Below, piece after piece: positions 1 to 64,000 of a DNA stretch of 64,000 nucleotides. The notes beneath the pieces are model-generated. The model made no database searches. It saw only the letters and a program-made list of their open reading frames with translations, and was not told where the DNA came from. Each line of letters starts with the position of its first letter. Position 1 is the stretch's first letter. Source of the stretch: Xylophilus sp. ASV27 (lineage in GTDB: Bacteria > Pseudomonadota > Gammaproteobacteria > Burkholderiales > Burkholderiaceae_C); NCBI RefSeq assembly GCF_016428875.1, contig NZ_JAELTO010000003.1, positions 1-64,000 of the forward strand, in the 5' to 3' direction. Position numbers and translations under genes: made by a program.

Positions 1-76
<76 letters not shown>

Positions 77-448
77 CGCGCGGCGCGGCGGCGCGCGCGG
101 CTGGCGCGCATCCCCGGCATCACGCTGCTGGCCGACAGCCCCGCCGCGCCCGGCGCCGCCGGCACCTGGCCGGTGCTGCTGCTGCTGCTGCCGGACCAGG
201 CAAGGCGTGATGCGTTGCTGCGCGACCACTGGGGCGCCGGCCTGGGCCTGGGCCTGCCCTTCGTGCACGCCCTGCCGGACTACCCGCAGTACGCCGCCGC
301 CGTGCCGCCCGCCGCGCCCACAGCGCTGCCCCACGCGCGCGCGCTGGCGGCGCGCCTGCTGGCGGTGAGCAACAGCCCGTGGCTGGACGAGGCCCGCTTC
401 GAGCGGATCTGCGCCGCGCTCATCAATATTGATAGCATGAAGCCCTAG
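77..448 (+). CDS. DegT/DnrJ/EryC1-type aminotransferase, C-terminal fragment
   Basis: This is the last roughly 123 codons of a gene whose 5' part is lost at the contig edge. The residues resemble the C-terminal domain of PLP-dependent sugar aminotransferases of the DegT/DnrJ/EryC1/StrS family: a segment with a conserved Y/H-rich loop (LPFVHALPDYPQY), then a P-x-A-R-x-L-A-x-R-L-L stretch leading to a short hydrophobic motif and a terminal helix. The catalytic lysine domain is not in the window, so the family call rests on the C-terminal pattern only. The last 20 bases and the stop codon form the left arm of an inverted repeat, so a mobile palindromic element now supplies the C-terminus. It converges on an ABC-2 exporter operon. 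Confidence 0.55.
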   Translation, partial: RAARRRARLARIPGITLLADSPAAPGAAGTWPVLLLLLPDQARRDALLRDHWGAGLGLGLPFVHALPDYPQYAAAVPPAAPTALPHARALAARLLAVSNSPWLDEARFERICAALINIDSMKP

Positions 449-514
449 ACTAGCCTACGTTTCATTATTGAAAGTATCTGAAAGCCAGATGGCCCTAGGG
501 CTGCACGCTATCAA
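429..514. repeat. Palindromic repeat, two inverted copies (copy A); possible bidirectional terminator
   Basis: Bases 429-448 (TTGATAGCATGAAGCCCTAG) and 495-514 are inverted repeats matching at 18 of 20 positions. Each arm resembles the start of the 55-60 bp element also found near 5506, 27585, 41562, 46528 and 57241 (ATAGC, then an AGCCC/GGGCT hairpin). The site appears to be two overlapping copies in opposite orientation. It lies between convergent genes and could end transcription from both sides. Confidence 0.7.
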
Positions 515-522
515 TTTCGCCA

Positions 523-1326
523 TCAGCTCCCCGTGGACGCATAGCGGCGCAGCCCGCGCCCCCACGCCCGCAACGCCACCGCCAGGAACGCGAAGCCCGC
601 CAGCGGCGACACCAGCCCGACCCAGCCCGGCGCGCCCAGCGGGTCCGGCTTGCCCAGGATCGCCAGCGCCGGGTAATAGGCCACGCAGGCCAGCGGCACG
701 ATGAAGGTCAGCACGCGGCGGAACCACCGCGCGTACAGCGCCAGCGGGTACTGCGCCGCCTGCACGCCGCCGTAGGTGAGCACGTTGGCGATCTCCAGGC
801 TCTCCACCGTCCAGAAGGCCAGCGTTCCCTGCAAGACCAGAATGCCGAGAAACAGCGCCACGCCGCCGGCCACGGCCAACAGCGCGATCGCCACCGCGGC
901 CGGCGTCCAGGCGATGTGCGCCTGGTACGTGGCGAAGATCAGAACCCCCAGCCCCTGCAGCAGCCGGCCCGCGCGGCTGATCCGGAAGTCGTGCCCCATG
1001 AGTTGCAGCGCGAGCGGACGCGGGCGCAGCAGCAGGCGGTCGAAGGCGCCGGTGCGCAGGAACTCCGTGCCCAGCACGTCGAAGCCCCGGCCCAGCGCGT
1101 CGGCCAGCGCGAACATGCAGTTCACCAGCCCATAGAACAGCGCCACCTCGCCGATGCGCCAGCCCTGCACCTCGCCGAAGCGGTGGAACAGCGCCCACAC
1201 CGCCACCACCTCGATGCCGGTGCCGAGCAGCTGGCCCACGGTCAGCAGCAGCGCCGAGGCCGGGTAGCGCGCCTGGGAGCCGATGGAGGCCCGCACCAGC
1301 CGCAGGAACAGCGCAAGCGAGCCCAT
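523..1326 (-). CDS. ABC-2 family exporter permease subunit (second permease)
   Basis: This is a 267-residue integral membrane protein of the ABC-2 permease type, with about six hydrophobic segments across its length, and probably one of two different permeases of an exporter. I chose the ATG at 1326 (MGSLALFLRL). It begins one base after the stop of the upstream permease gene, and the longer frame only adds sequence overlapping that gene. The three genes ATPase, permease, permease form one minus-strand operon (3153 to 523) with 4-base overlap or near-abutting junctions. Sequence does not show the substrate. A stem-forming repeat follows the stop. Confidence 0.8.
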   Translation of the reverse strand: MGSLALFLRLVRASIGSQARYPASALLLTVGQLLGTGIEVVAVWALFHRFGEVQGWRIGEVALFYGLVNCMFALADALGRGFDVLGTEFLRTGAFDRLLLRPRPLALQLMGHDFRISRAGRLLQGLGVLIFATYQAHIAWTPAAVAIALLAVAGGVALFLGILVLQGTLAFWTVESLEIANVLTYGGVQAAQYPLALYARWFRRVLTFIVPLACVAYYPALAILGKPDPLGAPGWVGLVSPLAGFAFLAVALRAWGRGLRRYASTGS

Positions 1327-1327
1327 C

Positions 1328-2161
1328 TCAGCCGCCCTGGATCTGCAGGCCGCGCATCGTGCGCCCCATGGCAAGACGCCCCAGCGCCACCAGCACCACG
1401 GCCCAGAAGCCCTGCAGCCCCAGCCCGCCCAGCGCCTGCCAGCCGCTCAGTTGCCCGAAGTACAGCCGCGCCGGGATGTCCATCAGCCCGGCCAGCGGCT
1501 GCAGCAGCAACGCGGTCTGCCAGCCGTCGGGCAGCAAGGCGAGCGGCAGCAGGTTGCCCGAGAACACGATGACCACCGGCGTCGCCACGGCGCTGATGCC
1601 GCGCTCGTTCAGCGCCGCCGTCGCCGCCACGTTGAGCAGCATCACCATCGCGGCCGACAGCAGCAGCGCGAGCAGCGCAGAGAGCAGGAACGCCAGCCCC
1701 GCCGCCACGCTCACCGGCGGCTGCCAGGCCCATGCGCCGAGCCCCACGAGCGGCAGCGCGAGCATCGCAAAGGCCGCCATCAGCGCCACGCGCGGCAGCA
1801 CGCGCGCGGCGATCCAGCCGGCGCTGCGCGCGAACCACAGGGCGTAGGCGTCCACCGGGCGCAGCCGGTCATAGGCGACCGCGCCGGTGCGCACCGCCTG
1901 CGCCACCTCCGGGTCGCCCAGCCACGGCAGCAGCACCAGCAGCCCCTGCGCGAGCCAGGTGTAGGTGATGGCCTGCGCCAGCGACATCGGCGCGCCTGCA
2001 CCCGCACCGCCATAGAAGGCCGCGAACACCATCACCTTGATGCCGCCCCACCAGCACTGCGTGGCAAAGCCCGCGAGCGCGGCGCTGCGGTACTGCAGCA
2101 TCTGCAGGAAGCGCGACGTGAACGCCGCGACGTAGGGGCGCGCGCGCTCGTGCAAGCTCAC
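1328..2161 (-). CDS. ABC-2 family exporter permease subunit (first permease)
   Basis: This 277-residue membrane protein has about six predicted spans. Its N-terminal pattern (short cytoplasmic helix, then LQYRSAALAGFATQCWW) is typical of the ABC-2 permease family that works with a single ATPase and a second unlike permease. The start ATG overlaps the end of the ATPase gene by four bases, which suggests translational coupling. It is likely a subunit of an efflux or export pump in the inner membrane; the cargo is unknown. No substrate-binding protein gene lies nearby, which fits export rather than import. Confidence 0.8.
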   Translation of the reverse strand: MSLHERARPYVAAFTSRFLQMLQYRSAALAGFATQCWWGGIKVMVFAAFYGGAGAGAPMSLAQAITYTWLAQGLLVLLPWLGDPEVAQAVRTGAVAYDRLRPVDAYALWFARSAGWIAARVLPRVALMAAFAMLALPLVGLGAWAWQPPVSVAAGLAFLLSALLALLLSAAMVMLLNVAATAALNERGISAVATPVVIVFSGNLLPLALLPDGWQTALLLQPLAGLMDIPARLYFGQLSGWQALGGLGLQGFWAVVLVALGRLAMGRTMRGLQIQGG

Positions 2162-3153
2162 CCCTCGTCGGCGCCGTGCAGGGCGTAGAAGCGGGCGATC
2201 ACGGCTTCGATCGCCAGGCCTTCGAGCCGGATGTCTTGCACCGCATGCGCGCCCGCGATGCGCGCGATCAGCGCGGGCGCCGTGGTCACCGCCGGGTCGA
2301 AGTCGAGCACCAGCGTCTGCCCCTCGCGCGCGTGCACCCGCGCACCGTCCACCTGCGCCGGCAGCTCCGCGCCCTGCGCGAAATCGACCACCAGCCGCCG
2401 CTCGGCCAGCACCTGCGCGCGCAGCGCCTCCACCGGGCCGTCGGCCAGCACGCGCCCATGGCCGATGATGATCACGCGCCGGGCCAGCGCCTCGATGTCG
2501 TGCATGTCATGCGTGGTCAGCAGCACCGTGGTGCCGCGCTCGCGGTTGGCGCGGCGCACGAAGTCGCGCACCGCGAGCTTGGAGGGCGCGTCGAGTCCGA
2601 TGGTCGGCTCGTCGAGGAACAGGATGTCGGGCTCGTGCAGCAGCGCCGCCGCGATCTCCGCGCGCATGCGCTGGCCCAGCGACAGCTGCCGCACCGGCTG
2701 GTCCAGCACCCGCTCCAGGTGCAGCAGCGCCACCAGCTCGTCGCGCGTGCGGCGGTAGCGCTGCGCATCGACGCGGTAGATGTCGCGCAGCAGGTCGAAG
2801 CCGTCGCCCACCGGCAGGTCCCACCACAGCTGCGTGCGCTGGCCAAAAACCACGCCGATGCGCGCCACGTGGCGCTCGCGGTCGGCGAACGGGTCCTGCC
2901 CATCGACCTCCACCCGCCCGCCGTCGGGCCGCAGGATGCCCGCAAGGATCTTGATGGTGGTCGACTTGCCCGCCCCATTCGGCCCGATGAAGCCCAGCAG
3001 CTCGCCGCGCTCCAGCGCGAACGACACCCCCGCCAGCGCCTGCACCGTGCGATGCCGGCGCTGCACCAGGCCGCGCAGCGCGCCCAGCACGCCCGGATCG
3101 CGCTCGGACACGCGGTAGGTCTTGACCAGGCGGTCGGCAACGATCTGGGGCAT
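2158..3153 (-). CDS. ABC transporter ATP-binding protein (ABC-2 exporter)
   Basis: This 331-residue ATPase powers the two permeases encoded immediately downstream. The visible motifs are Walker A GPNGAGKST (57-65), Q-loop FGQ (103-105), signature LSLGQ (157-161, with L-G in place of the usual G-G), Walker B ILFLDEP (177-183) and the H-loop histidine (215). About 100 further residues after the nucleotide-binding domain form a C-terminal extension common in ABC-2 ATPases that include a KTYRV-type N-terminus. It is the first gene of the minus-strand operon. The upstream region holds a GC-rich repeat and a broken small ORF. Confidence 0.9.
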   Translation of the reverse strand: MPQIVADRLVKTYRVSERDPGVLGALRGLVQRRHRTVQALAGVSFALERGELLGFIGPNGAGKSTTIKILAGILRPDGGRVEVDGQDPFADRERHVARIGVVFGQRTQLWWDLPVGDGFDLLRDIYRVDAQRYRRTRDELVALLHLERVLDQPVRQLSLGQRMRAEIAAALLHEPDILFLDEPTIGLDAPSKLAVRDFVRRANRERGTTVLLTTHDMHDIEALARRVIIIGHGRVLADGPVEALRAQVLAERRLVVDFAQGAELPAQVDGARVHAREGQTLVLDFDPAVTTAPALIARIAGAHAVQDIRLEGLAIEAVIARFYALHGADEG

Positions 3154-3249
3154 GGAGGGGCGGGGCGGGCGGGGCGGGCGGGGCGCGCGATCCTACCTGA
3201 ACTGGCGCCGGCGAATGGCGCCTGCTACATGCAGGCGGACGATCCTGTC

Positions 3250-3290
3250 TTGCCCCTTCTCCCGCGGGCAGAGGGTTGGGGTGAGGGCAG
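3250..3290. repeat. GC-rich dispersed intergenic repeat
   Basis: The stretch has the form CCCCTTCTCCCGC...GCAGAGGGTTGGGGTGAGGGC, with two complementary halves that can form a hairpin. Related sequence in both orientations lies at 36515-36616. This is a common class of short intergenic repeat in GC-rich proteobacteria. No function can be read from sequence. Confidence 0.5.
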
Positions 3291-3314
3291 GCCCAGTGGT
3301 AGGGCCTCCAGCTC

Positions 3315-3468
3315 TTATACGGTGATTCGGAATTTCAGAAAACGCTGCCCGTCAAGGACAACATCTCCAACGAACTCGAACCCCCATCTGGACTACGTCT
3401 GGATGGTTCAGCAGCCTCATCCACTGTTGTATCGGAATATCCGAGAAGTCGTGTAGAGAGAAGTTCAT
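3315..3468 (-). pseudogene. Small ORF broken by a one-base frameshift, unidentified
   Basis: From ATG at 3468 the minus strand encodes a plausible small protein start (MNFSLHDFSDIPIQQWMRLL), then runs into a stop after 38 codons. At 3381-3385 there is a five-base homopolymer (GGGGG on the coding strand). Removing one G joins the frame to a second open stretch ending ...GDVVLDGQRFLKFRITV and TAA at 3315, giving a continuous 50-residue product. Both halves have ordinary protein composition and a lower GC content than the neighbours. It could be a true pseudogene, a 3' remnant of a larger acquired gene, or a sequencing error in the homopolymer. I do not recognise the family. Confidence 0.35.
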
Positions 3469-3526
3469 GCCCTGCGCGAGCTGAATTGACAAAGAGGGAA
3501 CTCGCCCATCCGCGGCGAGCCCCCCA

Positions 3527-4420
3527 TCACCCCCGCCCCAGCCACGCCAGCAAGCGCTGGTTGAACACGCCCTGCCCCGCCTGCCAGGCGCGCAGTTGCG
3601 CCGGGGCGATCTCGGTCTGCTGACCATCGCCCGCGCTGAGCCAGCGCTTCCACGCAGTGCGGTAGCGGTAGGACGATACGTCGCCGGTGACGTCGCTGCC
3701 GGCGAGCTGGCCGCGCAGTGCGGCGATCACGGCCTCTGCATGTTCCTCGCGCAGCAGGCCCTGGTCCCAGTTGGTGCGGACCACGTCGGGGGCGAAGGCG
3801 TCCTTGTCGATGCTGAGGTAGGTGGGCTGTGGGTTGGCGGACAGTTCGGCGCACAGGGCGGCGATGAGCGCGTTTTCATCGGCGAAGCCGCGGAAGGCGC
3901 GGCCCAGGCCGAGCCAGCGCGACCAGCCGGTGTCCACGCCCACGCTCCAGTAGCTGAGCTTGCCGGCGCGCAGGGGTGCCAGGTAGTTCTCCCAGCAGTG
4001 GCTCCGGCCGATGTCGCCCGAGGTGATGCCGGCCACGTGCACATGGGCGACCTGCGGCAGCAGCGCGACCCGGCGCACCCAGGAGCCGCAGTGCACGCCG
4101 AACGGAAAGCGCATGTTGTCGGGGTGGTTGTCCAGCACGACGATGCGCAGCGGGCGCTGCGCCGCGTGGGCCTGCGCGGCGATGCAGCGCGCGATCAGCG
4201 GGCCGCTCAGGTGGTGGAAGTCGCCGCTGCCCATGAACACGGTGCCGTGCTCGCGGAACGGCGGCATGCGCTGCTCCAGCACCTGCGCGAAGGCGCGCAT
4301 GCGCGGCAGGGCGCAGCCGAAGCGGATCGCCTCCTGCCAGTCGGCCAGCGCGATGCGCTGCTCGCCAGGCAACGGGCCGACGGAGTGGTCCAGATCGAGG
4401 ATGGCGGGCGGCGCGCTCAT
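3527..4420 (-). CDS. Arginase/agmatinase-fold (ureohydrolase-like) enzyme of unknown substrate
   Basis: This 297-residue protein has the metal-ligand pattern of the ureohydrolase/deacetylase fold: GSGDFHH (64-70, His 69 or 70), LDNHPDN (96-102, giving D97, H99 and D101) and SIDKDAF (203-209, giving D205 and D207). All six expected Mn ligands are therefore present. The spacing and surroundings differ from classical arginases, so it probably hydrolyses a guanidino, amidino or acyl-amide bond on an unknown substrate. The ATG at 4420 overlaps the stop of the upstream acyltransferase gene by four bases; longer starts lie inside that gene. The coupling suggests that the two proteins act in one pathway. 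Confidence 0.65.
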   Translation of the reverse strand: MSAPPAILDLDHSVGPLPGEQRIALADWQEAIRFGCALPRMRAFAQVLEQRMPPFREHGTVFMGSGDFHHLSGPLIARCIAAQAHAAQRPLRIVVLDNHPDNMRFPFGVHCGSWVRRVALLPQVAHVHVAGITSGDIGRSHCWENYLAPLRAGKLSYWSVGVDTGWSRWLGLGRAFRGFADENALIAALCAELSANPQPTYLSIDKDAFAPDVVRTNWDQGLLREEHAEAVIAALRGQLAGSDVTGDVSSYRYRTAWKRWLSAGDGQQTEIAPAQLRAWQAGQGVFNQRLLAWLGRG

Positions 4421-5472
4421 GCCGCCTCGCTCCATTGCCGGTCGCTCTCGAAGCGGCCGGCGAAGCGGCGGCCCAGGGCGCGCAGCAGCGGGTTGCGGAT
4501 GTAGACGGCGTGGCGGGTGAAGCTGAACCGCGCGCCGAGCTGGGCCTTCACCTCGGGGTCGGTCCAGCCGGCGACGTAGTGGCTGAGGCCGCGCCCGATG
4601 GCGTATTCGAGGTTGACCATCCAGCTCACGAAGTACAGGTTGGCTTCGCGCGCGGCGGGGTAGGCAAAGCCGATGTACTTGTCGATCAGCTTGCCGCCGT
4701 GCTCGAAGCACAGGTTCCAGCCGAGCAGCATGCCGTCGGCCGCGCGGCGGTACTCGAAGACGATGCCGCCGCTGCTCTCGTCGCGCAGCACGGCGGCGAA
4801 GAAATCGCGCGTGAGGCGGTCGAAGTGGACTTCGCTCTGCGCGTAGACGCCTTCGTATAGCGCAAAGAAGGCATCGACCAAGGCGTCATCGGCGAAGGCG
4901 GCGCCGGTGGGGATGCGGCGCACCTGCAGCCCGGCGCGGCTGCGCAGCTTGCGCTTGAGGTTCTTGCGCCGGCTGGTGGACAGGCGCGCGAGGTAGGCGT
5001 CGATGTCGGCGAAGTCGATCGTCACATAGGCCAGCGCCTGGCCTTCGACCAGGATGAAGCCCTGCTGCCGGCAGGCCTCGGCCAGCGCATCGGCAAAGAC
5101 GTTGTCCCCGGCGGTCAGCAGCGGCGACTGCCGGGGGAGGTCCTTGATGATGCTGAGCCGATGCCCCGGCGCCAGCGCGGCGCGCACCGCGGCGGGCAGC
5201 GCGGCGGCGGGCAGTTCGGGCGGGACCAGCGCGTATTCGGACACGGTGGTGCCGACGAAGGCGGTGCGGATGCGCAGCAGGCGCGCCCAATGGCGGTGCA
5301 GCGGCAGGGCGGCGGCGCGGCGCTTCAGGTCGTCGTCGGCCGTGGTCAGCAGGTCGAAGGGCGCGGCAAATGCGGGCGCGCCGACACCGGGCAGCAGCGC
5401 AAAGCCCTGCGGCGGATGGCGCAGGAAGTGCTCGATGAGCGATGGCGGTTCGAGCTGGAAGCGAAAGGTCAT
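4417..5472 (-). CDS. GNAT-fold acyltransferase, FemAB/peptidogalycan-biosynthesis-like
   Basis: This 351-residue protein has a GNAT-like core in its second half: STSRRKNLKRKLR (about 167-179) is the basic helix typical of FemAB-like acetyltransferase-6 proteins, followed by FFALYEGVYAQSEVHFDRLT, GGIVFEYR, and the IDKYIGFAYP and NLYFVSWMVNLEYAIGRGL segments. Relatives transfer acyl or aminoacyl groups onto amines, often in envelope or exopolysaccharide biosynthesis. The stop overlaps the start of the arginase-fold gene by four bases (ATGA). The 5' side carries a palindromic repeat that could act as a terminator for the upstream aminotransferase gene. The substrate is unknown. Confidence 0.65.
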   Translation of the reverse strand: MTFRFQLEPPSLIEHFLRHPPQGFALLPGVGAPAFAAPFDLLTTADDDLKRRAAALPLHRHWARLLRIRTAFVGTTVSEYALVPPELPAAALPAAVRAALAPGHRLSIIKDLPRQSPLLTAGDNVFADALAEACRQQGFILVEGQALAYVTIDFADIDAYLARLSTSRRKNLKRKLRSRAGLQVRRIPTGAAFADDALVDAFFALYEGVYAQSEVHFDRLTRDFFAAVLRDESSGGIVFEYRRAADGMLLGWNLCFEHGGKLIDKYIGFAYPAAREANLYFVSWMVNLEYAIGRGLSHYVAGWTDPEVKAQLGARFSFTRHAVYIRNPLLRALGRRFAGRFESDRQWSEAA

Positions 5473-5505
5473 CGGGCAAGAACGCCGGGCCGCGCTGGCA
5501 ATTCC

Positions 5506-5564
5506 GAATAAAAAGTGGCCAAAGCCCAGGTTCTACCTGGGCTTCTAGCTATAATAAACATAGC
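5506..5564 (-). repeat. Palindromic repeat copy B; terminator-like hairpin
   Basis: A perfect 9-bp stem AAGCCCAGG (5522-5530) and CCTGGGCTT (5536-5544) closes a 5-base loop. On the minus strand it is preceded by a GCTAT...ATAGC arm and followed by CACTTTTT, so it looks like an intrinsic terminator for the minus-strand aminotransferase gene. It aligns over its whole length with the copies at 27585, 41562, 46528 and 57241. Confidence 0.8.
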
Positions 5565-5620
5565 AAACAACCCTGCACCGCCGCCCTCCGGCAGAAGGCG
5601 GCGGGTGCGTTCACGCCTTC

Positions 5621-6991
5621 TCAGGCCTTCTTGGCGCGGAGCAGCAACTGCTCCAGCAGGACCAGCGCCTCGTCGATTTCGGCATGGGTGATTTCCAGCG
5701 AGGGCGCGAAGGTGATCACGTTCTTGTAGTAGCCGCCCACGTCCAGCACCAGGCCGCGCTTCTGGCCCTTGTATTCGAGCGTGCCTTCCAGGCCCAAGTC
5801 AACCATCTTGTCGAGCAGCGCGCGGTTGGGCGTGAAGCCGTCTTCGGTGCAGATCTCGGCGCGCAGGGCCAGGCCCAGACCGTCGACGTCGCCGATTTCC
5901 TTGTGGCGCTTCTGCAGGTCCTTCAGGCCGTCGAGGAAGTAGGCGCCGCGCTCGCGCACCTGCTGGCCGAAGTCGATCTCGTGCGTCATCTTCAGCACCT
6001 CCAGGCCCAGGGCCGTGCCCAGCGGGTTGGAAGCGAAGGTGCTGTGGGTGGAGCCGGGCGGAAAGATGGTGGGGTTGATCAGTTCCTCGCGCGCCCACAG
6101 TCCGCTGAGCGCGTTCAGGCCGTTGGTCAGCGCCTTGGCGAACACCAGCACGTCGGGCTGCACGCCGAAGTTCTCGATCGACCAGAGCTTGCCGGTGCGC
6201 CAGAAGCCCATCTGGATCTCATCGACCACCAGCAGCACGCCGTGCTCGTCCAGCACCTTCTTCAGGCCCTTGAAGAAGTTGGCCGGCGGCACGACGTAGC
6301 CGCCCGTGCCCTGGATCGGCTCGACGTAGAAGGCGGCGTATTCGCACTGGTTGGTTTTGGGGTCCCAGAGGGCGTGGTATTCGTTCTCGAACTTGCGGGC
6401 GAACTCACGCACGATGGAGTCCGAATACTCCTCGGCCGTCATGCCCTGGGGGCGGCGGAACGGGTACGGGAAGGGAATGAACTGCGCGCGGTCGCCGAAG
6501 TGGCCGTAGCGGCGGCGGTAGCGGTAGCTGGAGGTGATGCTCGACGCGCCCAGCGTGCGGCCGTGGTAGCCGCCCTCGAAGGCGAACATCAGGCTCTTGC
6601 CGTTGCAGGCGTTGCGCACCACCTTCAGCGAATCCTCGATGGCCTGCGCGCCGCCCACGTTGAAGTGCACCCGGCCCGCGCGGCCCCATTTCTTCTCGGC
6701 GTCCTGCGCGATCCACTTGGCCAGCTCGATCTTGGTCGGGTGCAGGTACTGGCTGGCGATCTGGGGCAACTCCTGCAACTGCCGGATCATGACCTCTTCC
6801 AGGCGCTTGTTCTTGTAGCCGAAGTTCACGGCCGAGTACCACATCTGCAGGTCCAGATAGGGCGTGCCGGCCTCGTCGTACATGTAGCTGCCCTCGCAGC
6901 CGGCGAAGATCTTGGGCGGATTGACGTAGTGGACGGTATCGCCGAAGGAACAGTATTTCGCTTCGTCAGCCAGCAGTTGGGCATTGCTCAT
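5621..6991 (-). CDS. Class III PLP-dependent aminotransferase
   Basis: This 456-residue enzyme belongs to the ornithine/GABA/diaminobutyrate aminotransferase class. Key features are NVGGAQAIEDSLK (111-123, phosphate-binding loop), FEGGYHGRTLG (138-148), VDEIQMG (256-262, with the cofactor-binding Asp 257) and the Schiff-base lysine K286 in VFAKALTNG. It transfers an amino group, probably from an omega-amine or diamine acid, to a keto acid; the exact substrate cannot be assigned. It is transcribed divergently from a GntR-family regulator, the likely controller. The 5' leader can form a hairpin over the Shine-Dalgarno sequence. A terminator-like repeat follows the gene. Confidence 0.85.
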   Translation of the reverse strand: MSNAQLLADEAKYCSFGDTVHYVNPPKIFAGCEGSYMYDEAGTPYLDLQMWYSAVNFGYKNKRLEEVMIRQLQELPQIASQYLHPTKIELAKWIAQDAEKKWGRAGRVHFNVGGAQAIEDSLKVVRNACNGKSLMFAFEGGYHGRTLGASSITSSYRYRRRYGHFGDRAQFIPFPYPFRRPQGMTAEEYSDSIVREFARKFENEYHALWDPKTNQCEYAAFYVEPIQGTGGYVVPPANFFKGLKKVLDEHGVLLVVDEIQMGFWRTGKLWSIENFGVQPDVLVFAKALTNGLNALSGLWAREELINPTIFPPGSTHSTFASNPLGTALGLEVLKMTHEIDFGQQVRERGAYFLDGLKDLQKRHKEIGDVDGLGLALRAEICTEDGFTPNRALLDKMVDLGLEGTLEYKGQKRGLVLDVGGYYKNVITFAPSLEITHAEIDEALVLLEQLLLRAKKA

Positions 6992-7037
6992 GAAAGGAAG
7001 ACTCCAGGGTCACGGACCATGACAAAGCCATGGAGTC
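6988..7037 (-). promoter_or_regulatory. Leader hairpin over the Shine-Dalgarno and a 10-codon upstream ORF
   Basis: On the minus strand GACTCCA (7037-7031) can pair with TGGAGTC (7006-7000), and GTCA can pair with TGAC inside the loop. The 3' arm includes GGAG, the likely ribosome-binding site about 10 bases before the aminotransferase ATG. A 10-codon ORF starts at 7020 and its TGA overlaps that ATG (ATGA). Both suggest control of translation. No experiment or conservation supports this. Confidence 0.3.
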
Positions 7038-7138
7038 TGCGGCGGCAACCTTGATCGACTGTCGAGTGTTTGTGTGGGAATCGTGGAGGGCCGCACCGTG
7101 AGCGGCCCGCCCTCCAAACAAACTGCTTGCCGATTAAA

Positions 7139-7150
7139 AGGTTAGAACCT
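7139..7150. promoter_or_regulatory. Candidate GntR operator
   Basis: AGGTTAGAACCT is a perfect palindrome (AGGTT-AG-AACCT) 20 bases upstream of the GntR gene start. It lies in the intergenic region shared with the divergent aminotransferase. The central GTTAGAAC resembles HutC-subfamily operators (GT, TA core, AC). It may serve autoregulation and control of the divergent gene. Confidence 0.4.
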
Positions 7151-7170
7151 AATATAAAGGTACGTTACTT

Positions 7171-7920
7171 ATGAAGCCAGAATCTTCCACGCCCGCCACC
7201 GAGGACCCGCTCTATCGCAGGGTCGGCGACGACCTCCTGCAGCGCATCCAGGCGGGTGAATTCCCTGTGGGCAGCGTCATGCCGCGCGAGCTGGACCTTG
7301 CGCGGCAGCTCGGCGTGAGCCGCGTCACGCTGCGGCAGGCGCTGCAGATCCTGGAAAAGGGCGGGGTGGTCAGCCGTGTGCGCCGGGTTGGCACCCGGGT
7401 GATCGCCGCCGCGCCGGCCGCCACCTATGTCCAGCGCATGGACGGCATCGAGGCCATCCTGCGGCTCGCGGGCCAGACCGCCATGCGCATAGACCGCATC
7501 TCCACCGAAGCGCACGCCGACTGGCCCGAGCTGCAGGACCTGCCCTGCAGCACCGGCTACTGGATGCGCATCGAAGGCGCGCGCCACATGCAGGGGCAAC
7601 AGGCGCTGTCGACCTGGACCACCGTCTTCGTCGACAACCGCCACGCCGGCATCGCCCCCTTCCTGCAGGGCGAGGTCGACGCGGTCTACCCGCTGATCGA
7701 GCAGGTCTACGGACTGGCGGTGCACGGCCTGCGCCACCGCATCCGCGCCTGTGCGCTGCCCCCGGAAGCGGCGCGGGTGCTGGGCCTGCCAGCCGGCTCT
7801 CCGGCGCTCGAGGTATGCGCATGGCTGCATGCGCAGGACGGCACGCTGATCGAGTACGTGCGCTCGCTGCACGACCCCGCCGTGATCTCCATCGAACTCT
7901 TCAGCACGCGCAGCACATAG
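7171..7920 (+). CDS. GntR-family transcriptional regulator, HutC subfamily (UTRA domain)
   Basis: This 249-residue regulator has an N-terminal winged helix-turn-helix at about residues 13-80 (DPLYRRVGDDLL, SVMPRELDLARQLGVSRVTLRQAL, VSRVRRVGTRV). A UTRA effector-binding domain follows from about 95 to 240 and ends with the usual ...SIELFS strand. HutC-type proteins bind small metabolites and release operators. It sits between a divergent aminotransferase and a downstream hydrolase-dehydrogenase-receptor set on its own strand, only 29 bases before the next gene, so it could control either or both. A perfect 12-bp palindrome lies just upstream of the gene. Confidence 0.85.
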   Translation: MKPESSTPATEDPLYRRVGDDLLQRIQAGEFPVGSVMPRELDLARQLGVSRVTLRQALQILEKGGVVSRVRRVGTRVIAAAPAATYVQRMDGIEAILRLAGQTAMRIDRISTEAHADWPELQDLPCSTGYWMRIEGARHMQGQQALSTWTTVFVDNRHAGIAPFLQGEVDAVYPLIEQVYGLAVHGLRHRIRACALPPEAARVLGLPAGSPALEVCAWLHAQDGTLIEYVRSLHDPAVISIELFSTRST

Positions 7921-7949
7921 CGCGCTTTTCACCATCCCGAGGAATCTTC

Positions 7950-8633
7950 ATGCCCAACATCACGATCGACACTCCCGACGGCTTCGCGCTGCCCGCCCTG
8001 CATCTGCCCAGCACCCAGGGCGCCGGCCGCCCGCTGGTGCTGATCCAGGAAATCTTCGGCATCAACGCCGCCATGCGCGAGGCGGCCCGGCACTGGGCCG
8101 GGCTTGGCTTCGAAGTGCTGTGCCCCGACCTCTTCGCCCGCCAGCAGGCCGGCGTGGACCTGGACCCGACGCAGCCCGAGCAGTTCCAGGCCGGCATCGA
8201 CCTGATGCTGGCCATGGACCAGGACCGCGCGGTGCGCGACCTGGACGCGGCGCGCCAGTGGTTCGCCGACCGCGCGCCCGGCGCTCGCGTGGCGGCCCTG
8301 GGCTACTGCCTGGGTGGCCGGCTCGCGGTGAGGATGGCACTGGAGACTCCGGTGGCCGCCGCGGTGAGCTACTACGGCGTGGGCCTGGAGCAGTTGCTGC
8401 CGGCCGCACCGGCGGCCTCCGCGCCCTGCCTGCTGCACATCGCGGGCGAGGACGGCTTCGTCCCGCCCCCCGCGCGTGCCGCGATCCTGGCGGAGGTGGA
8501 GCGGCGGCCGGCCTTCACCGCCCATGTGTACGAAGGCTGCGACCACGCATTCGCACGCCCGCAGGGCGCGCACTATGACGCCGCGGCGGCAACGCTCGCG
8601 CAGTCCCGCACCCTGGCCTTCCTGCAGGCGTGA
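7950..8633 (+). CDS. Dienelactone hydrolase family protein
   Basis: This 227-residue alpha/beta hydrolase carries the dienelactone hydrolase triad: C120 in GYCLGG, D168 in GEDGFVPP and H199 in CDHAF, with E34 in LIQEIFG as the family's characteristic helper residue. Such enzymes open lactone or ester bonds in aromatic-compound breakdown. I start at ATG 7950, after a GAGGAA ribosome-binding site, rather than at the longer frame that overlaps the GntR gene. The stop overlaps the GTG start of the next gene by four bases. With the SDR and Bug genes it forms a likely small catabolic operon. Confidence 0.85.
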   Translation: MPNITIDTPDGFALPALHLPSTQGAGRPLVLIQEIFGINAAMREAARHWAGLGFEVLCPDLFARQQAGVDLDPTQPEQFQAGIDLMLAMDQDRAVRDLDAARQWFADRAPGARVAALGYCLGGRLAVRMALETPVAAAVSYYGVGLEQLLPAAPAASAPCLLHIAGEDGFVPPPARAAILAEVERRPAFTAHVYEGCDHAFARPQGAHYDAAAATLAQSRTLAFLQA

Positions 8634-9427
8634 GCCCCACCGCCGCCGCCGGCACCATGCAGCTTCCGTCCGACATGGCGCAGTTCCAGGACAAGCGCGT
8701 AGTGGTGACCGGCGCCGCGCGCGGCATCGGCCGGGCGGTGGCCGAACGCTTCGCCCGGCTCGGCGCGCGCGTCGCGCTGCTCGACAGCGACGAGGCCGCG
8801 CTGCAGGCGCTGTGCACCGACTGGGCTGCGCACGGATGGGCCATCCGCCCGGAAACAGTGGATGTCTCCCAGGCCGACGCGCTGCAGCAGGCGGCGGACC
8901 GGCTGGCCCGCGAGGACGGCCCGTGCGACGTGCTGGTCAGCAACGCGGGCATCCTGCGGCGCGGCCGCATCGACGACGCCGACGCGCTGGCCGACTGGCG
9001 CCGCACGCTGGGCGTGAACCTGGACGGCTGCTTCTTCGCCGCACGCGCGTTCGCGGCGCAGTTGCGGCAGACCGGCGGCTGCATCGTCAACGTGGCGTCC
9101 ATCCATGCGCTGGTGGCGGTGCGCAACTCGGCCGCCTACACCGCCTCGAAAGGCGGCGTGAAGCAATTGACGCAGGCACTGGCGCTGGAGCTTGGCGAGG
9201 CCGGCGTGCGGGTGAATGCCGTAGCCCCCGGCCTGACCGATACCGACATGACGCAGGGCACGCGCGAAGACCCGCAGGCGCTCGCCTCCTTCCTGCGCCG
9301 GGTCCCGCTGCAGCGCGCCACCCGGGTCGGCGACGTGGCCGACGCGGTGCAGTTCCTGGCATCGGGCATGGCAGCCTGCATCACCGGCGTGACGCTGCCG
9401 GTGGACGGCGGCTACTGCGCGACCTGA
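8630..9427 (+). CDS. Short-chain dehydrogenase/reductase (SDR)
   Basis: This 265-residue classical SDR has the NAD(P)-binding loop TGAARGIG (27-34), NAG (105-107), catalytic S157 (VAS), and YxxxK as Y170 and K174 with SKGG context, and ends with a GVTLPVDGGY segment near the C-terminus. D52 after the second strand suggests NAD preference. The GTG at 8630 overlaps the hydrolase stop in a GTGA junction; an internal ATG at 8657 is an alternative start. It probably oxidises an alcohol intermediate in the same pathway as the hydrolase. Confidence 0.85.
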   Translation: MSPTAAAGTMQLPSDMAQFQDKRVVVTGAARGIGRAVAERFARLGARVALLDSDEAALQALCTDWAAHGWAIRPETVDVSQADALQQAADRLAREDGPCDVLVSNAGILRRGRIDDADALADWRRTLGVNLDGCFFAARAFAAQLRQTGGCIVNVASIHALVAVRNSAAYTASKGGVKQLTQALALELGEAGVRVNAVAPGLTDTDMTQGTREDPQALASFLRRVPLQRATRVGDVADAVQFLASGMAACITGVTLPVDGGYCAT

Positions 9428-9560
9428 GCCACGACCGAGAGATTCCGATATCCATGGACGCCACGCCCGCCGCGCTGCATGTCCCATGGCAGGCGCCCCC
9501 GTCCACCGGCCGAGGCGCCGCGAGCCGCATTTCCTTCAACGACGCTCCCAGGAGTCCCGC

Positions 9561-10550
9561 ATGATCCGCCGCCGCCACCTCGTCCATGCCACCGCCGCCG
9601 CCACCCTGGCGGGCGCCTTCGCCCCGCTCGCGGCCTGGAGCCAGAAGCTCGCCAGGACCAGTGTGGTCGTGGGCTTTGCTCCTGGCGGCACCACCGACGT
9701 GGTGGGCCGCCGCATCGCCGACAAGCTGGGAGCGACCGGCTTTGCCGATGCCGCCATCGTGGACAACCGCTCCGGCGCCGGTGGGCAGATCGCCTGCAGC
9801 TTCGTGAAGAATGCGCCGCCCGACGGCTCCGCGCTGCTCTGCACGCCCTACTCGTGCATGGTGATCTTTCCGTACGTCTACAAGAAGCTGCCCTACGACC
9901 CGGCGGCCGATTTCGTGCCGGTGTCCATCGCCGCCAGCACGACGCAGGCCATGGCCGTGGGCCCCATGGTGCCGCCCAGCGTGAAGACCGTGACCGACTA
10001 CCTCGCCTGGGTCAAGGCCAATCCCCAGAACACCGGCTATGGCTCGCCTGCGCCCGGCTCGACCTCGCACTTCCTGGGTGCGCTGCTCGGCCTGGAAAGC
10101 GGCCTGCCGCTGGTGCAGGTGCCCTACCGCGGCGCTGCACCGGGCATCGCCGACCTGATCGCGGGCCAGATCCCGGTCATGTTCACCACCACCGGGGACC
10201 TGCTGCCCCAGCTGCGCGCCGGCAAGCTCCGGCTGCTGGCCACCTCGGGCCGCAGCCGCTCGCCCTTCGCTCCCGAGGTGCCGACGTTTGCCGAGCAGGG
10301 CTTCGGCAGGCTGCTGTCGGAGGAGTGGTTCGGCTTCTATGCGCCGGCCCACACCCCGCCGGCCGTGGTGAAGGCGGCCAACGCCGCCGTTCTGGCGGCG
10401 GTGCAGGACAAGGCGGTGGTGGACGCGCTGGCGACCATGGGCCTGACGGCCGTGGGATCGACGCCGGAGGCGATGGCCGAGTCGCAGCGGGCCGAATCCG
10501 AGCGCTGGGGCCCGCTGGTGAAGAAGATCGGCTTCACCGCCGACTCCTGA
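9561..10550 (+). CDS. Bug-family periplasmic solute-binding receptor (tripartite tricarboxylate type)
   Basis: This 329-residue secreted binding protein has an N-terminal signal (RRRHLVHATAAATLAGAFAPLAAWS), then the Bug fold: VVVGFAPGGTTDVVGRR, IVDNRSGAGGQIA, VPYRGAAPGIADLIAGQIPVMF and LRLLATSG. The ATG at 9561 follows an AGGAG site; a longer frame upstream has no signal peptide at its start. Bug proteins bind carboxylates or aromatic acids in the periplasm. No membrane components (TctA or TctB) are in the window, so it is an orphan receptor. It ends the GntR-linked operon and converges on another Bug gene. Confidence 0.9.
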   Translation: MIRRRHLVHATAAATLAGAFAPLAAWSQKLARTSVVVGFAPGGTTDVVGRRIADKLGATGFADAAIVDNRSGAGGQIACSFVKNAPPDGSALLCTPYSCMVIFPYVYKKLPYDPAADFVPVSIAASTTQAMAVGPMVPPSVKTVTDYLAWVKANPQNTGYGSPAPGSTSHFLGALLGLESGLPLVQVPYRGAAPGIADLIAGQIPVMFTTTGDLLPQLRAGKLRLLATSGRSRSPFAPEVPTFAEQGFGRLLSEEWFGFYAPAHTPPAVVKAANAAVLAAVQDKAVVDALATMGLTAVGSTPEAMAESQRAESERWGPLVKKIGFTADS

Positions 10551-10563
10551 AGGCGGATGCCTG

Positions 10564-10578
10564 CCCGGCTCAGCCGGG
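10564..10578. terminator. Short stem-loop between convergent Bug genes
   Basis: CCCGGC, TCA and GCCGGG form a perfect 6-bp stem with a 3-base loop. The loop TCA is the stop codon of the minus-strand Bug gene. A short TTT follows on the plus strand. It could act as a weak terminator for the plus-strand operon. Confidence 0.45.
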
Positions 10579-11553
10579 TTTGGCCAGGCCCAGCTTCTCC
10601 ACCAGCGCCTTCTCGCGCGTGAAGGTGTCCTGCGCAAAGCGGGCGTAGTCCTCCGACGACATGTAGTTGGGCAGCATGTCGTAGCGGTTGAGGACCTGCA
10701 CGTAGGCCGGGTCTTCCATGGCGGTCTTGAAGGCCGCGTGCAGCCTCTTCACCACGTCGGGCGGCGTGCCGCGCGGCGCGCCGATGCCGAAGGGCGAGTT
10801 CTGCACCACGTCCAGCCCCAGCTCCTTGAGGGTAGGCGCATCCGGGAACTTGGCCAGCCGCTGCTCGCCCCAGGTGTTGAGCACGCGCAGCTTGCCCGCC
10901 TCAACCTGCGGCGCAAAGCCGGTGGAGTCGGCCGCTGCCATGACATGGCCGCCCACCACGGCCTGCATCAGGTCGGCGCTGCCCTTGTAGGGCACGTGGT
11001 TGAGCTGGATGCCCAGCTTCTGCGCCACCAGCTCGGTGGTCAGGTGCGGGCTGGTCATGGTGCCGGTGGACCCGTAGCTCAGCCGGCCCGGATTGGCGCG
11101 CGCGTAGGCGACGAAGTCGTTCCAGTTCCTGATCGGGCCGTCGGCCGGCACCACGATGCCGAAGGCATAGCCGGTGACGTTGATCACGTAGTGGATGTCC
11201 TTCACCGGGTCCCAGTTGATCCTGGTGGTGTAGGGCAGGCGGAACACGCCGAGCGGTATCTGCGCCAGCGTGTAGCCATCGGCCGGCGCGGTCTGCAACT
11301 GCTGCGCCGGCAGCGTGCCGCCGGCACCAGGCTTGTTCTCGACGATGACCTGCTGGCCCAGTACCCGGGAGGCGTTCTCGGCCAGCTGGCGCATGGTGAT
11401 GTCGGTCGGGCCGCCGGCGGGGAAGGCGATGACCAGCCTGATCGGGCGGGTCGGGAACGCGGCGCTCGTCTGGGCCGGCGCGGCCGGGGCGATGGCCAGG
11501 GCGGCGGCGCCGAGAACGCCGGTGGCGCCCTGGAGCAACTGTCGACGGTGCAT
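10570..11553 (-). CDS. Bug-family periplasmic solute-binding receptor
   Basis: This 327-residue receptor has a secretion signal (MHRRQLLQGATGVLGAAALAI, cut near APA-QT). The Bug signature segments are IRLVIAFPAGGPTDITMR, VIVENKPGAGGTLPAQ, LSYGSTGTMTSPHL, VPYKGSADLMQAVVGGHVMAA and LRVLNTWG. I use ATG 11553, after AAGGAGTTCTCC, which gives a proper signal peptide. It lies immediately downstream of a LysR gene on the same strand and may share its transcript or be controlled by it. The ligand is unknown and no TctAB partner is encoded here. Confidence 0.9.
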   Translation of the reverse strand: MHRRQLLQGATGVLGAAALAIAPAAPAQTSAAFPTRPIRLVIAFPAGGPTDITMRQLAENASRVLGQQVIVENKPGAGGTLPAQQLQTAPADGYTLAQIPLGVFRLPYTTRINWDPVKDIHYVINVTGYAFGIVVPADGPIRNWNDFVAYARANPGRLSYGSTGTMTSPHLTTELVAQKLGIQLNHVPYKGSADLMQAVVGGHVMAAADSTGFAPQVEAGKLRVLNTWGEQRLAKFPDAPTLKELGLDVVQNSPFGIGAPRGTPPDVVKRLHAAFKTAMEDPAYVQVLNRYDMLPNYMSSEDYARFAQDTFTREKALVEKLGLAKPG

Positions 11554-11655
11554 GGAGAACTCCTTGGTCGTGGCACTAGGGCGTGTCATCCTCAATTGGA
11601 GGGTGGGCGCAGCGCACCGTCATCGGGACAAACGCTCGGTCGGCCCCTGTGCGCG

Positions 11656-12579
11656 CTACCCAGTCATGTTGCGGCTCGGCAGTGCCCAGTCGGGCGGCTG
11701 GCGCGACCATTCCTTGAGGAACTCCAGCAGGTGGCGCACTCGGGTCGGCATGTTGCGGCGAGTGGAGAACACGACGTTGATGTCCATCGCCTCCGGCTCG
11801 CAGCCGGGCAGCAACGCTTCCAGCGTGCCGGCACGCAGTTCCTCGGACACCATGTAGTAGGGATGCAGGGAGATGCCCGCGCCCAGCAGGGCCGCCTGCT
11901 TGAGCGCATCGCCGAGGTTGGAGCGCACCGTGCCGCGCACCCGGATCTCCTGCGGCGGATCGCCCCGGAACCGCCAGACCCCGTCGCCCGACTTCACCGT
12001 ATGCACCAGGCAATTGTGGCGCGCCAGATCGGCCGAGGTGGCGGGCCGGCCGCAGGTACGCAGGTACTGCGGCGCAGCGACCGCTACCTGCGGCGACCTC
12101 AGCAGCAATTGCGCGACGTAGCTGGCGTCCTGCAGTGAGGATGCGATGCGGATGGACAGGTCGAGCGCCTCGGCCACCAGATCGGATCGGCCGTCGTCGT
12201 GCACCACGGTGACCTCGATGTCGGGGTAGCGGTGCGTGAACTGCGCCATCAGGCGCATCAGGTGGTAGGCCCCGAACGAGGGCGGCGTACCAACCCGGAT
12301 CGCGCCGCGCGGCAGGTGCACCGCATCGCGCACTTCGCCTTCGATGGCTTCATAGCGTTCAAGCAGCTCACGCCCGGCCTCCATCACGCGCGAGCCAGCC
12401 TCGGTCAGCGCCACCTGCCTGCTACTGCGCTTGAGCAGTTGCGCACCCATCGACGCCTCCAGCCAGGCGACGTGCTTGGTGATGGTGGCCTTGGACAGCG
12501 AGAGCTGCGTGGCGGCGCGGACGAAGCTGCCGCAGCGGACGACTTCGGTGAAGACCTGGAGGCAGCGCAGACGGTCCAT
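11656..12579 (-). CDS. LysR-family transcriptional regulator
   Basis: This 307-residue regulator has an N-terminal helix-turn-helix (MDRLRCLQVFTEVVRCGSF, then SKATITKHVAWLEASMGAQLLKR) and a LysR effector domain. ATG 12579 gives the standard family start; a longer frame adds 32 unlike residues. It belongs to the branch with relaxed RSSRQVALTEAG spacing. It is divergent from the SnoaL-TauD-dehydrogenase-Bug-FAH operon and followed by a Bug gene. LysR proteins usually activate the divergent operon in response to a pathway metabolite, and that is the likely role here. Confidence 0.9.
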   Translation of the reverse strand: MDRLRCLQVFTEVVRCGSFVRAATQLSLSKATITKHVAWLEASMGAQLLKRSSRQVALTEAGSRVMEAGRELLERYEAIEGEVRDAVHLPRGAIRVGTPPSFGAYHLMRLMAQFTHRYPDIEVTVVHDDGRSDLVAEALDLSIRIASSLQDASYVAQLLLRSPQVAVAAPQYLRTCGRPATSADLARHNCLVHTVKSGDGVWRFRGDPPQEIRVRGTVRSNLGDALKQAALLGAGISLHPYYMVSEELRAGTLEALLPGCEPEAMDINVVFSTRRNMPTRVRHLLEFLKEWSRQPPDWALPSRNMTG

Positions 12580-12591
12580 GGCGGGCTTGAC

Positions 12592-12608
12592 GTTTCCGAT
12601 TTGGAAAC
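12592..12608. promoter_or_regulatory. Candidate LysR operator in the divergent promoter region
   Basis: GTTTCC and GGAAAC form a perfect 6-bp inverted repeat separated by five bases, 12 bases upstream of the LysR start codon. It lies in the 127-base region between the LysR gene and the operon beginning at 12707. LysR sites are usually dyads of this size with a T-N11-A pattern. The assignment is positional only. Confidence 0.4.
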
Positions 12609-12706
12609 CTCGGATTGTCGAACCCAGTGATCTAGAAGGCAATCGCGCTCTTAAACTTTTCGCCAGGCCTTTCATGCCAACCTGTGGCGGCCCAATTCAC
12701 CGAACC

Positions 12707-13141
12707 ATGCACGCCATCCCCACCTCCGTCGCCGCGCCGCTGCTGGCAGCACTGGGCCAGCAACTGCACCGCTTCTTCCGCCACCTGGACGAGCGGCGCT
12801 ATGACGAGTTGCTGCAGCTCTTCACCGAGGACTGCCGCTGGCTTCGGCAGGGACAGTGGCTGCAAGGCCGGCCCGCGGTGCGCCTTGCGCTGGAGGCCCG
12901 GGCGGCGGATATGGAGACCCGGCACGTGATGAGCAACGGATACGTGGCGGCGTGCGATGGCGACAGGGCCACGCTCGAGGCCTACATGACCGCCTACCGC
13001 TACCCGTTGGGCACGGTGCTACCGCAGGCCGCAGGGCCGCTGCGCATGAACCTCGCCACCACGGTGTTCCGCCTCGACCCCGGCCACGACTGGCGTATCG
13101 CCGAGCAGCGCCTGGTGCCGGCCGTCGCCTTTTCCGCATGA
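12707..13141 (+). CDS. SnoaL-like / NTF2-fold small protein
   Basis: This roughly 144-residue protein has the NTF2-like layout: a long N-terminal helix (LGQQLHRFFRHLDERRYDELLQL), FTEDCRWLRQGQWLQGRPAVRLALEAR, a central HVMSN segment and a C-terminal strand WRIAEQRL. Such folds act as small dehydratases, isomerases or hydroxylase subunits. ATG 12707 is used; an in-frame ATG at 12674 is possible and neither has a strong ribosome-binding site. It is the first gene of the operon running to 17175. The single NTF2 domain and missing partner leave its reaction unknown. Confidence 0.7.
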   Translation: MHAIPTSVAAPLLAALGQQLHRFFRHLDERRYDELLQLFTEDCRWLRQGQWLQGRPAVRLALEARAADMETRHVMSNGYVAACDGDRATLEAYMTAYRYPLGTVLPQAAGPLRMNLATTVFRLDPGHDWRIAEQRLVPAVAFSA

Positions 13142-13166
13142 ACTTCCCCTGCACAGGAGCCCTTTC

Positions 13167-14087
13167 ATGACCCTTCGCATCATTCCTTCCGGCGCCACGC
13201 TCGGCGCGTGCGTCGAAGGCCTCGACCTGGCGCAGCCCCTGTCCGACGAAGTCCTCGGCCAGTTGCTGCAAGCCCTCGGACAGTACGGCGTTCTGAGTTA
13301 CCCGCGCCAGCAGTTAACGCCCGCGCAATTGCGCGACTTCTCGCAACGTTTCGGCATGCTGGAGGTCAACGTCTCCGGTGCCTATCAGGAACCCGGCCTG
13401 CCCGAGGTGATGGTGCTCTCCAACATCGTCGAGAACGGCAAGCCCATCGGGCTGTCCGACGCCGGCCAGGACTGGCATACCGACATGTCGTACAGCCGCA
13501 TGATCGCCTTCACCAACGTGCTCCATGGCATACGAATTCCGCACCGCGACGGCCAGCCGCTGGGCAACACCGCGTTCTGCAACATGCACGCGGCCTACGA
13601 GGGCCTGCCGCCGCAGATGCGGCAAGAGCTGGAGGGCATGACGGTGCTGCACGACTTCGACAAGTTCTGGGAAATGATGCGCCGCGAGCGCGGCAGCACC
13701 CGTCCGCCGCTCACCGCCGCCCAGCGCGCCGCCAAGCCGCCCGTGTCGCATCCGATCTTCTTGCTGCATCCGATCACCGGGCGGCGGGTGCTCTACTGCA
13801 ACCCGGGCTATGCGGTCCGCATCAACGAGATGAGTGAGCGCGAAAGCCAGCAGACGCTGGACTTCCTGTTCGCGCACCAGACCCGGCCGGAATACCGCTA
13901 CGCCCACCGCTGGCAAACCGGGGACGTATTGATGTGGGACAACATGGGCACCATCCACAACGCCATTCCCGACTACCGGCCCGACGAGCCGCGCCTGATC
14001 AAGCGCTGCCAGGTGATGGCGACCCGCTTCTTCCACGACGATGGCACGCCGCGCAACGCCGCCCGCCCCGAGACCGAGACGGCGTGA
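13167..14087 (+). CDS. TauD/TfdA-family Fe(II)/2-oxoglutarate dioxygenase
   Basis: This 306-residue enzyme has the facial triad H104 and D106 (DWHTDMSY) and distal H264 (MWDNMGTIHNA), with R280 positioned to bind 2-oxoglutarate. These residues are intact, so it should be active. The family hydroxylates sulfonates, aryl-oxyalkanoates and other carboxylates, often with cleavage. Its place before a 2-hydroxy acid dehydrogenase and an FAH-type hydrolase suggests a first oxidation step on an organic acid imported with the Bug receptor. The stop overlaps the next GTG start. Confidence 0.85.
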   Translation: MTLRIIPSGATLGACVEGLDLAQPLSDEVLGQLLQALGQYGVLSYPRQQLTPAQLRDFSQRFGMLEVNVSGAYQEPGLPEVMVLSNIVENGKPIGLSDAGQDWHTDMSYSRMIAFTNVLHGIRIPHRDGQPLGNTAFCNMHAAYEGLPPQMRQELEGMTVLHDFDKFWEMMRRERGSTRPPLTAAQRAAKPPVSHPIFLLHPITGRRVLYCNPGYAVRINEMSERESQQTLDFLFAHQTRPEYRYAHRWQTGDVLMWDNMGTIHNAIPDYRPDEPRLIKRCQVMATRFFHDDGTPRNAARPETETA

Positions 14088-15343
14088 AAACCGACCCGCC
14101 AGTACCGCGCGATGCAGCGGGCTGCTACTCCATCGAGGATCTGCGCCGCCTGGCGCGACGGCGGCTGCCCCGCGCGGTGTTCGACTTCTACGACGGCGGC
14201 GCCGAGGACGAAACCACGCTCGCCGAGAACCGCAGCGCCTATGAGCGCTGGCGCCTGTCGCCGCGTGTGCTGGTGGACGTGGCCGAGGCTTCGACCGACT
14301 GCACACTGCTCGGTGCTCCGGCCGGCATGCCTGCGGCCATCGCGCCCACCGGCGCCGCGGGATTCGGCTGGCGCACGGCCGACCTGGCGCTGGCGCGCGC
14401 GGCAGCGCAGCAGGGTATCCCTTACACCCTGTCGAGCAGCGCCACCACCGCCATAGAAACCATCGCGAACGAAGCCCCGGGGCGCCACTGGTTCCAGGCC
14501 TACGTGCTGCGCAACCAGGACTTCTTCTGGCAGTTGATCGCCCGTGCCCGTGCCGCCGACTACGAGGCGTTGGTCATCACCGTGGACCTTCCGGTGGGCG
14601 GCAAGCGCGAGCGCGACCTGCACAACCATTTCTCGATCCCGTTCCGATTCTCGGCACGCAATCTGCGCGACTTCGCATCCCGGCCGCGCTGGGCGCTCGA
14701 GATGCTGCTGCGCGGCATGCCGGTGATGGAGAACCTGCGCGGCCTGGAGACTACGGCTACCAGCGCCACCGGTATCGCCTCGTCGGTCGGCCGCAGTTAC
14801 GACCCGGCCTTCGACTGGGCGCGCATGGCCGAGGTGCGCGGGCGTTGGCCGCGCAAGCTCATCGTCAAGGGCGTAAGCCGCGGCGACGACGCGCGCAGAC
14901 TGGCTGCGATGGGTGCAGACGCCATCGTGGTGTCCAACCACGGAGGCCGCCAGCTCGACGGCGCCGTGTCCAGCCTCAGGGCTTTGCCCGAAGTCCTGGC
15001 CGCCACCGGCGGACGCATACCGGTGCTGGTCGACGGCGGCATCCGCCGCGGCGGCGACATTGCCAAGGCACTGGCCCTGGGCGCGCACGGCGTGCTGCTG
15101 GGCCGCGCCACCCTGTTCGGTGCGGTCGCCGCAGGCGATGCCGGCGCGCAGCGCGCCCTGCACATCCTGCATGACGAATTGCTGCGCACCCTGCGGCTGT
15201 GCGGCGCGGCGCGGGTGGACGCGCTCGGCGCCGACCTGCTGCGGCCATGCGACGACGGGTGCGCCTGGCCCTTGCCCACAGCGACGGCGCAGGCAAGGCC
15301 GGACGCGGTCGCCGCACTCCCTGCCGCTGCTGCGCACGCCTGA
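14084..15343 (+). CDS. FMN-dependent L-2-hydroxy acid dehydrogenase/oxidase
   Basis: This 419-residue protein of the lactate/mandelate dehydrogenase-glycolate oxidase family has FDFYDGGAEDE with the active-site Y36, IVKGV with K262, SNHGGRQLDG (284-293, catalytic His 286 and Arg 289) and the FMN phosphate site DGGIRRGGD (317-325). Length and motifs are complete, with a slightly long C-terminal tail. It oxidises a 2-hydroxy acid to a 2-oxo acid. The GTG start at 14084 overlaps the dioxygenase stop (GTGA), indicating translational coupling. The substrate is unknown. Confidence 0.9.
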   Translation: MKTDPPVPRDAAGCYSIEDLRRLARRRLPRAVFDFYDGGAEDETTLAENRSAYERWRLSPRVLVDVAEASTDCTLLGAPAGMPAAIAPTGAAGFGWRTADLALARAAAQQGIPYTLSSSATTAIETIANEAPGRHWFQAYVLRNQDFFWQLIARARAADYEALVITVDLPVGGKRERDLHNHFSIPFRFSARNLRDFASRPRWALEMLLRGMPVMENLRGLETTATSATGIASSVGRSYDPAFDWARMAEVRGRWPRKLIVKGVSRGDDARRLAAMGADAIVVSNHGGRQLDGAVSSLRALPEVLAATGGRIPVLVDGGIRRGGDIAKALALGAHGVLLGRATLFGAVAAGDAGAQRALHILHDELLRTLRLCGAARVDALGADLLRPCDDGCAWPLPTATAQARPDAVAALPAAAAHA

Positions 15344-15379
15344 GACGCCCTCCCCCACCATCCCATCGAAGGAAACACC

Positions 15380-16384
15380 ATGACGAGACAACACCCCATC
15401 CGCCGCCGAATCCTGCGACGGGCCGCGCTCTGCGCCTCCATGCTGCTGGGCATCGCCCTGCTGCCGGCCCAAGCGCAGAGCGACTTTCCCAACAAGCCGA
15501 TCCACCTGGTCGTCGGCTACAGCGCCGGAGGACCCACAGACGTGCTGGCCCGCGTGCTGGGCCAGGAAATCGCCATCGCCCTCGGCCAGCCGGTGGTGGT
15601 GGACAACAAGCCCGGCGTCAACGGCAACATCGCCACGGAGTTCGTCCAGCGCGCCGCGCCTGACGGCTATACGCTGCTCGTCAACACGCTCTCGCACAAC
15701 GTCAACCCGCTGCTGCAGCCCGAGCGCATCAAATACGACCCGATCAAGGATTTCGCGCCCATCGCCCAGGTCGCGGTGCTGCCGCAACTGATCGTGGTCG
15801 CGGACGACTCACCCTACAAGACGCTCGGCGACCTGGTGAAGAAAGCGCAGAGCAAGCCTGAGGCGGTGAGCTACGGCACCGCCGGCATCGGAGGTTCTGC
15901 GCACCTGGCCGCGGCCCTGCTGGAGCAGCGGACCAGGACCCGCATGAACCACATTCCGTTCAAGGGCAACGGGCCAGCGCTGACCGAGGTGATGTCGGGC
16001 CGCGTCGACTTCATGTTCTTCCCGATGATCGGCGTCGCCGACTACGTGACCAGCGGCCGGCTGCGCATCCTGGCGGCCACCACGGCGCAGCGACACCCCG
16101 ACTACCCGAACGTTCCCACCACGGCGGAGCTCGGCTACCCCGGCTTCGAGGACTATGCGCAGCCCATCGGCTTCATCGCGCCCGCCGGCATGCCTGCGCC
16201 GATCGCCACGAAGATCGATAAGGCCATCGCCGCCGCGCTGGCCCAGCCGGGAACGCAGGCGCGGCTCAAGTCGCTGGGCGCCGACGTGAAGCACCGCGGC
16301 CCGACCGAATACCGGGAATGGCTGACCCAGGACCGCGAGCGCTGGGCGCAGCTGATCCGCAGCGCCAACATCAAGGCCGAATGA
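15380..16384 (+). CDS. Bug-family periplasmic solute-binding receptor
   Basis: This 334-residue binding protein begins with a signal peptide (RRAALCASMLLGIALLPAQAQS) and shows the Bug core: IHLVVGYSAGGPTDVLARVLG, VVVDNKPGVNGNIA, VSYGTAGIGGSAHLA, IPFKGNGPALTEVMSGRVDFM and LRILAATT. It follows the dehydrogenase after 36 bases and an AAGGAAAC ribosome-binding site, and its stop overlaps the FAH start by four bases. It likely captures the operon's substrate. No TctAB membrane genes are present. Confidence 0.9.
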   Translation: MTRQHPIRRRILRRAALCASMLLGIALLPAQAQSDFPNKPIHLVVGYSAGGPTDVLARVLGQEIAIALGQPVVVDNKPGVNGNIATEFVQRAAPDGYTLLVNTLSHNVNPLLQPERIKYDPIKDFAPIAQVAVLPQLIVVADDSPYKTLGDLVKKAQSKPEAVSYGTAGIGGSAHLAAALLEQRTRTRMNHIPFKGNGPALTEVMSGRVDFMFFPMIGVADYVTSGRLRILAATTAQRHPDYPNVPTTAELGYPGFEDYAQPIGFIAPAGMPAPIATKIDKAIAAALAQPGTQARLKSLGADVKHRGPTEYREWLTQDRERWAQLIRSANIKAE

Positions 16385-17175
16385 TGAAATGGCTCCACTT
16401 CTCCGCACCCGGAGGTGCCGGCAGCCGCTATGGCTGGCTGGAAGACGGGCGCGTACGCGAAGTGCGCGGCACGCCCTTTGGTGAACACGCGCCGACCGGC
16501 GTGTTGCATCGCCTCGAGGACGTGCGCATCGAAGTCCCGCTGGTGCCGCGCACTTTCTATGCAGCCGGCCTCAACTATGTCAGACACATCCGCGAGTACG
16601 CTGGGCAGAGCGGTACCTCGCTCGCGATTCCGCAGCAGGCCGACATCGGCTACCGCGCAGTCAATGCGCTGGTCGCGCACGAAGAGGCCGTGGTCATTCC
16701 GTCGGATGCGCGGCAGGTCGAATACGAGGGCGAACTGGTGGTCCTCATCGGGAAGAAGGCACGCCACCTGAGCGAAGCCGAGGCGCTGGACTGCGTGCTC
16801 GGCTACACCATCGGCAACGACGTGAGCGAGCGACTCTGGCAGGCCTCAGACCGCACCTTCTGGCGCGCAAAGAACTCCGACACCTTCAAACCCATGGGTC
16901 CGTGGATCGAGACCGAATTCGACCTGGACGCCGCCGAGACCACGGTTCGGGTCAACGGAGAGGTGACGACGCATTTCCGCACCGCGGAGATGCTGTTCGG
17001 TGTGCGGACTTTCATCAGCCGCATGAGCCGCTACCTGACCTTGCACCCCGGCGATGTGGTGTGGATGGGCACCGACGGAAAGTCACCGCACCTGAAGGCC
17101 GGCGACGTGGTCGAGGTCGAAATCTCCGGCCTTGGAACACTGCGCAACCACTTCGTCGCCGAAGAGGCGGGCTGA
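16381..17175 (+). CDS. Fumarylacetoacetate hydrolase (FAH) family protein
   Basis: This 264-residue protein has the FAH fold with metal ligands E116 and E118 in VEYEGELVVLIG and D147 in GYTIGNDVSER, plus the usual KNSDTFKPMGPW loop. Members cleave acylpyruvates or tautomerise and decarboxylate 2-oxo-dienoic acids. It is the last enzyme of the operon, so it probably hydrolyses the product of the dioxygenase and dehydrogenase steps. The tandem ATGATG start at 16381 overlaps the Bug stop (ATGA). The closest-fitting annotation is 2-hydroxyhepta-2,4-diene-1,7-dioate isomerase-like, but specificity is unproven. Confidence 0.85.
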   Translation: MMKWLHFSAPGGAGSRYGWLEDGRVREVRGTPFGEHAPTGVLHRLEDVRIEVPLVPRTFYAAGLNYVRHIREYAGQSGTSLAIPQQADIGYRAVNALVAHEEAVVIPSDARQVEYEGELVVLIGKKARHLSEAEALDCVLGYTIGNDVSERLWQASDRTFWRAKNSDTFKPMGPWIETEFDLDAAETTVRVNGEVTTHFRTAEMLFGVRTFISRMSRYLTLHPGDVVWMGTDGKSPHLKAGDVVEVEISGLGTLRNHFVAEEAG

Positions 17176-17194
17176 TACCGCCGCCGGGCCCAGA

Positions 17195-17572
17195 ACGTGT
17201 TCAGAGTCTCCCGAGCAAGAGAGCGAGGAAGGCCAAGGTGACGAGCTGCAAGCGGATGTTGGAGCCAGTGCTCGCAGAGCTTGCACGGCCGCCCTTTCTT
17301 CTCCAGCCCCGCGAAGCTGCGCTCCTCGTGGCGATCTGCACGCTCACGTATTCCCCAGGATTGCCTTGGCGCCCTGCGCGAACGGCGGGCCTACAGCGCC
17401 GCCGTCGCACGGCAGGCTTTGCACCCGGCTCAAGGCGGGCTTGCCGCGCGTGAAGATCCTCAGCGCACCCTTGCGGTCCGTCACCTCGGCGGTCGTCACC
17501 GCGATGGCGTGCGGCAGGCCCTGGGCTTCCACCGCAGTGTGGCGCCCGATGCCCGAGACCTTCCTGCCCGCG
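17195..17572 (-). pseudogene. Decayed IS5-family transposase (mobile element remnant)
   Basis: Two minus-strand frames together match the C-terminal half of an IS5-family DDE transposase. From about 17572 the frame gives GRKVSGIGRHTAVEAQGLP, then HAIAVTTAEVTDRKGAL, RVQSLPCDGGAVGPPFAQG and AKAILG. After a frameshift, a second frame gives YVSVQIATRS and ends LQLVTLAFLALLLGRL at about 17201. Normal intermediate residues are scrambled, so it cannot be functional. The 5' half and the terminal repeats are missing. It lies between the FAH gene and the 3' end of the ABC exporter, and may have replaced the natural end of that gene. Confidence 0.75.
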
Positions 17573-17581
17573 CCATGCCCT

Positions 17582-19315
17582 TCAGGGGGACCGCCGCGCC
17601 AGCACTTCGTCGCGCGGGCCGGCGTCCACCACGTGGCCCGCCTCGACCACCACCACGGTGTCGAAGCGCGCGAGCAGGCCGGGCCTGTGCACCGAGGCGA
17701 TCAGGCAGGCGTGCGGAAAGGCAGCGGCCACGCGGTCGAACACCCGGCCTTCGGCGACCGGATCGAGCGCGCTGGTGGGCTCGTCGAGCAGCAGCATCGA
17801 ACTGCCGCGCGCAGCCAGCGCGCCGCGCGCCAGCGCCAGCCGCTGGCGCTGCCCTCCCGACAGGTTGGCGCCGCGCTCCGACAGCGGGCTGCGCAGGCCA
17901 TCGGGCATCCTGGCCAGCACCTCGTCGAACACGCCGGTATGCAGCGCGGCCTCGATGTGCCGCGGCTCGCCGCTCTGGCCGAAGGTCAGGTTCTCTTCCA
18001 CGCTGGCCTCGAACACCTCGGCCTCCTGCGGGATCAGCGTGGCCAGCCCGCGCAGCGTGGACCAGGGCACCACTGCGCCGTCGCGCAGCAGTTCGCACTG
18101 CTGCGGCGTGTAGAGCCCGGCCAGCGCGCGCAGCAGCGTGCTCTTGCCGCCGCCGCTGGGGCCGATCAGCGCGACGCGGCTGCCGCGCCGCAGCAGCAGG
18201 TTCACATCGCGCAGGCCGCCGCGGCCGCCGGCCGCGTGGCGCCAGTGCACGCCACGCAGTTCCAGCGTCTGCCAGGGGGCATCGGGCACGATGGCCATCA
18301 CCGGCGCGTCGGGGTCGCCCGGCGCGGCCCAGATCGGCTCGGCGCTGCCGTAGTCGGTGTGCATGCGCGCAAAGCCCTGGAAGTTGGCGGCCATCGAGCC
18401 CACCACGTTGGCCGCCTGCTGTGCGTACTGGTAGATCATGAAGACCGTGCCCAGCTGCACCGCCTGCCCCGGCGTGCGCGCCTGCCAGACATAGACGACC
18501 ACCAGGATCCAGGTCAGCGCCATGCCCAGCAGGTCCACCGCGAACCATTTGCCCTCGTTGACCGTGACCGCGCGGCGCAGCGGCGCCATCACGCCGTCCA
18601 TGCGCCGGCCCAGCAGCTTGCGCGACGCCGCCTGCAGCCGCAGGCCGATCACCGTGCCGGCGTTGCCCACCAGGTCCAGCAGCGCGGCCACGTAGCGGCG
18701 CTCGGCATCGTTCTCGGCGCGGGCCAGCTGCATCAGCGCCCGGTCGAAGCGCAGGATGATGAAGGCAATGGCCACATAGCCGGTCAGCGCAATCGCGCCG
18801 CTGGTGCGCGACAGCAGCGCCAGCGCCACCAGTGGCCCGACGAAGTTGAAGGCGTTCTGCAGGTAGCCGAACTGGTTCTGCGCAAAGTCCGAGAGCGCAC
18901 GGCTGGCCTGCACCACGCGGTGCTGCAGGTCGCCCGAATGGCGCCCGTCGCGCCAGGCCAGCGGCGCGGCCGCAATGCGGGCATAGAGCTGGTCGGCCAT
19001 GCGCTCGCGCACCCGCACGCCCACGTTGCGCTCCAGGATGCGGCCCGGGCCGTGCAGGCACCATGACAGCAGGTACACGCACGCCAGACTGGCGATCCAG
19101 CGCCCCGCGCCGGCCAGGTCGTCGCGCTGCAGTGCGTTGATGGCCTGCGCGGCCAGCCAGGGCATGGTGAGCCGCAGCAGTTGCGCGGCCGACAGCAACG
19201 CGGTTGCGCCCAGCAGTTGGCCGCGCTTGCCTGCGGCATGCAGCCAGAGCGCGCGGTATAGCTCGCGCACCGCGCGCGACGGCGCGGCCGCGGCGGGCTG
19301 CTCGGCGGCCTTCAT
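17582..19315 (-). CDS. ABC exporter, fused permease-ATPase half-transporter
   Basis: This 577-residue inner-membrane exporter has five to six spans within residues 33-300. The nucleotide-binding domain carries Walker A GPSGGGKS (385-392), Q430, signature LSGGQ (485-489), Walker B LLLDEP (508-513) and H-loop H543. As a half-transporter it should work as a dimer. Its start codon overlaps the stop of the giant uvrA gene by four bases, so the two are translationally coupled. It stops soon after the last conserved strand, and a transposase remnant follows within 10 bases, so the tail may be trimmed. The substrate is unknown; a drug or DNA-damaging compound fits the UvrA neighbour. Confidence 0.8.
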   Translation of the reverse strand: MKAAEQPAAAAPSRAVRELYRALWLHAAGKRGQLLGATALLSAAQLLRLTMPWLAAQAINALQRDDLAGAGRWIASLACVYLLSWCLHGPGRILERNVGVRVRERMADQLYARIAAAPLAWRDGRHSGDLQHRVVQASRALSDFAQNQFGYLQNAFNFVGPLVALALLSRTSGAIALTGYVAIAFIILRFDRALMQLARAENDAERRYVAALLDLVGNAGTVIGLRLQAASRKLLGRRMDGVMAPLRRAVTVNEGKWFAVDLLGMALTWILVVVYVWQARTPGQAVQLGTVFMIYQYAQQAANVVGSMAANFQGFARMHTDYGSAEPIWAAPGDPDAPVMAIVPDAPWQTLELRGVHWRHAAGGRGGLRDVNLLLRRGSRVALIGPSGGGKSTLLRALAGLYTPQQCELLRDGAVVPWSTLRGLATLIPQEAEVFEASVEENLTFGQSGEPRHIEAALHTGVFDEVLARMPDGLRSPLSERGANLSGGQRQRLALARGALAARGSSMLLLDEPTSALDPVAEGRVFDRVAAAFPHACLIASVHRPGLLARFDTVVVVEAGHVVDAGPRDEVLARRSP

Positions 19316-22300
19316 GGCGCCGCGGCAGCCCCGGCTGCGGATCGGGCACCGCCGCGGGCCAGCACCCGCTCCAGCGCCCGCCCTGTGGGGGTGCCCAGCC
19401 GCACCACGTCCTCCGGCGTGGCGGTGGCGACCACGCGGCCGCCTCCGTCGCCGCCCTCGGGGCCCAGGTCTATCACCCAGTCGGCCTCGGCGATCACGTC
19501 CAGGTCGTGCTCGATGACCAGCACGCTGTGGCCGCCGGACACCAGGCGGTGCAGCACGTGCACCAGCTTCTCGACGTCGGCCATGTGCAGGCCGACGGTG
19601 GGTTCGTCCAGCACGTAGAAGGTGTGCGGCGCCTTCTGGCCGCGGCGCGCGACGTCGTCGCGCACCTTGCTCAGCTCCGTGACGAGCTTGATGCGCTGCG
19701 CCTCGCCGCCGGACAGCGTGGGCGAGGGCTGGCCCAGCGTGAGGTAGCCCAGGCCCACGTCCTTCAGCAATTGCAGCGGGTGGCTGATGTGGGGCATGGC
19801 GGCGAAGAACGCCACCGCGTCGTCCACCTCCATCTGCAGCACGTCGCCGATGCTCTTGCCCCGCCAGGTGACGGCCAGCGTCTCGGGGTTGAAGCGCGCG
19901 CCGTGGCAGGTTTCGCAGGGCACCTTCACGTCGGGCAGAAAGCTCATGCCGATGGTGCGCACGCCCGCGCCTTCGCAGGCCGGGCAGCGGCCGTCGCCGG
20001 TGTTGAAGCTGAAGCGGCCCGGCGCGTAGCCGCGCGCCTTGGCCTCCAGCGTCTCGGCGAACAGCTTGCGGATGGTGTCCCAGAAGCCGATGTAGGTGGC
20101 CGGGCAACTGCGCGGCGTCTTGCCGATCGGGGTCTGGTCCACTTCCAGCACGCGGTCTATGGCCTGGTAGCCGTCCAGGCTGTCGCAGCCGGACCAGGCC
20201 GGGTGCCCGCCGGCGTCGTCGGCCTCGCGGCCGGCCTTGGTCGTGCGCTGCTGCACGGCGGCCTGCACGTTGGCCAGCAGCACGTCGCGCGCCAGCGTGG
20301 ACTTGCCCGATCCGCTGACGCCGGTGATGGCCACCAGGCGCTTGAGCGGCACGTCGATGTCAACCTCCCGCAGGTTGTGCAGGCTGGCGCCGCGCAGTTC
20401 CAGCCAGTCGATTTCCGTATCCGGTGCGTCAGCGCCGGTCAGCGATGGCGCCACGGGCCTGCGTGCCTGCAATGGGTGCTTCATCGCATGCAGCAGGTAG
20501 CGTCCGGTCTGCGAATCGGCGGCCTGCTCGATGTCCTGCACCGAGCCCTCGGCCACGACGCGGCCGCCGCGCTTGCCGGCGCTCGGGCCGATGTCGATGA
20601 TGTGCTCGGCGCGGCGGATGGTGTCCTCGTCATGCTCCACCACCACCAGCGTGTTGCCCTTCCCGCTCAACTTGTGCAGCGCATCGAGCAGGATCTGGTT
20701 GTCGCGCGCATGCAGGCCGATGGTGGGTTCGTCCAGCACGTAGCACACGCCCTGCAGGTTGCTGCCGAGCTGCGCCGCGAGCCGGATGCGCTGCGCCTCG
20801 CCGCCCGAGAGCGAAGGGGCGCCGCGGTCCAGCGTGAGGTAGCCCAGGCCGACCTCCTCCAGGAATTCCAGACGGCTGCGGATCTCGGGCAGCAGGTCGC
20901 GCGCCACGCCGGCCTCGCGGCCTTCGAGCGTGAGCGCGTCGGCCCACAGCCGCAGCGTCTGCACGCTGCGCCGTGCCAGCGCGGTGATCGGCGTGCCATG
21001 GAACTGCACCGCGCGCGCCGTGGCGTTGAGCCGCGTGCCGGCGCAGGTCGGGCAGGCGGTGTCGGCGACGTCTTCCACCTCGGGCTCGGCGAAGGTCTGC
21101 TCGCGGCCCTTCTGGTCGTCGGCCTGCACCGAGTCGTCGAACGCCCGGCGCTGCTCCTTGGTCAGCTTGATGCCGGTGCCCACGCAGTCCGGGCACCAGC
21201 CGTGCTTGCTGTTGTAGCTGAACAGGCGCGGGTCCAGCTCGGCATAGCTGGTGCTGCAAACCGGGCAGGCGCGCCGGGTGGAGAACGCCTGCAGCGTGCC
21301 GATGCCGGCGGTGGGCGTGCCGGCCTCCATCGCGGCGCGCAGGCCGCCGATGTCCGACAGCACGTGGACCACGCCCTTGCCAAGCTCCAGCGCGCGCGCC
21401 AGCGCCTCGCGCAGCGCGGCCTCCTGGCGCGGATCGACGTCCAGGCTGATCACCGGCAGCTCGATCGTGTGCTCCTTGAAACGGTCGATGCGCGGGAACC
21501 TGGTGGTCGGCAGGAAGTTGCCGTCCACCCGCAGATGGGTGTAGCCGCGCGGGCGCGCCCAGTCGGCCAGTTCGGTGTAGACGCCCTTGCGCGCCACCAC
21601 CAGCGGCGCCAGCAGGCCGATGTGCTGGCCGCGGAAGCGTTTGAGGATCTGCGCCGCGATGCTGTCGGGCGTCTGCGGCTCCACCGCCGCGCCGTCGTGG
21701 ATGCAGTGCTGCGTGCCGAGCTTGACGTAGAGCAGGCGCAGGAAGTGCCAGACCTCGGTGGTGGTGCCGACGGTGCTCTTGCGCCCGCCGCGCGACAGGC
21801 GCTGCTCGATCGCCACCGTGGGCGGAATGCCGTAGACCGCGTCCACCTCGGGCCGGCCGGCCGGCTGCACGATGCTGCGCGCGTAGGCGTTGAGCGATTC
21901 GAGGTAGCGCCGCTGCCCTTCGTTGAACAGGATGTCGAAGGCCAGGGTGGACTTGCCCGAGCCGCTGACGCCGGTCACCACGTTGAACTTGCCGCGCGGT
22001 ATGTCGACGCTGACGCCCTTGAGGTTGTGCTCGCGCGCGTTGACGATCTCGATCGCCGTGGCGCCCTGCGCCGGCCGCGCATGGGCCGCCCGCACTACTT
22101 TCTGCAGCGGCACGCCTTCTTCTGCCGTATGCCCGCCCACGCCCAGCGCCTGCTCGTACTCGCGCAGCGCGCGGCCGGTGTGCGACGTGGGGTGCCTGCG
22201 CACGTCCTCGGGCGTACCTTGGGCCACCACCAGGCCGCCGCCGTCGCCGCCCTCGGGCCCCAGGTCGATCAGCCAGTCGCTGGCGCGGATCACATCCAGG

Positions 22301-25113
22301 TTGTGCTCGATCACCACGAGCGAGTGGCCCGCGTCCAGCAGCCGGCGCAGCGCGCGCATGAGCTTGGCGATGTCGTCGAAGTGCAGGCCGGTGGTGGGCT
22401 CGTCGAACAGGAACAGCGTGCCCTTGCGCGCCAGCGCCTGCTTGCTGGCGCTGGCGCTCTTGGCGGCTTCGGCCAGGAAGCCGGCGAGCTTCAGGCGCTG
22501 GGCCTCGCCGCCCGACAAGGTCGGCACCGGCTGGCCCAGCTTGACGTACTCGAGCCCCACGTCGACGATGGGTTGCAGCGCGCGGATCACCTCGCGGTCG
22601 TTCTTGAAGCGCTCGGCCGCCTCGCTCACGGTCAGGTCCAGCACGTCGGCCACGTTCAGCATGCGGCCGCCGCGCTCCACCGTGACTTCCAGTATTTCCG
22701 GCCGGTAACGCTTGCCGTCGCAGTCGGGGCAGCGCAGGTAGACGTCGGAGAGGAACTGCATCTCCACGTGCTCGAAGCCCGAGCCGCCGCAGGTCGGGCA
22801 GCGGCCGTCGCCGCTATTGAAGCTGAACTTGCTCGCCGTGTAGCTGCGCTGGCGCGACAGCGGCGCGGTGGCGAAGATTTCGCGCACCGCGTCCCAGGCG
22901 CCGACGTAGCTCACCGGGTTGGAGCGCGCGGTCTTGCCGATGGGCGACTGGTCCACGAACACCACGTCGCTCAGGTGGTCGGCGCCCAGCAGCCGGTCGT
23001 GCCGGCCGGGCGTTTCGGTGGCCTTGCCGAAGTGGCGCGCCAGCGCCGGCGCCAGCACGTCCTGGATCAGGCTCGACTTGCCCGAGCCGCTGACGCCGGT
23101 CACGGTGACCAGGCGCTGCAGCGGGATCTCGACCGAGACATTGCGCAGGTTGTGCTCGCGCGCGCCCTCCAGCACCAGGCGCGGCGTGCTGTCGCCCACC
23201 GGCCGCTTGAAGCCCATGCCGATCTGCTTGCGGCCGCTCAGGTAGGCGCCGGTGAGCGTGTCGGCGCGGCGCAGTTCGTCGGGCGTGCCGTCGAACACGA
23301 TCTGGCCGCCGCGCTCGCCCGGGCCCGGGCCCATGTCGATCATGCGGTCGGCCGCCAGCATCACGGCCGGGTCGTGCTCCACCACCACCAGGGTGTTGCC
23401 GGCATCGCGCAGGCGCTGCATGGCCTCGGTGATGCGGTCCATGTCGCGCGGGTGCAGGCCGATGCTGGGCTCGTCCAGCACGAACAGGGTGTTGACCAGC
23501 GAGGTGCCGAGCGCTGTGGTCAGGTTGATGCGCTGCACCTCGCCTCCGGACAGGGTGCGGCTCTGCCGGTCCAGCGTGAGGTAGCCGATGCCCACGTCGT
23601 GCAGGTAGCGCAGCCGCGTGGTGATTTCCTCGAACAGCAGCTTGAGCGCCTGGGCATCGGCTTCGCCCGCCGCCGTGCCGTCGCCGCGGTGCTCGATCCG
23701 GTCGAAGAAGCGCCGCAGCCGCTCGATCGGCAGCAGCATCAGGTCGTGCAGGCTGAGGCCGGGCAGGGCCTCGAGCTGCGCGCGCGACCATGGCACGCCA
23801 TGCGGCATGAAGCGCTTCTCGGGCGGCAGCACCGCGTCCGCGTCGTCCTTGCCGCCGATGCGCCAGAGCAGGCTCTCCAGCTTCAGGCGCGCGCCGCCGC
23901 AGGTGGGGCATGGCGTGTAGCTGCGGTACTTGGACAGCAGCACCCGGATGTGCATCTTGTAGGCCTTGCTCTCCAGGTACTCGAAGAAGCGCCGTATGCC
24001 ATACCACTGCTTGTTCCAGTTGCCTTCCTTGTAGTGCGGCGTGCCGTCGATCACCCAGTGCCGCTGCTCGGGCGTGAGCTTGTTCCAGGGGGTGTCGCGC
24101 GGAATGCCGGCCGCCTCGGCATGGCGCATGAGGTCGTCCTGCGCCTCCTTCCAGGCGGGCGTCTGGATGGTCTTGATGGCGCCGGCGCGCAGGGTCTTCT
24201 TCTCGTCCGGGATCACCAGGCCGTAGTCCACGCCGATCACGCGGCCGAAGCCGCGGCAGGTCTCGCAGGCACCGGCCGGCGAGTTGAACGAGAACATCGA
24301 CGGGATCGGCTCGGCATAGCGCCGGTCGCTCTCCGGGCAGTGCAGGCCGGTGGAGAAGCGCCAGATCTCGGCCTCTTGCCCTTCCTCGCGCAGTCGGTAG
24401 ACGTTGAGCCGGCCGCCGCCACGCTTCAACGCCGTCTCTATCGCCTCGACCGCGCGGGCGTTCTCCACCGAGCCGGCGCGGAAGCGGTCGGCGGCCACGT
24501 CCAGTACGGTGCGCGGGCCGGTCGGCGTGGCCACCTCGCGTTGCGCCTGCACCCGCGTGAAGCCGCTGGCCGACAGCCACTGCTCGATTTCCGCGGCGCT
24601 GGTGCCCGCCGGCAGTTCCACCGGGAAGGTGACGACCAGGCGCGGTTCCTGGCCGCCGTCCTGCGCCGCGGCCGCAGCGGCGCGGGCGCGCAGCTCGGCC
24701 AGGATGGTGTCGGGTGAGTCGTGCCGCACCGGCAGCGCGGTATCGCGGTCGAACAGCTGCGCGGCCCGGGCATAGAGCAGCTTCAGGTGGTCGTTCAGCT
24801 CGGTCATGGTGCCAACCGTGGAGCGCGAGGAGCGCACCGGGTTGGTCTGGTCGATCGCAATGGCCGGCGGCACCCCCTCCACCCGGTCCACCGCAGGCTT
24901 GTCCATGCGGTCGAGGAACTGGCGCGCATAGGCAGAGAAAGTCTCCACGTAGCGGCGCTGGCCTTCGGCGTACAGGGTGTCGAACACCAGGCTGGACTTG
25001 CCCGAGCCGCTGGGTCCGGTCACCACGGTCAGCTCGCCGGTGCGGATGTCGAGGTCGAGGTTCTTGAGGTTGTGCTGGCGCGCACCGCGGATGCGGATGG
25101 TTCCCTGGGACAT
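19312..25113 (-). CDS. uvrA: Double-length UvrA-family excinuclease ATPase (four ABC modules)
   Basis: This 1933-residue protein is about twice the length of ordinary UvrA (about 940 residues) and consists of two UvrA units in tandem. Four Walker A motifs are visible (GPSGSGKSS at 33-41, others near residues 675, 1050 and 1600), with four LSGGE signatures near 520, 867, 1434 and 1799. Zinc-binding CPxC clusters sit in both units. UvrA recognises bulky DNA lesions and loads UvrB. Fused paralogues occur in Burkholderiales and are not the only UvrA of the cell, so this may be a specialised damage or drug-protection protein. It starts at ATG 25113 and is coupled to an ABC exporter. Confidence 0.85.
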
Positions 25114-25228
25114 GGGCGGGTCTTGGTGAGGAGTGCGGAGGTGAGGCGGAACATTCTAGGGATACGATGCGCCGCCGTCTGCCACGGGGCCAGGCCCCGC
25201 GCCGCCCTCCTTTTGCCAGCCCGCCGGC

Positions 25229-25375
25229 TCAGCGCGAGGCGGGCGCGGGCTCCGCCGGGGCGTGGATGTCGCCGCCGTGCTGCTCGCCGCCGAGGCTGGC
25301 CTTGTCACCAGCCTTCATGATCACGAACAGGGAAAGGGCAGCAAAAATGGCAAAGCCGATGGCAATCTTCAACAT
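25229..25375 (-). CDS. 48-residue single-span membrane peptide
   Basis: The minus strand from ATG 25375 to TGA 25229 encodes 48 residues: a basic, hydrophobic N-terminus (MLKIAIGFAIFAALSLFVIM) forming one membrane span, then a polar tail rich in Gly, His and Pro (GDKASLGGEQHGGDIHAP). It has a clean start and stop and typical tail composition, so I take it as a real small protein, though I do not recognise a family. It lies between uvrA and the symporter on the same strand, about 115 bases from the uvrA start. Peptides of this type often associate with a larger membrane complex. Confidence 0.55.
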   Translation of the reverse strand: MLKIAIGFAIFAALSLFVIMKAGDKASLGGEQHGGDIHAPAEPAPASR

Positions 25376-25519
25376 GTTTGTTTCCTACGATTACACAAAT
25401 GCGGATATGGAAATGAAAGAGGCTCCCAGCCGCCCAAGCGGTGGAGAGCCCCGGGGAAACGGAAGTGCGCGCCGCAAAGATCCATGAAGCCCCCGCGGCG
25501 CACGCATCACAAGGGCCCG

Positions 25520-25636
25520 GAAGGCCGCGGAGCAGGCCATGCGCAGACATCCGCCGAACCGGCTCCGCCGGGCCGCAGGATGTGCCCCCTGCAAGGGGGT
25601 TGGCGGAGATGCGAAGCGCGGAGCCTGCGGGCGCTT
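25520..25636 (-). repeat. Stem-loop repeat copy a, after the symporter gene
   Basis: On the minus strand this follows the symporter stop directly. Its core stem-loop spans 25547-25583 (outer arms ACATCC and GGATGT, inner arms CCGGC and GCCGG around TCC). It is followed by the CCGCGGAGCAGGCCATGCGCAG-like flank (read on the plus strand upstream of the stem), nearly identical to the copy at 61067-61103. A stretch reading GATGCGAAGCGCGGAGCCTGCGGG adjoins the stop codon. Confidence 0.75.
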
Positions 25637-27337
25637 CTAGTCATTCGCGTAGATGTCCACGTCCTTGGTCTCGCGGATGAACAGCGTGCCGATCACCAGC
25701 GTGATGCCCGCGATCACGATCGGGTACCAGAGGCCGTTGTACATGTTGCCCGTCGAGGCCACGATGGCGAAGGCCGTGGTCGGCAGCAGGCCGCCGAACC
25801 AGCCGTTGCCGATGTGGTAGGGCAGGCTCATCGAGGTGTAGCGGATGCGCGTGGGGAACATCTCCACCAGCATGGCCGCGATCGGGCCGTAGACCATGGT
25901 CACCAGCAGCACCAGCCAGAACAGCAGCAGCACGGTCATGACCTTGTTGACCTTCGCCGGGTCGGCCTTGGCCGGATAGCCCGCGATCTTCAGGTCTTCG
26001 GCCACGCCCTTCTTGAAGGCGGCAATCGCCTTGACGGAAGCCTCGTCGAACTTGGAGTTGACGACGTTGCCGGTGGGCGCCTCGACGCTCTTGCCGCCGA
26101 TCTTCACGACCGCCGCGGAGCCCGGCGCGCCGGCCACGTTCTCATAGCTGACCGAGTTCTGCACCAGGTAGCGCTTGGCGATGTCGCAGGAGCTCCTGAA
26201 GTCGATCTCGCGCGCCACCGGGTTGCCCTGGAACGAGCAGGACGCCGGGTCGGCCGTCACCGTCACCGCGGCCGTGGCCTGCGCGCGGGCGAGGTCGGGG
26301 TTGGCGGCTTCCGTCAGCATCTTGAACACCGGGAAGTAGGTGAGCACGGCCAGCAGGCAGCCGGCCATGATGATCGGCTTGCGGCCGATCTTGTCGGACA
26401 GGGCGCCGAACACCACGAAGAAGGGCGTGCCCAGCAGCAGCGCGACGGCGATCATCAGGTTGGCGGTGGTCGCATCGACCTTCAGTTGCGCCGTGAGGAA
26501 GAACAGCGCGTAGAACTGGCCCGAGTACCAGACCACCGCCTGCCCGGCAGTCAGCCCCACCAGCGCCAGGATCACGATCTTGAGGTTCTTCCACTGGCCG
26601 AAGGACTCGGACAGCGGCGCCTTGGAGGTCTTGCCCTCGGCCTTCATCTTCTGGAAGGCAGGCGACTCCGACAGCGACAGGCGGATCCACACCGAGATGC
26701 CCAGCAGCAGGATCGACACCAGGAACGGAATGCGCCAGCCCCAGTCGTTGAAGGCCGCCTCGCCCATGCCCTCGCGCACGCCCAGGATCACCAGCAGGCT
26801 CAGGAACAGGCCGAGCGTGGCGGTGGTCTGGATCCACGAGGTGTAGGCGCCGCGCTTGCCGTGCGGCGCATGCTCGGCCACGTAGGTGGCGGCGCCGCCG
26901 TATTCGCCGCCGAGCGCCAGGCCCTGCAGCATGCGCAGCGCGATCAGGATCACCGGCGCTGCGACGCCGATGGTGGCGTAGCTGGGCAAGAGGCCGACGA
27001 TGAAGGTCGACAGGCCCATGATCAGGATCGTCACCAGGAAGGTGTACTTGCGCCCGATCATGTCGCCCAGGCGGCCGAACACGATGGCGCCGAAGGGCCG
27101 CACCAGGAAGCCCGCGGCGAAGGCCAGCAGCGCGAAGATGAAGGCAGCGCCCGCATCGAGTCCGCTGAAGAACTGCTTGGCGATGATCGCCGCCAGCGAG
27201 CCGTAGAGGTAGAAGTCGTACCACTCGAACACGGTACCGAGCGACGAGGCGAAGATGACCTTCTTCTCCTCCTTGCTCATGGGCCGGGGGGCCGGATGCG
27301 ACGGAACGCGCCCGCCGGTTGAGGAAATCGTCGACAT
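25637..27337 (-). CDS. MHS-family (metabolite:H+ symporter) MFS transporter with an extra loop domain
   Basis: This 566-residue inner-membrane protein has twelve predicted spans. MHS signatures are FEWYDFYLYGSLA near the N-terminus, GRLGDMIGRKYTF, RMLQGLALGGEYGGAATYVAEHAP and SDKIGRKP. Relatives import organic acids such as alpha-ketoglutarate, shikimate or proline-betaine with protons. A polar insert of about 115 residues (roughly 345-460) separates two C-terminal spans and holds two cysteines (DPASCSFQGNP and RSSCDIAKR); ordinary members lack so large a loop. ATG 27337 follows GGAGACTTCT; the longer frame upstream has no match. The substrate is unknown. Confidence 0.85.
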   Translation of the reverse strand: MSTISSTGGRVPSHPAPRPMSKEEKKVIFASSLGTVFEWYDFYLYGSLAAIIAKQFFSGLDAGAAFIFALLAFAAGFLVRPFGAIVFGRLGDMIGRKYTFLVTILIMGLSTFIVGLLPSYATIGVAAPVILIALRMLQGLALGGEYGGAATYVAEHAPHGKRGAYTSWIQTTATLGLFLSLLVILGVREGMGEAAFNDWGWRIPFLVSILLLGISVWIRLSLSESPAFQKMKAEGKTSKAPLSESFGQWKNLKIVILALVGLTAGQAVVWYSGQFYALFFLTAQLKVDATTANLMIAVALLLGTPFFVVFGALSDKIGRKPIIMAGCLLAVLTYFPVFKMLTEAANPDLARAQATAAVTVTADPASCSFQGNPVAREIDFRSSCDIAKRYLVQNSVSYENVAGAPGSAAVVKIGGKSVEAPTGNVVNSKFDEASVKAIAAFKKGVAEDLKIAGYPAKADPAKVNKVMTVLLLFWLVLLVTMVYGPIAAMLVEMFPTRIRYTSMSLPYHIGNGWFGGLLPTTAFAIVASTGNMYNGLWYPIVIAGITLVIGTLFIRETKDVDIYAND

Positions 27338-27673
27338 AGAAGTCTCCTTGTTGGAATGCTCGCCCGGGCACCACGTCACCCCATGGCGATGGCGCATTCT
27401 TCGCCCCCGCACTGACCCCGCTCTGACGCCAATCCAACAGCAGCTTGCACGGCGCTGACGCGCATCTGACAAACCTGGGTCAAACCCGGAGCCGCACTTT
27501 CGGCATGCGGGAAATCACGGCCGTGCGAGATTCTGCGGCGTGAAAGCCGCCTTCGCGCGGGGAGTTCGCCGACAAGATCAGGTCGCTATAGACTTAATAG
27601 CACACAACCCAGGAAGTACCTGGGCTACATGCATATTTTGTTCAAAATCCGGCCGTGGAACGCCGCAGGATGT
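27338..27673. other. Intergenic region (336 bases)
   Basis: It lies between the start of the symporter gene and the 3' end of the DsbA-like gene, both on the minus strand. The part nearest 27338 should hold the symporter promoter, but I see no clear consensus boxes. Bases 27585-27643 are the dispersed palindromic repeat. The remaining stretch shows nothing recognisable. Confidence 0.6.
27585..27643 (+). repeat. Palindromic repeat copy C
   Basis: GCTAT...AATAGC is followed by CCCAGG-AAGTA-CCTGGG (stem at about 27608-27624) and GCATATTTTG. It aligns over its full length with the minus-strand copy at 5506 and the copies inside liuD and liuB. It sits 30 bases past the stop of the minus-strand DsbA-like gene. 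Confidence 0.75.
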
Positions 27674-28312
27674 TCAGGCCGGCTTCAAACCATTGGGCAG
27701 CGCGTCGGCCTCGGCCCAGACAGGCCCGTCGAACCAGGCATCGCCATCGAGGCAGGCGCGCAGCATGGGCAGGCCGTCGAAGCCCCAGAACAGGCGGCCG
27801 CCGACCTCGAAGCTGGGCACGCCGAACACCCCGCGCGCCAGGGCGGCGTCGGTGTTGGCGCGCAGCAGCGCCTTGACCTCGGCGCCGGCCGGGTCGTGGC
27901 GCAGCGGCAAGGCCGCGGCCAGTGCGGCCAGCCGCTGCGCGTCGTTGGCGTCGGCGCCGCCGTGCCAGACGTGGTCCAGCACCACGCCCGCGACATGGCG
28001 GCTCAGGCTGCCGTCTTCCGACGTGGCCAGCGCCAGCCGCAGCAGGGGCAGCGGGTTGAACGGGTGCACCGCCGGCATCTGCAATGCGATGCCATGCGCG
28101 TGGCCCAGCCACTGCACCTGCCGGTAGGTCCAGGCGCGCTTGGGCGCGATGCCGGCCGGCCCGGGATTGCCATGCTGCTGCAGCAAGGCGCCGAGCAGCA
28201 CCGGGCGATATTCCACCGCGTAGCTCAGGCCTTCCAGCACCTGCGGCAGGCGGCCGAAGGCGAGGTGGGCGAAGGGCGAGACGAAGTCGAGGTAGCAGGT
28301 GATTCTGTGCAT
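27674..28312 (-). CDS. DsbA-family thioredoxin-fold protein, 2-hydroxychromene-2-carboxylate isomerase-like
   Basis: This 212-residue protein has a thioredoxin-like fold with the N-terminal CYLDFVSPFAHLAF motif, in which a serine replaces the redox cysteine of true DsbA; this marks the glutathione S-transferase kappa/HCCA isomerase branch. A VFGVPSFEVGGRLFWGFD segment is the usual cis-proline and substrate-pocket loop. ATG 28312 gives the family N-terminus; the longer frame has no similarity. Family enzymes isomerise naphthalene-pathway chromenes or conjugate glutathione, but no naphthalene genes are present, so the substrate is open. Confidence 0.8.
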   Translation of the reverse strand: MHRITCYLDFVSPFAHLAFGRLPQVLEGLSYAVEYRPVLLGALLQQHGNPGPAGIAPKRAWTYRQVQWLGHAHGIALQMPAVHPFNPLPLLRLALATSEDGSLSRHVAGVVLDHVWHGGADANDAQRLAALAAALPLRHDPAGAEVKALLRANTDAALARGVFGVPSFEVGGRLFWGFDGLPMLRACLDGDAWFDGPVWAEADALPNGLKPA

Positions 28313-28339
28313 GTCAGTTCTCCAATGGCGCCCATGCGC

Positions 28340-28467
28340 TGGCCGCGGCGTATCGATGCGACGCGGCCCACGCGCGCACATCCGCCGGACTGGCGTCGCC
28401 AGGCCGCAGGACGTGTCCCATGGGGGAAGGCGAAGACGCGAAGCGCGCCGCCTGGCGGTGTGTCATG
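28340..28467 (-). repeat. Stem-loop repeat copy b, after the DUF1289 gene
   Basis: The core stem-loop is 28378-28414, with inner arms CTGGC and GCCAG around GTC and outer arms ACATCC and GGACGT. It lies just past the stop of the minus-strand DUF1289 gene at 28468. Differences from the other copies occur in pairs on both arms of the inner stem. Confidence 0.7.
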
Positions 28468-28716
28468 TCACCCCGCGCGGAGCAGCAGACGCTCCCAGAT
28501 GATGCGCTTCTGCGCGTCATCCGCGCGCGACCAGACGCGGATTTCGTCGATGGAGCGGAAGCAGCCTTCGCAGAAGCCGCGATCCGCGTTCATGCGGCAC
28601 ACCGATACGCAGGGCGAGGGCACGTCGGGCGCGCCGCTGCGGGCCCGTGCGACGCGTTGCAGCAGCAGCGAGCGCAGCCGCGCGGCGCTCTCGGGCGCCT
28701 GCGTGTCGACGCTCAT
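28468..28716 (-). CDS. DUF1289 domain protein (Fe-S-type small protein)
   Basis: This 82-residue protein matches DUF1289. Four cysteines occur in the conserved spacing (C36, C40, C49, C52: SPCVSVC, then GFCEGCFRSIDEI), followed by the WSRADDAQKRIIW segment. The cysteine pattern suggests a metal or iron-sulfur site; the family's function is not established. Its start overlaps the stop of the YbaK-like gene by four bases, so the two are co-translated. A stem-loop repeat follows immediately. Confidence 0.85.
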   Translation of the reverse strand: MSVDTQAPESAARLRSLLLQRVARARSGAPDVPSPCVSVCRMNADRGFCEGCFRSIDEIRVWSRADDAQKRIIWERLLLRAG

Positions 28717-29213
28717 CCGGCCTCCTGCGCCACGTCGGCCAGCGGCGCGCCGGTCAGGCGCTCCAGGTCCTGCGGCGCGAGGCGGAACACGCCGTGCGGA
28801 TGGCCGGCGGCCGCCCAGATCTCGTCGAAGCGCAGCAGCGTGCGGTCGATCAGAACCACCGGCGCCACGGCGTGGGCCACCGGCGAGACGCCGCCTATGG
28901 CGAAGCCGGTGCGGGCCTTGACGAAGGCGGCGTCGGCACGGCCCAGCGGGCCGACCAGCGCGGCCACCTTGGCCTCGTCCACGCGGCGGTCGCCGGCGGC
29001 AATGACCAGCACCGCCGCATCGTCGGCCAGGCGGCGGAACACGATGCTCTTGGCGATCTGCCCGAGCGCCACGCCCAGCGCGTCGGCCGCCTGCTGCGCG
29101 GTGCGCGCCGCGCCGTCGAGCAGCACCGGCGCATGCGGATGCCCCGCGCCCTGCAGACAGGCCGCGACACGCCGCACGCCTTCGGGCAGGGGCTTGAGTT
29201 CAGCGCCGCACAT
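28713..29213 (-). CDS. YbaK/EbsC-type aminoacyl-tRNA deacylase
   Basis: This 166-residue protein has the YbaK/ProX editing-domain fold, including VRRVAACLQGAGHP near the N-terminus, the conserved lysine in LGQIAKSIVFR, the VIAAGDRRVDEAKVAAL segment and IGGVSPVAH (GG-x-SP) in the substrate pocket. Family members hydrolyse mischarged tRNA, for example Cys-tRNA(Pro). It starts nine bases after the stop of the HMG-CoA lyase gene on the same strand and is coupled to the DUF1289 gene. The exact aminoacyl-tRNA substrate is not predictable. Confidence 0.85.
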   Translation of the reverse strand: MCGAELKPLPEGVRRVAACLQGAGHPHAPVLLDGAARTAQQAADALGVALGQIAKSIVFRRLADDAAVLVIAAGDRRVDEAKVAALVGPLGRADAAFVKARTGFAIGGVSPVAHAVAPVVLIDRTLLRFDEIWAAAGHPHGVFRLAPQDLERLTGAPLADVAQEAG

Positions 29214-29221
29214 GCCGGCCC

Positions 29222-30130
29222 CTAGCCTTCACGCTTGTTCAGCAGGGCCTTGCCCACGCGCGATTGCGTGGGCCGGCCGATCACGCCGCTGATCCAAGCG
29301 CCGGCATCGACCAGCGCCTCCAGGTCGATGCCGGTCTCGATGCCCATGCCGTGCAGCAGGTAGACCACGTCCTCGGTGGCGACATTGCCGGTGGCGCCCT
29401 TGGCGTAGGGGCAGCCGCCCAGGCCGGCGACGGAGGCGTCGAACTGCCACACGCCCATCTGCAGCGCGGCCAGCGTGTTGGCCAGCGCCTGGCCATAGGT
29501 ATCGTGGTAGTGGCCGGAGACGTCGTCCAGCGCGTAGTGCTGCAGCGCCGCGTCGAGCGCGCGCTGGGTCCTGATCGGCGTGCCCACGCCGATGGTGTCG
29601 GCCACGCCGACGTGCTGCACGCCGATCTCCTTCATGAGGCGCGCCACCAGCGCCACGCGCTCGGGGGCGATGTCGCCTTCGTAGGGGCAGCCCACGCTGC
29701 ACGAGATGGCGGCGCGCACGTAGATGCCGGCCGCCCGCGCCGCAGCGACCACGGGCGCGAAGCGCTCGATGCTCTCGGCGATGCTGCAGTTGATGTTGCG
29801 CTGGCTGAAGGCCTCGCTGGCGGCGCCAAACACCACGATCTCATCGGGCCGCGACGGCAGCGCCGCCTCGTAGCCCTTCATGTTGGGCGTGAGCACCGAA
29901 TAGCGCACGCCGGGCTGGCGCGTGATGCCGGCCATGACCTCGGTCGCATCGGCCATCTGCGGCACCCACTTGGGACTGACGAAGCTGGTGACCTCGATCT
30001 CTTTCAGGCCGGCGGCCTGCAGGCGATGCACCAGTTCGATCTTGGCGGCGGCGGGCACCGGCTGCTTTTCGTTCTGCAGCCCGTCGCGCGGGCCGACGTC
30101 TACGAGTTTGACGCGGGAAGGAATGTTCAT
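29222..30130 (-). CDS. mvaB: Hydroxymethylglutaryl-CoA lyase
   Basis: This 302-residue enzyme cleaves HMG-CoA to acetyl-CoA and acetoacetate, the last step of leucine breakdown. The TIM-barrel motifs are VDVGPRDGLQNE (10-21, with R15 and D16), GHYHDTYG (206-213, metal ligands H207 and H209) and GLGGCPYAKGATGN (237-250, catalytic C240). The length is normal. ATG 30130 gives the standard N-terminus. It is separated from the liu genes (41297-52140) by about 11 kb, so its pathway partners are not in the same operon. A stem-loop repeat lies upstream, after the AraC gene. Confidence 0.92.
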   Translation of the reverse strand: MNIPSRVKLVDVGPRDGLQNEKQPVPAAAKIELVHRLQAAGLKEIEVTSFVSPKWVPQMADATEVMAGITRQPGVRYSVLTPNMKGYEAALPSRPDEIVVFGAASEAFSQRNINCSIAESIERFAPVVAAARAAGIYVRAAISCSVGCPYEGDIAPERVALVARLMKEIGVQHVGVADTIGVGTPIRTQRALDAALQHYALDDVSGHYHDTYGQALANTLAALQMGVWQFDASVAGLGGCPYAKGATGNVATEDVVYLLHGMGIETGIDLEALVDAGAWISGVIGRPTQSRVGKALLNKREG

Positions 30131-30224
30131 GGGCAGGAGTTTCGCGCAATGCGGCAAGGGGCAACAGCGGGATTGTCAGGAGAAACGCATGGCACGGCCC
30201 CGGATGAGGGCATCCGCGCGCAGC

Positions 30225-30345
30225 GGCGCGCCCGAGCGTGGCGCGCATTCATCCAGAGACACCGTGGATCCGGCTCTGCCGGTCCACCGGTGTCGCCCCC
30301 GCAGAGGGGGGTGGCGAAGACACAAAGTGCGTAGCCTGGGGACGA
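30225..30345 (-). repeat. Stem-loop repeat copy c, overlapping the end of an AraC gene
   Basis: The core stem-loop is 30259-30293, with outer arms ACACCG and CGGTGT and inner arms CCGGC and GCCGG around TCT. The AraC regulator gene reads into the element and takes its stop codon (30249-30251) from it. Flanking GACACAAAGTGCGTAGCCTGGGG resembles copy d. Confidence 0.7.
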
Positions 30346-31112
30346 ATGTAAAGGCTGGGCGGCATGCCCAGCGTCTTGCGGAACATGGCGGCAAAGGCGC
30401 TCGGGCTGTCGTAGCCATGCTCCAGCGCCACCTCCAGGATCGAGGCGCCCGCGGCCAGGCGCGGCAGGCTCAGCAGCAGCCGCGCCTGCCGGCACCAGGC
30501 GCCGAAGTTCATGCCGGTCTCGCGCCGGAACAGGCGCGCCAGGGTGCGCTGGTTCATGTGCAGTTGCTGTGCCCAGCCCTCCAGCGTGGCGGGCTGCGCC
30601 GGGTCGCCGACCAGGCCGCCGCAGAGCCGGGCCAGCCCGGCGTGGCGCGGCATGGGCACGTGCAGCGACAGCGCGGGCGCGGCCTCGATCTCGTCCAGCA
30701 GCAGCTCCATGGTGCGCTCCTCGCGGCCGCCCAGCGGGTAGTCCAGCGGCAGCGCCACGGCGCGCAGGATCAGTTCGCGCAGCAATGGGCTGATCTGCAG
30801 CACCCGGCACTCGTCGGCCAGGCCGGGGCGGGTGCCGGGCTCGACGAACACGGTGCGCATGGCCACCGTGCCGACGGTGCGGATCTCGTGCGCGATGCCG
30901 GCCGGCACCCAGACCGCGCGGCCAGGTGGCACGACCCAGCTGCCGGGTGCCGCGCGCACGATCATCACGCCCGATATGGCGTGGATCAGTTGCGCGCGCC
31001 GGTGCGCGTGCAGCGGGATCAGCGCGTCGCAGGCCGGGTCGGTGGCCAGGGCGGCGACGGCGCGCGGCGTGGATTCGCCCTGCTCCGGCCGCAGGTCCGG
31101 CAGATTGTCCAT
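30249..31112 (-). CDS. AraC-family transcriptional regulator (cupin-type sensor)
   Basis: This 287-residue regulator has an N-terminal cupin-like sensor (HAHRRAQLIHAISGVMIV, WVVPPGRAVWVPAGIAHEI) and a C-terminal AraC helix-turn-helix pair (GWAQQLHMNQRTLARLFRRETGMNF, ILEVALEHGYDSPSAFAAMFRKTLGMPPSLY). ATG 31112 gives the shortest sensible N-terminus. The last roughly 28 residues (QATHFVSS through GVSG) are encoded by a dispersed stem-loop repeat and look unlike the family. It is divergent from an MFS transporter and is a paralogue of the AraC gene at 32420-33181. Confidence 0.85.
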   Translation of the reverse strand: MDNLPDLRPEQGESTPRAVAALATDPACDALIPLHAHRRAQLIHAISGVMIVRAAPGSWVVPPGRAVWVPAGIAHEIRTVGTVAMRTVFVEPGTRPGLADECRVLQISPLLRELILRAVALPLDYPLGGREERTMELLLDEIEAAPALSLHVPMPRHAGLARLCGGLVGDPAQPATLEGWAQQLHMNQRTLARLFRRETGMNFGAWCRQARLLLSLPRLAAGASILEVALEHGYDSPSAFAAMFRKTLGMPPSLYIRPQATHFVSSPPPSAGATPVDRQSRIHGVSG

Positions 31113-31197
31113 TTTTCGACGATTCTTGTTATTTCGTAGCGAGATTATCTTGCCGCGCGTTTCTAGCATGGCCCTTTTCCACCAAGAGGTCCCCTGC

Positions 31198-31254
31198 ATG
31201 ACTCGGTTTCCCCCCTCTCCGCAACGCTGCTCCACCCCGGGAGCGCGCCCATGA
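31198..31254 (+). CDS. Possible 18-codon leader ORF coupled to the MFS gene
   Basis: An ORF of 18 codons begins at ATG 31198 after AAGAGG and ends in a TGA that overlaps the MFS transporter start (ATGA at 31251-31254). Translation of this ORF would bring ribosomes to the MFS start. The product (MTRFPPSPQ...) has no recognisable motif. It may be chance. Confidence 0.25.
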   Translation: MTRFPPSPQRCSTPGARP

Positions 31255-32435
31255 ACAAGCGCCGCCTGGGCCTGCTGACCGGTACGCACGCCGTCAATGA
31301 CCTGTACCAGGGACTGGTGCCCGCCCTGCTGCCGTTCATGGCGCTGGAGCGCGGCTACAGCTACACGGCGGTCAGCGGCCTGATGCTGGCGGCCACCGGC
31401 CTGTCCAGCGTGGTGCAGCCGCTGTTCGGCCTGTATGCCGACCGCCATCCGCGCAGCTGGCTGGTGCCCACCGGTTTCCTGGTCGCGGCCTTCGGCGTGG
31501 TGCTGGCCGGCCTGGGCGGCAGCTACCTGCTGACCTGGCTGGCCATGGTGCTATGCGGCCTGGGCATCGCGGCCTACCACCCGCCCGCCACCGTGGCCGC
31601 GCGCGCGGCCGGCGGCGCCTCGCAGAAGGCGATGAGCGTGTTCTCGGTGGGCGGCACCATCGGCGCCTCGTTCGCGCCGCTGCTGGCCGCCGCGGTGGTC
31701 GGCGCGCAGGGGCTGTCGCACAGCTACCTGCTGGGCATTCCGGCGCTGCTGATGGGCCTTGTCTGGTGGGCCGCCAACGCGCGCTCCGCGCCGGCAACAC
31801 AGCCCGCCGGCGGTACACGCACGCGGCAGCAGCCCATGGCGCAGAACGACTGGCGCGCGTTCAGCCTGCTGGTGGCGACCATCGTGGGCTGGTCCATCCC
31901 GTACGTCATGGTGCTGTCCATGCTTTCGCTGTACGTGAGCCGGGAACTGGGCGGCTCACCCTTCATGGCCGCCGCGGTGCTGACCTCGTTCACCGCCGCG
32001 GGCGCGGTGGGCACTCTGTCAGGCGGCTGGCTGGGCGACCACTTCGGGCGCATGCGGCCGATCCGCAGCGGCTACCTGCTGGCCATCCCGATGCTGGCAG
32101 GCCTGGTCGCGGCGCCCAGCCCCGTGGTGGCGCTGGTCTGCACCGCCGGCCTGGGCGTGGCCATGTTCCTGCCGTTCGCGGCGCAGGTGACGCTGGCCCA
32201 GGACTACCTGCCGCGCAACCCGGCCACGGCCAGCGGCATCACGCTGGGGCTGGCGCTGTCGGTGGGCGGCCTGGTGTCGCCGCTGTTCGGCCTGCTGTCG
32301 GACGCGCACGGCCTGCGCTTCACGCTGACCGCCGTGCTGTGCGTGCTGGGCGTGGCGGCCTTGCTGGCGTTCCAGCTGCGCAACCGGGCACCGCACGTGC
32401 CCTCGGCCACCGCGGCGGCCTACCCCGCGAGGTAG
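31251..32435 (+). CDS. MFS transporter, fosmidomycin-resistance (Fsr)-like
   Basis: This 394-residue protein has twelve predicted spans. The N-terminal HAVNDLYQGLVPALLPFM and YADRHPRSWLVPTGF segments are typical of the fosmidomycin-resistance branch of drug:H+ antiporters. It may export a toxic compound, but the native substrate is unknown. It is divergent from one AraC regulator and converges on a second, with a 16-base overlap at the 3' end. Both regulators could respond to the same exported molecule. Confidence 0.8.
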   Translation: MNKRRLGLLTGTHAVNDLYQGLVPALLPFMALERGYSYTAVSGLMLAATGLSSVVQPLFGLYADRHPRSWLVPTGFLVAAFGVVLAGLGGSYLLTWLAMVLCGLGIAAYHPPATVAARAAGGASQKAMSVFSVGGTIGASFAPLLAAAVVGAQGLSHSYLLGIPALLMGLVWWAANARSAPATQPAGGTRTRQQPMAQNDWRAFSLLVATIVGWSIPYVMVLSMLSLYVSRELGGSPFMAAAVLTSFTAAGAVGTLSGGWLGDHFGRMRPIRSGYLLAIPMLAGLVAAPSPVVALVCTAGLGVAMFLPFAAQVTLAQDYLPRNPATASGITLGLALSVGGLVSPLFGLLSDAHGLRFTLTAVLCVLGVAALLAFQLRNRAPHVPSATAAAYPAR

Positions 32436-33181
32436 GCGGTGGGCGCCTGCCCCAGCACGCGCCGGAACATGGTCGAGAACGCGGCCGGGCTGTCGTAGCC
32501 GAAGTCCATGGCAATGGCCGTCACCGGCTCGCCCGCGGCCAGGCGGGCCAGCGCCAGCACCACGCAGGCACGCTGGCGCCATTCGGAGAAGGCCATGCCG
32601 GTCTGCGCGCGGAACAGGCGGCTGAAGGTCCGGTCGCTCATGTGCAGGCGCTGCGCCCAGGCCTGCGGCGAGCCGTGGGCATCGGGCTGGCGCAGGAAGG
32701 ACCTGCACAGCAGCAGCAGGCGGGCGTCGCGCGGCAGCGGGATGTGCAGGGGCAGGGCCGGCATCCGCGCCACCTCGTGCAGCAGCAAGGCCATCAGCGC
32801 GCCGTCGCGGCCCCGCGGGTCGTACTCGGCCGGCAGGTCCACCGCCTCCATCAGCAACTGCCGCAGCAGCGCGGACACGCCGACCACCTGGCAGCCTTCG
32901 CGCGCCGGCACTGCATCGGGCTCGATGTACAGGCTGCGCGTGCTCACGCCCTGCAGCCGCACCTCGTGCTGCACGCCCGCCGGAATCCAGACCGCGCGCT
33001 GGGGCGGGACGACCCAGTTGCCGTCCTGCGTGGCCACCTGCATGACGCCGGTGGCGCCGTACAGCAGCTGTGCGCGGCGGTGCGCATGCGGCCGCAGCCA
33101 ATGCCCGTCCGGGTAGTCGGTGCCGATGGCGACGGCCGGCCGGGCGATGTGGTCGAACTGGTCGATGTGGGCATTGCGCAT
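32420..33181 (-). CDS. AraC-family transcriptional regulator (paralogue)
   Basis: This 253-residue regulator has the same layout as the AraC protein at 30249-31112: a cupin-like sensor (HAHRRAQLLYGATGVMQV, WVVPPQRAVWIPAGVQHEV) and a C-terminal AraC domain (WAQRLHMSDRTFSRLFRAQTGMAF, AIAMDFGYDSPAAFSTMFRRVLGQAPTAY). ATG 33181 starts with MRNAHIDQF and is the usual length. It is divergent from the TauE/SafE permease and convergent with the MFS transporter. The two AraC proteins share clear segment-by-segment similarity and probably arose by duplication. Confidence 0.85.
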   Translation of the reverse strand: MRNAHIDQFDHIARPAVAIGTDYPDGHWLRPHAHRRAQLLYGATGVMQVATQDGNWVVPPQRAVWIPAGVQHEVRLQGVSTRSLYIEPDAVPAREGCQVVGVSALLRQLLMEAVDLPAEYDPRGRDGALMALLLHEVARMPALPLHIPLPRDARLLLLCRSFLRQPDAHGSPQAWAQRLHMSDRTFSRLFRAQTGMAFSEWRQRACVVLALARLAAGEPVTAIAMDFGYDSPAAFSTMFRRVLGQAPTAYLAG

Positions 33182-33295
33182 GGATGTGCAGCCGCCGCGC
33201 GGCTTGGCCGAAACGCAAACATTGTTGACCAGAATGCGAATGCAGGCCAGGCACCGGCCGCCTATCGTTCCTTCATCTTGAAAGGATGGGAAGCG

Positions 33296-34111
33296 ATGGT
33301 CTATCTCCTGTTGGCCTTGTTCGGCGGCCTGAGCGGCGTCACGACGGTGCTGTTCGGCTTCGGCGGCGGCTTCGTGGTGGTGCCCCTGCTCTACCGGGTG
33401 CTGGGCGCCGCTTATGACGCACACGATGCGGCAGGCGAGGCCGCCATGCACATTGCCGTGGCCACATCCACCTGCGTGATGGTCATCAATGCGCTGGCCG
33501 CCACGCGGCGGCATGCGCGTGCCGGCAACATCGACTGGCCCGCGATCCGCACGCTGGCGGCGTTCATCGGCGTGGGCGCGGTGCTGGGCGCGGGGGCGGC
33601 CGTCGCGGCCAGCGCAGACTTGCTGCGCTGGGCCTTCGTGGTCTACCTGGGCATCACCATCCTGGACTGCCTGCTGCGACAGGGCTTCATGTCGCGGCGG
33701 AACTCCGCGGCGCCACGGCCGCTGGCCCCGGCGCAGACGGTCGGGGGCGGCCTGATCATCGGCCTGGTCGCCACCTTCCTGGGCGTGGGCGGCAGCGTCA
33801 TGACGGTGCCGCTGCTGCGCCGCCGCGGCTTCAGCATGACGCGGGCCACCGCCATGGCCAACCCGCTGAGCCTGCCGGTGGCCATTGCCGGCACCGCCAC
33901 CTACATGGCGATGGCCTGGTTCCGCTCCGTGGCGCTGGGCCCCTGGCACGCGGGCTACGTGGACCTGCTCGCCTTCGCGGTGCTGGCCGTGGGATCGCTG
34001 CTGGGCATACGCCTGACCAGCCGCTACATCGGCCGCATACCGGACCGGCTGCATGCGCGGGTCTACATCGGGCTGCTGGCAGTGGTCATGCTCAGCATGA
34101 TGCTGCCATAG
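33296..34111 (+). CDS. TauE/SafE-family membrane permease
   Basis: This 271-residue protein has eight or more hydrophobic segments and the TauE/SafE patterns GGLSGVTTVLFGFGGGFVVVP at the N-terminus and a repeated LIIGLVATFLGVGGSVMTVPLL in the middle. The family is linked to sulfite, sulfonate or anion export. ATG 33296 follows GGATGGGAAGCG. It is divergent from an AraC regulator, which probably controls it, and converges with an acyl-CoA dehydrogenase gene two bases beyond its stop. The substrate is not established. Confidence 0.85.
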   Translation: MVYLLLALFGGLSGVTTVLFGFGGGFVVVPLLYRVLGAAYDAHDAAGEAAMHIAVATSTCVMVINALAATRRHARAGNIDWPAIRTLAAFIGVGAVLGAGAAVAASADLLRWAFVVYLGITILDCLLRQGFMSRRNSAAPRPLAPAQTVGGGLIIGLVATFLGVGGSVMTVPLLRRRGFSMTRATAMANPLSLPVAIAGTATYMAMAWFRSVALGPWHAGYVDLLAFAVLAVGSLLGIRLTSRYIGRIPDRLHARVYIGLLAVVMLSMMLP

Positions 34112-34113
34112 GT

Positions 34114-35283
34114 TCAATACGACTTCGGCAGCCCCAGCGCCTTCTCGGCGATGAAGTTCAGGATCATCTGCGGGCTCACCGGCGCAATGCGCGGGATGTA
34201 GCTCTCGCGCAGCAGCCGCTCGACGTGGTATTCCTTGGCATAGCCCATGCCGCCCAGCGTGAGCACCGCGTTCTGGCAGGCGTCGTGCGCAGCCTCGGCT
34301 GCCAGGTACTTGGCGGCGTTGGCCTCGACGCCGCAAGGCTCGCCCGCGTCGTACAGCGTGGCCGCCTTGAGCATCATCAGGTCCGCCGCCTCCAGGTTGG
34401 CCCAGGCGCGCGCCAGCGGGTGTGCCACGCCCTGGTTCTGGCCGATGGGCCGGCCGAACACGACGCGCTCCTGCGCGTACTGCGAGGCGATGCGCAGAGC
34501 CGCGCGGCCGATGCCGATGGCTTCGGCCGCGATGAGGATGCGCTCGGGGTTGAGCCCGTGCAGGATGTACTCGAAGCCCCTGCCCTCCTCGCCGATGCGG
34601 TCTGCCTCGGGCACTGCGAGACCATCGATGAAGAGCATGTTGGAGTCCACCGCCGCGCGGCCGAGCTTGTGGATCTCGCGCACCTCGACCTTGCTGCGGT
34701 CCAGCGGCGTGTAGAACAGCGTGAGGCCCTGCGTGGGCTTCTGCACCTGCTCGAGCGGCGTGGTGCGCGTGAGGATCAGCATGCGGTCGGCCACCTGCGC
34801 GGTCGAGATCCAGATCTTGCGGCCCTGCAGCAGGTAGCCGCCATCGGGCTGGCGCACCGCCTGGGTCTTGAGGCTGGTGGTGTCGAGCCCCGCATCGGGC
34901 TCGGTCACCGCGAAGCAGGCCTTCTCGGTGCCGGCGATGAGCGGCGGCAGGAAGCGCTGGCGCTGTTCCTCTGTGCCGAACACCACCACCGGGTTGAGCC
35001 CGAAGATGTTCATGTGCACCGACGACGCGCCCGACATGCCCGCGCCCGACGCACTGATGGCGCGCATCATCAGCGCCGCCTCGGTGATGCCGAGGCCCGC
35101 GCCGCCCTGTGCCTCGGGCATGGCGATGCCGAGCCAGCCGCTGCGGGCCACGGCGCGATGGAACTCGTGCGGGAACACGGCGCGGTCGTCATGGTCGCGC
35201 CAGTAGTCGGCCGGGAAGTCTTCGCACAGGCGCTCGATGGCCGCGACCAGCGAGCGCTGGTCATCGTTCAGGGAAAAATTCAT
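34114..35283 (-). CDS. Acyl-CoA dehydrogenase
   Basis: This 389-residue flavoenzyme has acyl-CoA dehydrogenase features: MPEAQGGAGLGITEA, ACFAVTEPDAGLDTTSLKT (flavin and substrate loop), GRKIWISTAQ, and YAQERVVFGRPIGQNQGVAHPLA in the C-terminal helical domain. It likely oxidises an acyl-CoA to an enoyl-CoA. It is the last gene of the IclR-led operon, overlapping the CoA transferase stop by four bases (ATG at 35283). The CoA transferase probably produces its substrate. The acyl chain is unknown. Confidence 0.9.
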   Translation of the reverse strand: MNFSLNDDQRSLVAAIERLCEDFPADYWRDHDDRAVFPHEFHRAVARSGWLGIAMPEAQGGAGLGITEAALMMRAISASGAGMSGASSVHMNIFGLNPVVVFGTEEQRQRFLPPLIAGTEKACFAVTEPDAGLDTTSLKTQAVRQPDGGYLLQGRKIWISTAQVADRMLILTRTTPLEQVQKPTQGLTLFYTPLDRSKVEVREIHKLGRAAVDSNMLFIDGLAVPEADRIGEEGRGFEYILHGLNPERILIAAEAIGIGRAALRIASQYAQERVVFGRPIGQNQGVAHPLARAWANLEAADLMMLKAATLYDAGEPCGVEANAAKYLAAEAAHDACQNAVLTLGGMGYAKEYHVERLLRESYIPRIAPVSPQMILNFIAEKALGLPKSY

Positions 35284-36503
35284 TCGCTGTCTTTCGTTGG
35301 TTCCGGTTGCAGCGTGACGCCGCGCGCCAGCATGCGTTCGATACTCTCGTCGTCGTAGCCCGCCTCGCGCAGCAGCTCCACGCTCTGCTCGCCGATGCGC
35401 GGCGCGGGGCGGCGTATGGCGGTGGGCGTGGCGCTGTAGCGGCCGACCGGCGCGAGGGTGCGGATGCGCCCTTCGCTCGGATGGTCGAACTCGGGATAGA
35501 AGCCCACGGCACGCAGGTGCGGGTCGTCGAGCAGGCTGTCGGTGCTGTGCAGGCGCGCGACCGGAATGTCGGCGGCCGCCAGCGCGGCGAACCATTCGTC
35601 GCTGGTGCGCGTGGCCATCACTTCGGCAACGAAGGCGTACACGGCGCCGATGTTCGCGGCGCGCGCGGTGTGCGTGCCGAACATGGGCGAGTCGCGCAGC
35701 TCGGGCCGGCCGATCACGTCGAAGAAGGCCTGCCAGTGCTTGTCGTTGTAGATCAGCACGCTGAGATGCCCATCCGAGGTCGCATAGGGCTTGCGGTGCG
35801 GCGCGAGCAGGCGCGCGTAGCCGGTGGGGCCGAGCGGCGGCTCGAAGCTGTGGCCGCCGAGATGGTCGCCCATGACGAACTGCGAAAGCGCCTCGAACAT
35901 CGGCACCTCCACCGCCTGGCCCTTGCCGGTGCGCTGCGCATGCAGCACGGCGGCGAGCAATGCGATGGCCGCCTGCAGCCCCACCGCGCGGTCGGCCAGC
36001 GTGACAGGCGCGTAGCGCGGCTCACCGCCGCTTTGCTGCGCGAACAGCGAGGCGATGCCGGCCGCGCCTTGAATCAGGTCGTCGTACGCGGGCTTGCCGG
36101 CGTAGGGGCCCTGCTCGCCGTAGCCGAAGGCGCCGAGGTAGACGATCTTGGGGTTGGCCGCCGCCACAGCTTCGTAGCCGAGCCCGAGCCGCGCCATCGC
36201 CTGCGGTCGCGTGTTGTAGATCAGCGCATCGCAGCCCGCCGCCAGCTTCAAGCAAGCCTCGCGGCCCTCGGGCTGCTTGAGGTCGAGCACGATGGAACGC
36301 TTGTTGCGGTTGAGGTGTATCGCCATCGCACCCATGCCCGCGTGGCGCATCGGCCCCACGGCGCGCAGGTTGTCGCCACCGGGCGGCTCGACCTTGACGA
36401 TGTCGGCGCCGAGGTCGCCGAGCGTCTGGGTGGCATACGGGCCCATCACCACGGCCGTGAGGTCGAGGATGCGGATGCCTTGGAGAGGTCCGTAGGTATT
36501 CAT
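35280..36503 (-). CDS. CaiB/BaiF-family CoA transferase (type III)
   Basis: This 407-residue type III CoA transferase has the N-terminal GIRILDLTAVVMGPYATQTLGDLGADIVKVE pattern (here split across the Rossmann fold), LDLKQPEGRE, the AYDDLIQG loop with the probable catalytic Asp 141, and VEVPMFEALSQFV. It transfers CoA between acids without ATP. It starts at ATG 36503 and overlaps the downstream acyl-CoA dehydrogenase. The pair should activate and oxidise a substrate imported with the upstream Bug receptor. A REP-like repeat separates it from that gene. Confidence 0.9.
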   Translation of the reverse strand: MNTYGPLQGIRILDLTAVVMGPYATQTLGDLGADIVKVEPPGGDNLRAVGPMRHAGMGAMAIHLNRNKRSIVLDLKQPEGREACLKLAAGCDALIYNTRPQAMARLGLGYEAVAAANPKIVYLGAFGYGEQGPYAGKPAYDDLIQGAAGIASLFAQQSGGEPRYAPVTLADRAVGLQAAIALLAAVLHAQRTGKGQAVEVPMFEALSQFVMGDHLGGHSFEPPLGPTGYARLLAPHRKPYATSDGHLSVLIYNDKHWQAFFDVIGRPELRDSPMFGTHTARAANIGAVYAFVAEVMATRTSDEWFAALAAADIPVARLHSTDSLLDDPHLRAVGFYPEFDHPSEGRIRTLAPVGRYSATPTAIRRPAPRIGEQSVELLREAGYDDESIERMLARGVTLQPEPTKDSE

Positions 36504-36514
36504 GTCTTTGCGTT

Positions 36515-36616
36515 CGCTCCCTCCCCCTCCGGGGGGAGGTCGGGATGGGGGCAGGAAGAGCGGCCGATGGATACGCCGCTTGCCCCCACCCCTGCCCTCC
36601 CCCAGCGGGCGAGGGA
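36515..36616. repeat. Pair of inverted GC-rich intergenic repeats
   Basis: CTCCCTCCCCCTCC...GGAGGTCGGGATGGGGGC at 36515-36551 and CCCCCACCCCTGCCCTCCCCC...GGCGAGGGAG at about 36585-36616 are complementary in overall layout. They could form a hairpin between the Bug and CoA transferase genes. The class is similar to the one near 3250. It may act as an mRNA processing or stability element. Confidence 0.5.
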
Positions 36617-36630
36617 GAAATTCAGCTCGC

Positions 36631-37650
36631 TCATTCGGGTTGAATGCCCGCCGCCTGGATGAGCTTCTTCCACTTCGCCAATTCAGACACCGTGAACGCC
36701 CCCAGCTCCTCCGGCGTGCTTCCGAAGGCATCGAAGCCCAGCTTCGCCACGCGCTCGCGGAAGACCGCTCCGTTCGCCATGTCCGACAGCACCTTGTTGA
36801 GCTTCAGCACGATGTCGCGCGGCGTGCCGGCCGGTGCGAACACGCCGTTCCACGAGGTGATGTCGAAGCCTTTCAGCTCCGGCGTGTCGGCCAGCGGCGG
36901 CAGCTCGGGAAAGAGCTTGGTGCGCTCCTGCGTGGTGACGGCAATCGCGCGCATCTTGCCGGCCTTCACCGTCGCAAGCCCCGCCGCAAGGTCGACCACC
37001 ATCATCGACACCTGCCCGCCGATCAGGTCGGCAATCGCCGGCGGCGTGCTCTTGTAGGGCACATGCAGCATCGGCACGCCGCTCATGCGCGACAGCGTGG
37101 CGCCGCTCACGATGCCGGTGCTGTTGCCGCTCGCGTAAGTCAGCTTGCCGGGATGCGCGCGGCCCCAGGCCAGCAGCTCGGCCACGCTCTTCACCGGCAG
37201 GTCGTTGTTCACCACCAGCATGAACGGCAGGTTGCCCATGCGGCTGACGGGCGCGAAGTCTTTCACCGGGTCGTAGGGCAGCGACTTCATCAGGCTCGGG
37301 TTGGCCGAGTGCGTGGTGTTGGTGGTCATGAACAGCGTGTAGCCATCGGGCGCCGCCTTGGCAACGTACTCGGCCGCGATGACGCCGTTTGCGCCCGCCC
37401 TGTTGTCGACGATGACCGAGCCCTTGAGCGCATCGCCGAGCATCTGCCCGGCGATGCGGGCCACCGCGTCGGTGCCGCTGCCGGCCGCGAAGGGCACGAC
37501 GATGCGTATCGGCTGCCTGGGGTAGCCGCCGTCCTGCGCAAAGGCCCAGGGCGCCGCGCTGGCCAGGCCCGTGGCGGCACCGATGGAAATGAAACGGCGG
37601 CGGCTTGCCACCACGACCGATTTCTCGGTCGCGTTCTTCGTTGTCTGCAT
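36631..37650 (-). CDS. Bug-family periplasmic solute-binding receptor
   Basis: This 339-residue receptor has an N-terminal signal with a twin-arginine-like RRRFISIGAATG start and an Ala-rich h-region ending AFAQ. The Bug segments are IRIVVPFAAGSGTDAVARIAG, VIVDNRAGANGVIA, LTYASGNSTGIVSGA, VPYKSTPPAIADLIGGQVSMM and MRAIAVTT. It is the third gene of the IclR-led operon and probably binds its inducer or substrate. No TctAB genes are in the window. Confidence 0.9.
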   Translation of the reverse strand: MQTTKNATEKSVVVASRRRFISIGAATGLASAAPWAFAQDGGYPRQPIRIVVPFAAGSGTDAVARIAGQMLGDALKGSVIVDNRAGANGVIAAEYVAKAAPDGYTLFMTTNTTHSANPSLMKSLPYDPVKDFAPVSRMGNLPFMLVVNNDLPVKSVAELLAWGRAHPGKLTYASGNSTGIVSGATLSRMSGVPMLHVPYKSTPPAIADLIGGQVSMMVVDLAAGLATVKAGKMRAIAVTTQERTKLFPELPPLADTPELKGFDITSWNGVFAPAGTPRDIVLKLNKVLSDMANGAVFRERVAKLGFDAFGSTPEELGAFTVSELAKWKKLIQAAGIQPE

Positions 37651-37676
37651 TTGCTTGTCTCCGGGTTGTTGTCGCT

Positions 37677-38066
37677 TCAGGGCCGGATCACGCGCTCCGG
37701 CGATTCCTCGTACGGCGGGCTGTAGATCACCAGCACGCGCACCGGCTCGTCGCTCACCACCGTGAAGGTGTGCATCGCGTCGGCCGGGAAAAAGCAGCTG
37801 TCGCCAGGGTGCAGCTCCTGCCGCTGGCCGCCCACCTCGGCGACCGCGCGGCCTTCGAGCATGTAGCAGACCTGCTCGATGCCCGGGTGCGCATGCGGCA
37901 GCGCGCCCTTGCCCTTCTGGATGTGGCCGACCAGCACCTCCAACTGCTTCGCGCCCACCGTCTCGGGGCCTATCAGCCGCTTGTTCAGCGTGCCGGTGTG
38001 GTTGGCGGGGTGGTAGCCGGCGATGTCGGCTTCTCGAACGAAGTAGCGGGCGGTGGAGGTGGTCAT
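37677..38066 (-). CDS. Cupin-domain protein
   Basis: This 129-residue single-domain cupin has PHAHPGIEQVCYMLEGRAVAEV (metal-site G-x5-HxH region) and HPGDSCFFPADAMHTFTV (second cupin motif, with histidine H99 or nearby). It could be a small dioxygenase, isomerase or binding protein. It sits between the IclR gene (4-base overlap at its start) and the Bug gene. Its role in the operon's pathway is unassigned. Confidence 0.8.
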   Translation of the reverse strand: MTTSTARYFVREADIAGYHPANHTGTLNKRLIGPETVGAKQLEVLVGHIQKGKGALPHAHPGIEQVCYMLEGRAVAEVGGQRQELHPGDSCFFPADAMHTFTVVSDEPVRVLVIYSPPYEESPERVIRP

Positions 38067-38812
38067 CGGGGGTTCTCGGTCTTGGGTTCGATGGCGAGGC
38101 AGGCGGAGCGCAGCATCGCGGCGATGTCTTCGATGCGCGGCTCCATGCGGTAGCGCGGGCCCGCGACCGAGATGGCGTAAGCCTCGCCGCCGATGCGCAG
38201 CGGCCAGGCCAGGCCGATCAGGTCGGGGATGCTTTCGCCGAGGTTGCCGTACCAGCCGCGCGCGGCACCGCGCTGCAGCTCGGCCTCGATGGCTTCGGCG
38301 GTGGTGAGCGTGGCTTCGGTCAGCGGCGCGAGCGCCATGCCGTCCAGCAACTTGCGGCGCGCCTCGGGTTCGAGCGTGGACAGCAGCGCGCGGCCCAGCG
38401 AATTGGCATAGGCCGGGCGCGTTTCGCCCGACTCGGCGGAATAGCGGATGGCTTGCGGTGCGCTCAGCACCTCCAGGTACACCACTTGGCCCGCATCGCG
38501 GAACTTGCCGAAGACCACCGTCTCGCGCGCCGCGTCGCGCAACTCTTCCAGCGTGGCCTTCACCCGGTCGAGCACCGGGTCATGGGCGGCGATGACCTGC
38601 GCCATCGCCAGCAGCCGGCCGGTCGGGTAGTAGCCCTGGCGGCGGCCGGTCTCGTACATGTAGCCCTGCTCTTCGAGCGTGCGGATCAGCCCCAGGCAAC
38701 TGGACACCGGCATGTCGAGCAGCCGCGCCATCTCCGAGAGCGCCAGCGGCTGCTTTTCCCGGGCGAACAACTCGACGATCTCGATCACCCGAAACGCAGT
38801 TTTCACAGTCAT
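38063..38812 (-). CDS. IclR-family transcriptional regulator, first gene of its operon
   Basis: This 249-residue regulator has an N-terminal winged helix-turn-helix (VIEIVELFAREKQPLALSEMARLLDMPVSSCLGLIRTLEEQGYM) and a C-terminal IclR effector domain with LGRALLSTLEPEARRKLL and the SVAGPRYRM segment. ATG 38812 matches the family start; the longer frame adds unlike residues. It is the first gene of the operon that continues with cupin, Bug, CoA transferase and acyl-CoA dehydrogenase. Two 18-bp dyads cover its start codon and upstream bases, so it is probably autoregulated together with its operon. Confidence 0.9.
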   Translation of the reverse strand: MTVKTAFRVIEIVELFAREKQPLALSEMARLLDMPVSSCLGLIRTLEEQGYMYETGRRQGYYPTGRLLAMAQVIAAHDPVLDRVKATLEELRDAARETVVFGKFRDAGQVVYLEVLSAPQAIRYSAESGETRPAYANSLGRALLSTLEPEARRKLLDGMALAPLTEATLTTAEAIEAELQRGAARGWYGNLGESIPDLIGLAWPLRIGGEAYAISVAGPRYRMEPRIEDIAAMLRSACLAIEPKTENPR

Positions 38813-38837
38813 GAAAAAATTTTCACTTCTATGAAAA
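38800..38837. promoter_or_regulatory. Tandem palindromic operator over the IclR start codon
   Basis: TTTTCACAGTCATGAAAA (38800-38817) and TTTTCACTTCTATGAAAA (38820-38837) are two 18-bp dyads with identical arms TTTTCA and TGAAAA, two bases apart, so their centres are 20 bases apart (two helical turns). The IclR start codon (38810-38812) lies inside the first. This is a strong candidate for an autoregulatory IclR binding site. Confidence 0.65.
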
Positions 38838-38906
38838 ACTTGCGCCTCAGGGTTTCCCCTGCCCGAGTCGAATTTCCGGCAAGGGCGCAAGCGGCGGCAC
38901 CGGCCG

Positions 38907-39827
38907 TCAGTAGCCGCGTGCCGGATCGACCACGCCCGCAAACGGCAGGCCCCGCTCCATGGCGCGGATCTTGCCGGCGATCTGGGCGATGGACTCCTCG
39001 CGCAGCGTGCGCGCCGAAGCGTGCGGCGTCACGGTGATCTTCGGGTGGCGCCAGAAGGCGTGGTCGGCCGGCAGCGGCTCGACCTGGAACACGTCGAGCG
39101 TCGCGCCCGCGAGTCCGCCTGCATCGAGCATCGGGATCAGGTCGTCTTCCACCAGGTGGCCGCCGCGCGCGATGCTGATCAGGTAGCCCTCGGGCTTGAG
39201 CTTACCCAGCGTGCGGCGGTTGAGGATGCCGCGCGTGGCCTCGGTCAGCGGCAGCAGGTTGACCAGCACGCGCGTGGACGACAGGAACTCGTCGAACTGC
39301 GCCTCTCCGCTGAACACCTGCACGCCGTCGATCTCCTTCGGCGAACGGCTCCAGCCCAGCACCGGGAACTCGAACTGCGCCACGGCCCTGGCCACACGCT
39401 CGCCCAGCACGCCCAGGCCCATGATGCCGACCGGGAAGTCGCGCCGCAGCCTGGGCTTGCGATAGCTCCACCTGCCTGCGCGCGCATCGGCCTCGTAGGC
39501 ATCGAACTCGCGGAAGTGGCGGATGAGCGTGTGGCACACGTACTCGGCCATCTGCACCGACATGCCCGCGTCGTCGAGCCGCACGATGCGCGTGTGCGCC
39601 GGCACCTTCAGCCTGAGCAGCGCATCGACGCCCGCGCCGATGTTGAAGATGCCGCGCAGCCGCGGCTGCTCGTCGAGGAACTGCTGCGGCGGCGCCCACA
39701 CCACGGCATGGTCGGCCTGCGGCGCGCCGGGCGTCCAGGGCTCGACGATGGCTTCGGGCAGTTCGGCTCGGAGGCCTTCGATCCAGGGGTCGGGGCGGTT
39801 GTCGGTGAGGCAGACGGTGATGCGCAT
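38907..39827 (-). CDS. D-2-hydroxyacid dehydrogenase, GhrA-like
   Basis: This 306-residue enzyme of the glyoxylate/hydroxypyruvate reductase A branch has GLGVLG (137-142, NAD(P) loop), R221 in ISIARGGH, E250 in VFQVEPLP and H269 in VTPHASARTLREE. The catalytic Arg-Glu-His set is intact. It reduces glyoxylate or hydroxypyruvate, or acts on other 2-oxo acids. ATG 39827 gives the family start. It is divergent from an EthD-type gene. No regulator is adjacent on the same strand; the IclR gene lies downstream. Confidence 0.85.
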   Translation of the reverse strand: MRITVCLTDNRPDPWIEGLRAELPEAIVEPWTPGAPQADHAVVWAPPQQFLDEQPRLRGIFNIGAGVDALLRLKVPAHTRIVRLDDAGMSVQMAEYVCHTLIRHFREFDAYEADARAGRWSYRKPRLRRDFPVGIMGLGVLGERVARAVAQFEFPVLGWSRSPKEIDGVQVFSGEAQFDEFLSSTRVLVNLLPLTEATRGILNRRTLGKLKPEGYLISIARGGHLVEDDLIPMLDAGGLAGATLDVFQVEPLPADHAFWRHPKITVTPHASARTLREESIAQIAGKIRAMERGLPFAGVVDPARGY

Positions 39828-39899
39828 GGGACGAATCTTAGGCGCGGGCGCGGCTATGCTCGAACGGCAACCGACCTCACCCCTCACCAGGAGACACCC

Positions 39900-40214
39900 A
39901 TGATCAAAGTCAGCGTGATGTACCCCCACACCCCCGGCGCGCGCTTCGACCACGACTACTACCGCGACCAGCACATGCCGATGCTCAAGGCCCGCATGGG
40001 CGACGCCTGCCTCTCCTACACCATCGACAAGGGGCTGTCCGGCGGCGCGCCGGGCTCCCCGCCCGCCTACGTCGGCATGTGCCACGTGTTCTGCGAATCG
40101 GTCGAGGCCTTCCAGAAGGCCTTCGGCCCGCACGTGAAAGAGATCATGGGCGACGTGAAGAACTACACCGACATCGCGCCGGTGATGCAGATCAGCGAAG
40201 TGGTGGTGGGCTGA
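39900..40214 (+). CDS. EthD-domain protein
   Basis: This 104-residue protein has the EthD/dimeric alpha-beta barrel fold: MIKVSVMYPHTPGARFDHDYY, the DQHMPMLK segment with conserved histidine, SYTIDKGL and AFGPHVKEIMGDVKNYTDI. The family includes small accessory proteins of ether or aromatic oxidation, and many have no assigned role. It begins at ATG 39900 after CAGGAGAC, and its stop is followed by a convergent lipoprotein gene. It is divergent from GhrA, separated by 72 bases. Confidence 0.85.
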   Translation: MIKVSVMYPHTPGARFDHDYYRDQHMPMLKARMGDACLSYTIDKGLSGGAPGSPPAYVGMCHVFCESVEAFQKAFGPHVKEIMGDVKNYTDIAPVMQISEVVVG

Positions 40215-40220
40215 CGCGGG

Positions 40221-41174
40221 TCAGCGCGGGCCTCGCGCCATCTCGGAACGGCGGCGGCGCCACAGCACCCGCGCCAGCCAGCCCAGCGGCAGCACCACCA
40301 GCACCAGCCACGGCAGCAGCGCCGCGATGGAGGTGATGAGCGCGCCCACGCTCTCCGCCAGCACCAAGCCCGCGTTGCGCAGCGCATGCCGCAGCGGGCT
40401 GTAGCCGTCGCCGTTGCTCACCAGCGCGCGCTTGGGCGTGAACTGGATCTGGATCTGCTGCTTGCTGGTTTCCTGCGCCAGCACCTTGCGCTGCGTGGCG
40501 ATGGCGTCGAGTTCGGCCTGGGTGTCCGACAGCGTGCGCTGGATCGACAGCAGGTCGGCCATGGTGCGCTTGGTGACGCTGTCGCGCAGCATGGCGCGCA
40601 GGCTGTCGCGGAACTCGGTGCGGTTCCTGATGCGGGCCTCGACGTCGATCACCTCGGCGGTCTTGTCCTCGCTGGTGGTGGTGTGCGAGACGACGTTCGC
40701 CATGCCGGCCAGGCCGCCGAGCAGCCTCTCGACGTCGGCGGGCTCCACCCGCATCTCGAGCATGGCGTTGCCGGGCTGCTGCGGCGTTTCGCGCTGCAGC
40801 GAGGACGACAGCAGCTCGCACTTGAGCGTGCCGCACAGGTCGCGCACCTTGCCAAAGACGTCGGCCAGTTGCTCGGCCGGCACCTCGACGTTCAAGTCCT
40901 GCCGCACGGCCAGGAAGCGCTGCAGCGGCGAGTCCTGCGCCGACGGCGCCGCGCCCGTGCCGGCCACGCGCGATTCTTTCATTGCCATCCCACCGCCGTA
41001 GCCGGCGGCGGCCTGCATCGGCGCGGGAGGAGGCGCCTGCCGGGCGAGCGATTCGTCGCGCCCGTCGTTGCGGCCGCAGCCGGCCAGCGCCAGGGCGGCC
41101 GCCAGTGCCAGCAGGGCGAGGCCCGGGCGATGGCAGGCGAGGAAGAAAGGGCCGAAATGCCTGCGAGCGGTCAT
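40221..41174 (-). CDS. DUF4349 domain lipoprotein
   Basis: This 317-residue protein has an N-terminal lipoprotein signal (LALLALAAALALAGC, lipid-attachment Cys 33), a disordered linker, a helical DUF4349 region with coiled-coil character (QRTLSDTQAELDAIATQRKVL), and a C-terminal hydrophobic span (ALLPWLVLVVLPLGWLARVLW) with a basic tail. It is anchored in an envelope membrane. DUF4349 function is not established. It lies downstream of liuD but is separated by a strong hairpin, so it is probably transcribed on its own. Confidence 0.8.
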   Translation of the reverse strand: MTARRHFGPFFLACHRPGLALLALAAALALAGCGRNDGRDESLARQAPPPAPMQAAAGYGGGMAMKESRVAGTGAAPSAQDSPLQRFLAVRQDLNVEVPAEQLADVFGKVRDLCGTLKCELLSSSLQRETPQQPGNAMLEMRVEPADVERLLGGLAGMANVVSHTTTSEDKTAEVIDVEARIRNRTEFRDSLRAMLRDSVTKRTMADLLSIQRTLSDTQAELDAIATQRKVLAQETSKQQIQIQFTPKRALVSNGDGYSPLRHALRNAGLVLAESVGALITSIAALLPWLVLVVLPLGWLARVLWRRRRSEMARGPR

Positions 41175-41237
41175 GAAAATCCCTTCAGAAGAATGACTTC
41201 CGCAGCGGATACGGGCCCGCGCCCGGAACGGGGTTAT

Positions 41238-41296
41238 GGCGACGCCGAACGAGTCCCTCGCATGTCGCGCATCGCGGGGACTTGTTCGGCGTCGCC
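41238..41296 (-). terminator. 20-bp stem hairpin directly after liuD
   Basis: GGCGACGCCGAACGAGTCCC (41238-41257) and its reverse complement at 41277-41296 match at 19 of 20 positions around a 19-base loop. The right arm touches the liuD stop codon (41297-41299). It is followed by few T residues, so it is a strong structure but not a classical intrinsic terminator; it may stabilise the 3' end. Confidence 0.6.
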
Positions 41297-43300
41297 TTAA
41301 ACGCTTGCCGCCGCCATTCTCAGCAGCTCGTCGCCCTCGGCCACCTGGTCGCCCGGGGCATAGAGCAGTTCTTCCACCACGCCATCGGCCGGCGCGGCGA
41401 TGGTGTGCTCCATCTTCATGGCTTCCATCACCGCCAGCGGCTGGCCGCGGCTGACCTTGTCGCCGGTCTTGACGGCGAAGGACACGACCTTGCCCGGCAT
41501 GGGCGCGGTCAGGCGGCCGCCTTCGGCCTGCGCGTCGCCGGCATGGGTGAGCGGGTCTATCACTATGATTTGTGTAGCACCAAGCCCAGAGAATACCTGG
41601 GCTTCATCCTCTTTTTGGTAAATGTTCACGGTGGCGCGCCGCCCGCCCCACCGCAGGTCGAGTGCGCCATCGCCCAGGGCCGTCCATGCGAAATCCGCCT
41701 GCTCGTCGCCCACCGCCAACTGCAGCGTGGCATCGCGCCGGCGGGTCAGCAGGGCCTGCGCCGGCTCGCCGTGGAACTCGAAGTCGAAGCGCCGCTGCAT
41801 GGGCCCGTGCGAGCGCCAGCCGTCGCGGCGGCTGAACGGATCGGCCGTCTCGCGCGCGGCCTCGGACTGCAGCGCGTGCGCCACGGCGGCGGCGGCGGCC
41901 AGCGGCAGGCCCAGCGGCTCCTGGTCGAACAGCACGGCGCGCTCGCGCTCGATCAGCGCGGTGTCGAGCCGCGCCTGCGCGAAGGACGGGCTGGCTAGCA
42001 CCCGGCGCAGGAACTGCACGTTGGTCGGCAGGCCGACGATGTGCATCTGCGCCAGCGCCGCGTCCAGCAGCGCCAGCGCTTCCTCGCGCGTGGCGCCGTG
42101 CACGATCAGCTTGGCGACCATGGAGTCGTAGAAGGGCGAGATCGCATCGCCCTGGCGCACGCCGTCGTCGATGCGCACGGCGCCGCGCTCGAACGCCGTG
42201 GCCCGCGGCTTGGCGTAGACCTGCAGCGTGCCCGTGGTCGGCAGGAACTGGTTGTCGGGGTTCTCGGCGCAGATGCGCGCCTCGATCGCATGGCCGTGGA
42301 TGCGCAGGTCCTGCTGGCGCAGCGGCAGCGGCTCGCCCGAGGCCACGCGCAGTTGCCACTCGACCAGGTCCAGGCCGGTGATGGCCTCGGTCACTGGGTG
42401 CTCGACCTGCAGGCGGGTGTTCATTTCCATGAAGAAGAAACTCATGGAGTCGTCGGCCCGCTGCTCGACGATGAATTCCACCGTGCCCGCGCCCACATAG
42501 CCCACCGCCTTGGCCGCCGCCACCGCGGCCGCGCCCATCTGCTGGCGCATGGCCTCGGTCATGCCGGGCGCGGGCGCTTCCTCCAGCACCTTCTGGTGGC
42601 GGCGCTGCACCGAGCAGTCGCGCTCGAACAGGTAGACCACCTCGCCCTGGGTGTCGCCGAACACCTGGATCTCGATATGGCGCGGGCGCTGCACGTACTT
42701 CTCGATCAGCACCGCGTCGTCGCCGAAGCTGTTGATCGCTTCGCGCTTGCACGAGGCGAGCGCGGCGGCGAAGTCCTCGGCCTTGTCGACCGCGCGCATG
42801 CCCTTGCCACCGCCGCCGGCGCTGGCCTTGATCAGCACCGGATAGCCGATGCGGTCGGCCTCGCGCCGCAGCAGGGCCGGGTCCTGGTCGGCGCCGTGGT
42901 AGCCGGGCACCAGGGGCACGCCGGCCTTTTCCATCAACTGCTTGGATTCGGCCTTGAGCCCCATGGCGCGGATGGCCGAAGGCGGCGGACCGATGAACAC
43001 CAGGCCGGCGTCGGCGCATGCCTGCGCGAAGTCGTCGTTCTCGCTGAGGAAGCCGTAGCCCGGGTGCACCGCCTGGGCGCCGGTGGCGCGGGCCGCGTCG
43101 AGGATGCGCTGCCACTGCAGGTAGCTGTCCTTGGGCGCGCTGCCGCCCACGTGCACCGCCTCGTCGCAGGCGGCGACGTGCTTGGCCTGCGCGTCGGCGT
43201 CGGAATAAACCGCCACGGTGCGGATGCCCATGCGGCGCGCGGTGGCGGCCACGCGGCAGGCGATTTCACCGCGATTGGCAATGAGGATCTTCTTAAACAT
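41297..43300 (-). CDS. liuD: Methylcrotonyl-CoA carboxylase biotin-carboxylase subunit
   Basis: This 667-residue subunit combines biotin carboxylase (MFKKILIANRGEIACRV start; GGGGKGM at 162-168; FMEMNTRLQVEHPVTE) with a C-terminal biotinyl domain, the biotin lysine being K629 in AMKM. It carboxylates biotin for methylcrotonyl-CoA carboxylation with LiuB. Together with LiuC, LiuB and isovaleryl-CoA dehydrogenase it forms the leucine/isovalerate pathway. Residues 560-580 are encoded by an inserted palindromic repeat (copy D, 41562-41622) in an otherwise variable linker. The start codon lies inside a hairpin loop made by a 14-bp inverted repeat. Confidence 0.88.
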   Translation of the reverse strand: MFKKILIANRGEIACRVAATARRMGIRTVAVYSDADAQAKHVAACDEAVHVGGSAPKDSYLQWQRILDAARATGAQAVHPGYGFLSENDDFAQACADAGLVFIGPPPSAIRAMGLKAESKQLMEKAGVPLVPGYHGADQDPALLRREADRIGYPVLIKASAGGGGKGMRAVDKAEDFAAALASCKREAINSFGDDAVLIEKYVQRPRHIEIQVFGDTQGEVVYLFERDCSVQRRHQKVLEEAPAPGMTEAMRQQMGAAAVAAAKAVGYVGAGTVEFIVEQRADDSMSFFFMEMNTRLQVEHPVTEAITGLDLVEWQLRVASGEPLPLRQQDLRIHGHAIEARICAENPDNQFLPTTGTLQVYAKPRATAFERGAVRIDDGVRQGDAISPFYDSMVAKLIVHGATREEALALLDAALAQMHIVGLPTNVQFLRRVLASPSFAQARLDTALIERERAVLFDQEPLGLPLAAAAAVAHALQSEAARETADPFSRRDGWRSHGPMQRRFDFEFHGEPAQALLTRRRDATLQLAVGDEQADFAWTALGDGALDLRWGGRRATVNIYQKEDEAQVFSGLGATQIIVIDPLTHAGDAQAEGGRLTAPMPGKVVSFAVKTGDKVSRGQPLAVMEAMKMEHTIAAPADGVVEELLYAPGDQVAEGDELLRMAAASV
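41562..41622 (+). repeat. Palindromic repeat copy D, inside liuD
   Basis: ACTATGATTTGTGTAGCA is followed by AGCCCAG-AGAATAC-CTGGGCT and CTCTTTTTGGTAAATG. It keeps the liuD reading frame open and encodes about 21 residues (560-580: ...EDEAQVFSGLGATQIIVI) in the linker between the biotin carboxylase and the biotinyl domain. The orientation is opposite to liuD. Confidence 0.75.
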
Positions 43301-43328
43301 GGGTGACCTTCGCTGTGAAATCGCCTGC
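43256..43328 (-). promoter_or_regulatory. 14-bp inverted repeat enclosing the liuD start codon
   Basis: On the mRNA (minus) strand GCAGGCGATTTCAC (43328-43315) and GTGAAATCGCCTGC (43269-43256) are perfect complements, separated by 46 bases that include the AAGG ribosome-binding site and the liuD ATG (43300). The 3' arm is liuD codons 11-15; the 5' arm is an extra copy of that sequence. It could hide or present the start. Confidence 0.5.
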
Positions 43329-43388
43329 GCACGCTGCGCGGCTGCGCGGCTGCTCACGGCGATTGGCGATCATTATTTTCTTGAACAT
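43293..43388 (-). CDS. Vestigial duplicated liuD start, 31-codon leader ORF
   Basis: From ATG 43388 the minus strand reads MFKKIMIANRREQ..., a near copy of the LiuD N-terminus (MFKKILIANRGE), then diverges and ends at a TAA (43293-43295) that overlaps the true liuD start. It is 31 residues. It looks like a local duplication of the gene's 5' end rather than a functional protein, but translation of it could be coupled to liuD. The C-terminal 10 residues of the DUF4126 protein are encoded by the same bases in another frame. Confidence 0.4.
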   Translation of the reverse strand: MFKKIMIANRREQPRSRAACAGDFTAKVTHV

Positions 43389-44043
43389 GGGGAATGTCTC
43401 CGTGAGAGGACGATGCCGGCGGCACGCCCGGATCGGGCCGGCCGCTGAAGATGCGCGCCATGCGCGTGAACAGGCGGCGCAGGAAGCGCCAGCTCTTGTG
43501 GATCAGCCACAGGCTGAGCGCCAGCACCAGGACCAGCGCCAGGGCAAAGACCAGCGGGTGCGCCACCGACAGCCACAGCCCGGCCGGCACCATGGCGTCC
43601 TCGGCCAGCGAGGCGCCGGCGTTGCTGAAGGGCTCGGGCGAGGTGTTGATGGCCGCGCGCGTGGTGGCCTTGGCGGCATGCGCGGTGGCGGCCAGCCCCC
43701 CGCCCAGCAGCGCGGCGACGACAGCCATGGCGCTGCTGTCCGCACTGAAGAGCCCCGCCGCCAGCGCGGCGCCGGCTGGAATGCGGATCACCGTGTGCAC
43801 CGCGTCCCAGAGCGAATCCACGCCCGGCACCTTGTCGGCCAGGAACTCCACCACCACCATGAAGCCGCTCGCGGCGATCACCGCGGGGTGCGTCAGCAAG
43901 TGCAGCCCGGCCGGCAGCGGCAGCCAGTCGAGGCGGCCCGCCAGCCCCACCAGCAGCACCACCAGGTACAGCCGCACGCCGCTGGCCCAGCCGATGGCAG
44001 CAGCCAGGGCAAGCAGTTGGGGAAGGTCCAGTGCGGGGTGCAT
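43354..44043 (-). CDS. DUF4126 family membrane protein
   Basis: This 229-residue membrane protein has about five spans, with the DUF4126 pattern WASGVRLYLVVLLVGLAGRL, EFLADKVPGVDSLWDAVHT and SPEPFSNAGASLAEDA. It has no assigned function. It lies between liuC and liuD on the same strand, which suggests co-transcription. Its last residues (VQENNDRQSP) come from the duplicated liuD start region, so the C-terminus appears to be altered. It may be a passenger in the leucine pathway operon. Confidence 0.8.
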   Translation of the reverse strand: MHPALDLPQLLALAAAIGWASGVRLYLVVLLVGLAGRLDWLPLPAGLHLLTHPAVIAASGFMVVVEFLADKVPGVDSLWDAVHTVIRIPAGAALAAGLFSADSSAMAVVAALLGGGLAATAHAAKATTRAAINTSPEPFSNAGASLAEDAMVPAGLWLSVAHPLVFALALVLVLALSLWLIHKSWRFLRRLFTRMARIFSGRPDPGVPPASSSHGDIPHVQENNDRQSP

Positions 44044-44057
44044 GGCGCGGCCTGGGG

Positions 44058-44840
44058 TCAGCCCGTGATCCAGGACGGCTTGCGCTTGTGCAGGAAGGCC
44101 TGCACGCCTTCGCGGCCCTCGTCGCTGGCGCGGATGTCGGCGATGCCTTCGACCGTCTTCGCGATCAGCGCCTCGTCGATCTCGCGGCCCGCCACGTCGG
44201 CGACCAGTTGCTTGCAGGCGCGCACCGCCGCCGGGCTGGCGCCGGTCAACGCCTTCAGGAGTTCGTCGACCTTGGCGTCGAGCGCGTCGGCGGCCACCAC
44301 TTCATGCACGAAGCCGATGCGGTGCGCCTCGGCCGCAGTGAAGCGCTCGGCCGTCAGGAAGTAGCGCTGCGCCGCGCGCGTGCCCATGGCGCGCAGCACG
44401 TAGGGGCTGATGGTCGCGGGCACTAGGCCGATCTTGACCTCGCTCAGGCAGTACCAGGCGCTGTCCACGCTCACGGCCATGTCGCAGGCCGCCACCAGCC
44501 CCATGCCGCCCGCATACACATCGCCCTGCACGCGCGCGATGGTCGGCTTGGGGCACTCGGCAATGGTGCGCAGCATGGCGGCCAGCTTGCCCGCGTCGGC
44601 GAGGTTCTCGTCGCGCGTGTAGTCGGCCATGCGGCGCATCCAGTTGAGGTTGGCGCCGGCGCAGAAGGCCGGGCCTTCAGCGGCGAGGACGATGGCACGG
44701 ACATCGCTGCGAGTGCCCAACAGGCGGAATGCGGCATCGAGCTCGGCGATAAGACCATCGTCGAAGGCGTTGCGTACCTCGGGGCGAGTAAGGGTGATGC
44801 GGGCGATGTCCGCCGATTCGGTGATGGCCAAGCTACTCAT
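44058..44840 (-). CDS. liuC: Methylglutaconyl-CoA hydratase (enoyl-CoA hydratase family)
   Basis: This 260-residue crotonase-fold enzyme has ARITLTRPEVRNAFDD, GPAFCAGANLNWM (oxyanion loop), YAGGMGLVAACDMAV and the marker GLVPATISPYVLRAMGTRAA typical of the Liu/methylglutaconyl branch. It hydrates 3-methylglutaconyl-CoA to HMG-CoA. It lies between liuB and liuD (with a hydrolase and DUF4126). Its start overlaps the end of the upstream hydrolase gene by eight bases. Confidence 0.85.
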   Translation of the reverse strand: MSSLAITESADIARITLTRPEVRNAFDDGLIAELDAAFRLLGTRSDVRAIVLAAEGPAFCAGANLNWMRRMADYTRDENLADAGKLAAMLRTIAECPKPTIARVQGDVYAGGMGLVAACDMAVSVDSAWYCLSEVKIGLVPATISPYVLRAMGTRAAQRYFLTAERFTAAEAHRIGFVHEVVAADALDAKVDELLKALTGASPAAVRACKQLVADVAGREIDEALIAKTVEGIADIRASDEGREGVQAFLHKRKPSWITG

Positions 44841-45768
44841 GGGATACCTCGTTTTTCGTGGGTGCAGTAGCCGCCTGCACCGGCGTGTCGGGTCGCAATG
44901 CAGGAAAGCCCTGCCGCTCCAGGAAGGCAGCGACCGGCGGATGCCAGGTCTGCGGGAAACGGACGAAGGTCAGGTGTCCGTCCTCTCCCTGAGGCGGAAA
45001 CTGGATGAACTCGCCCTGGCCCCCGGCCGCCTTGAAAGCGTCGAACCATTCCCGCGGGTAGGTCGGCCCGAAATACTGGTCGTTCTGAGCGTAGAGCCAC
45101 AGCACCGGCACCCGTGCCGTCTTGCCGTAGCTTCCCAGCGTGCTTTCCAGCAAGTGCGGTGCACACGGGCGGCCCGGCTGGTTCTTCGGATTGCCCCCTG
45201 AGCCGCCGGCGAAGTTGATCGCCGCCACCACGCCGGGCAGATTGCGGCTCGCCGTCGCGAGCGCCGTGGCGCCACCGAACGACTGTCCGGCGATCACAGA
45301 GCGGTCCTTCGCGGCGTCGGGCCGCTGCCGAACCGCCTCCAGCGTGGCCGCCACCTGCTCGACCGCCACGGCGAACGCGGGCGGGTAGGACTTGCGCTGA
45401 CACGGCCCACTGGACTCCAGATCTTCGCCGCCGCTGACACCGTAGCCGATGCGCGTCGGCACCGCCACGATGAAGCCGCGCCGCAGGAAGAACCGTGCAG
45501 CATCGCCGTACCGGGCGCGGCCCAGCTTCTGCCGTCCTTCGGCATCGGGTGCGCGCCCATGGTTGAGCACCATCACGGGCGCCGGCTTCGGATTGGCGTC
45601 ATCGGACCAGACGGTCACGCGAATCGGCTGTGCGATGCGCTTGCCGTACGCATCGGTCACTTGCACCGGAAGATCAAACTCTTCCTCGTGCACCCGGGCA
45701 TAGGCGCTGGCGGCAAGCGCCAGCAGCACGGTCGACACGACAAACGAGATGGAAAAACGGCGGTCCAC
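44833..45768 (-). CDS. Secreted alpha/beta hydrolase (dienelactone hydrolase-like)
   Basis: This 311-residue protein starts with a secretion signal (FVVSTVLLALAASAYA). It has a serine nucleophile in GQSFGGATA, an acidic residue in YAQNDQYFGP and a terminal histidine in GEDGHLTFV. The two cysteines in SSGPCQRK and GRPCAPH could form a disulfide in the periplasm. It lies between liuB and liuC, nine bases from each neighbour or overlapping it. A periplasmic esterase has no clear role in leucine breakdown, so it may be a passenger gene. Confidence 0.75.
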   Translation of the reverse strand: MDRRFSISFVVSTVLLALAASAYARVHEEEFDLPVQVTDAYGKRIAQPIRVTVWSDDANPKPAPVMVLNHGRAPDAEGRQKLGRARYGDAARFFLRRGFIVAVPTRIGYGVSGGEDLESSGPCQRKSYPPAFAVAVEQVAATLEAVRQRPDAAKDRSVIAGQSFGGATALATASRNLPGVVAAINFAGGSGGNPKNQPGRPCAPHLLESTLGSYGKTARVPVLWLYAQNDQYFGPTYPREWFDAFKAAGGQGEFIQFPPQGEDGHLTFVRFPQTWHPPVAAFLERQGFPALRPDTPVQAATAPTKNEVSHE

Positions 45769-45776
45769 GACAACTC

Positions 45777-47384
45777 CTACATACGGAAGATGCCGAATTT
45801 TGGCTCGGGCACCGGCGCATGCCGCGCCGCCGCCAGCCCCAGCGCCAACACCCGCCGCGTATCCGCCGGATCGATGATGCCGTCATCCCACAGCCGCGCG
45901 GTGGCGTAATAGGGATTGCCCTGGTCCTCGTACTGCTGACGGATCGGGGCCTTGAAGGCTTCTTCCGCTTCCTTGCTCCAGTTGCCGCCTTTGCCCTCGA
46001 TGCCGTCGCGCTTCACCGTGGCTAGCACGCTCGCGGCCTGCTCGCCGCCCATCACGCTGATGCGCGCGTTGGGCCACATCCAGAGAAAGCGCGGGCTGTA
46101 CGCGCGGCCGCACATGCCGTAGTTGCCGGCGCCGAAGCTGCCGCCAATGATGATGGTGAACTTGGGCACGTTGGCGGTGGCCACGGCCGTCACCATCTTG
46201 GCGCCGTGGCGCGCAATGCCTTCGTTCTCGTACTTGCGCCCGACCATGAAGCCGGTGATGTTCTGCAGAAAGACGAGCGGGATCTTGCGCTGGCAGCACA
46301 GCTCGATGAAGTGGGCGCCCTTCTGCGCCGATTCCGAGAACAGGATGCCGTTGTTGGCGACGATGCCGATGGGCATGCCCTCGATCTCGGCAAAGCCGCA
46401 GACCAGCGTGGCGCCGAAGCGGGCCTTGAACTCGTGGAACTCGCTGCCGTCGACGATGCGCGCGATGATCTCGCGCACGTCGAAGGGCTTGCGCGTGTCT
46501 GTGGGGATCACGCCATACAGCTCCTCTGCTACGAAATCAGGAGCACGCAGCCCAGTTGAATATTGGGCTTGAGGCACTTTTCTTTGCAAATTGCGAACCG
46601 CCTCGCGCGCCAGCGCCAGCGCGTGCAGGTCGTTCTCGGCCAAGTGGTCGGCCACGCCGGAGAGCCGCGTGTGCACGTCGCCGCCGCCCAGGTCCTCGGC
46701 GGTGACCACCTCGCCGGTGGCGGCCTTCACCAGCGGCGGGCCGCCGAGGAAGATGGTGCCCTGGTTCTTCACGATGATGGATTCGTCGCTCATCGCCGGC
46801 ACGTAGGCGCCGCCGGCGGTGCAGCTGCCCATCACCACCGCGATCTGGCCGATGCCCTGCGCGCTCATCTGCGCCTGGTTGTAGAAGATGCGGCCGAAGT
46901 GGTCGCGGTCTGGAAAGACCTCGTCCTGGTTCGGCAGGTTGGCGCCGCCGGAGTCGACCAGGTAGACGCAGGGCAGGCGGTTCTGCTCGGCGATCTCCTG
47001 GGCGCGCAGGTGCTTCTTGACCGTCATCGGGTAGTAGGTGCCGCCCTTGACCGTGGCGTCGTTGCAGACGACGACGCAGTCGGTGCCCGCGATGCGGCCG
47101 ATGCCGGCGATCAGGCCCGCGCCCGGGGCCGCGTCGCCGTACATGCCGTAGGCGGCCAGCGGCGCGATCTCCAGGAACGGCGTGCCCGGGTCCAGCAGCA
47201 TCTGCACCCGCTCGCGCGGCAGCAGCTTGCCGCGTGCGGTGTGCTTGGCGCGCGCGGCCTCGCCGCCGCCTTCGGCCACCTTGGCGACCTGGGCGTGCAG
47301 GTCTTGCACGAGCGCGCGCATGGCGGCGGCATTGGCCTGGAATTCGGCGGAGCGCGGATTGAGCTTGGAACTCAGTTTGGACAT
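45777..47384 (-). CDS. liuB: Methylcrotonyl-CoA carboxylase carboxyltransferase subunit
   Basis: This 535-residue subunit carries the carboxyltransferase crotonase folds, with [39 protein letters not shown] and the marker [19 protein letters not shown], as in methylcrotonyl-CoA carboxylase beta. With LiuD it converts 3-methylcrotonyl-CoA to 3-methylglutaconyl-CoA. Residues 266-286 are encoded by a palindromic repeat (copy E), in frame, in the variable link between the N- and C-terminal carboxyltransferase folds. The start ATG 47384 gives the standard N-terminus ([15 protein letters not shown]). Confidence 0.9.
46528..46590 (+). repeat. Palindromic repeat copy E, inside liuB
   Basis: GCTACGAAATCAGGAGC, AGCCCAG-TTGAATA-TTGGGCT and GGCACTTTTCTTTGC align with the family consensus. 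The liuB reading frame stays open through it and gains about 21 residues (266-286: [20 protein letters not shown]) in the loop between the N- and C-terminal carboxyltransferase folds. Confidence 0.75.
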
Positions 47385-47449
47385 GGGTTTCCTTGGGAAT
47401 TCAGGGGGCGGCGGACATGCGCGCGCATTGCGCGGAAAATCGGGCGCCG

Positions 47450-49129
47450 ATGCATACCGTTGAAATCGTCCTGCTGCTGCTGACGCTGGGCGCGGTCTCC
47501 GGGCTGGCGGCCCGCTACGTGCCGGCCGTGCCGCTGCCGCTGCTGCAGATCGCGCTGGGCGCGGCGCTGTCGTGGCCCGAAGCCGGACTGCACGTGCGCT
47601 TCGACCCGGAACTGTTCCTGCTGCTGTTCATCCCGCCGCTGCTGTTCGCCGACGGCTGGCGCATTCCGAAGCGCGAACTTTTCACGCTGCGCCGGCCCAT
47701 CCTCACGCTGGCGCTGGGCCTGGTGCTGTTCACGGTGCTGGGCCTGGGCTATTTCGCGCACTGGATGATTCCGGAGCTGCCGCTGACGGCGGCCTTCGCG
47801 CTGGCCGCGGTGCTCTCGCCGACCGACGCGGTGGCCGTGTCGGCCATCACGCGCCGCCTGGGCATGCCCGAGAAGACCCGGCACATCCTGGAGGGCGAGT
47901 CGCTGCTCAACGACGCGTCCGGCCTGGTGGCGCTGAAGTTCGCCGTGGCGGCCACGCTCACCGGGGCCTTCTCGTGGGCCGAGGCCGGACGCAGCTTCAT
48001 CCTGATCGCGCTGGGCGGGCTGGCCGTCGGCGCGGCCGCGGGCTGGGCCTATGCGCGGGCGCGCGCCACCATCACGCGGCGCGTGGGCGACGTGGCCGCC
48101 ACGCAGACCGTGCTGCTGATGATGCTGCTGCCCTTTGCCGCCTACATCGTGGCCGAGCGCCTGGGCGTCTCGGGCATCCTGGCGGCGGTGGCCGCGGGCA
48201 TCACCACCAATTTCGCCGACCTGGAGCGCAGCGAGGCCATTGCCGAGCGCATGCAGGCGCAGATCACCTGGACCATGGTGGAGTCGTCCTTCAACGGCGC
48301 GATCTTCCTGCTGCTGGGGCTGCAGCTGCCCGCGATCATCGGCGAGGGCCTCACGCACGGGCCGCATGCCTGGTGGCTGCTGCTGGGCTATGTGCTGGCG
48401 ATCTCGGCGGCGCTGATCGTGCTGCGCGCGATCTGGCTGGCCCTGGCCGTGCGCCGCTCCCTGCTCGCCGCGCGCCGCAGCGGTCAAATGCCGGAGCAGC
48501 CCTCGCTGCGGCTCATGGGCGCCACGGCGCTGGCCGGCATCCGCGGCGCGATCACGCTGGCCGGCGCGCTGTCCATTCCGCTGCTGCTGCCCGACGGCAG
48601 CCCGTTCCCGGGCCGCGAACTGCTGGTGTTCCTGGCCACCGGCGTGATCCTGGTCACCCTGGTCGCGGGCAGCATCGGCCTGCCGCTGCTGCTGGCGGGC
48701 ATCCAGCAGCCGGCCGAGCCGCCGCACGCGCGCGAGGAGCGGCTGGCGCGCATCGCCGCCTGCGAGGCCGCGATCACCTCGCTGAAGAAGGCCGGCGATG
48801 CCGACACCACGCCGCCCGACGCCGAATGGCAGGCCCGGCGCGACGAGGCCGTGGGCCTGGTGGCGCGCGACTACCGGCGCCGCATCGACACGCTGGACGA
48901 CACGGACGAGGGCACCGAGGCGCGCGCCAAGGAGCACGTCGCGCGCCGGCGCGCCCATGTGATGGAGCTGGAGCTGCGCCTCACCGGCCTGCGCGCCGAG
49001 CGGGCCGAGCTGTACCGGCTGCGCCGCGCGCACCGCATCAACGACGATTCCCTGCGCGCGCTGGTGCAGGAGGTGGACCTGGCGGAGATCTCGCTGCGCC
49101 GCCGCCTGGGCGTGGCAAGGAAACGCTAG
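47450..49129 (+). CDS. Na+/H+ antiporter (CPA1 family)
   Basis: This 559-residue cation/proton antiporter has about twelve spans in its first 400 residues. The CPA1 signatures are [11 protein letters not shown] (123-133, with D126) and [14 protein letters not shown] (148-161, with N154 and D155), the ion-binding carboxylate region. A hydrophilic C-terminal domain of about 150 residues has coiled-coil and arginine-rich sections ([17 protein letters not shown]-like). ATG 47450 avoids an unlike N-terminal extension. It is the only plus-strand gene within the leucine cluster, so it is likely unrelated to it. Confidence 0.85.
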
Positions 49130-49233
49130 ATACCTCCAGCGGCCCGGCTCGGCCGGTTGCGCGGATGCTCCGGCATGGCCGGCCCCGCGGCTTTCGGCGC
49201 CATGGTGTTTCATGCGCGGCGGGTGGCCATGGC

Positions 49234-50952
<1,719 letters not shown>

Positions 50953-50967
50953 GCTGATGCTCCAGGG

Positions 50968-52140
50968 CTACATCGTCTCGGCGAACAGTTCGCGGCCGAT
51001 CAGCATGCGCCGGATCTCGCTGGTGCCGGCGCCGATTTCGTACAGCTTGGCGTCGCGCCAAAGGCGGCCGACCGGGAATTCGTTGGTGTAGCCCACGCCG
51101 CCCAGCGCCTGGATCGCCTCGCCGGCCATCCAGGTCGCCTTCTCGGCCGCGTACAGGATGGCGCCGGCCGCGTCCTTGCGCAGGCTGCGCGCATGGTCGC
51201 CGCGGTCGCAGGCCTTGCCCACGGCGTAGACGTAGGCGCGCGTGGCCTGCCAGGTGGTGTACATGTCGGCCAGCTTGCCCTGCATGAGCTGGAATTCGCC
51301 AATCGCCTGGCCGAACTGCCTGCGCTCGTGCACATAGGGAATCACCGCGTCCATGCAGGCGGCCATGATGCCCAGCGGGCCGCCGGAGAGCACCGCGCGC
51401 TCGTAGTCCAGGCCGCTCATCAGCACCTTGGCGCCTTTGCCTTCGCCGCCCAGCACGTTCTCCTCGGGCACTTCGCAGTTGTCGAAGAACAGCGGCCAGG
51501 TGTTGCTGCCGCGCATGCCCAGCTTGTCGAGCTTGGTGCCGGCGGAGAAGCCCTTGAAGCCCTTCTCGACGATGAAGGCGGTCATGCCGCGCGCACCCAG
51601 CTGCGGCTCGGTCTTGCCGTAGATCACCAGCGTGTCGGCGTCGCCGCCGTTGGTGATCCACATCTTGCTGCCGTTGAGCACGTAGCGGTCGCCCTTCTTC
51701 TCGGCGCGCAGCTGCATGCTGACCACGTCGGAGCCGGCGCCGGGCTCGCTCATGGCCAGCGCGCCGACGTGCTCCCCGCTCACCAGCCGGGGTAGGTACT
51801 TCTGCTTCTGCGCCGCAGTGCCGTTGCGGTGGATCTGGTTCACGCACAGGTTGGAGTGCGCGCCGTAGGACAGCCCGACCGACGCCGACGCGCGCGAGAC
51901 CTCCTCCATGGCCACCATGTGCGCCAGGTAGCCCAGCTGCGTGCCGCCGTATTCCTCGGCCACGGTCATGCCGTGCAGGCCGAGCTCGCCGAGCTTGCGC
52001 CACAGGTCTGCGGGGAACTGGTTGTCGCGGTCGATGTCCGCGGCGCGCGGCGCGATCTCCTGCGCGGCGAAGTCCTGGATGGCGTCGCGCAGGGCGTCGA
52101 CGGTTTCGCCGAGGTCGAAGCTCAGGCCGGGGTGCTGCAT
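50968..52140 (-). CDS. liuA: Isovaleryl-CoA dehydrogenase
   Basis: This 390-residue flavoenzyme catalyses isovaleryl-CoA to 3-methylcrotonyl-CoA, the first Liu step. ACAD motifs: [51 protein letters not shown], and E247 in [12 protein letters not shown], at the position typical of isovaleryl-CoA dehydrogenases. C-terminal [25 protein letters not shown] follows the family. ATG 52140 gives the standard N-terminus; longer frames lack similarity. It is divergent from an AraC regulator (79 bases apart) and is the first gene of the segment ending at acyl-CoA synthetase. Confidence 0.9.
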
Positions 52141-52219
52141 GGGGTGTCTCCTTGGAGCCGCAAGGCTACGCCTGTCGGCGCCGCATTTGGCGCCACAATG
52201 GTTGCAAATCGTGCCAGCC

Positions 52220-53251
52220 ATGCCTTTCTCGTCACCCGCCCGCACCGGCTCCCGCATCGCCGCCACCCCCATCGCCTTCGTGCAGGGGATCGTGCAGGCC
52301 TACGTCCAGCGCAGGCTGGACCCGGCGCCGGCCCTGCGGCATGCACAGATCACGCCAGCGCAGCTGGCCGATGCGCGCCAGCGCGTCACCGCTGCCCAGT
52401 TCGAGGCCCTGTCGGGCTTTGCCATGCAGCAGCTGGACGACGAGGCGCTGGGCTGGTTCTCGCGCCGCCTGCCCTGGGGCAGCTACGGCATGCTGTGCCG
52501 CGCCGCGGTGACCGCGCCCACGCTGGGCGTGGCGCTCAAGCGCTGGTGCCGCATGCACCGGCTGCTGACGGACGACGTGCTGCTGCAACTGGAGGTGAGC
52601 GGCGGCAGCGCCGTGCTGCGCATCGAGGAGCGCCGCGCGCTGGGCGGCCTGCGCGAGTTCTGCCTGGTGACGCTGCTGCGCTACGTGCACGGCTTTGCCT
52701 GCTGGGCGGTGGATTCGCGCATCACGCTGCAGCGCGCGGACTTCCCGTTTTCCGCTCCGCCGCATGCCGAGGTCTATCCGCTGCTGTTCCCCGGCCCGCT
52801 GCACTTTGGCGCCGCGGCCGCAGGCTATGCCTTCGACGTCCAGTACCTGGCCCTGCCCCTGGTGCGTGACGAGGCCGCCACGCGCGCCATGCTGCAGCGC
52901 GCGCTGCCGCTGACGGTGCTGCAGTACCGCCGCGACCGGCTGCTGGTGGCGCGGGTGCGCGAGCGGCTGCTGGCGCATCCGGCCGAGGCGGCCACGGCCC
53001 AGGGCCTGGCCGCCAGCCTGCATATTTCGGTGCGCACGCTGCACCGCCAACTGAAGGAGGAAGGCGCCTCGCTGCAGTCCCTCAAGGACGAAGCGCGCCG
53101 GGCCCAGGCCGTGTCCCTGCTGCGGCACACGAAGAAGCCGCTCAAGCAGGTGGCGCTGGCCGTGGGCTTTCGCAACGAGAAGAGCTTTGCACGGGCCTTC
53201 CGCCACTGGACCGGCCTGGCGCCGGGCCAGTTCCGCAGCGGCGGCAGCTAG
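52220..53251 (+). CDS. AraC-family regulator (arabinose-binding-like N-terminal domain)
   Basis: This 343-residue regulator has an N-terminal ligand-binding domain ([19 protein letters not shown] onward, with [27 protein letters not shown]) of the type found with HTH_18 regulators. The C-terminal AraC domain includes [21 protein letters not shown] and [25 protein letters not shown] 52220 is used; the longer frame runs into the divergent isovaleryl-CoA dehydrogenase gene. Its position next to that gene suggests that it senses a branched-chain acid or acyl-CoA, a role usually taken by a MerR-type LiuR in other bacteria. Confidence 0.8.
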
Positions 53252-54864
53252 AACGGCTCGTAGCGGTAGAGCCAGGTTTCGGACAAGGTCTGATCCCCGT
53301 TCTTGAGGTACAGCCGGATGTCCACCGGGTCCTTGCCGTCGGCGGTGAAATCGAACTGCGCGCGCCAGTGGCCGGCCACGCCGTTGGGCACGGCTTCGGT
53401 GAACACGTAGGAGAACTTGCCGCTGGGCGCGCTCAGCACCGCCTCGGGCCTGATGCCGAAGGGCAGGCTGGCGAGCGGGCCGCCCAGGAACTCGACCATG
53501 AACTTGCGCACGCCCGCGGGCCGGGGCTGGCCCGGCTGGCCGCCGCGGCCCAGGCGCGTGGCGACGCACGCGGCCAGCGGCGAGGGGTAGGGCTCCCTGT
53601 CGGTCCAGTGCAGGCGGTAGCGCAGGCGGTAGCTGCTGCCGGCCCGGGCGGGGGCCTTGGGCACCCAGAAGGCGACGGTGTTGTCGTGGATCTCGTCGTC
53701 GGTCGGGATCTCGATCAATTGCACCTCGCCCTCGCCCCAGTCGCCCTGGGGCTCGACCCAGAGGCTGGGCCGGCGGTCATAGAACACGCCGTCGAGGTAG
53801 TGGTCGAAATTGCGGTCGCGCTGCAGCAGGCCGAAGCCGCGCGGCTGCCGGTCGGAGAAGGCGGCGCCGGTGGTGGCGGCCGGGTTGTTCAGCGGGCGCC
53901 AGATGCGTTCGCCGCCGCCGGTCCAGATCGCCAGGCCGTCGGAGTCGTGCACCTCGGGCCGCCAGTCGATCGCGCCGGGCTTGGCGGTTTCAGAGAACCA
54001 GTACATCGAGGTCAGCGGCGCCAGCCCCAGGCGGCCGATGTCCTTGCGCACGAAGAGCTGGCATTCGAGGTCCATCACGACGGCCCTGGAGCGCTGCATC
54101 ACGAACTTGTAGGCGCCGGTGATGCTCGGGCCTTCGAACAGGGCGTGCACCACCACCGTGTCGCCGCCCTCGGCAGGCGGGTCGAAGTAGAACTCGGTGA
54201 AGCTCGGGAACTCCTCCGGCCGATCCGGCAGGGCCACGTCCAGCGCCACGGCGCGGGCCGACAGGCCGTACTGGTACAGCTCGCCGATCGCGCGGAAGTA
54301 GCTCGCGCCCAGGAAGGCGACCCAGTCGTTGCGGCGCCAGTCGAGCTTCTTCTGGTCGCCCGTGCGGCTCTCCTGGAAGCGAAAGCCGGCAAAGCCCGCG
54401 CCATCGGGCAGTTCACGCGCCGGGCTGTCGGCCGGCATGTCGAAGTAGGCGGCGTCGTAGACGATTTCACGCGAGAAGAAATCGCCGTCGCTGCGCGTGA
54501 GCAGGTACATGTGCACCGGCACCTGGAAGAACCGGCCCAGGTGGAAGAAGGTGACCGGGAACTGCCCCGGGCCGTCCTTGAACAGCGCGTAGTCGGTGTT
54601 GAACCTGATCTTGCCGTGGGCTTCGTAGTCGATGCGGTCCAGCACCGCGGCCGGCAGCGGCGCGCCGGGCGCATAGGGCCTGGCGGCCAGCGCCTTGGCG
54701 CGCGCGGCCAAGCCGTCGAAGGAAAAGGGGCGCGGCTCGCCCAGCCTGAGGCCGGCGGGGGCGGCGAATGCCGAGGCGGGCAGGCCGAGCGCGGCAAAGG
54801 CGGCGGTGGCGCTGCCGGCGGCGAGGAAGGTGCGACGGTCGGGTTGGGTGATCGGCAGGGACAT
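53248..54864 (-). CDS. Glucan biosynthesis protein, OpgD-like (periplasmic)
   Basis: This 538-residue protein matches the OpgD/OpgG family of osmoregulated periplasmic glucan enzymes. The export signal has RRTFLAAG, a Tat-type twin-arginine motif (DRRTFLAAGSATAAFAAL). Family segments include DYALFKDGPGQFPVTFFHLG, SMYWFSETAKPGAIDWRPEVHDSDGLAIW, DGVFYDRRPSLWVEPQGDWGEG and VQLIEIPTDDEIHDNTVAFW. It modifies periplasmic beta-glucan backbones. ATG 54864 is preferred; an in-frame ATG at 54897 would also keep the signal. It converges on the AraC gene with a 4-base overlap. No OpgH partner is here. Confidence 0.88.
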   Translation of the reverse strand: MSLPITQPDRRTFLAAGSATAAFAALGLPASAFAAPAGLRLGEPRPFSFDGLAARAKALAARPYAPGAPLPAAVLDRIDYEAHGKIRFNTDYALFKDGPGQFPVTFFHLGRFFQVPVHMYLLTRSDGDFFSREIVYDAAYFDMPADSPARELPDGAGFAGFRFQESRTGDQKKLDWRRNDWVAFLGASYFRAIGELYQYGLSARAVALDVALPDRPEEFPSFTEFYFDPPAEGGDTVVVHALFEGPSITGAYKFVMQRSRAVVMDLECQLFVRKDIGRLGLAPLTSMYWFSETAKPGAIDWRPEVHDSDGLAIWTGGGERIWRPLNNPAATTGAAFSDRQPRGFGLLQRDRNFDHYLDGVFYDRRPSLWVEPQGDWGEGEVQLIEIPTDDEIHDNTVAFWVPKAPARAGSSYRLRYRLHWTDREPYPSPLAACVATRLGRGGQPGQPRPAGVRKFMVEFLGGPLASLPFGIRPEAVLSAPSGKFSYVFTEAVPNGVAGHWRAQFDFTADGKDPVDIRLYLKNGDQTLSETWLYRYEPF

Positions 54865-54932
54865 CAGGTGAGGATACTGGCGGCTGGGGCTTGCCATCGT
54901 AGTGACAGCGGCGCGGCGCCGTGTAACCACAC

Positions 54933-56993
54933 TCAGCGCGCCGGCAGCGGCGCTGCCCCCGCCTGCGCGCCCGGCATCTTGAAGCGCGCCACCTCGCGCA
55001 CCAGTTCGCGGGCCTGCTCGCGCAGCGCGGCGGCGGCAGCGGCGGTCTGCTCCACCAGCGCGGCGTTCTGCTGGGTGGCGCGGTCGAGTTCCTGCACCGC
55101 GGAGCCGACCTGCGTCACGCCCTGGCTTTGCTCGCGCGAGCCGACGGCGATCTCGTGCAGCAGTTCCTTGATCTTCTGCGCGCCGTCGACGATGCCGCTC
55201 ATGGTGACGCCGGCCTCGCGCACGATGCCAGTGCCGATGTCGACGTTGGCCACGCTGATGCCGATCAGGTCCTTGATCTGGCGCGCCGCGCTGGACGAGC
55301 GCTGCGCCAGCGCGCGCACTTCGGCGGCCACCACGGCGAAGCCCCGGCCCTGCTCGCCGGCGCGCGCGGCTTCCACCGCGGCGTTGAGCGCCAGGATGTT
55401 GGTCTGGAAGGCGATGCCGTCTATGACGCCGATGATCTCGCTGATCTGCCGCGACGAGGCCTGGATGTCCTCCATGGTGCGCACCATGTTGCCGGCGATG
55501 GCGCCGCCGCGCGCGGCGATCTGCGCGTTCTGCGACGCGTTGCCGGTGGCCGCGTCGGTGTGCGAGCTGGTCTGGCGCACCGTCGCGCCGATCTGTTCCA
55601 TGGCCGAGGCGGTCTGCTCCAGGTTGGCGGCGGTCTGCTCGGTGCGCGCCGACAGGTCGGTGGACGCATCGGCGATCTCGTTGCTGGCTTGCAGGATGCC
55701 GCTGGAGGCGTCGACCACCTGCCGCACCATGCTGCACAGGCTGTCCTGCATGCGGGCCATCATCAGCATGAGGTCGGCGGCTTCATCCCGGCCCCAGGGC
55801 CAGGGGGTGCTCGTCAGGTCGCCATCGGTCATGGCCTGCAGATGCCGGCTGACCTCGCCCAGGCCGCCGAGCATGACGCGGTAGAAGGCATAGAAGAGAT
55901 AGGCCGCCACCAGCAGCGAGCCCAGGACGATGACCAGCATGGTCGCGCGCTTTTCGCGGGTCTGGTCGATGCGCCGCTGCAGCAGGTCCTGCAGCATCAC
56001 GGTGCTTTCGGCGCCGAGCGCGCGCAGCTTGTCGACGGCGAGCTGGCCCGGCTCGCCCAGCGGCCGTATGTCGGCGTTGAAGCCGTCGTCGAACCAGGAT
56101 TTGCCGGACGCCGCATAGAAGGCCTGGGCGGCCTCGGTCGCCGCGGCCGCGTACGGGGCGATCTTCCTGAGCGCTTCCGGCTCGGCTTCACCAGCGCGGG
56201 CGCTGCTCTGCGCGATAGCCTCGACGCGCTCCCGGCCCGCGTACCAGACGGCGTAGAGCTCGCGCACGCGCGCCTGGGTGCCGGCGCTGGTCATGTTGCC
56301 GGCATTCGCCGCTTCGGCGCGCGCCAGCACGCCGGCCATGGCGCGGGTGCGGGAGACCGATTCGATGACGTCGGTGACCACGTCGGTCGCCAGGATCATC
56401 AGGTAGTAGGAGCCCTGATCCGGGTCCAGGGTCAGGTTGGATTTGTCCATGACCGTGCGGCGCAGATCGCGCACGGCGTCCACGTAGGCCTGCAGGTCCT
56501 GCTCGAAGCCCTGGGCGTCGGGCCTGGTCCCCAGCGCCTGCAGGGACTGGTGCAGCGCCTGCACCCGGCGCAGGTCGTCGCGGGCATCGAGCCCATTGGG
56601 AACCGACTCGACCACGGCGGCGACTTCGTCCATGCGCGTGGCGATGGCGGCCATGTCCATGCCCTGCGTCAGCCCGGACAGGACCAGGCGTCGCTGCTTC
56701 TGCACCTCGATCAGCCAGGGCTCGATCCTGGTGATCACCGACAGGCCGGCGAGTTCCTGGCGGGCGAAGTCGATGGTGGCCTGACTGGTGCGGCCGTAGG
56801 CCAGCAGGAGCATCGCCACGGGCACCAGGAAGGCCAGCGAGATGAGCCCCGCCTTCGCGCCGAACCTCAGGCGGCGGAACAGGCGCACGCCCAAGGCCCA
56901 GATGCCGTGGTGCTCGAAAAAGCGTCCCGATCCTTGCGTCGGCAAGGGCGCGGCCGCAGGCCCCTGGATCAAGGGAAAACTGGAGTCCTTCAT
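54933..56993 (-). CDS. Methyl-accepting chemotaxis protein
   Basis: This 686-residue chemoreceptor has TM1 at about 47-66, a periplasmic helical sensor of about 280 residues, TM2 at about 350-375, a HAMP region ([20 protein letters not shown]) and a cytoplasmic signalling domain whose hairpin tip includes [20 protein letters not shown]. The periplasmic part is all-helical and resembles NIT- or four-helix-bundle sensors. It ends ...AGAAPLPAR with no CheR-binding pentapeptide, so adaptation must be assisted. The ATG at 56993 gives a cytoplasmic start with a short polar segment. The ligand is unknown. Confidence 0.88.
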
Positions 56994-57293
56994 GGTGTCG
57001 ACTTCTGCGTGGCTGAACGTGGAGGTGCGCATCCGCCAGCGCCATGCAGGCGCAAGCATCGCGGCGTGAAGCAGGGGCAGCATGCAAACGGCACCGGGCC
57101 CATGGGCTGTTGGCGCACGCCGGCAAACGTGGCACGGCCTCTGAGTTTCGGTTGGCATGCTAAGTAGCGCAGCGCGGCGCCAGCTTGACAATTCGCAAGA
57201 GATGCGAGGGGTCCGTGGCGGAGCCGCTGTGCGCCGGTATTGCTATTTTTTTATAGCAAAAAGCCCACGTTTCATCTGGGCTACAGGCACTTT
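56994..57293. other. Intergenic region (300 bases) between chemoreceptor and thiamine genes
   Basis: It contains the upstream region of the chemoreceptor gene and, at 57241-57297, the palindromic repeat at the thiDE 3' end. I see no clear flagellar sigma-28 promoter and no other gene. Confidence 0.6.
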
Positions 57294-57297
57294 TCAC
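57241..57297 (+). repeat. Palindromic repeat copy F, at the thiDE 3' end
   Basis: TGCTAT-TTTTTT-ATAGCA is a perfect 6-bp dyad. It is followed by AGCCCA-CGTTTCATC-TGGGCT and GGCACTTTTC. The minus-strand thiDE stop (57294-57296) lies within this copy, so the last residues of that protein come from the element. Confidence 0.75.
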
Positions 57298-58877
57298 CCG
57301 GAAACAGGGAGCCTGCCGCTCGTCACCCACGCCAAGCTGCTCCGCGGCCAGACCGGCGCGCCTGGCTGGCTGCGGCGCGCTCCCGCTTCAAGGGCTTGGC
57401 GAAAAGCCGGCACCGCATCCTCCGGCGCATCGCCCAGGCCGCGCACGATGCACACCCCATCGGCGCCGCGGCGCGCGGCGGCCTCGGCCTGCGCGGGCGT
57501 GAGGATGCCGCCGATGGCCACCACCGGTGCGCCGGCCATGCGGCACCACCAGGCCAGGTTGTCCAGGCCCTGCGGGTGCCAGGGCATGGCCTTGGTGGTG
57601 GTGGGCCAGACCGGGCCGCAGGCGATGTAGCGCGGCGCCAGGCTGCGCGCGCGGGCCAGTTCCCACAGGCTGTGCGAGCTGATGCCCAGGGCCGGGGCGC
57701 GCTCGCCGCACAGCGTGTCGCGTTCGGCGTCGTTCAGCGCCAGCAGGTCTTCCTGGCCCAGGTGCAGGCCGGGCGCGCCCAGTTCCAGCGCCAGGGCGCG
57801 GTGGTCGTTCAGGAAGAACTGCGCGCCCGCCGCGCGGCAATCGGCCACGGCGCGCTCCACCTGCGCGCGCAAGGCGGCCGGCCAGGCGGCGTCGGGCCGT
57901 GGCGGGGTCTTGATGCGCAGTTGCACCGTGCGCACGCCGGCGGCCAGGATGCGCGCCAGCTGATTGGCGCTGGCGGCTATGGCGTACAGGCCCAACACGG
58001 GATGCTGTGTGGATGCGAAAGGAGCGAAGCGCGGCTGCGCGCTCCACGACAGTTGCGGCATCAGTGATGGATCGCTGATGAAGCCCGGCTGCGCGCAGAC
58101 CGGCCCGGCGCCCTGCCCTGCCGCATGGCCGTGACGCAAGGCCTGCGCGGTCGCCATCTTGGCCAGCACCAATGCATCGGCCGCGACGAAGCCGCGCGCC
58201 ATGGCGGCGGCGGCGCTGCTGGCGAAGGTGCAGCCGGTGCCATGGTGGTGCGGCGTGGCGATGCGCGGCAGCGCCAGCCAGCCGTCGGCGTGCGGCGTGG
58301 CGATCCAGTCCAGCGCCAGGCCCTGCACCGGCGCGTCGTCGCCGCCGGTGATGCAGACCGCCTGCGCGCCGGCCTGGCGCAGCGCGTGGGCCAGTGCCGG
58401 CGCGCCGGCATCGTCGGGCAGGCCGGTGAGGCGCAGCGCCTCGCGCCGGTTCGGCGTTGTCAGCGTGGCGCGCGGCAGCAGCAGATCACGGTAGGCCGCC
58501 CGCGCGGCCGCATCGGCAAAGGCGGCGCCGGTGCTGGCGCCCAGCACCGGGTCCACCACCAGCGCCACGGGGCCGCGCGTGCGCAGCCGGTCGATCCAGC
58601 GGGCCACGGCCTGCACCTGCGCCACGCCGCCGAGCAGGCCGGTCTTCACCGCGAGCGGCGGCAGGTCGTGTTCCAGCGCCGCCATCTGCGCGTCGAGCAC
58701 CGCCGCGGGCAGCGGCTCGACGTGCGTCACGCCTTGCGAATGCTGGGCCGTGACCGCGGCCACCACGGTGCACAGGTGCACGCCGCAGGCATCGGCGGCG
58801 CGCTGGTCGGCGGCGAGGCCGGCGCCACCGGCGCTGTCGGTGCCGGCCACGCTCCAGATGACGGGCGGCCGCGTCAT
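57294..58877 (-). CDS. thiDE: HMP-phosphate kinase / thiamine-phosphate synthase fusion
   Basis: This 527-residue fusion carries ThiD (GTDSAGGAGLAADQ at 12-25, then KTGLLGGVAQ, and the anion hole HGTGCTFASSAAAAMARG) in its first roughly 265 residues, and ThiE-like sequence from about 295 (RTVQLRIKTP, GLHLGQEDL, YIACGPVWPTTTKAM, VVAIGGILTPAQAEAAARRGADGVCIVRGL) in the rest. It phosphorylates hydroxymethylpyrimidine phosphate and joins the pyrimidine to thiazole phosphate. The ThiE half has GPVWPTTTKAM for the usual GPVFPTxTK, a normal variation. The gene overlaps thiG by four bases. Its stop lies in a palindromic repeat. Confidence 0.88.
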   Translation of the reverse strand: MTRPPVIWSVAGTDSAGGAGLAADQRAADACGVHLCTVVAAVTAQHSQGVTHVEPLPAAVLDAQMAALEHDLPPLAVKTGLLGGVAQVQAVARWIDRLRTRGPVALVVDPVLGASTGAAFADAAARAAYRDLLLPRATLTTPNRREALRLTGLPDDAGAPALAHALRQAGAQAVCITGGDDAPVQGLALDWIATPHADGWLALPRIATPHHHGTGCTFASSAAAAMARGFVAADALVLAKMATAQALRHGHAAGQGAGPVCAQPGFISDPSLMPQLSWSAQPRFAPFASTQHPVLGLYAIAASANQLARILAAGVRTVQLRIKTPPRPDAAWPAALRAQVERAVADCRAAGAQFFLNDHRALALELGAPGLHLGQEDLLALNDAERDTLCGERAPALGISSHSLWELARARSLAPRYIACGPVWPTTTKAMPWHPQGLDNLAWWCRMAGAPVVAIGGILTPAQAEAAARRGADGVCIVRGLGDAPEDAVPAFRQALEAGARRSQPGAPVWPRSSLAWVTSGRLPVSG

Positions 58878-59680
58878 GCGGCGCCGATCAGGAAGGCCTC
58901 GCCGCCGGTGGGCGTGCTGGCCACGGCAAAGTCCTGCCGCGCCATGACGCCCGCGCGCCAGGCGGTGCGGCCGGCCTGCACCGCGTGGCGGAACGCGCTG
59001 GCCATGGCGACCGGGTCGCGCGACTGGGCCACGGCGCTGTTGAGCAGCACCGCGTCGAAGCCCATCTCCAGTGCCCGCGCGGCGTGCGAGGGCGCGCCGA
59101 TGCCGGCGTCGACGATCAGGGTGGCGTCGGGCAGGCGCTCGCGCAGCGTGCGCAGCGCCCAGGGGTTGAGCAGGCCCTGGCCCGAGCCTATGGGGGCGCC
59201 CCAGGGCATCAGCAGCGGGCAGCCGGCGTCGAGCAGGCGGCGGCAGCTCACCAAGTCGTCGGTGCAGTAGGGCCAGACGGTGAAGCCTTCTCGTGCCAGC
59301 GTGGCCGCGGCCAGCACCAGTTCGACCGGGTCGGGCTGCAGCGTGTACTCGTCGCCGACCACTTCGAGCTTGATCCAGTCGGTGCCGTACAGCTCGCGCG
59401 CCATGCGTGCCAGTTGCACCGCCTCGCGCGCGCTGCGGCAGCCGGCGGTGTTGGGCAGCAGGCGCGCGCCGGCGGCCTGCGCGGCGGAGTGCACGCCGGC
59501 CACGAAGCCATTGTCGGCGCCGCCGGCCAGCGTGCGCCTGAGGCCCACGGTGACGGCCGCCGGCCGCGCCGCGGCGATGGCCTCGGCCAGCACCCGGGGC
59601 GAGGGATAGCCGGCGGTGCCCAGAAGAAAGCGGCTGGCCAGAAGCGTCTCGCCGACCTGCCAGGTGTCGTCCTGCGGCAT
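58874..59680 (-). CDS. thiG: Thiazole synthase
   Basis: This 268-residue TIM barrel synthesises the thiazole ring from 1-deoxyxylulose 5-phosphate, dehydroglycine and ThiS thiocarboxylate. The Schiff-base lysine is K104 in DWIKLEVVGDEYTLQPD. Other conserved segments: FLLGTAGYPSP, TVGLRRT, LLPNTAGC, MPWGAPIGSGQGLLNP and DAVLLNSAVAQSRDP. The ATG at 59680 gives the usual start; a longer frame overlaps thiS. It is coupled to thiDE by a 4-base overlap. Confidence 0.92.
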   Translation of the reverse strand: MPQDDTWQVGETLLASRFLLGTAGYPSPRVLAEAIAAARPAAVTVGLRRTLAGGADNGFVAGVHSAAQAAGARLLPNTAGCRSAREAVQLARMARELYGTDWIKLEVVGDEYTLQPDPVELVLAAATLAREGFTVWPYCTDDLVSCRRLLDAGCPLLMPWGAPIGSGQGLLNPWALRTLRERLPDATLIVDAGIGAPSHAARALEMGFDAVLLNSAVAQSRDPVAMASAFRHAVQAGRTAWRAGVMARQDFAVASTPTGGEAFLIGAA

Positions 59681-59684
59681 GGCC

Positions 59685-59915
59685 TCAGCCCCCGGTGATG
59701 GGTTGGAAGAAAAGCACGGCATCGCCCGTGCGCAATTCGAGCGCGGCGCGCTGCCCACGCGGCACGAAGTCGCCGTTGAGCGCCGTGGCGACCGCATCGG
59801 GCGCATGGCCCAGGGCCTGGACCAGGGCGGCCAGCGTGCTGCCGGCGGGCACCTGGTGCGGCCGGCCATCGAGGCGGATGGCCAGGACGTCGGTCAACGG
59901 CGTGTCGTCATGCAT
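59685..59915 (-). CDS. thiS: Sulfur carrier protein ThiS
   Basis: This 76-residue ubiquitin-like protein carries sulfur to ThiG. It ends in ...PITGG with the C-terminal Gly-Gly that receives thiocarboxylate. Typical segments are AIRLDGRPHQVPAGSTLAAL and VATALNGDFVPR. It is a little longer than the usual 66 residues because of a short N-terminal extension (MHDDTPLTDV). It overlaps thiO by eight bases and is separated from thiG by four bases. Confidence 0.92.
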   Translation of the reverse strand: MHDDTPLTDVLAIRLDGRPHQVPAGSTLAALVQALGHAPDAVATALNGDFVPRGQRAALELRTGDAVLFFQPITGG

Positions 59916-60984
59916 GGAGCAGCTCCTTGGATGTCTTTCGGGATGCCAGCGCGCAGGCGGCCAGCGCATCGGCCACCAGCGCCGGCGCCATCAGCCAGCC
60001 GTGGCGGAACAGGCCATTGATGCGCAGCAGGCCGGGCTGGACCTCGGTGCGCGGGGCGTTGTCGGGCAGGGCCGGGCGCAGGTTGCGGTCGAGCCGCTCG
60101 ATGCGCGCCTCGGCAAGGTCCGGCAGCACGCTGTGCGCCGCGGCCATCAGCTCGACCGCGCTGCGCAGCGAGACCGGCGAGCGGTCTTCGCTCTCGATCT
60201 CGCTGGCGCCGGCGAACAGCCGGTCCGGCCCGCGCGGCACCAGATACACGGTGTGGCGCGGGTGCAGCAGGCGCAGCGGCCGCTGCAGGCCGTGCGCGGG
60301 GGCGTGCAGCCAGACGGTTTCGCCGCGCACGCCGCGCAGGGGCAGCGCGGCGCTGCGTGCGCCCAGGCCGCGCACGTCGATGGCCCAGTCGAAGCGCAGA
60401 GCCGCGCCGTCCGCCGCCAGGACTTGCCCCGGCAGCACCTGCGCGACGGGCCGGCCCCAGTGCCAGCGCACGCCCTCGCCCGCCTGGGCCTGCAGTTGCG
60501 CCAGCACGGCCGGCGGCTGGACCTGCGCTTCATCCGGCAGAAGCCAGGCATGGGCCACGCCTTGCAGCGCAGGCTCCAGGGCCCGCAGCGCCGCAGCGTC
60601 CAGCGGCTGCGCCTGCGGCCAGCCAGCGGGTGCGCGGCCAAGTCGCGCCAGCACGCGCTCGGCCGCGCCGCGGTCGCTGCGGTGCGCCAGCAGCAGGCTG
60701 CCGCGCTGCGAGAACGACTCCGGCGCGCCGAGCTGCTCCACGATGTCGCGCCACAGCGCGATCGAGCGCCAGCCCAGCGCGGCGATGCCGGCCTCCGCAT
60801 GGTCCAGCTCGGCCAGCGGGCTGAGCATGCCGGCCGCGCTGAAGGCGGCCGCGCCCTGCCCGTCATACGACGGCGCCGGGCCTGCGGCCGGATCGAACAC
60901 CTCCACGCAGTGCCCCGCGCGCGCCAGTTGCCAGGCCAGCAGCCGGCCCAGCAGGCCGGCGCCGGCAATGCCGATACTCGCCAT
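59908..60984 (-). CDS. thiO: Glycine oxidase ThiO (FAD-dependent)
   Basis: This 358-residue enzyme of the glycine/D-amino-acid oxidase family supplies dehydroglycine for thiazole synthesis. An FAD-binding motif opens the protein (IGIAGAGLLGRLLAWQLARAG), with GMLSPLAELDHAEAG, RGETVWLHAP, YLVPRGPDRLFAGASE and a C-terminal GLFRHGWLMAPALVADALA. ATG 60984 is used; the longer frame adds repeat-coded sequence. It is the first gene of the thiO-thiS-thiG-thiDE operon. A stem-loop repeat separates it from thiC, which is transcribed upstream. Confidence 0.9.
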   Translation of the reverse strand: MASIGIAGAGLLGRLLAWQLARAGHCVEVFDPAAGPAPSYDGQGAAAFSAAGMLSPLAELDHAEAGIAALGWRSIALWRDIVEQLGAPESFSQRGSLLLAHRSDRGAAERVLARLGRAPAGWPQAQPLDAAALRALEPALQGVAHAWLLPDEAQVQPPAVLAQLQAQAGEGVRWHWGRPVAQVLPGQVLAADGAALRFDWAIDVRGLGARSAALPLRGVRGETVWLHAPAHGLQRPLRLLHPRHTVYLVPRGPDRLFAGASEIESEDRSPVSLRSAVELMAAAHSVLPDLAEARIERLDRNLRPALPDNAPRTEVQPGLLRINGLFRHGWLMAPALVADALAACALASRKTSKELLHA

Positions 60985-61020
60985 GTCAGTTCTCCATTGC
61001 GCCGAGCACCATCCGCCGCG

Positions 61021-61163
61021 CATGAAACGCAGAGGTACCAAAGGCCGCGGAGCAGGCCATGCGCAGACATCCGCGGAACCGGCTTTGCCGGGCCGCCGGA
61101 TGTGCCCCCTTGAGGGAGTTGGCGCAGCGACACGAAGTGCGCGAAGCCTGGGGGTGTTTCATC
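61021..61163 (-). repeat. Stem-loop repeat copy d, between thiC and thiO
   Basis: The core stem-loop 61067-61103 has outer arms ACATCC and GGATGT and inner arms CCGGC and GCCGG around TTT. It starts directly after the thiC stop on the minus strand (61166). Flanking sequence, including AAAGGCCGCGGAGCAGG and GCGACACGAAGTGCGCGAAGCC, matches copies a and c. Confidence 0.75.
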
Positions 61164-61165
61164 CC

Positions 61166-63236
<2,071 letters not shown>

Positions 63237-63284
63237 GCGATTCTAGGCCTGCCCGCGAAAGTGCGTCAATGCACGGCGCGCAAC

Positions 63285-64000
63285 TCAGGATTTCCGGGGC
63301 AGCTCCGGCGCCAGCGGGCTCGTCACGCGCGGCGCGGCGATGGACTGCCAGCCATAGCCCAGGCGCAGCAGGGTCGGCTCGGCAAAAGGCCGGCCGATCA
63401 TCTCCATCGACACCGGCTCCACCGACGTGGACGCGGCGCTGGCCTTGGTGAAGCCGGCGGGAAAGGCCATCGCCGGAAAACCGGTGAAGGCGCTCAGGCG
63501 GTTGTTGCTGCCGCTGTTGACGCTGCTGCCGTTGAAGCCCTGCAGCACCGGGTACATCAGGACGTCGTAGGCAGCGCCGCGCTGCGCGCCGCTGGCGAAG
63601 TCGCGGTTGTCGAGCGCGGCCAGCACCCGCGGCAGCACGAACTCGTCGCGCGGCTTGAGGTTGTTCTGGTAGACCGGATTGGCCTCCTTGTTGGTGCCGT
63701 TGGCGACGTAGATGCGGAAGTTGGCCACACGCGTGGGCTCCAGCGTGGCGAGGGCATCGGCCACCGCCTCGGTGGTGCGCGGATGGCCATCGCCCGAGGA
63801 GCTCCACGAGCCCAGGTAGGCGGTCAGGTCGTCACGGAACTCGTAGGCCGAGAGGCTGGCGTAGCTGGTCAGCACCGTGGTGCGGTCCGGGATGTCCACG
63901 TCCTCCACGATGGCGCCGGCCGCGCGCATGGCATCCAGCGCGGCCTGCAACGTATCGAGGAAGGCACCGTTGGCCGCGGTGCGCGTGGGGAACATGCCGC
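63285..64000 (-). CDS. Amidase signature family protein, C-terminal part (truncated by the window)
   Basis: The last roughly 239 codons of a gene continuing beyond the window end. The C-terminal amidase-signature pattern NNRLSAFTGFPAMAFPAGF (conserved G-x-P-A-x-x-x-P-A-G element) is followed by VSMEMIGRPFAEPTLLRLGYGWQ. An upstream region (PTRTAANGAFLDTLQAALDAM) matches the variable domain. The Ser-Ser-Lys catalytic residues lie in the missing part. It is a hydrolase of amide bonds of unknown substrate. Confidence 0.8.
   Translation of the reverse strand, partial: GMFPTRTAANGAFLDTLQAALDAMRAAGAIVEDVDIPDRTTVLTSYASLSAYEFRDDLTAYLGSWSSSGDGHPRTTEAVADALATLEPTRVANFRIYVANGTNKEANPVYQNNLKPRDEFVLPRVLAALDNRDFASGAQRGAAYDVLMYPVLQGFNGSSVNSGSNNRLSAFTGFPAMAFPAGFTKASAASTSVEPVSMEMIGRPFAEPTLLRLGYGWQSIAAPRVTSPLAPELPRKS

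What the first reader, a model, noticed from the sequence alone, without database searches (positions are those of the whole stretch)
3527..5472. Translationally coupled arginase-fold enzyme and FemAB-like acyltransferase
The 4-base overlap links a full-ligand ureohydrolase-like protein (H69/H70, D97, H99, D101, D205, D207) to a GNAT/FemAB-like transferase, neither of which fits a known pathway here. Upstream on the same strand is a class III aminotransferase and downstream an ABC-2 exporter. The set could make and export a modified amino or guanidino compound.
Basis: partly seen in the sequence, partly recalled or inferred. Interest (0 to 1): 0.55.

Follow-up and report, generated by a model that had tools for sequence, protein, structure and literature searches.

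The report
Undescribed aminolipid-type biosynthesis and export cluster
Two neighbouring genes in an environmental bacterium turn out to be two steps of a recurrent, apparently undescribed gene cluster that probably builds an amine-bearing compound, most likely a membrane lipid, flips it across the membrane and exports it.

Summary
In detail: ARG (3527-4420, -) and FEM (4417-5472, -) overlap by ATGA, and ARG keeps all binuclear-metal ligands (invariant in 49 of 49 aligned relatives). The pair is not chance: in 299 family genomes ARG occurs in 22, FEM in those 22 plus one weak hit; FEM lies directly upstream of ARG in 93 of 93 distinct loci (gathered by ARG similarity). The upstream aminotransferase belongs too; the downstream ABC-2 exporter does not. 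They are part of a patchily distributed, conserved cluster: HAD phosphatase, class III aminotransferase, alpha/beta hydrolase, FEM, ARG, two SMR/EamA proteins, often a DegT enzyme, HlyD-FtsX-TolC exporter and two-component system, sometimes KS/ACP. In the window's genome the rest sits on contig C2, cut within the DegT gene whose end opens the window. FEM's model resembles FemX, MprF and streptothricin aminoacyl-tRNA-dependent transferases; ARG's resembles ureohydrolases, with a divergent substrate loop. Rhizobium versions add a desaturase and a cyclopropane-lipid synthase; several adjoin MipA. Best reading (0.4): a regulated pathway making an amine-bearing, probably lipid, envelope compound that is flipped and exported. 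Substrates and product are inferred. Seven searches of one open-access paper library aimed at the cluster found no description.

The parts
3527..4420 (-). ARG: arginase-fold metallohydrolase, 297 aa, start ATG at 4420
   Evidence: ligands invariant in 49 of 49; AF2 pLDDT 94.5; ureohydrolases Z up to 20.4, rmsd 2.8, 229 aligned
4417..5472 (-). FEM: FemAB_like double-GNAT transferase, 351 aa
   Evidence: PF04339 45.2 bits; AF2 pLDDT 92.3; nearest solved folds are aminoacyl-tRNA-dependent transferases, Z 15.8-17.7
4417..4420 (-). ATGA stop/start overlap of FEM and ARG (translational coupling inferred)
   Evidence: sequence; 4-base overlap in 13 of 24 loci with automatically chosen starts; FEM ORFs end in ATGA or GTGA in 62 of the 91 distinct loci where the ORF was called
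5621..6991 (-). AMT: class III PLP aminotransferase-fold enzyme of an unnamed subfamily, 456 aa
   Evidence: PF00202 243 bits; under the cut-off of each of the 25 NCBIfam families shown; in 22 of 22 ARG genomes of the family sample
77..448 (+). 3' part of the DegT-family PLP enzyme of the same cluster, cut by the contig start
   Evidence: groups with relatives' DegT proteins (group c2, k21); the 5' part ends contig C2 (L162:14967-15842, +)

Best explanation
ARG and FEM are two successive steps of a conserved, two-component-regulated pathway that makes an amine-bearing envelope compound, most likely a lipid, and exports it. SHOWN by conservation: the gene set HAD phosphatase, AMT, alpha/beta hydrolase (ABH), FEM, ARG and a pair of SMR/EamA membrane proteins, usually with a DegT PLP enzyme, a HlyD-ATPase-FtsX permease-TolC exporter and a sensor kinase/response regulator; KS+ACP, or a fatty acid desaturase plus cyclopropane-lipid synthase, in some lineages. 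INFERRED chemistry: HAD removes a phosphate and AMT installs an amine on a precursor (HAD-AMT-ABH is the part that is kept without ARG in three genomes); FEM, a double-GNAT transferase built like FemX and the MprF synthase domain, joins an aminoacyl group (aminoacyl-tRNA donor likeliest; acyl-ACP the alternative) to that amine or to a lipid; ARG, with an intact binuclear metal site, hydrolyses a C-N bond (guanidino or amide) of the joined product or of its donor; the SMR pair flips the product as ArnE/ArnF do for aminoarabinose lipid (recalled); the HlyD-FtsX-TolC pump carries it outwards; ABH trims it or turns it over, as hydrolases paired with MprF do (recalled). Regulation by cationic-peptide or other envelope stress is suggested by the kinase/regulator and the recurrent MipA/OmpV neighbour. 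The confidence is for the envelope aminolipid pathway as a whole; that the genes form one pathway I put at 0.95.
For: Co-occurrence and order. Cluster content in the 73 distinct loci of at least 19 kb (tblastn marker hits): FEM 73, ARG 73, AMT 65, ABH 62, SMR1 58, SMR2 58, HAD 58, DegT 56, ATPase 55, MFP 54, permease 51, OMF 51, KS 25, ACP 23. Rest of the cluster in the window's genome: L162. Compact ten-gene run RR-HK-ABH-SMR-SMR-DegT-HAD-AMT-FEM-ARG in L168. Lipid link: a desaturase and a CFA synthase inside the Rhizobium gene runs L189 and L217 (PF00487 and PF02353 tested on L189); an MBOAT O-acyltransferase two genes past ARG in Bartonella L192. An exporter quartet of the same kinds, by annotation, follows the set in Agrobacterium fabrum L215. 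FEM fold. MipA: a family found in 16 of 93 loci (PF06629 shown for one member), in L183, and by annotation in L193 and L217; P. aeruginosa MipA acts with MipB and ParRS as a polymyxin sensor (PMC10936184, abstract and passages). MprF family PF09924 in 0 of the 24 searched genomes of the window's family and 1 of 40 overall.
Against: No substrate or product was observed. DegT was not seen in L183, L184, L186 or L187, so it is not core. Three family genomes keep AMT-HAD-ABH without ARG (G040, G243, G285; G243 has two SMR-type genes and a FEM-like protein at only 29%), so ARG is a module, not indispensable. Twelve of 93 loci have no AMT in the DNA held: four are under 14 kb, two (L046, L047) have AMT just past the edge, but six of about 20 kb (L088, L108, L109, L119, L123, L127) lack it. 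Bartonella L192 has AMT-FEM-ARG with no HAD, SMR or exporter within 9 kb. The set is patchy: ARG in 22 of 299 family, 3 of 369 class and 17 of 398 phylum genomes sampled. FEM has no detectable sequence relation to MprF (hhalign E 0.5), only a shared fold. The lipid reading leans on genes present in only some lineages; MipA and the kinase could be mere neighbours. HlyD-TolC pumps export many non-lipid molecules.
Confidence: 0.4

Rival explanations
1. Non-lipid natural product: the cluster makes and secretes a small amino or guanidino metabolite (peptide- or aminosugar-like), with FEM as an aminoacyl-tRNA-dependent peptide synthase like the streptothricin enzymes, ARG a tailoring ureohydrolase, and the SMR pair and the TolC pump both as exporters.
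For: FEM's best fold matches are Sbb17/Sba18 streptothricin peptide synthases, Z 17.6-17.7, tied with FemX and MprF; DegT and class III PLP enzymes suit aminosugar or diamino chemistry; arginase and GNAT genes occur in other predicted non-ribosomal peptide clusters (PMC2922099, section 7 part 1 read); HlyD-FtsX-TolC export.
Against: Desaturase and CFA synthase in Rhizobium versions, KS/ACP in others and an SMR pair point to an acyl chain; I recognised no adenylation, glycosyltransferase or tRNA-synthetase gene among the recurrent families (read by eye; Pfam for ten of them).
Confidence: 0.3
2. N-acyl lipid: FEM is an N-acyltransferase that takes acyl-ACP (like OlsB-type or bacterial ceramide-synthase enzymes, recalled) and acylates the amine made by AMT; ARG is a deacylase or amide hydrolase of the arginase fold rather than a ureohydrolase.
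For: KS and ACP genes lie in the same locus in 33 and 31 of 93 loci, in many Rhodanobacteraceae directly beside FEM; PF13480 GNAT match; ARG lacks the usual loop after SxDxD (NWDQG instead) and has Cys111 where most of the compared PF00491 proteins have His.
Against: FEM's closest solved folds are aminoacyl-tRNA enzymes; other GNATs and N-myristoyltransferases score lower, Z about 12-15, although all are one superfamily; in 12 of the 13 family genomes the best match to the cluster's KS is only 40-44% identical, as for an ordinary FabF.
Confidence: 0.2
3. Ordinary arginine or guanidine catabolism: ARG is an arginase/agmatinase variant and FEM an unrelated passenger.
For: Arginase fold and ligands.
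Against: The same genome has a separate PF00491 protein at E 1.7e-66 (L198); FEM accompanies ARG in 22 of 22 family genomes; the recurrent set holds an exporter, and I recognised no uptake or breakdown genes in it.
Confidence: 0.04

Closest known systems
MprF / lysyl- and alanyl-phosphatidylglycerol synthases with their alpha/beta hydrolases (pairing recalled)
   Same: FEM's fold (double GNAT; MprF and L-PGS/A-PGS chains Z 15.8-17.1), a presumed flippase in the set, an alpha/beta hydrolase, suspected envelope-charge role
   Different: FEM has no membrane domain and no detectable sequence similarity to MprF; SMR pair instead of the MprF membrane domain; extra HAD, AMT, ARG and exporter genes
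FemABX and streptothricin-type aminoacyl-tRNA-dependent GNAT transferases
   Same: Double-GNAT model; nearest PDB structures; an invariant C-terminal Lys, K309, in 42 of 42 recalls the FemX catalytic Lys (PMC12945691, passages)
   Different: Lys equivalence not tested residue by residue; donor and acceptor unknown; gene context differs
Ureohydrolases (arginase, agmatinase, proclavaminate amidinohydrolase)
   Same: Fold and all metal ligands
   Different: DKD..TNWDQG replaces the usual DxDxxDPxxAPGTGTPxxGG-type loop; Cys111 at the position of a conserved His; window protein just under the Pfam cut-off
arn operon (ArnBCADTEF, recalled)
   Same: DegT aminotransferase, SMR pair, amide-type hydrolase, two-component control
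   Different: No ArnA-, ArnC- or ArnT-like gene recognised among the recurrent genes; ARG has the arginase fold, not that of the ArnD deformylase (recalled)
MetRS-paralogue clusters of Iyer et al. 2010 (PMC2922099)
   Same: GNAT enzymes, ACP, condensing enzyme, alpha/beta hydrolase, sometimes arginase and PLP enzymes
   Different: Their constant members (MetRS paralogue with cupin, lysine 6-monooxygenase) were not recognised here; an SMR pair is not mentioned in the part read

Membership tests
Ureohydrolase / arginase family (PF00491) | Pfam gathering score | tested here: inconclusive
   Window protein 21.0 bits against 22; two distant relatives from like gene sets 36.9 and 30.2
Ureohydrolase / arginase family (PF00491) | arginase fold | tested here: met
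   Z 20.4, rmsd 2.8, 229 aligned to proclavaminate amidinohydrolase 1gq6; the 50 rows shown are ureohydrolase entries
Ureohydrolase / arginase family (PF00491) | binuclear metal ligands (His, DxHxD, DxD) | tested here: met
   Aligned; 49 of 49 invariant
Ureohydrolase / arginase family (PF00491) | acidic guanidinium-binding residue (Glu277 of arginase I, recalled) | tested here: inconclusive
   Position 247 is Asp in 27 and Glu in 22 of 49, after a one-residue insertion in the alignment
Ureohydrolase / arginase family (PF00491) | usual substrate loop after SxDxD, and catalytic His (His141 of arginase I, recalled) | tested here: not met
   NWDQG loop, and Cys111 at the His column, by sequence alignment with eight PF00491 proteins, one partial and one (L206) itself atypical; so I call it arginase-fold, not an arginase
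FemAB_like (PF04339) | Pfam gathering score | tested here: met
   45.2 bits against 27
FemABX / MprF aminoacyl-tRNA transferases | double-GNAT fold | tested here: met
   Sbb17 Z 17.7, rmsd 3.4, 253 aligned; MprF 7duw Z 17.1, rmsd 3.7, 254 aligned
FemABX / MprF aminoacyl-tRNA transferases | sequence family membership | tested here: not met
   No PF02388 or PF09924 match listed at E up to 1; hhalign to one MprF E 0.5
FemABX / MprF aminoacyl-tRNA transferases | use of aminoacyl-tRNA | not testable with these tools
   Needs an assay
Class III aminotransferases (PF00202) | Pfam gathering score | tested here: met
   243 bits against 30.5
Any named class III aminotransferase family of NCBIfam | curated cut-off | tested here: not met
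   Best of the 25 shown of 69 is 267.9 bits against 552
ABC-2 exporter as cluster member | conserved beside the pair | tested here: not met
   All three genes in 1 of 23 related loci

The most novel reading that the evidence does not exclude
FEM takes arginine from arginyl-tRNA and joins it to the amine-bearing lipid (or ACP-linked) intermediate made by HAD and AMT; ARG then removes urea from the attached arginyl group and leaves an ornithyl group. This would be post-attachment ureohydrolysis: a new way to make an ornithyl-type cationic lipid, by a ureohydrolase that works on a conjugate, and it would explain why FEM and ARG are inherited together.
Probability: 0.12. Interest if true: 0.85.

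Novelty: new variant of a known kind. Interest (0 to 1): 0.57.

Why it matters
The same unnamed gene set, whole or in part, recurs in Comamonadaceae, Rhodanobacteraceae, Xanthomonas, Pseudomonas, Rhizobium, Agrobacterium and Roseomonas, also on plasmids, and is annotated piecemeal as arginase, GNAT, EamA and so on. If it makes a cationic envelope lipid it would be a further route to surface-charge control in bacteria: in the window's own family MprF (PF09924) was found in 0 of 24 searched genomes. It also offers a testable function for two groups that, as far as I know, lack one: arginase-fold proteins with the NWDQG loop, and FemAB_like proteins of Gram-negatives.

Tried and rejected
Considered and rejected: chance neighbours (Fisher p 2e-32); the ABC-2 exporter as part of the set; simple arginine catabolism. 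Led nowhere: of ten paper searches, seven aimed at the cluster gave no paper that, by its listing, describes it; some searches were for background. A sequence search of FEM against PDB chains gave no convincing relative (mainly beta-2-microglobulin at E 0.07 or worse). HHalign of FEM to MprF failed. The idea that KS and ACP are core failed: they lie in 33 and 31 of 93 loci, and in 12 of the 13 family genomes (all but G096) the best KS match is 40-44% identical. Alignment A1 was spoiled because three loci were read on the wrong strand; it was dropped for A2 and A5. Alignment A4 left out the AMT of L041, whose start had been called too far in. Two first gene-calling schemes mis-called frames in this high-GC DNA; the counts come. 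Of 104 loci, 11 were second copies of a locus already held (same ARG DNA), leaving 93. The codon-based gene caller missed genes in L089, L092 and L095; tblastn found the pair in all three. Two PF00491 loci (L202, L204) gave no usable ORF and were left out of that alignment.
Full report
OBSERVATION. ARG (3527-4420, -) and FEM (4417-5472, -) are real ORFs and share the bases ATGA. FEM passes Pfam FemAB_like PF04339 (45.2 bits, cut-off 27) and Acetyltransf_6 (35.1, cut-off 22); ARG reaches 21.0 bits in PF00491, one bit short; the upstream AMT (5621-6991, -) is Aminotran_3 with 243 bits. The window is the first 64 kb of the 100-kb contig C269 of a draft genome. Its named near relatives are Xylophilus: the same-genus locus L028 and Xylophilus ampelinus L050 share contig length and ARG DNA.

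NOT CHANCE. In 299 genomes of the family ARG (E<=1e-3) is in 22, FEM (E<=1e-30) in 23 and AMT (E<=1e-150) in 25. All 22 ARG genomes have both; the extra ones are G315 for FEM (34% identity) and G040, G243 and G285 for AMT; Fisher p 2e-32 and 2e-30 (genomes of one family are related, so p overstates independence). The distribution is patchy: 5 of 6 other genomes of the genus, 3 of 369 in a class sample, 17 of 398 in a phylum sample, the window's genome counted in the last two. With the window this made 104, of which 93 have distinct ARG DNA. FEM is directly upstream of ARG on the same strand in 93 of 93, with 0 to 220 bases between hit ends; AMT is present in 81 of 93, directly upstream in 56. 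FEM ORFs end in ATGA or GTGA, as a 4-base overlap with ATG or GTG needs, in 62 of the 91 loci where the ORF was called; with automatically chosen ARG starts 13 of the first 24 loci have that overlap. These loci were chosen by ARG similarity, which favours close arrangements.

THE LARGER CLUSTER. Gene calling and clustering, Pfam and tblastn counts give a recurrent set: MtnX-like HAD-IB phosphatase, AMT, alpha/beta hydrolase (PF12146), FEM, ARG, two short EamA/SMR proteins, a DegT PLP enzyme, a HlyD adaptor, an ABC ATPase, an FtsX-type permease, a TolC-type protein and a kinase/regulator pair. In the 73 distinct loci of at least 19 kb: AMT 65, ABH 62, SMR1 58, SMR2 58, HAD 58, DegT 56, ATPase 55, MFP 54, permease and OMF 51 each, KS 25, ACP 23. 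In the window's genome these genes lie on contig C2 (L162, 15,843 bases): kinase, regulator, OMF, permease, ATPase, MFP, HAD, ABH, SMR, SMR and the first 292 or so residues of DegT up to the contig end. A DegT C-terminus opens the window (77-448, +), in the orientation that relatives lead one to expect; the junction itself is not in the assembly. The ABC-2 operon at 523-3153 lies inside the cluster region but is not conserved: all three genes in L030 only, a 42-residue fragment in L027, of 23 loci.

VARIANTS. L168 is a compact run RR-HK-ABH-SMR-SMR-DegT-HAD-AMT-FEM-ARG. Many Rhodanobacteraceae and Xanthomonas sacchari have KS and ACP beside FEM. L183 and L184 (unnamed, same class; I take them for Pseudomonas-like) and L186 (same phylum, another class) keep HAD, AMT, ABH, SMR, SMR, ARG and FEM in another order, with no DegT seen; the ARG and FEM of L183 are true relatives of the window's (hhalign E 1e-33 and 6e-27). 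Plasmids of Rhizobium (L189, L217) add a fatty acid desaturase and a cyclopropane-lipid synthase within the run; Agrobacterium L215 has an exporter quartet of the same kinds by annotation; L183, L193 and L217 adjoin MipA. In Roseomonas L191 and Aureimonas L216 a HemL-like enzyme, divergent from HAD, stands where AMT is expected (24% identical to AMT over 274 columns for L191). Bartonella L192 has AMT-FEM-ARG without HAD, SMR or exporter within 9 kb, and an MBOAT O-acyltransferase two genes on. Three family genomes keep HAD-AMT-ABH without ARG (L210-L212; L211 with two SMR-type genes and a FEM-like protein at 29%; L212 with an ACP gene). So the set looks modular: HAD-AMT-ABH plus an ARG/FEM/SMR module. 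Against a strict core, 12 of 93 loci have no AMT in the DNA held, six of them about 20 kb long. In plasmids ARG has matches in 47 records (49 with the L183 protein) and AMT at E<=1e-100 in 34.

WHAT THE PROTEINS ARE. ARG: AF2 model pLDDT 94.5; Foldseek's best PDB hits are agmatinases (E about 1e-8, TM about 0.5); VIA-align Z 20.4, rmsd 2.8, 229 aligned with proclavaminate amidinohydrolase. Aligned with eight PF00491 proteins, H69, D97, H99, D101, D205 and D207 fall on the metal ligands; position 247, near the guanidinium-binding Glu, is Asp in 27 and Glu in 22 of 49; but Cys111 falls on a conserved His, and NWDQG replaces the usual loop. So: arginase fold, intact metal site, altered substrate pocket. 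FEM: pLDDT 92.3; best matches are streptothricin Sbb17 (Z 17.7, rmsd 3.4, 253 aligned), FemX (Z 17.1, rmsd 4.7, 275) and MprF (Z 17.1, rmsd 3.7, 254), above other GNATs and N-myristoyltransferases at about 12-15; no sequence similarity to MprF. K309 is invariant in 42 of 42 and is kept in L183; that it matches the FemX catalytic Lys (described in PMC12945691, passages read) is a guess. AMT is 73-96% identical to the window's in 20 relatives and reaches no cut-off among the 25 of 69 NCBIfam families shown.

MECHANISM. The best-supported reading is in Best explanation. Shown: conservation, order, folds of the models, metal ligands. Inferred: phosphate removal and amination (HAD, AMT), aminoacyl transfer (FEM), C-N hydrolysis (ARG), flipping (SMR pair), export (pump), control by envelope stress. 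The lipid inference rests on the Rhizobium desaturase and CFA synthase, on KS/ACP, and on the SMR pair; the charge-control inference rests on the MprF-like fold, the kinase and MipA, whose P. aeruginosa relative is proposed to sense polymyxins (PMC10936184, abstract and passages). The BesRS envelope-stress regulon of Burkholderia thailandensis also holds a MipA/OmpV gene (PMC9426598, passages).

KNOWN OR NEW. Seven searches of a 5.39-million-paper open-access library aimed at the cluster gave no paper whose listing describes it, nor did three background searches; most subscription papers and all bioRxiv preprints are missing there. The nearest idea found is Iyer et al. 2010 (PMC2922099, section 7 part 1 and passages read): predicted peptide clusters that can hold GNAT enzymes, ACP, condensing enzymes, hydrolases and arginase, but built round a MetRS paralogue. 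I therefore file this as a new variant of a known kind: known enzyme families in an apparently undescribed, recurrent pathway.

Noticed in passing
window 1-76: A run of C and T followed by what I recall as the Nextera transposase mosaic-end sequence (58-76): assembly artefact at the contig start, inside the DegT gene.
   Followed up: partly
window 523-3153: Three-gene ABC-2 exporter within the cluster region; among 23 related loci complete only in L030, with a 42-residue, 95% identical remnant in L027:15691-15816.
   Followed up: partly
L191:7469-8812, L216:6538-7875: A HemL-like class III enzyme stands where AMT is expected in the Roseomonas and Aureimonas clusters.
   Followed up: partly
L213:9206-10159: A FEM-like protein (31-34% identical) without ARG, next to two small SMR-type genes, in G315.
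   Followed up: partly
L192:6413-9885: AMT-FEM-ARG on a plasmid of a bat Bartonella without most of the cluster nearby, and with an MBOAT O-acyltransferase two genes on.
   Followed up: no
L151, L157: HAD phosphatase matches in G203 and G308 contain one in-frame TGA within the matched stretch; not examined, perhaps only past the gene end.
   Followed up: no
L214: The one MprF found among 40 relatives (G030) has directly downstream an ORF that I take, by eye, for a secreted alpha/beta hydrolase.
   Followed up: no
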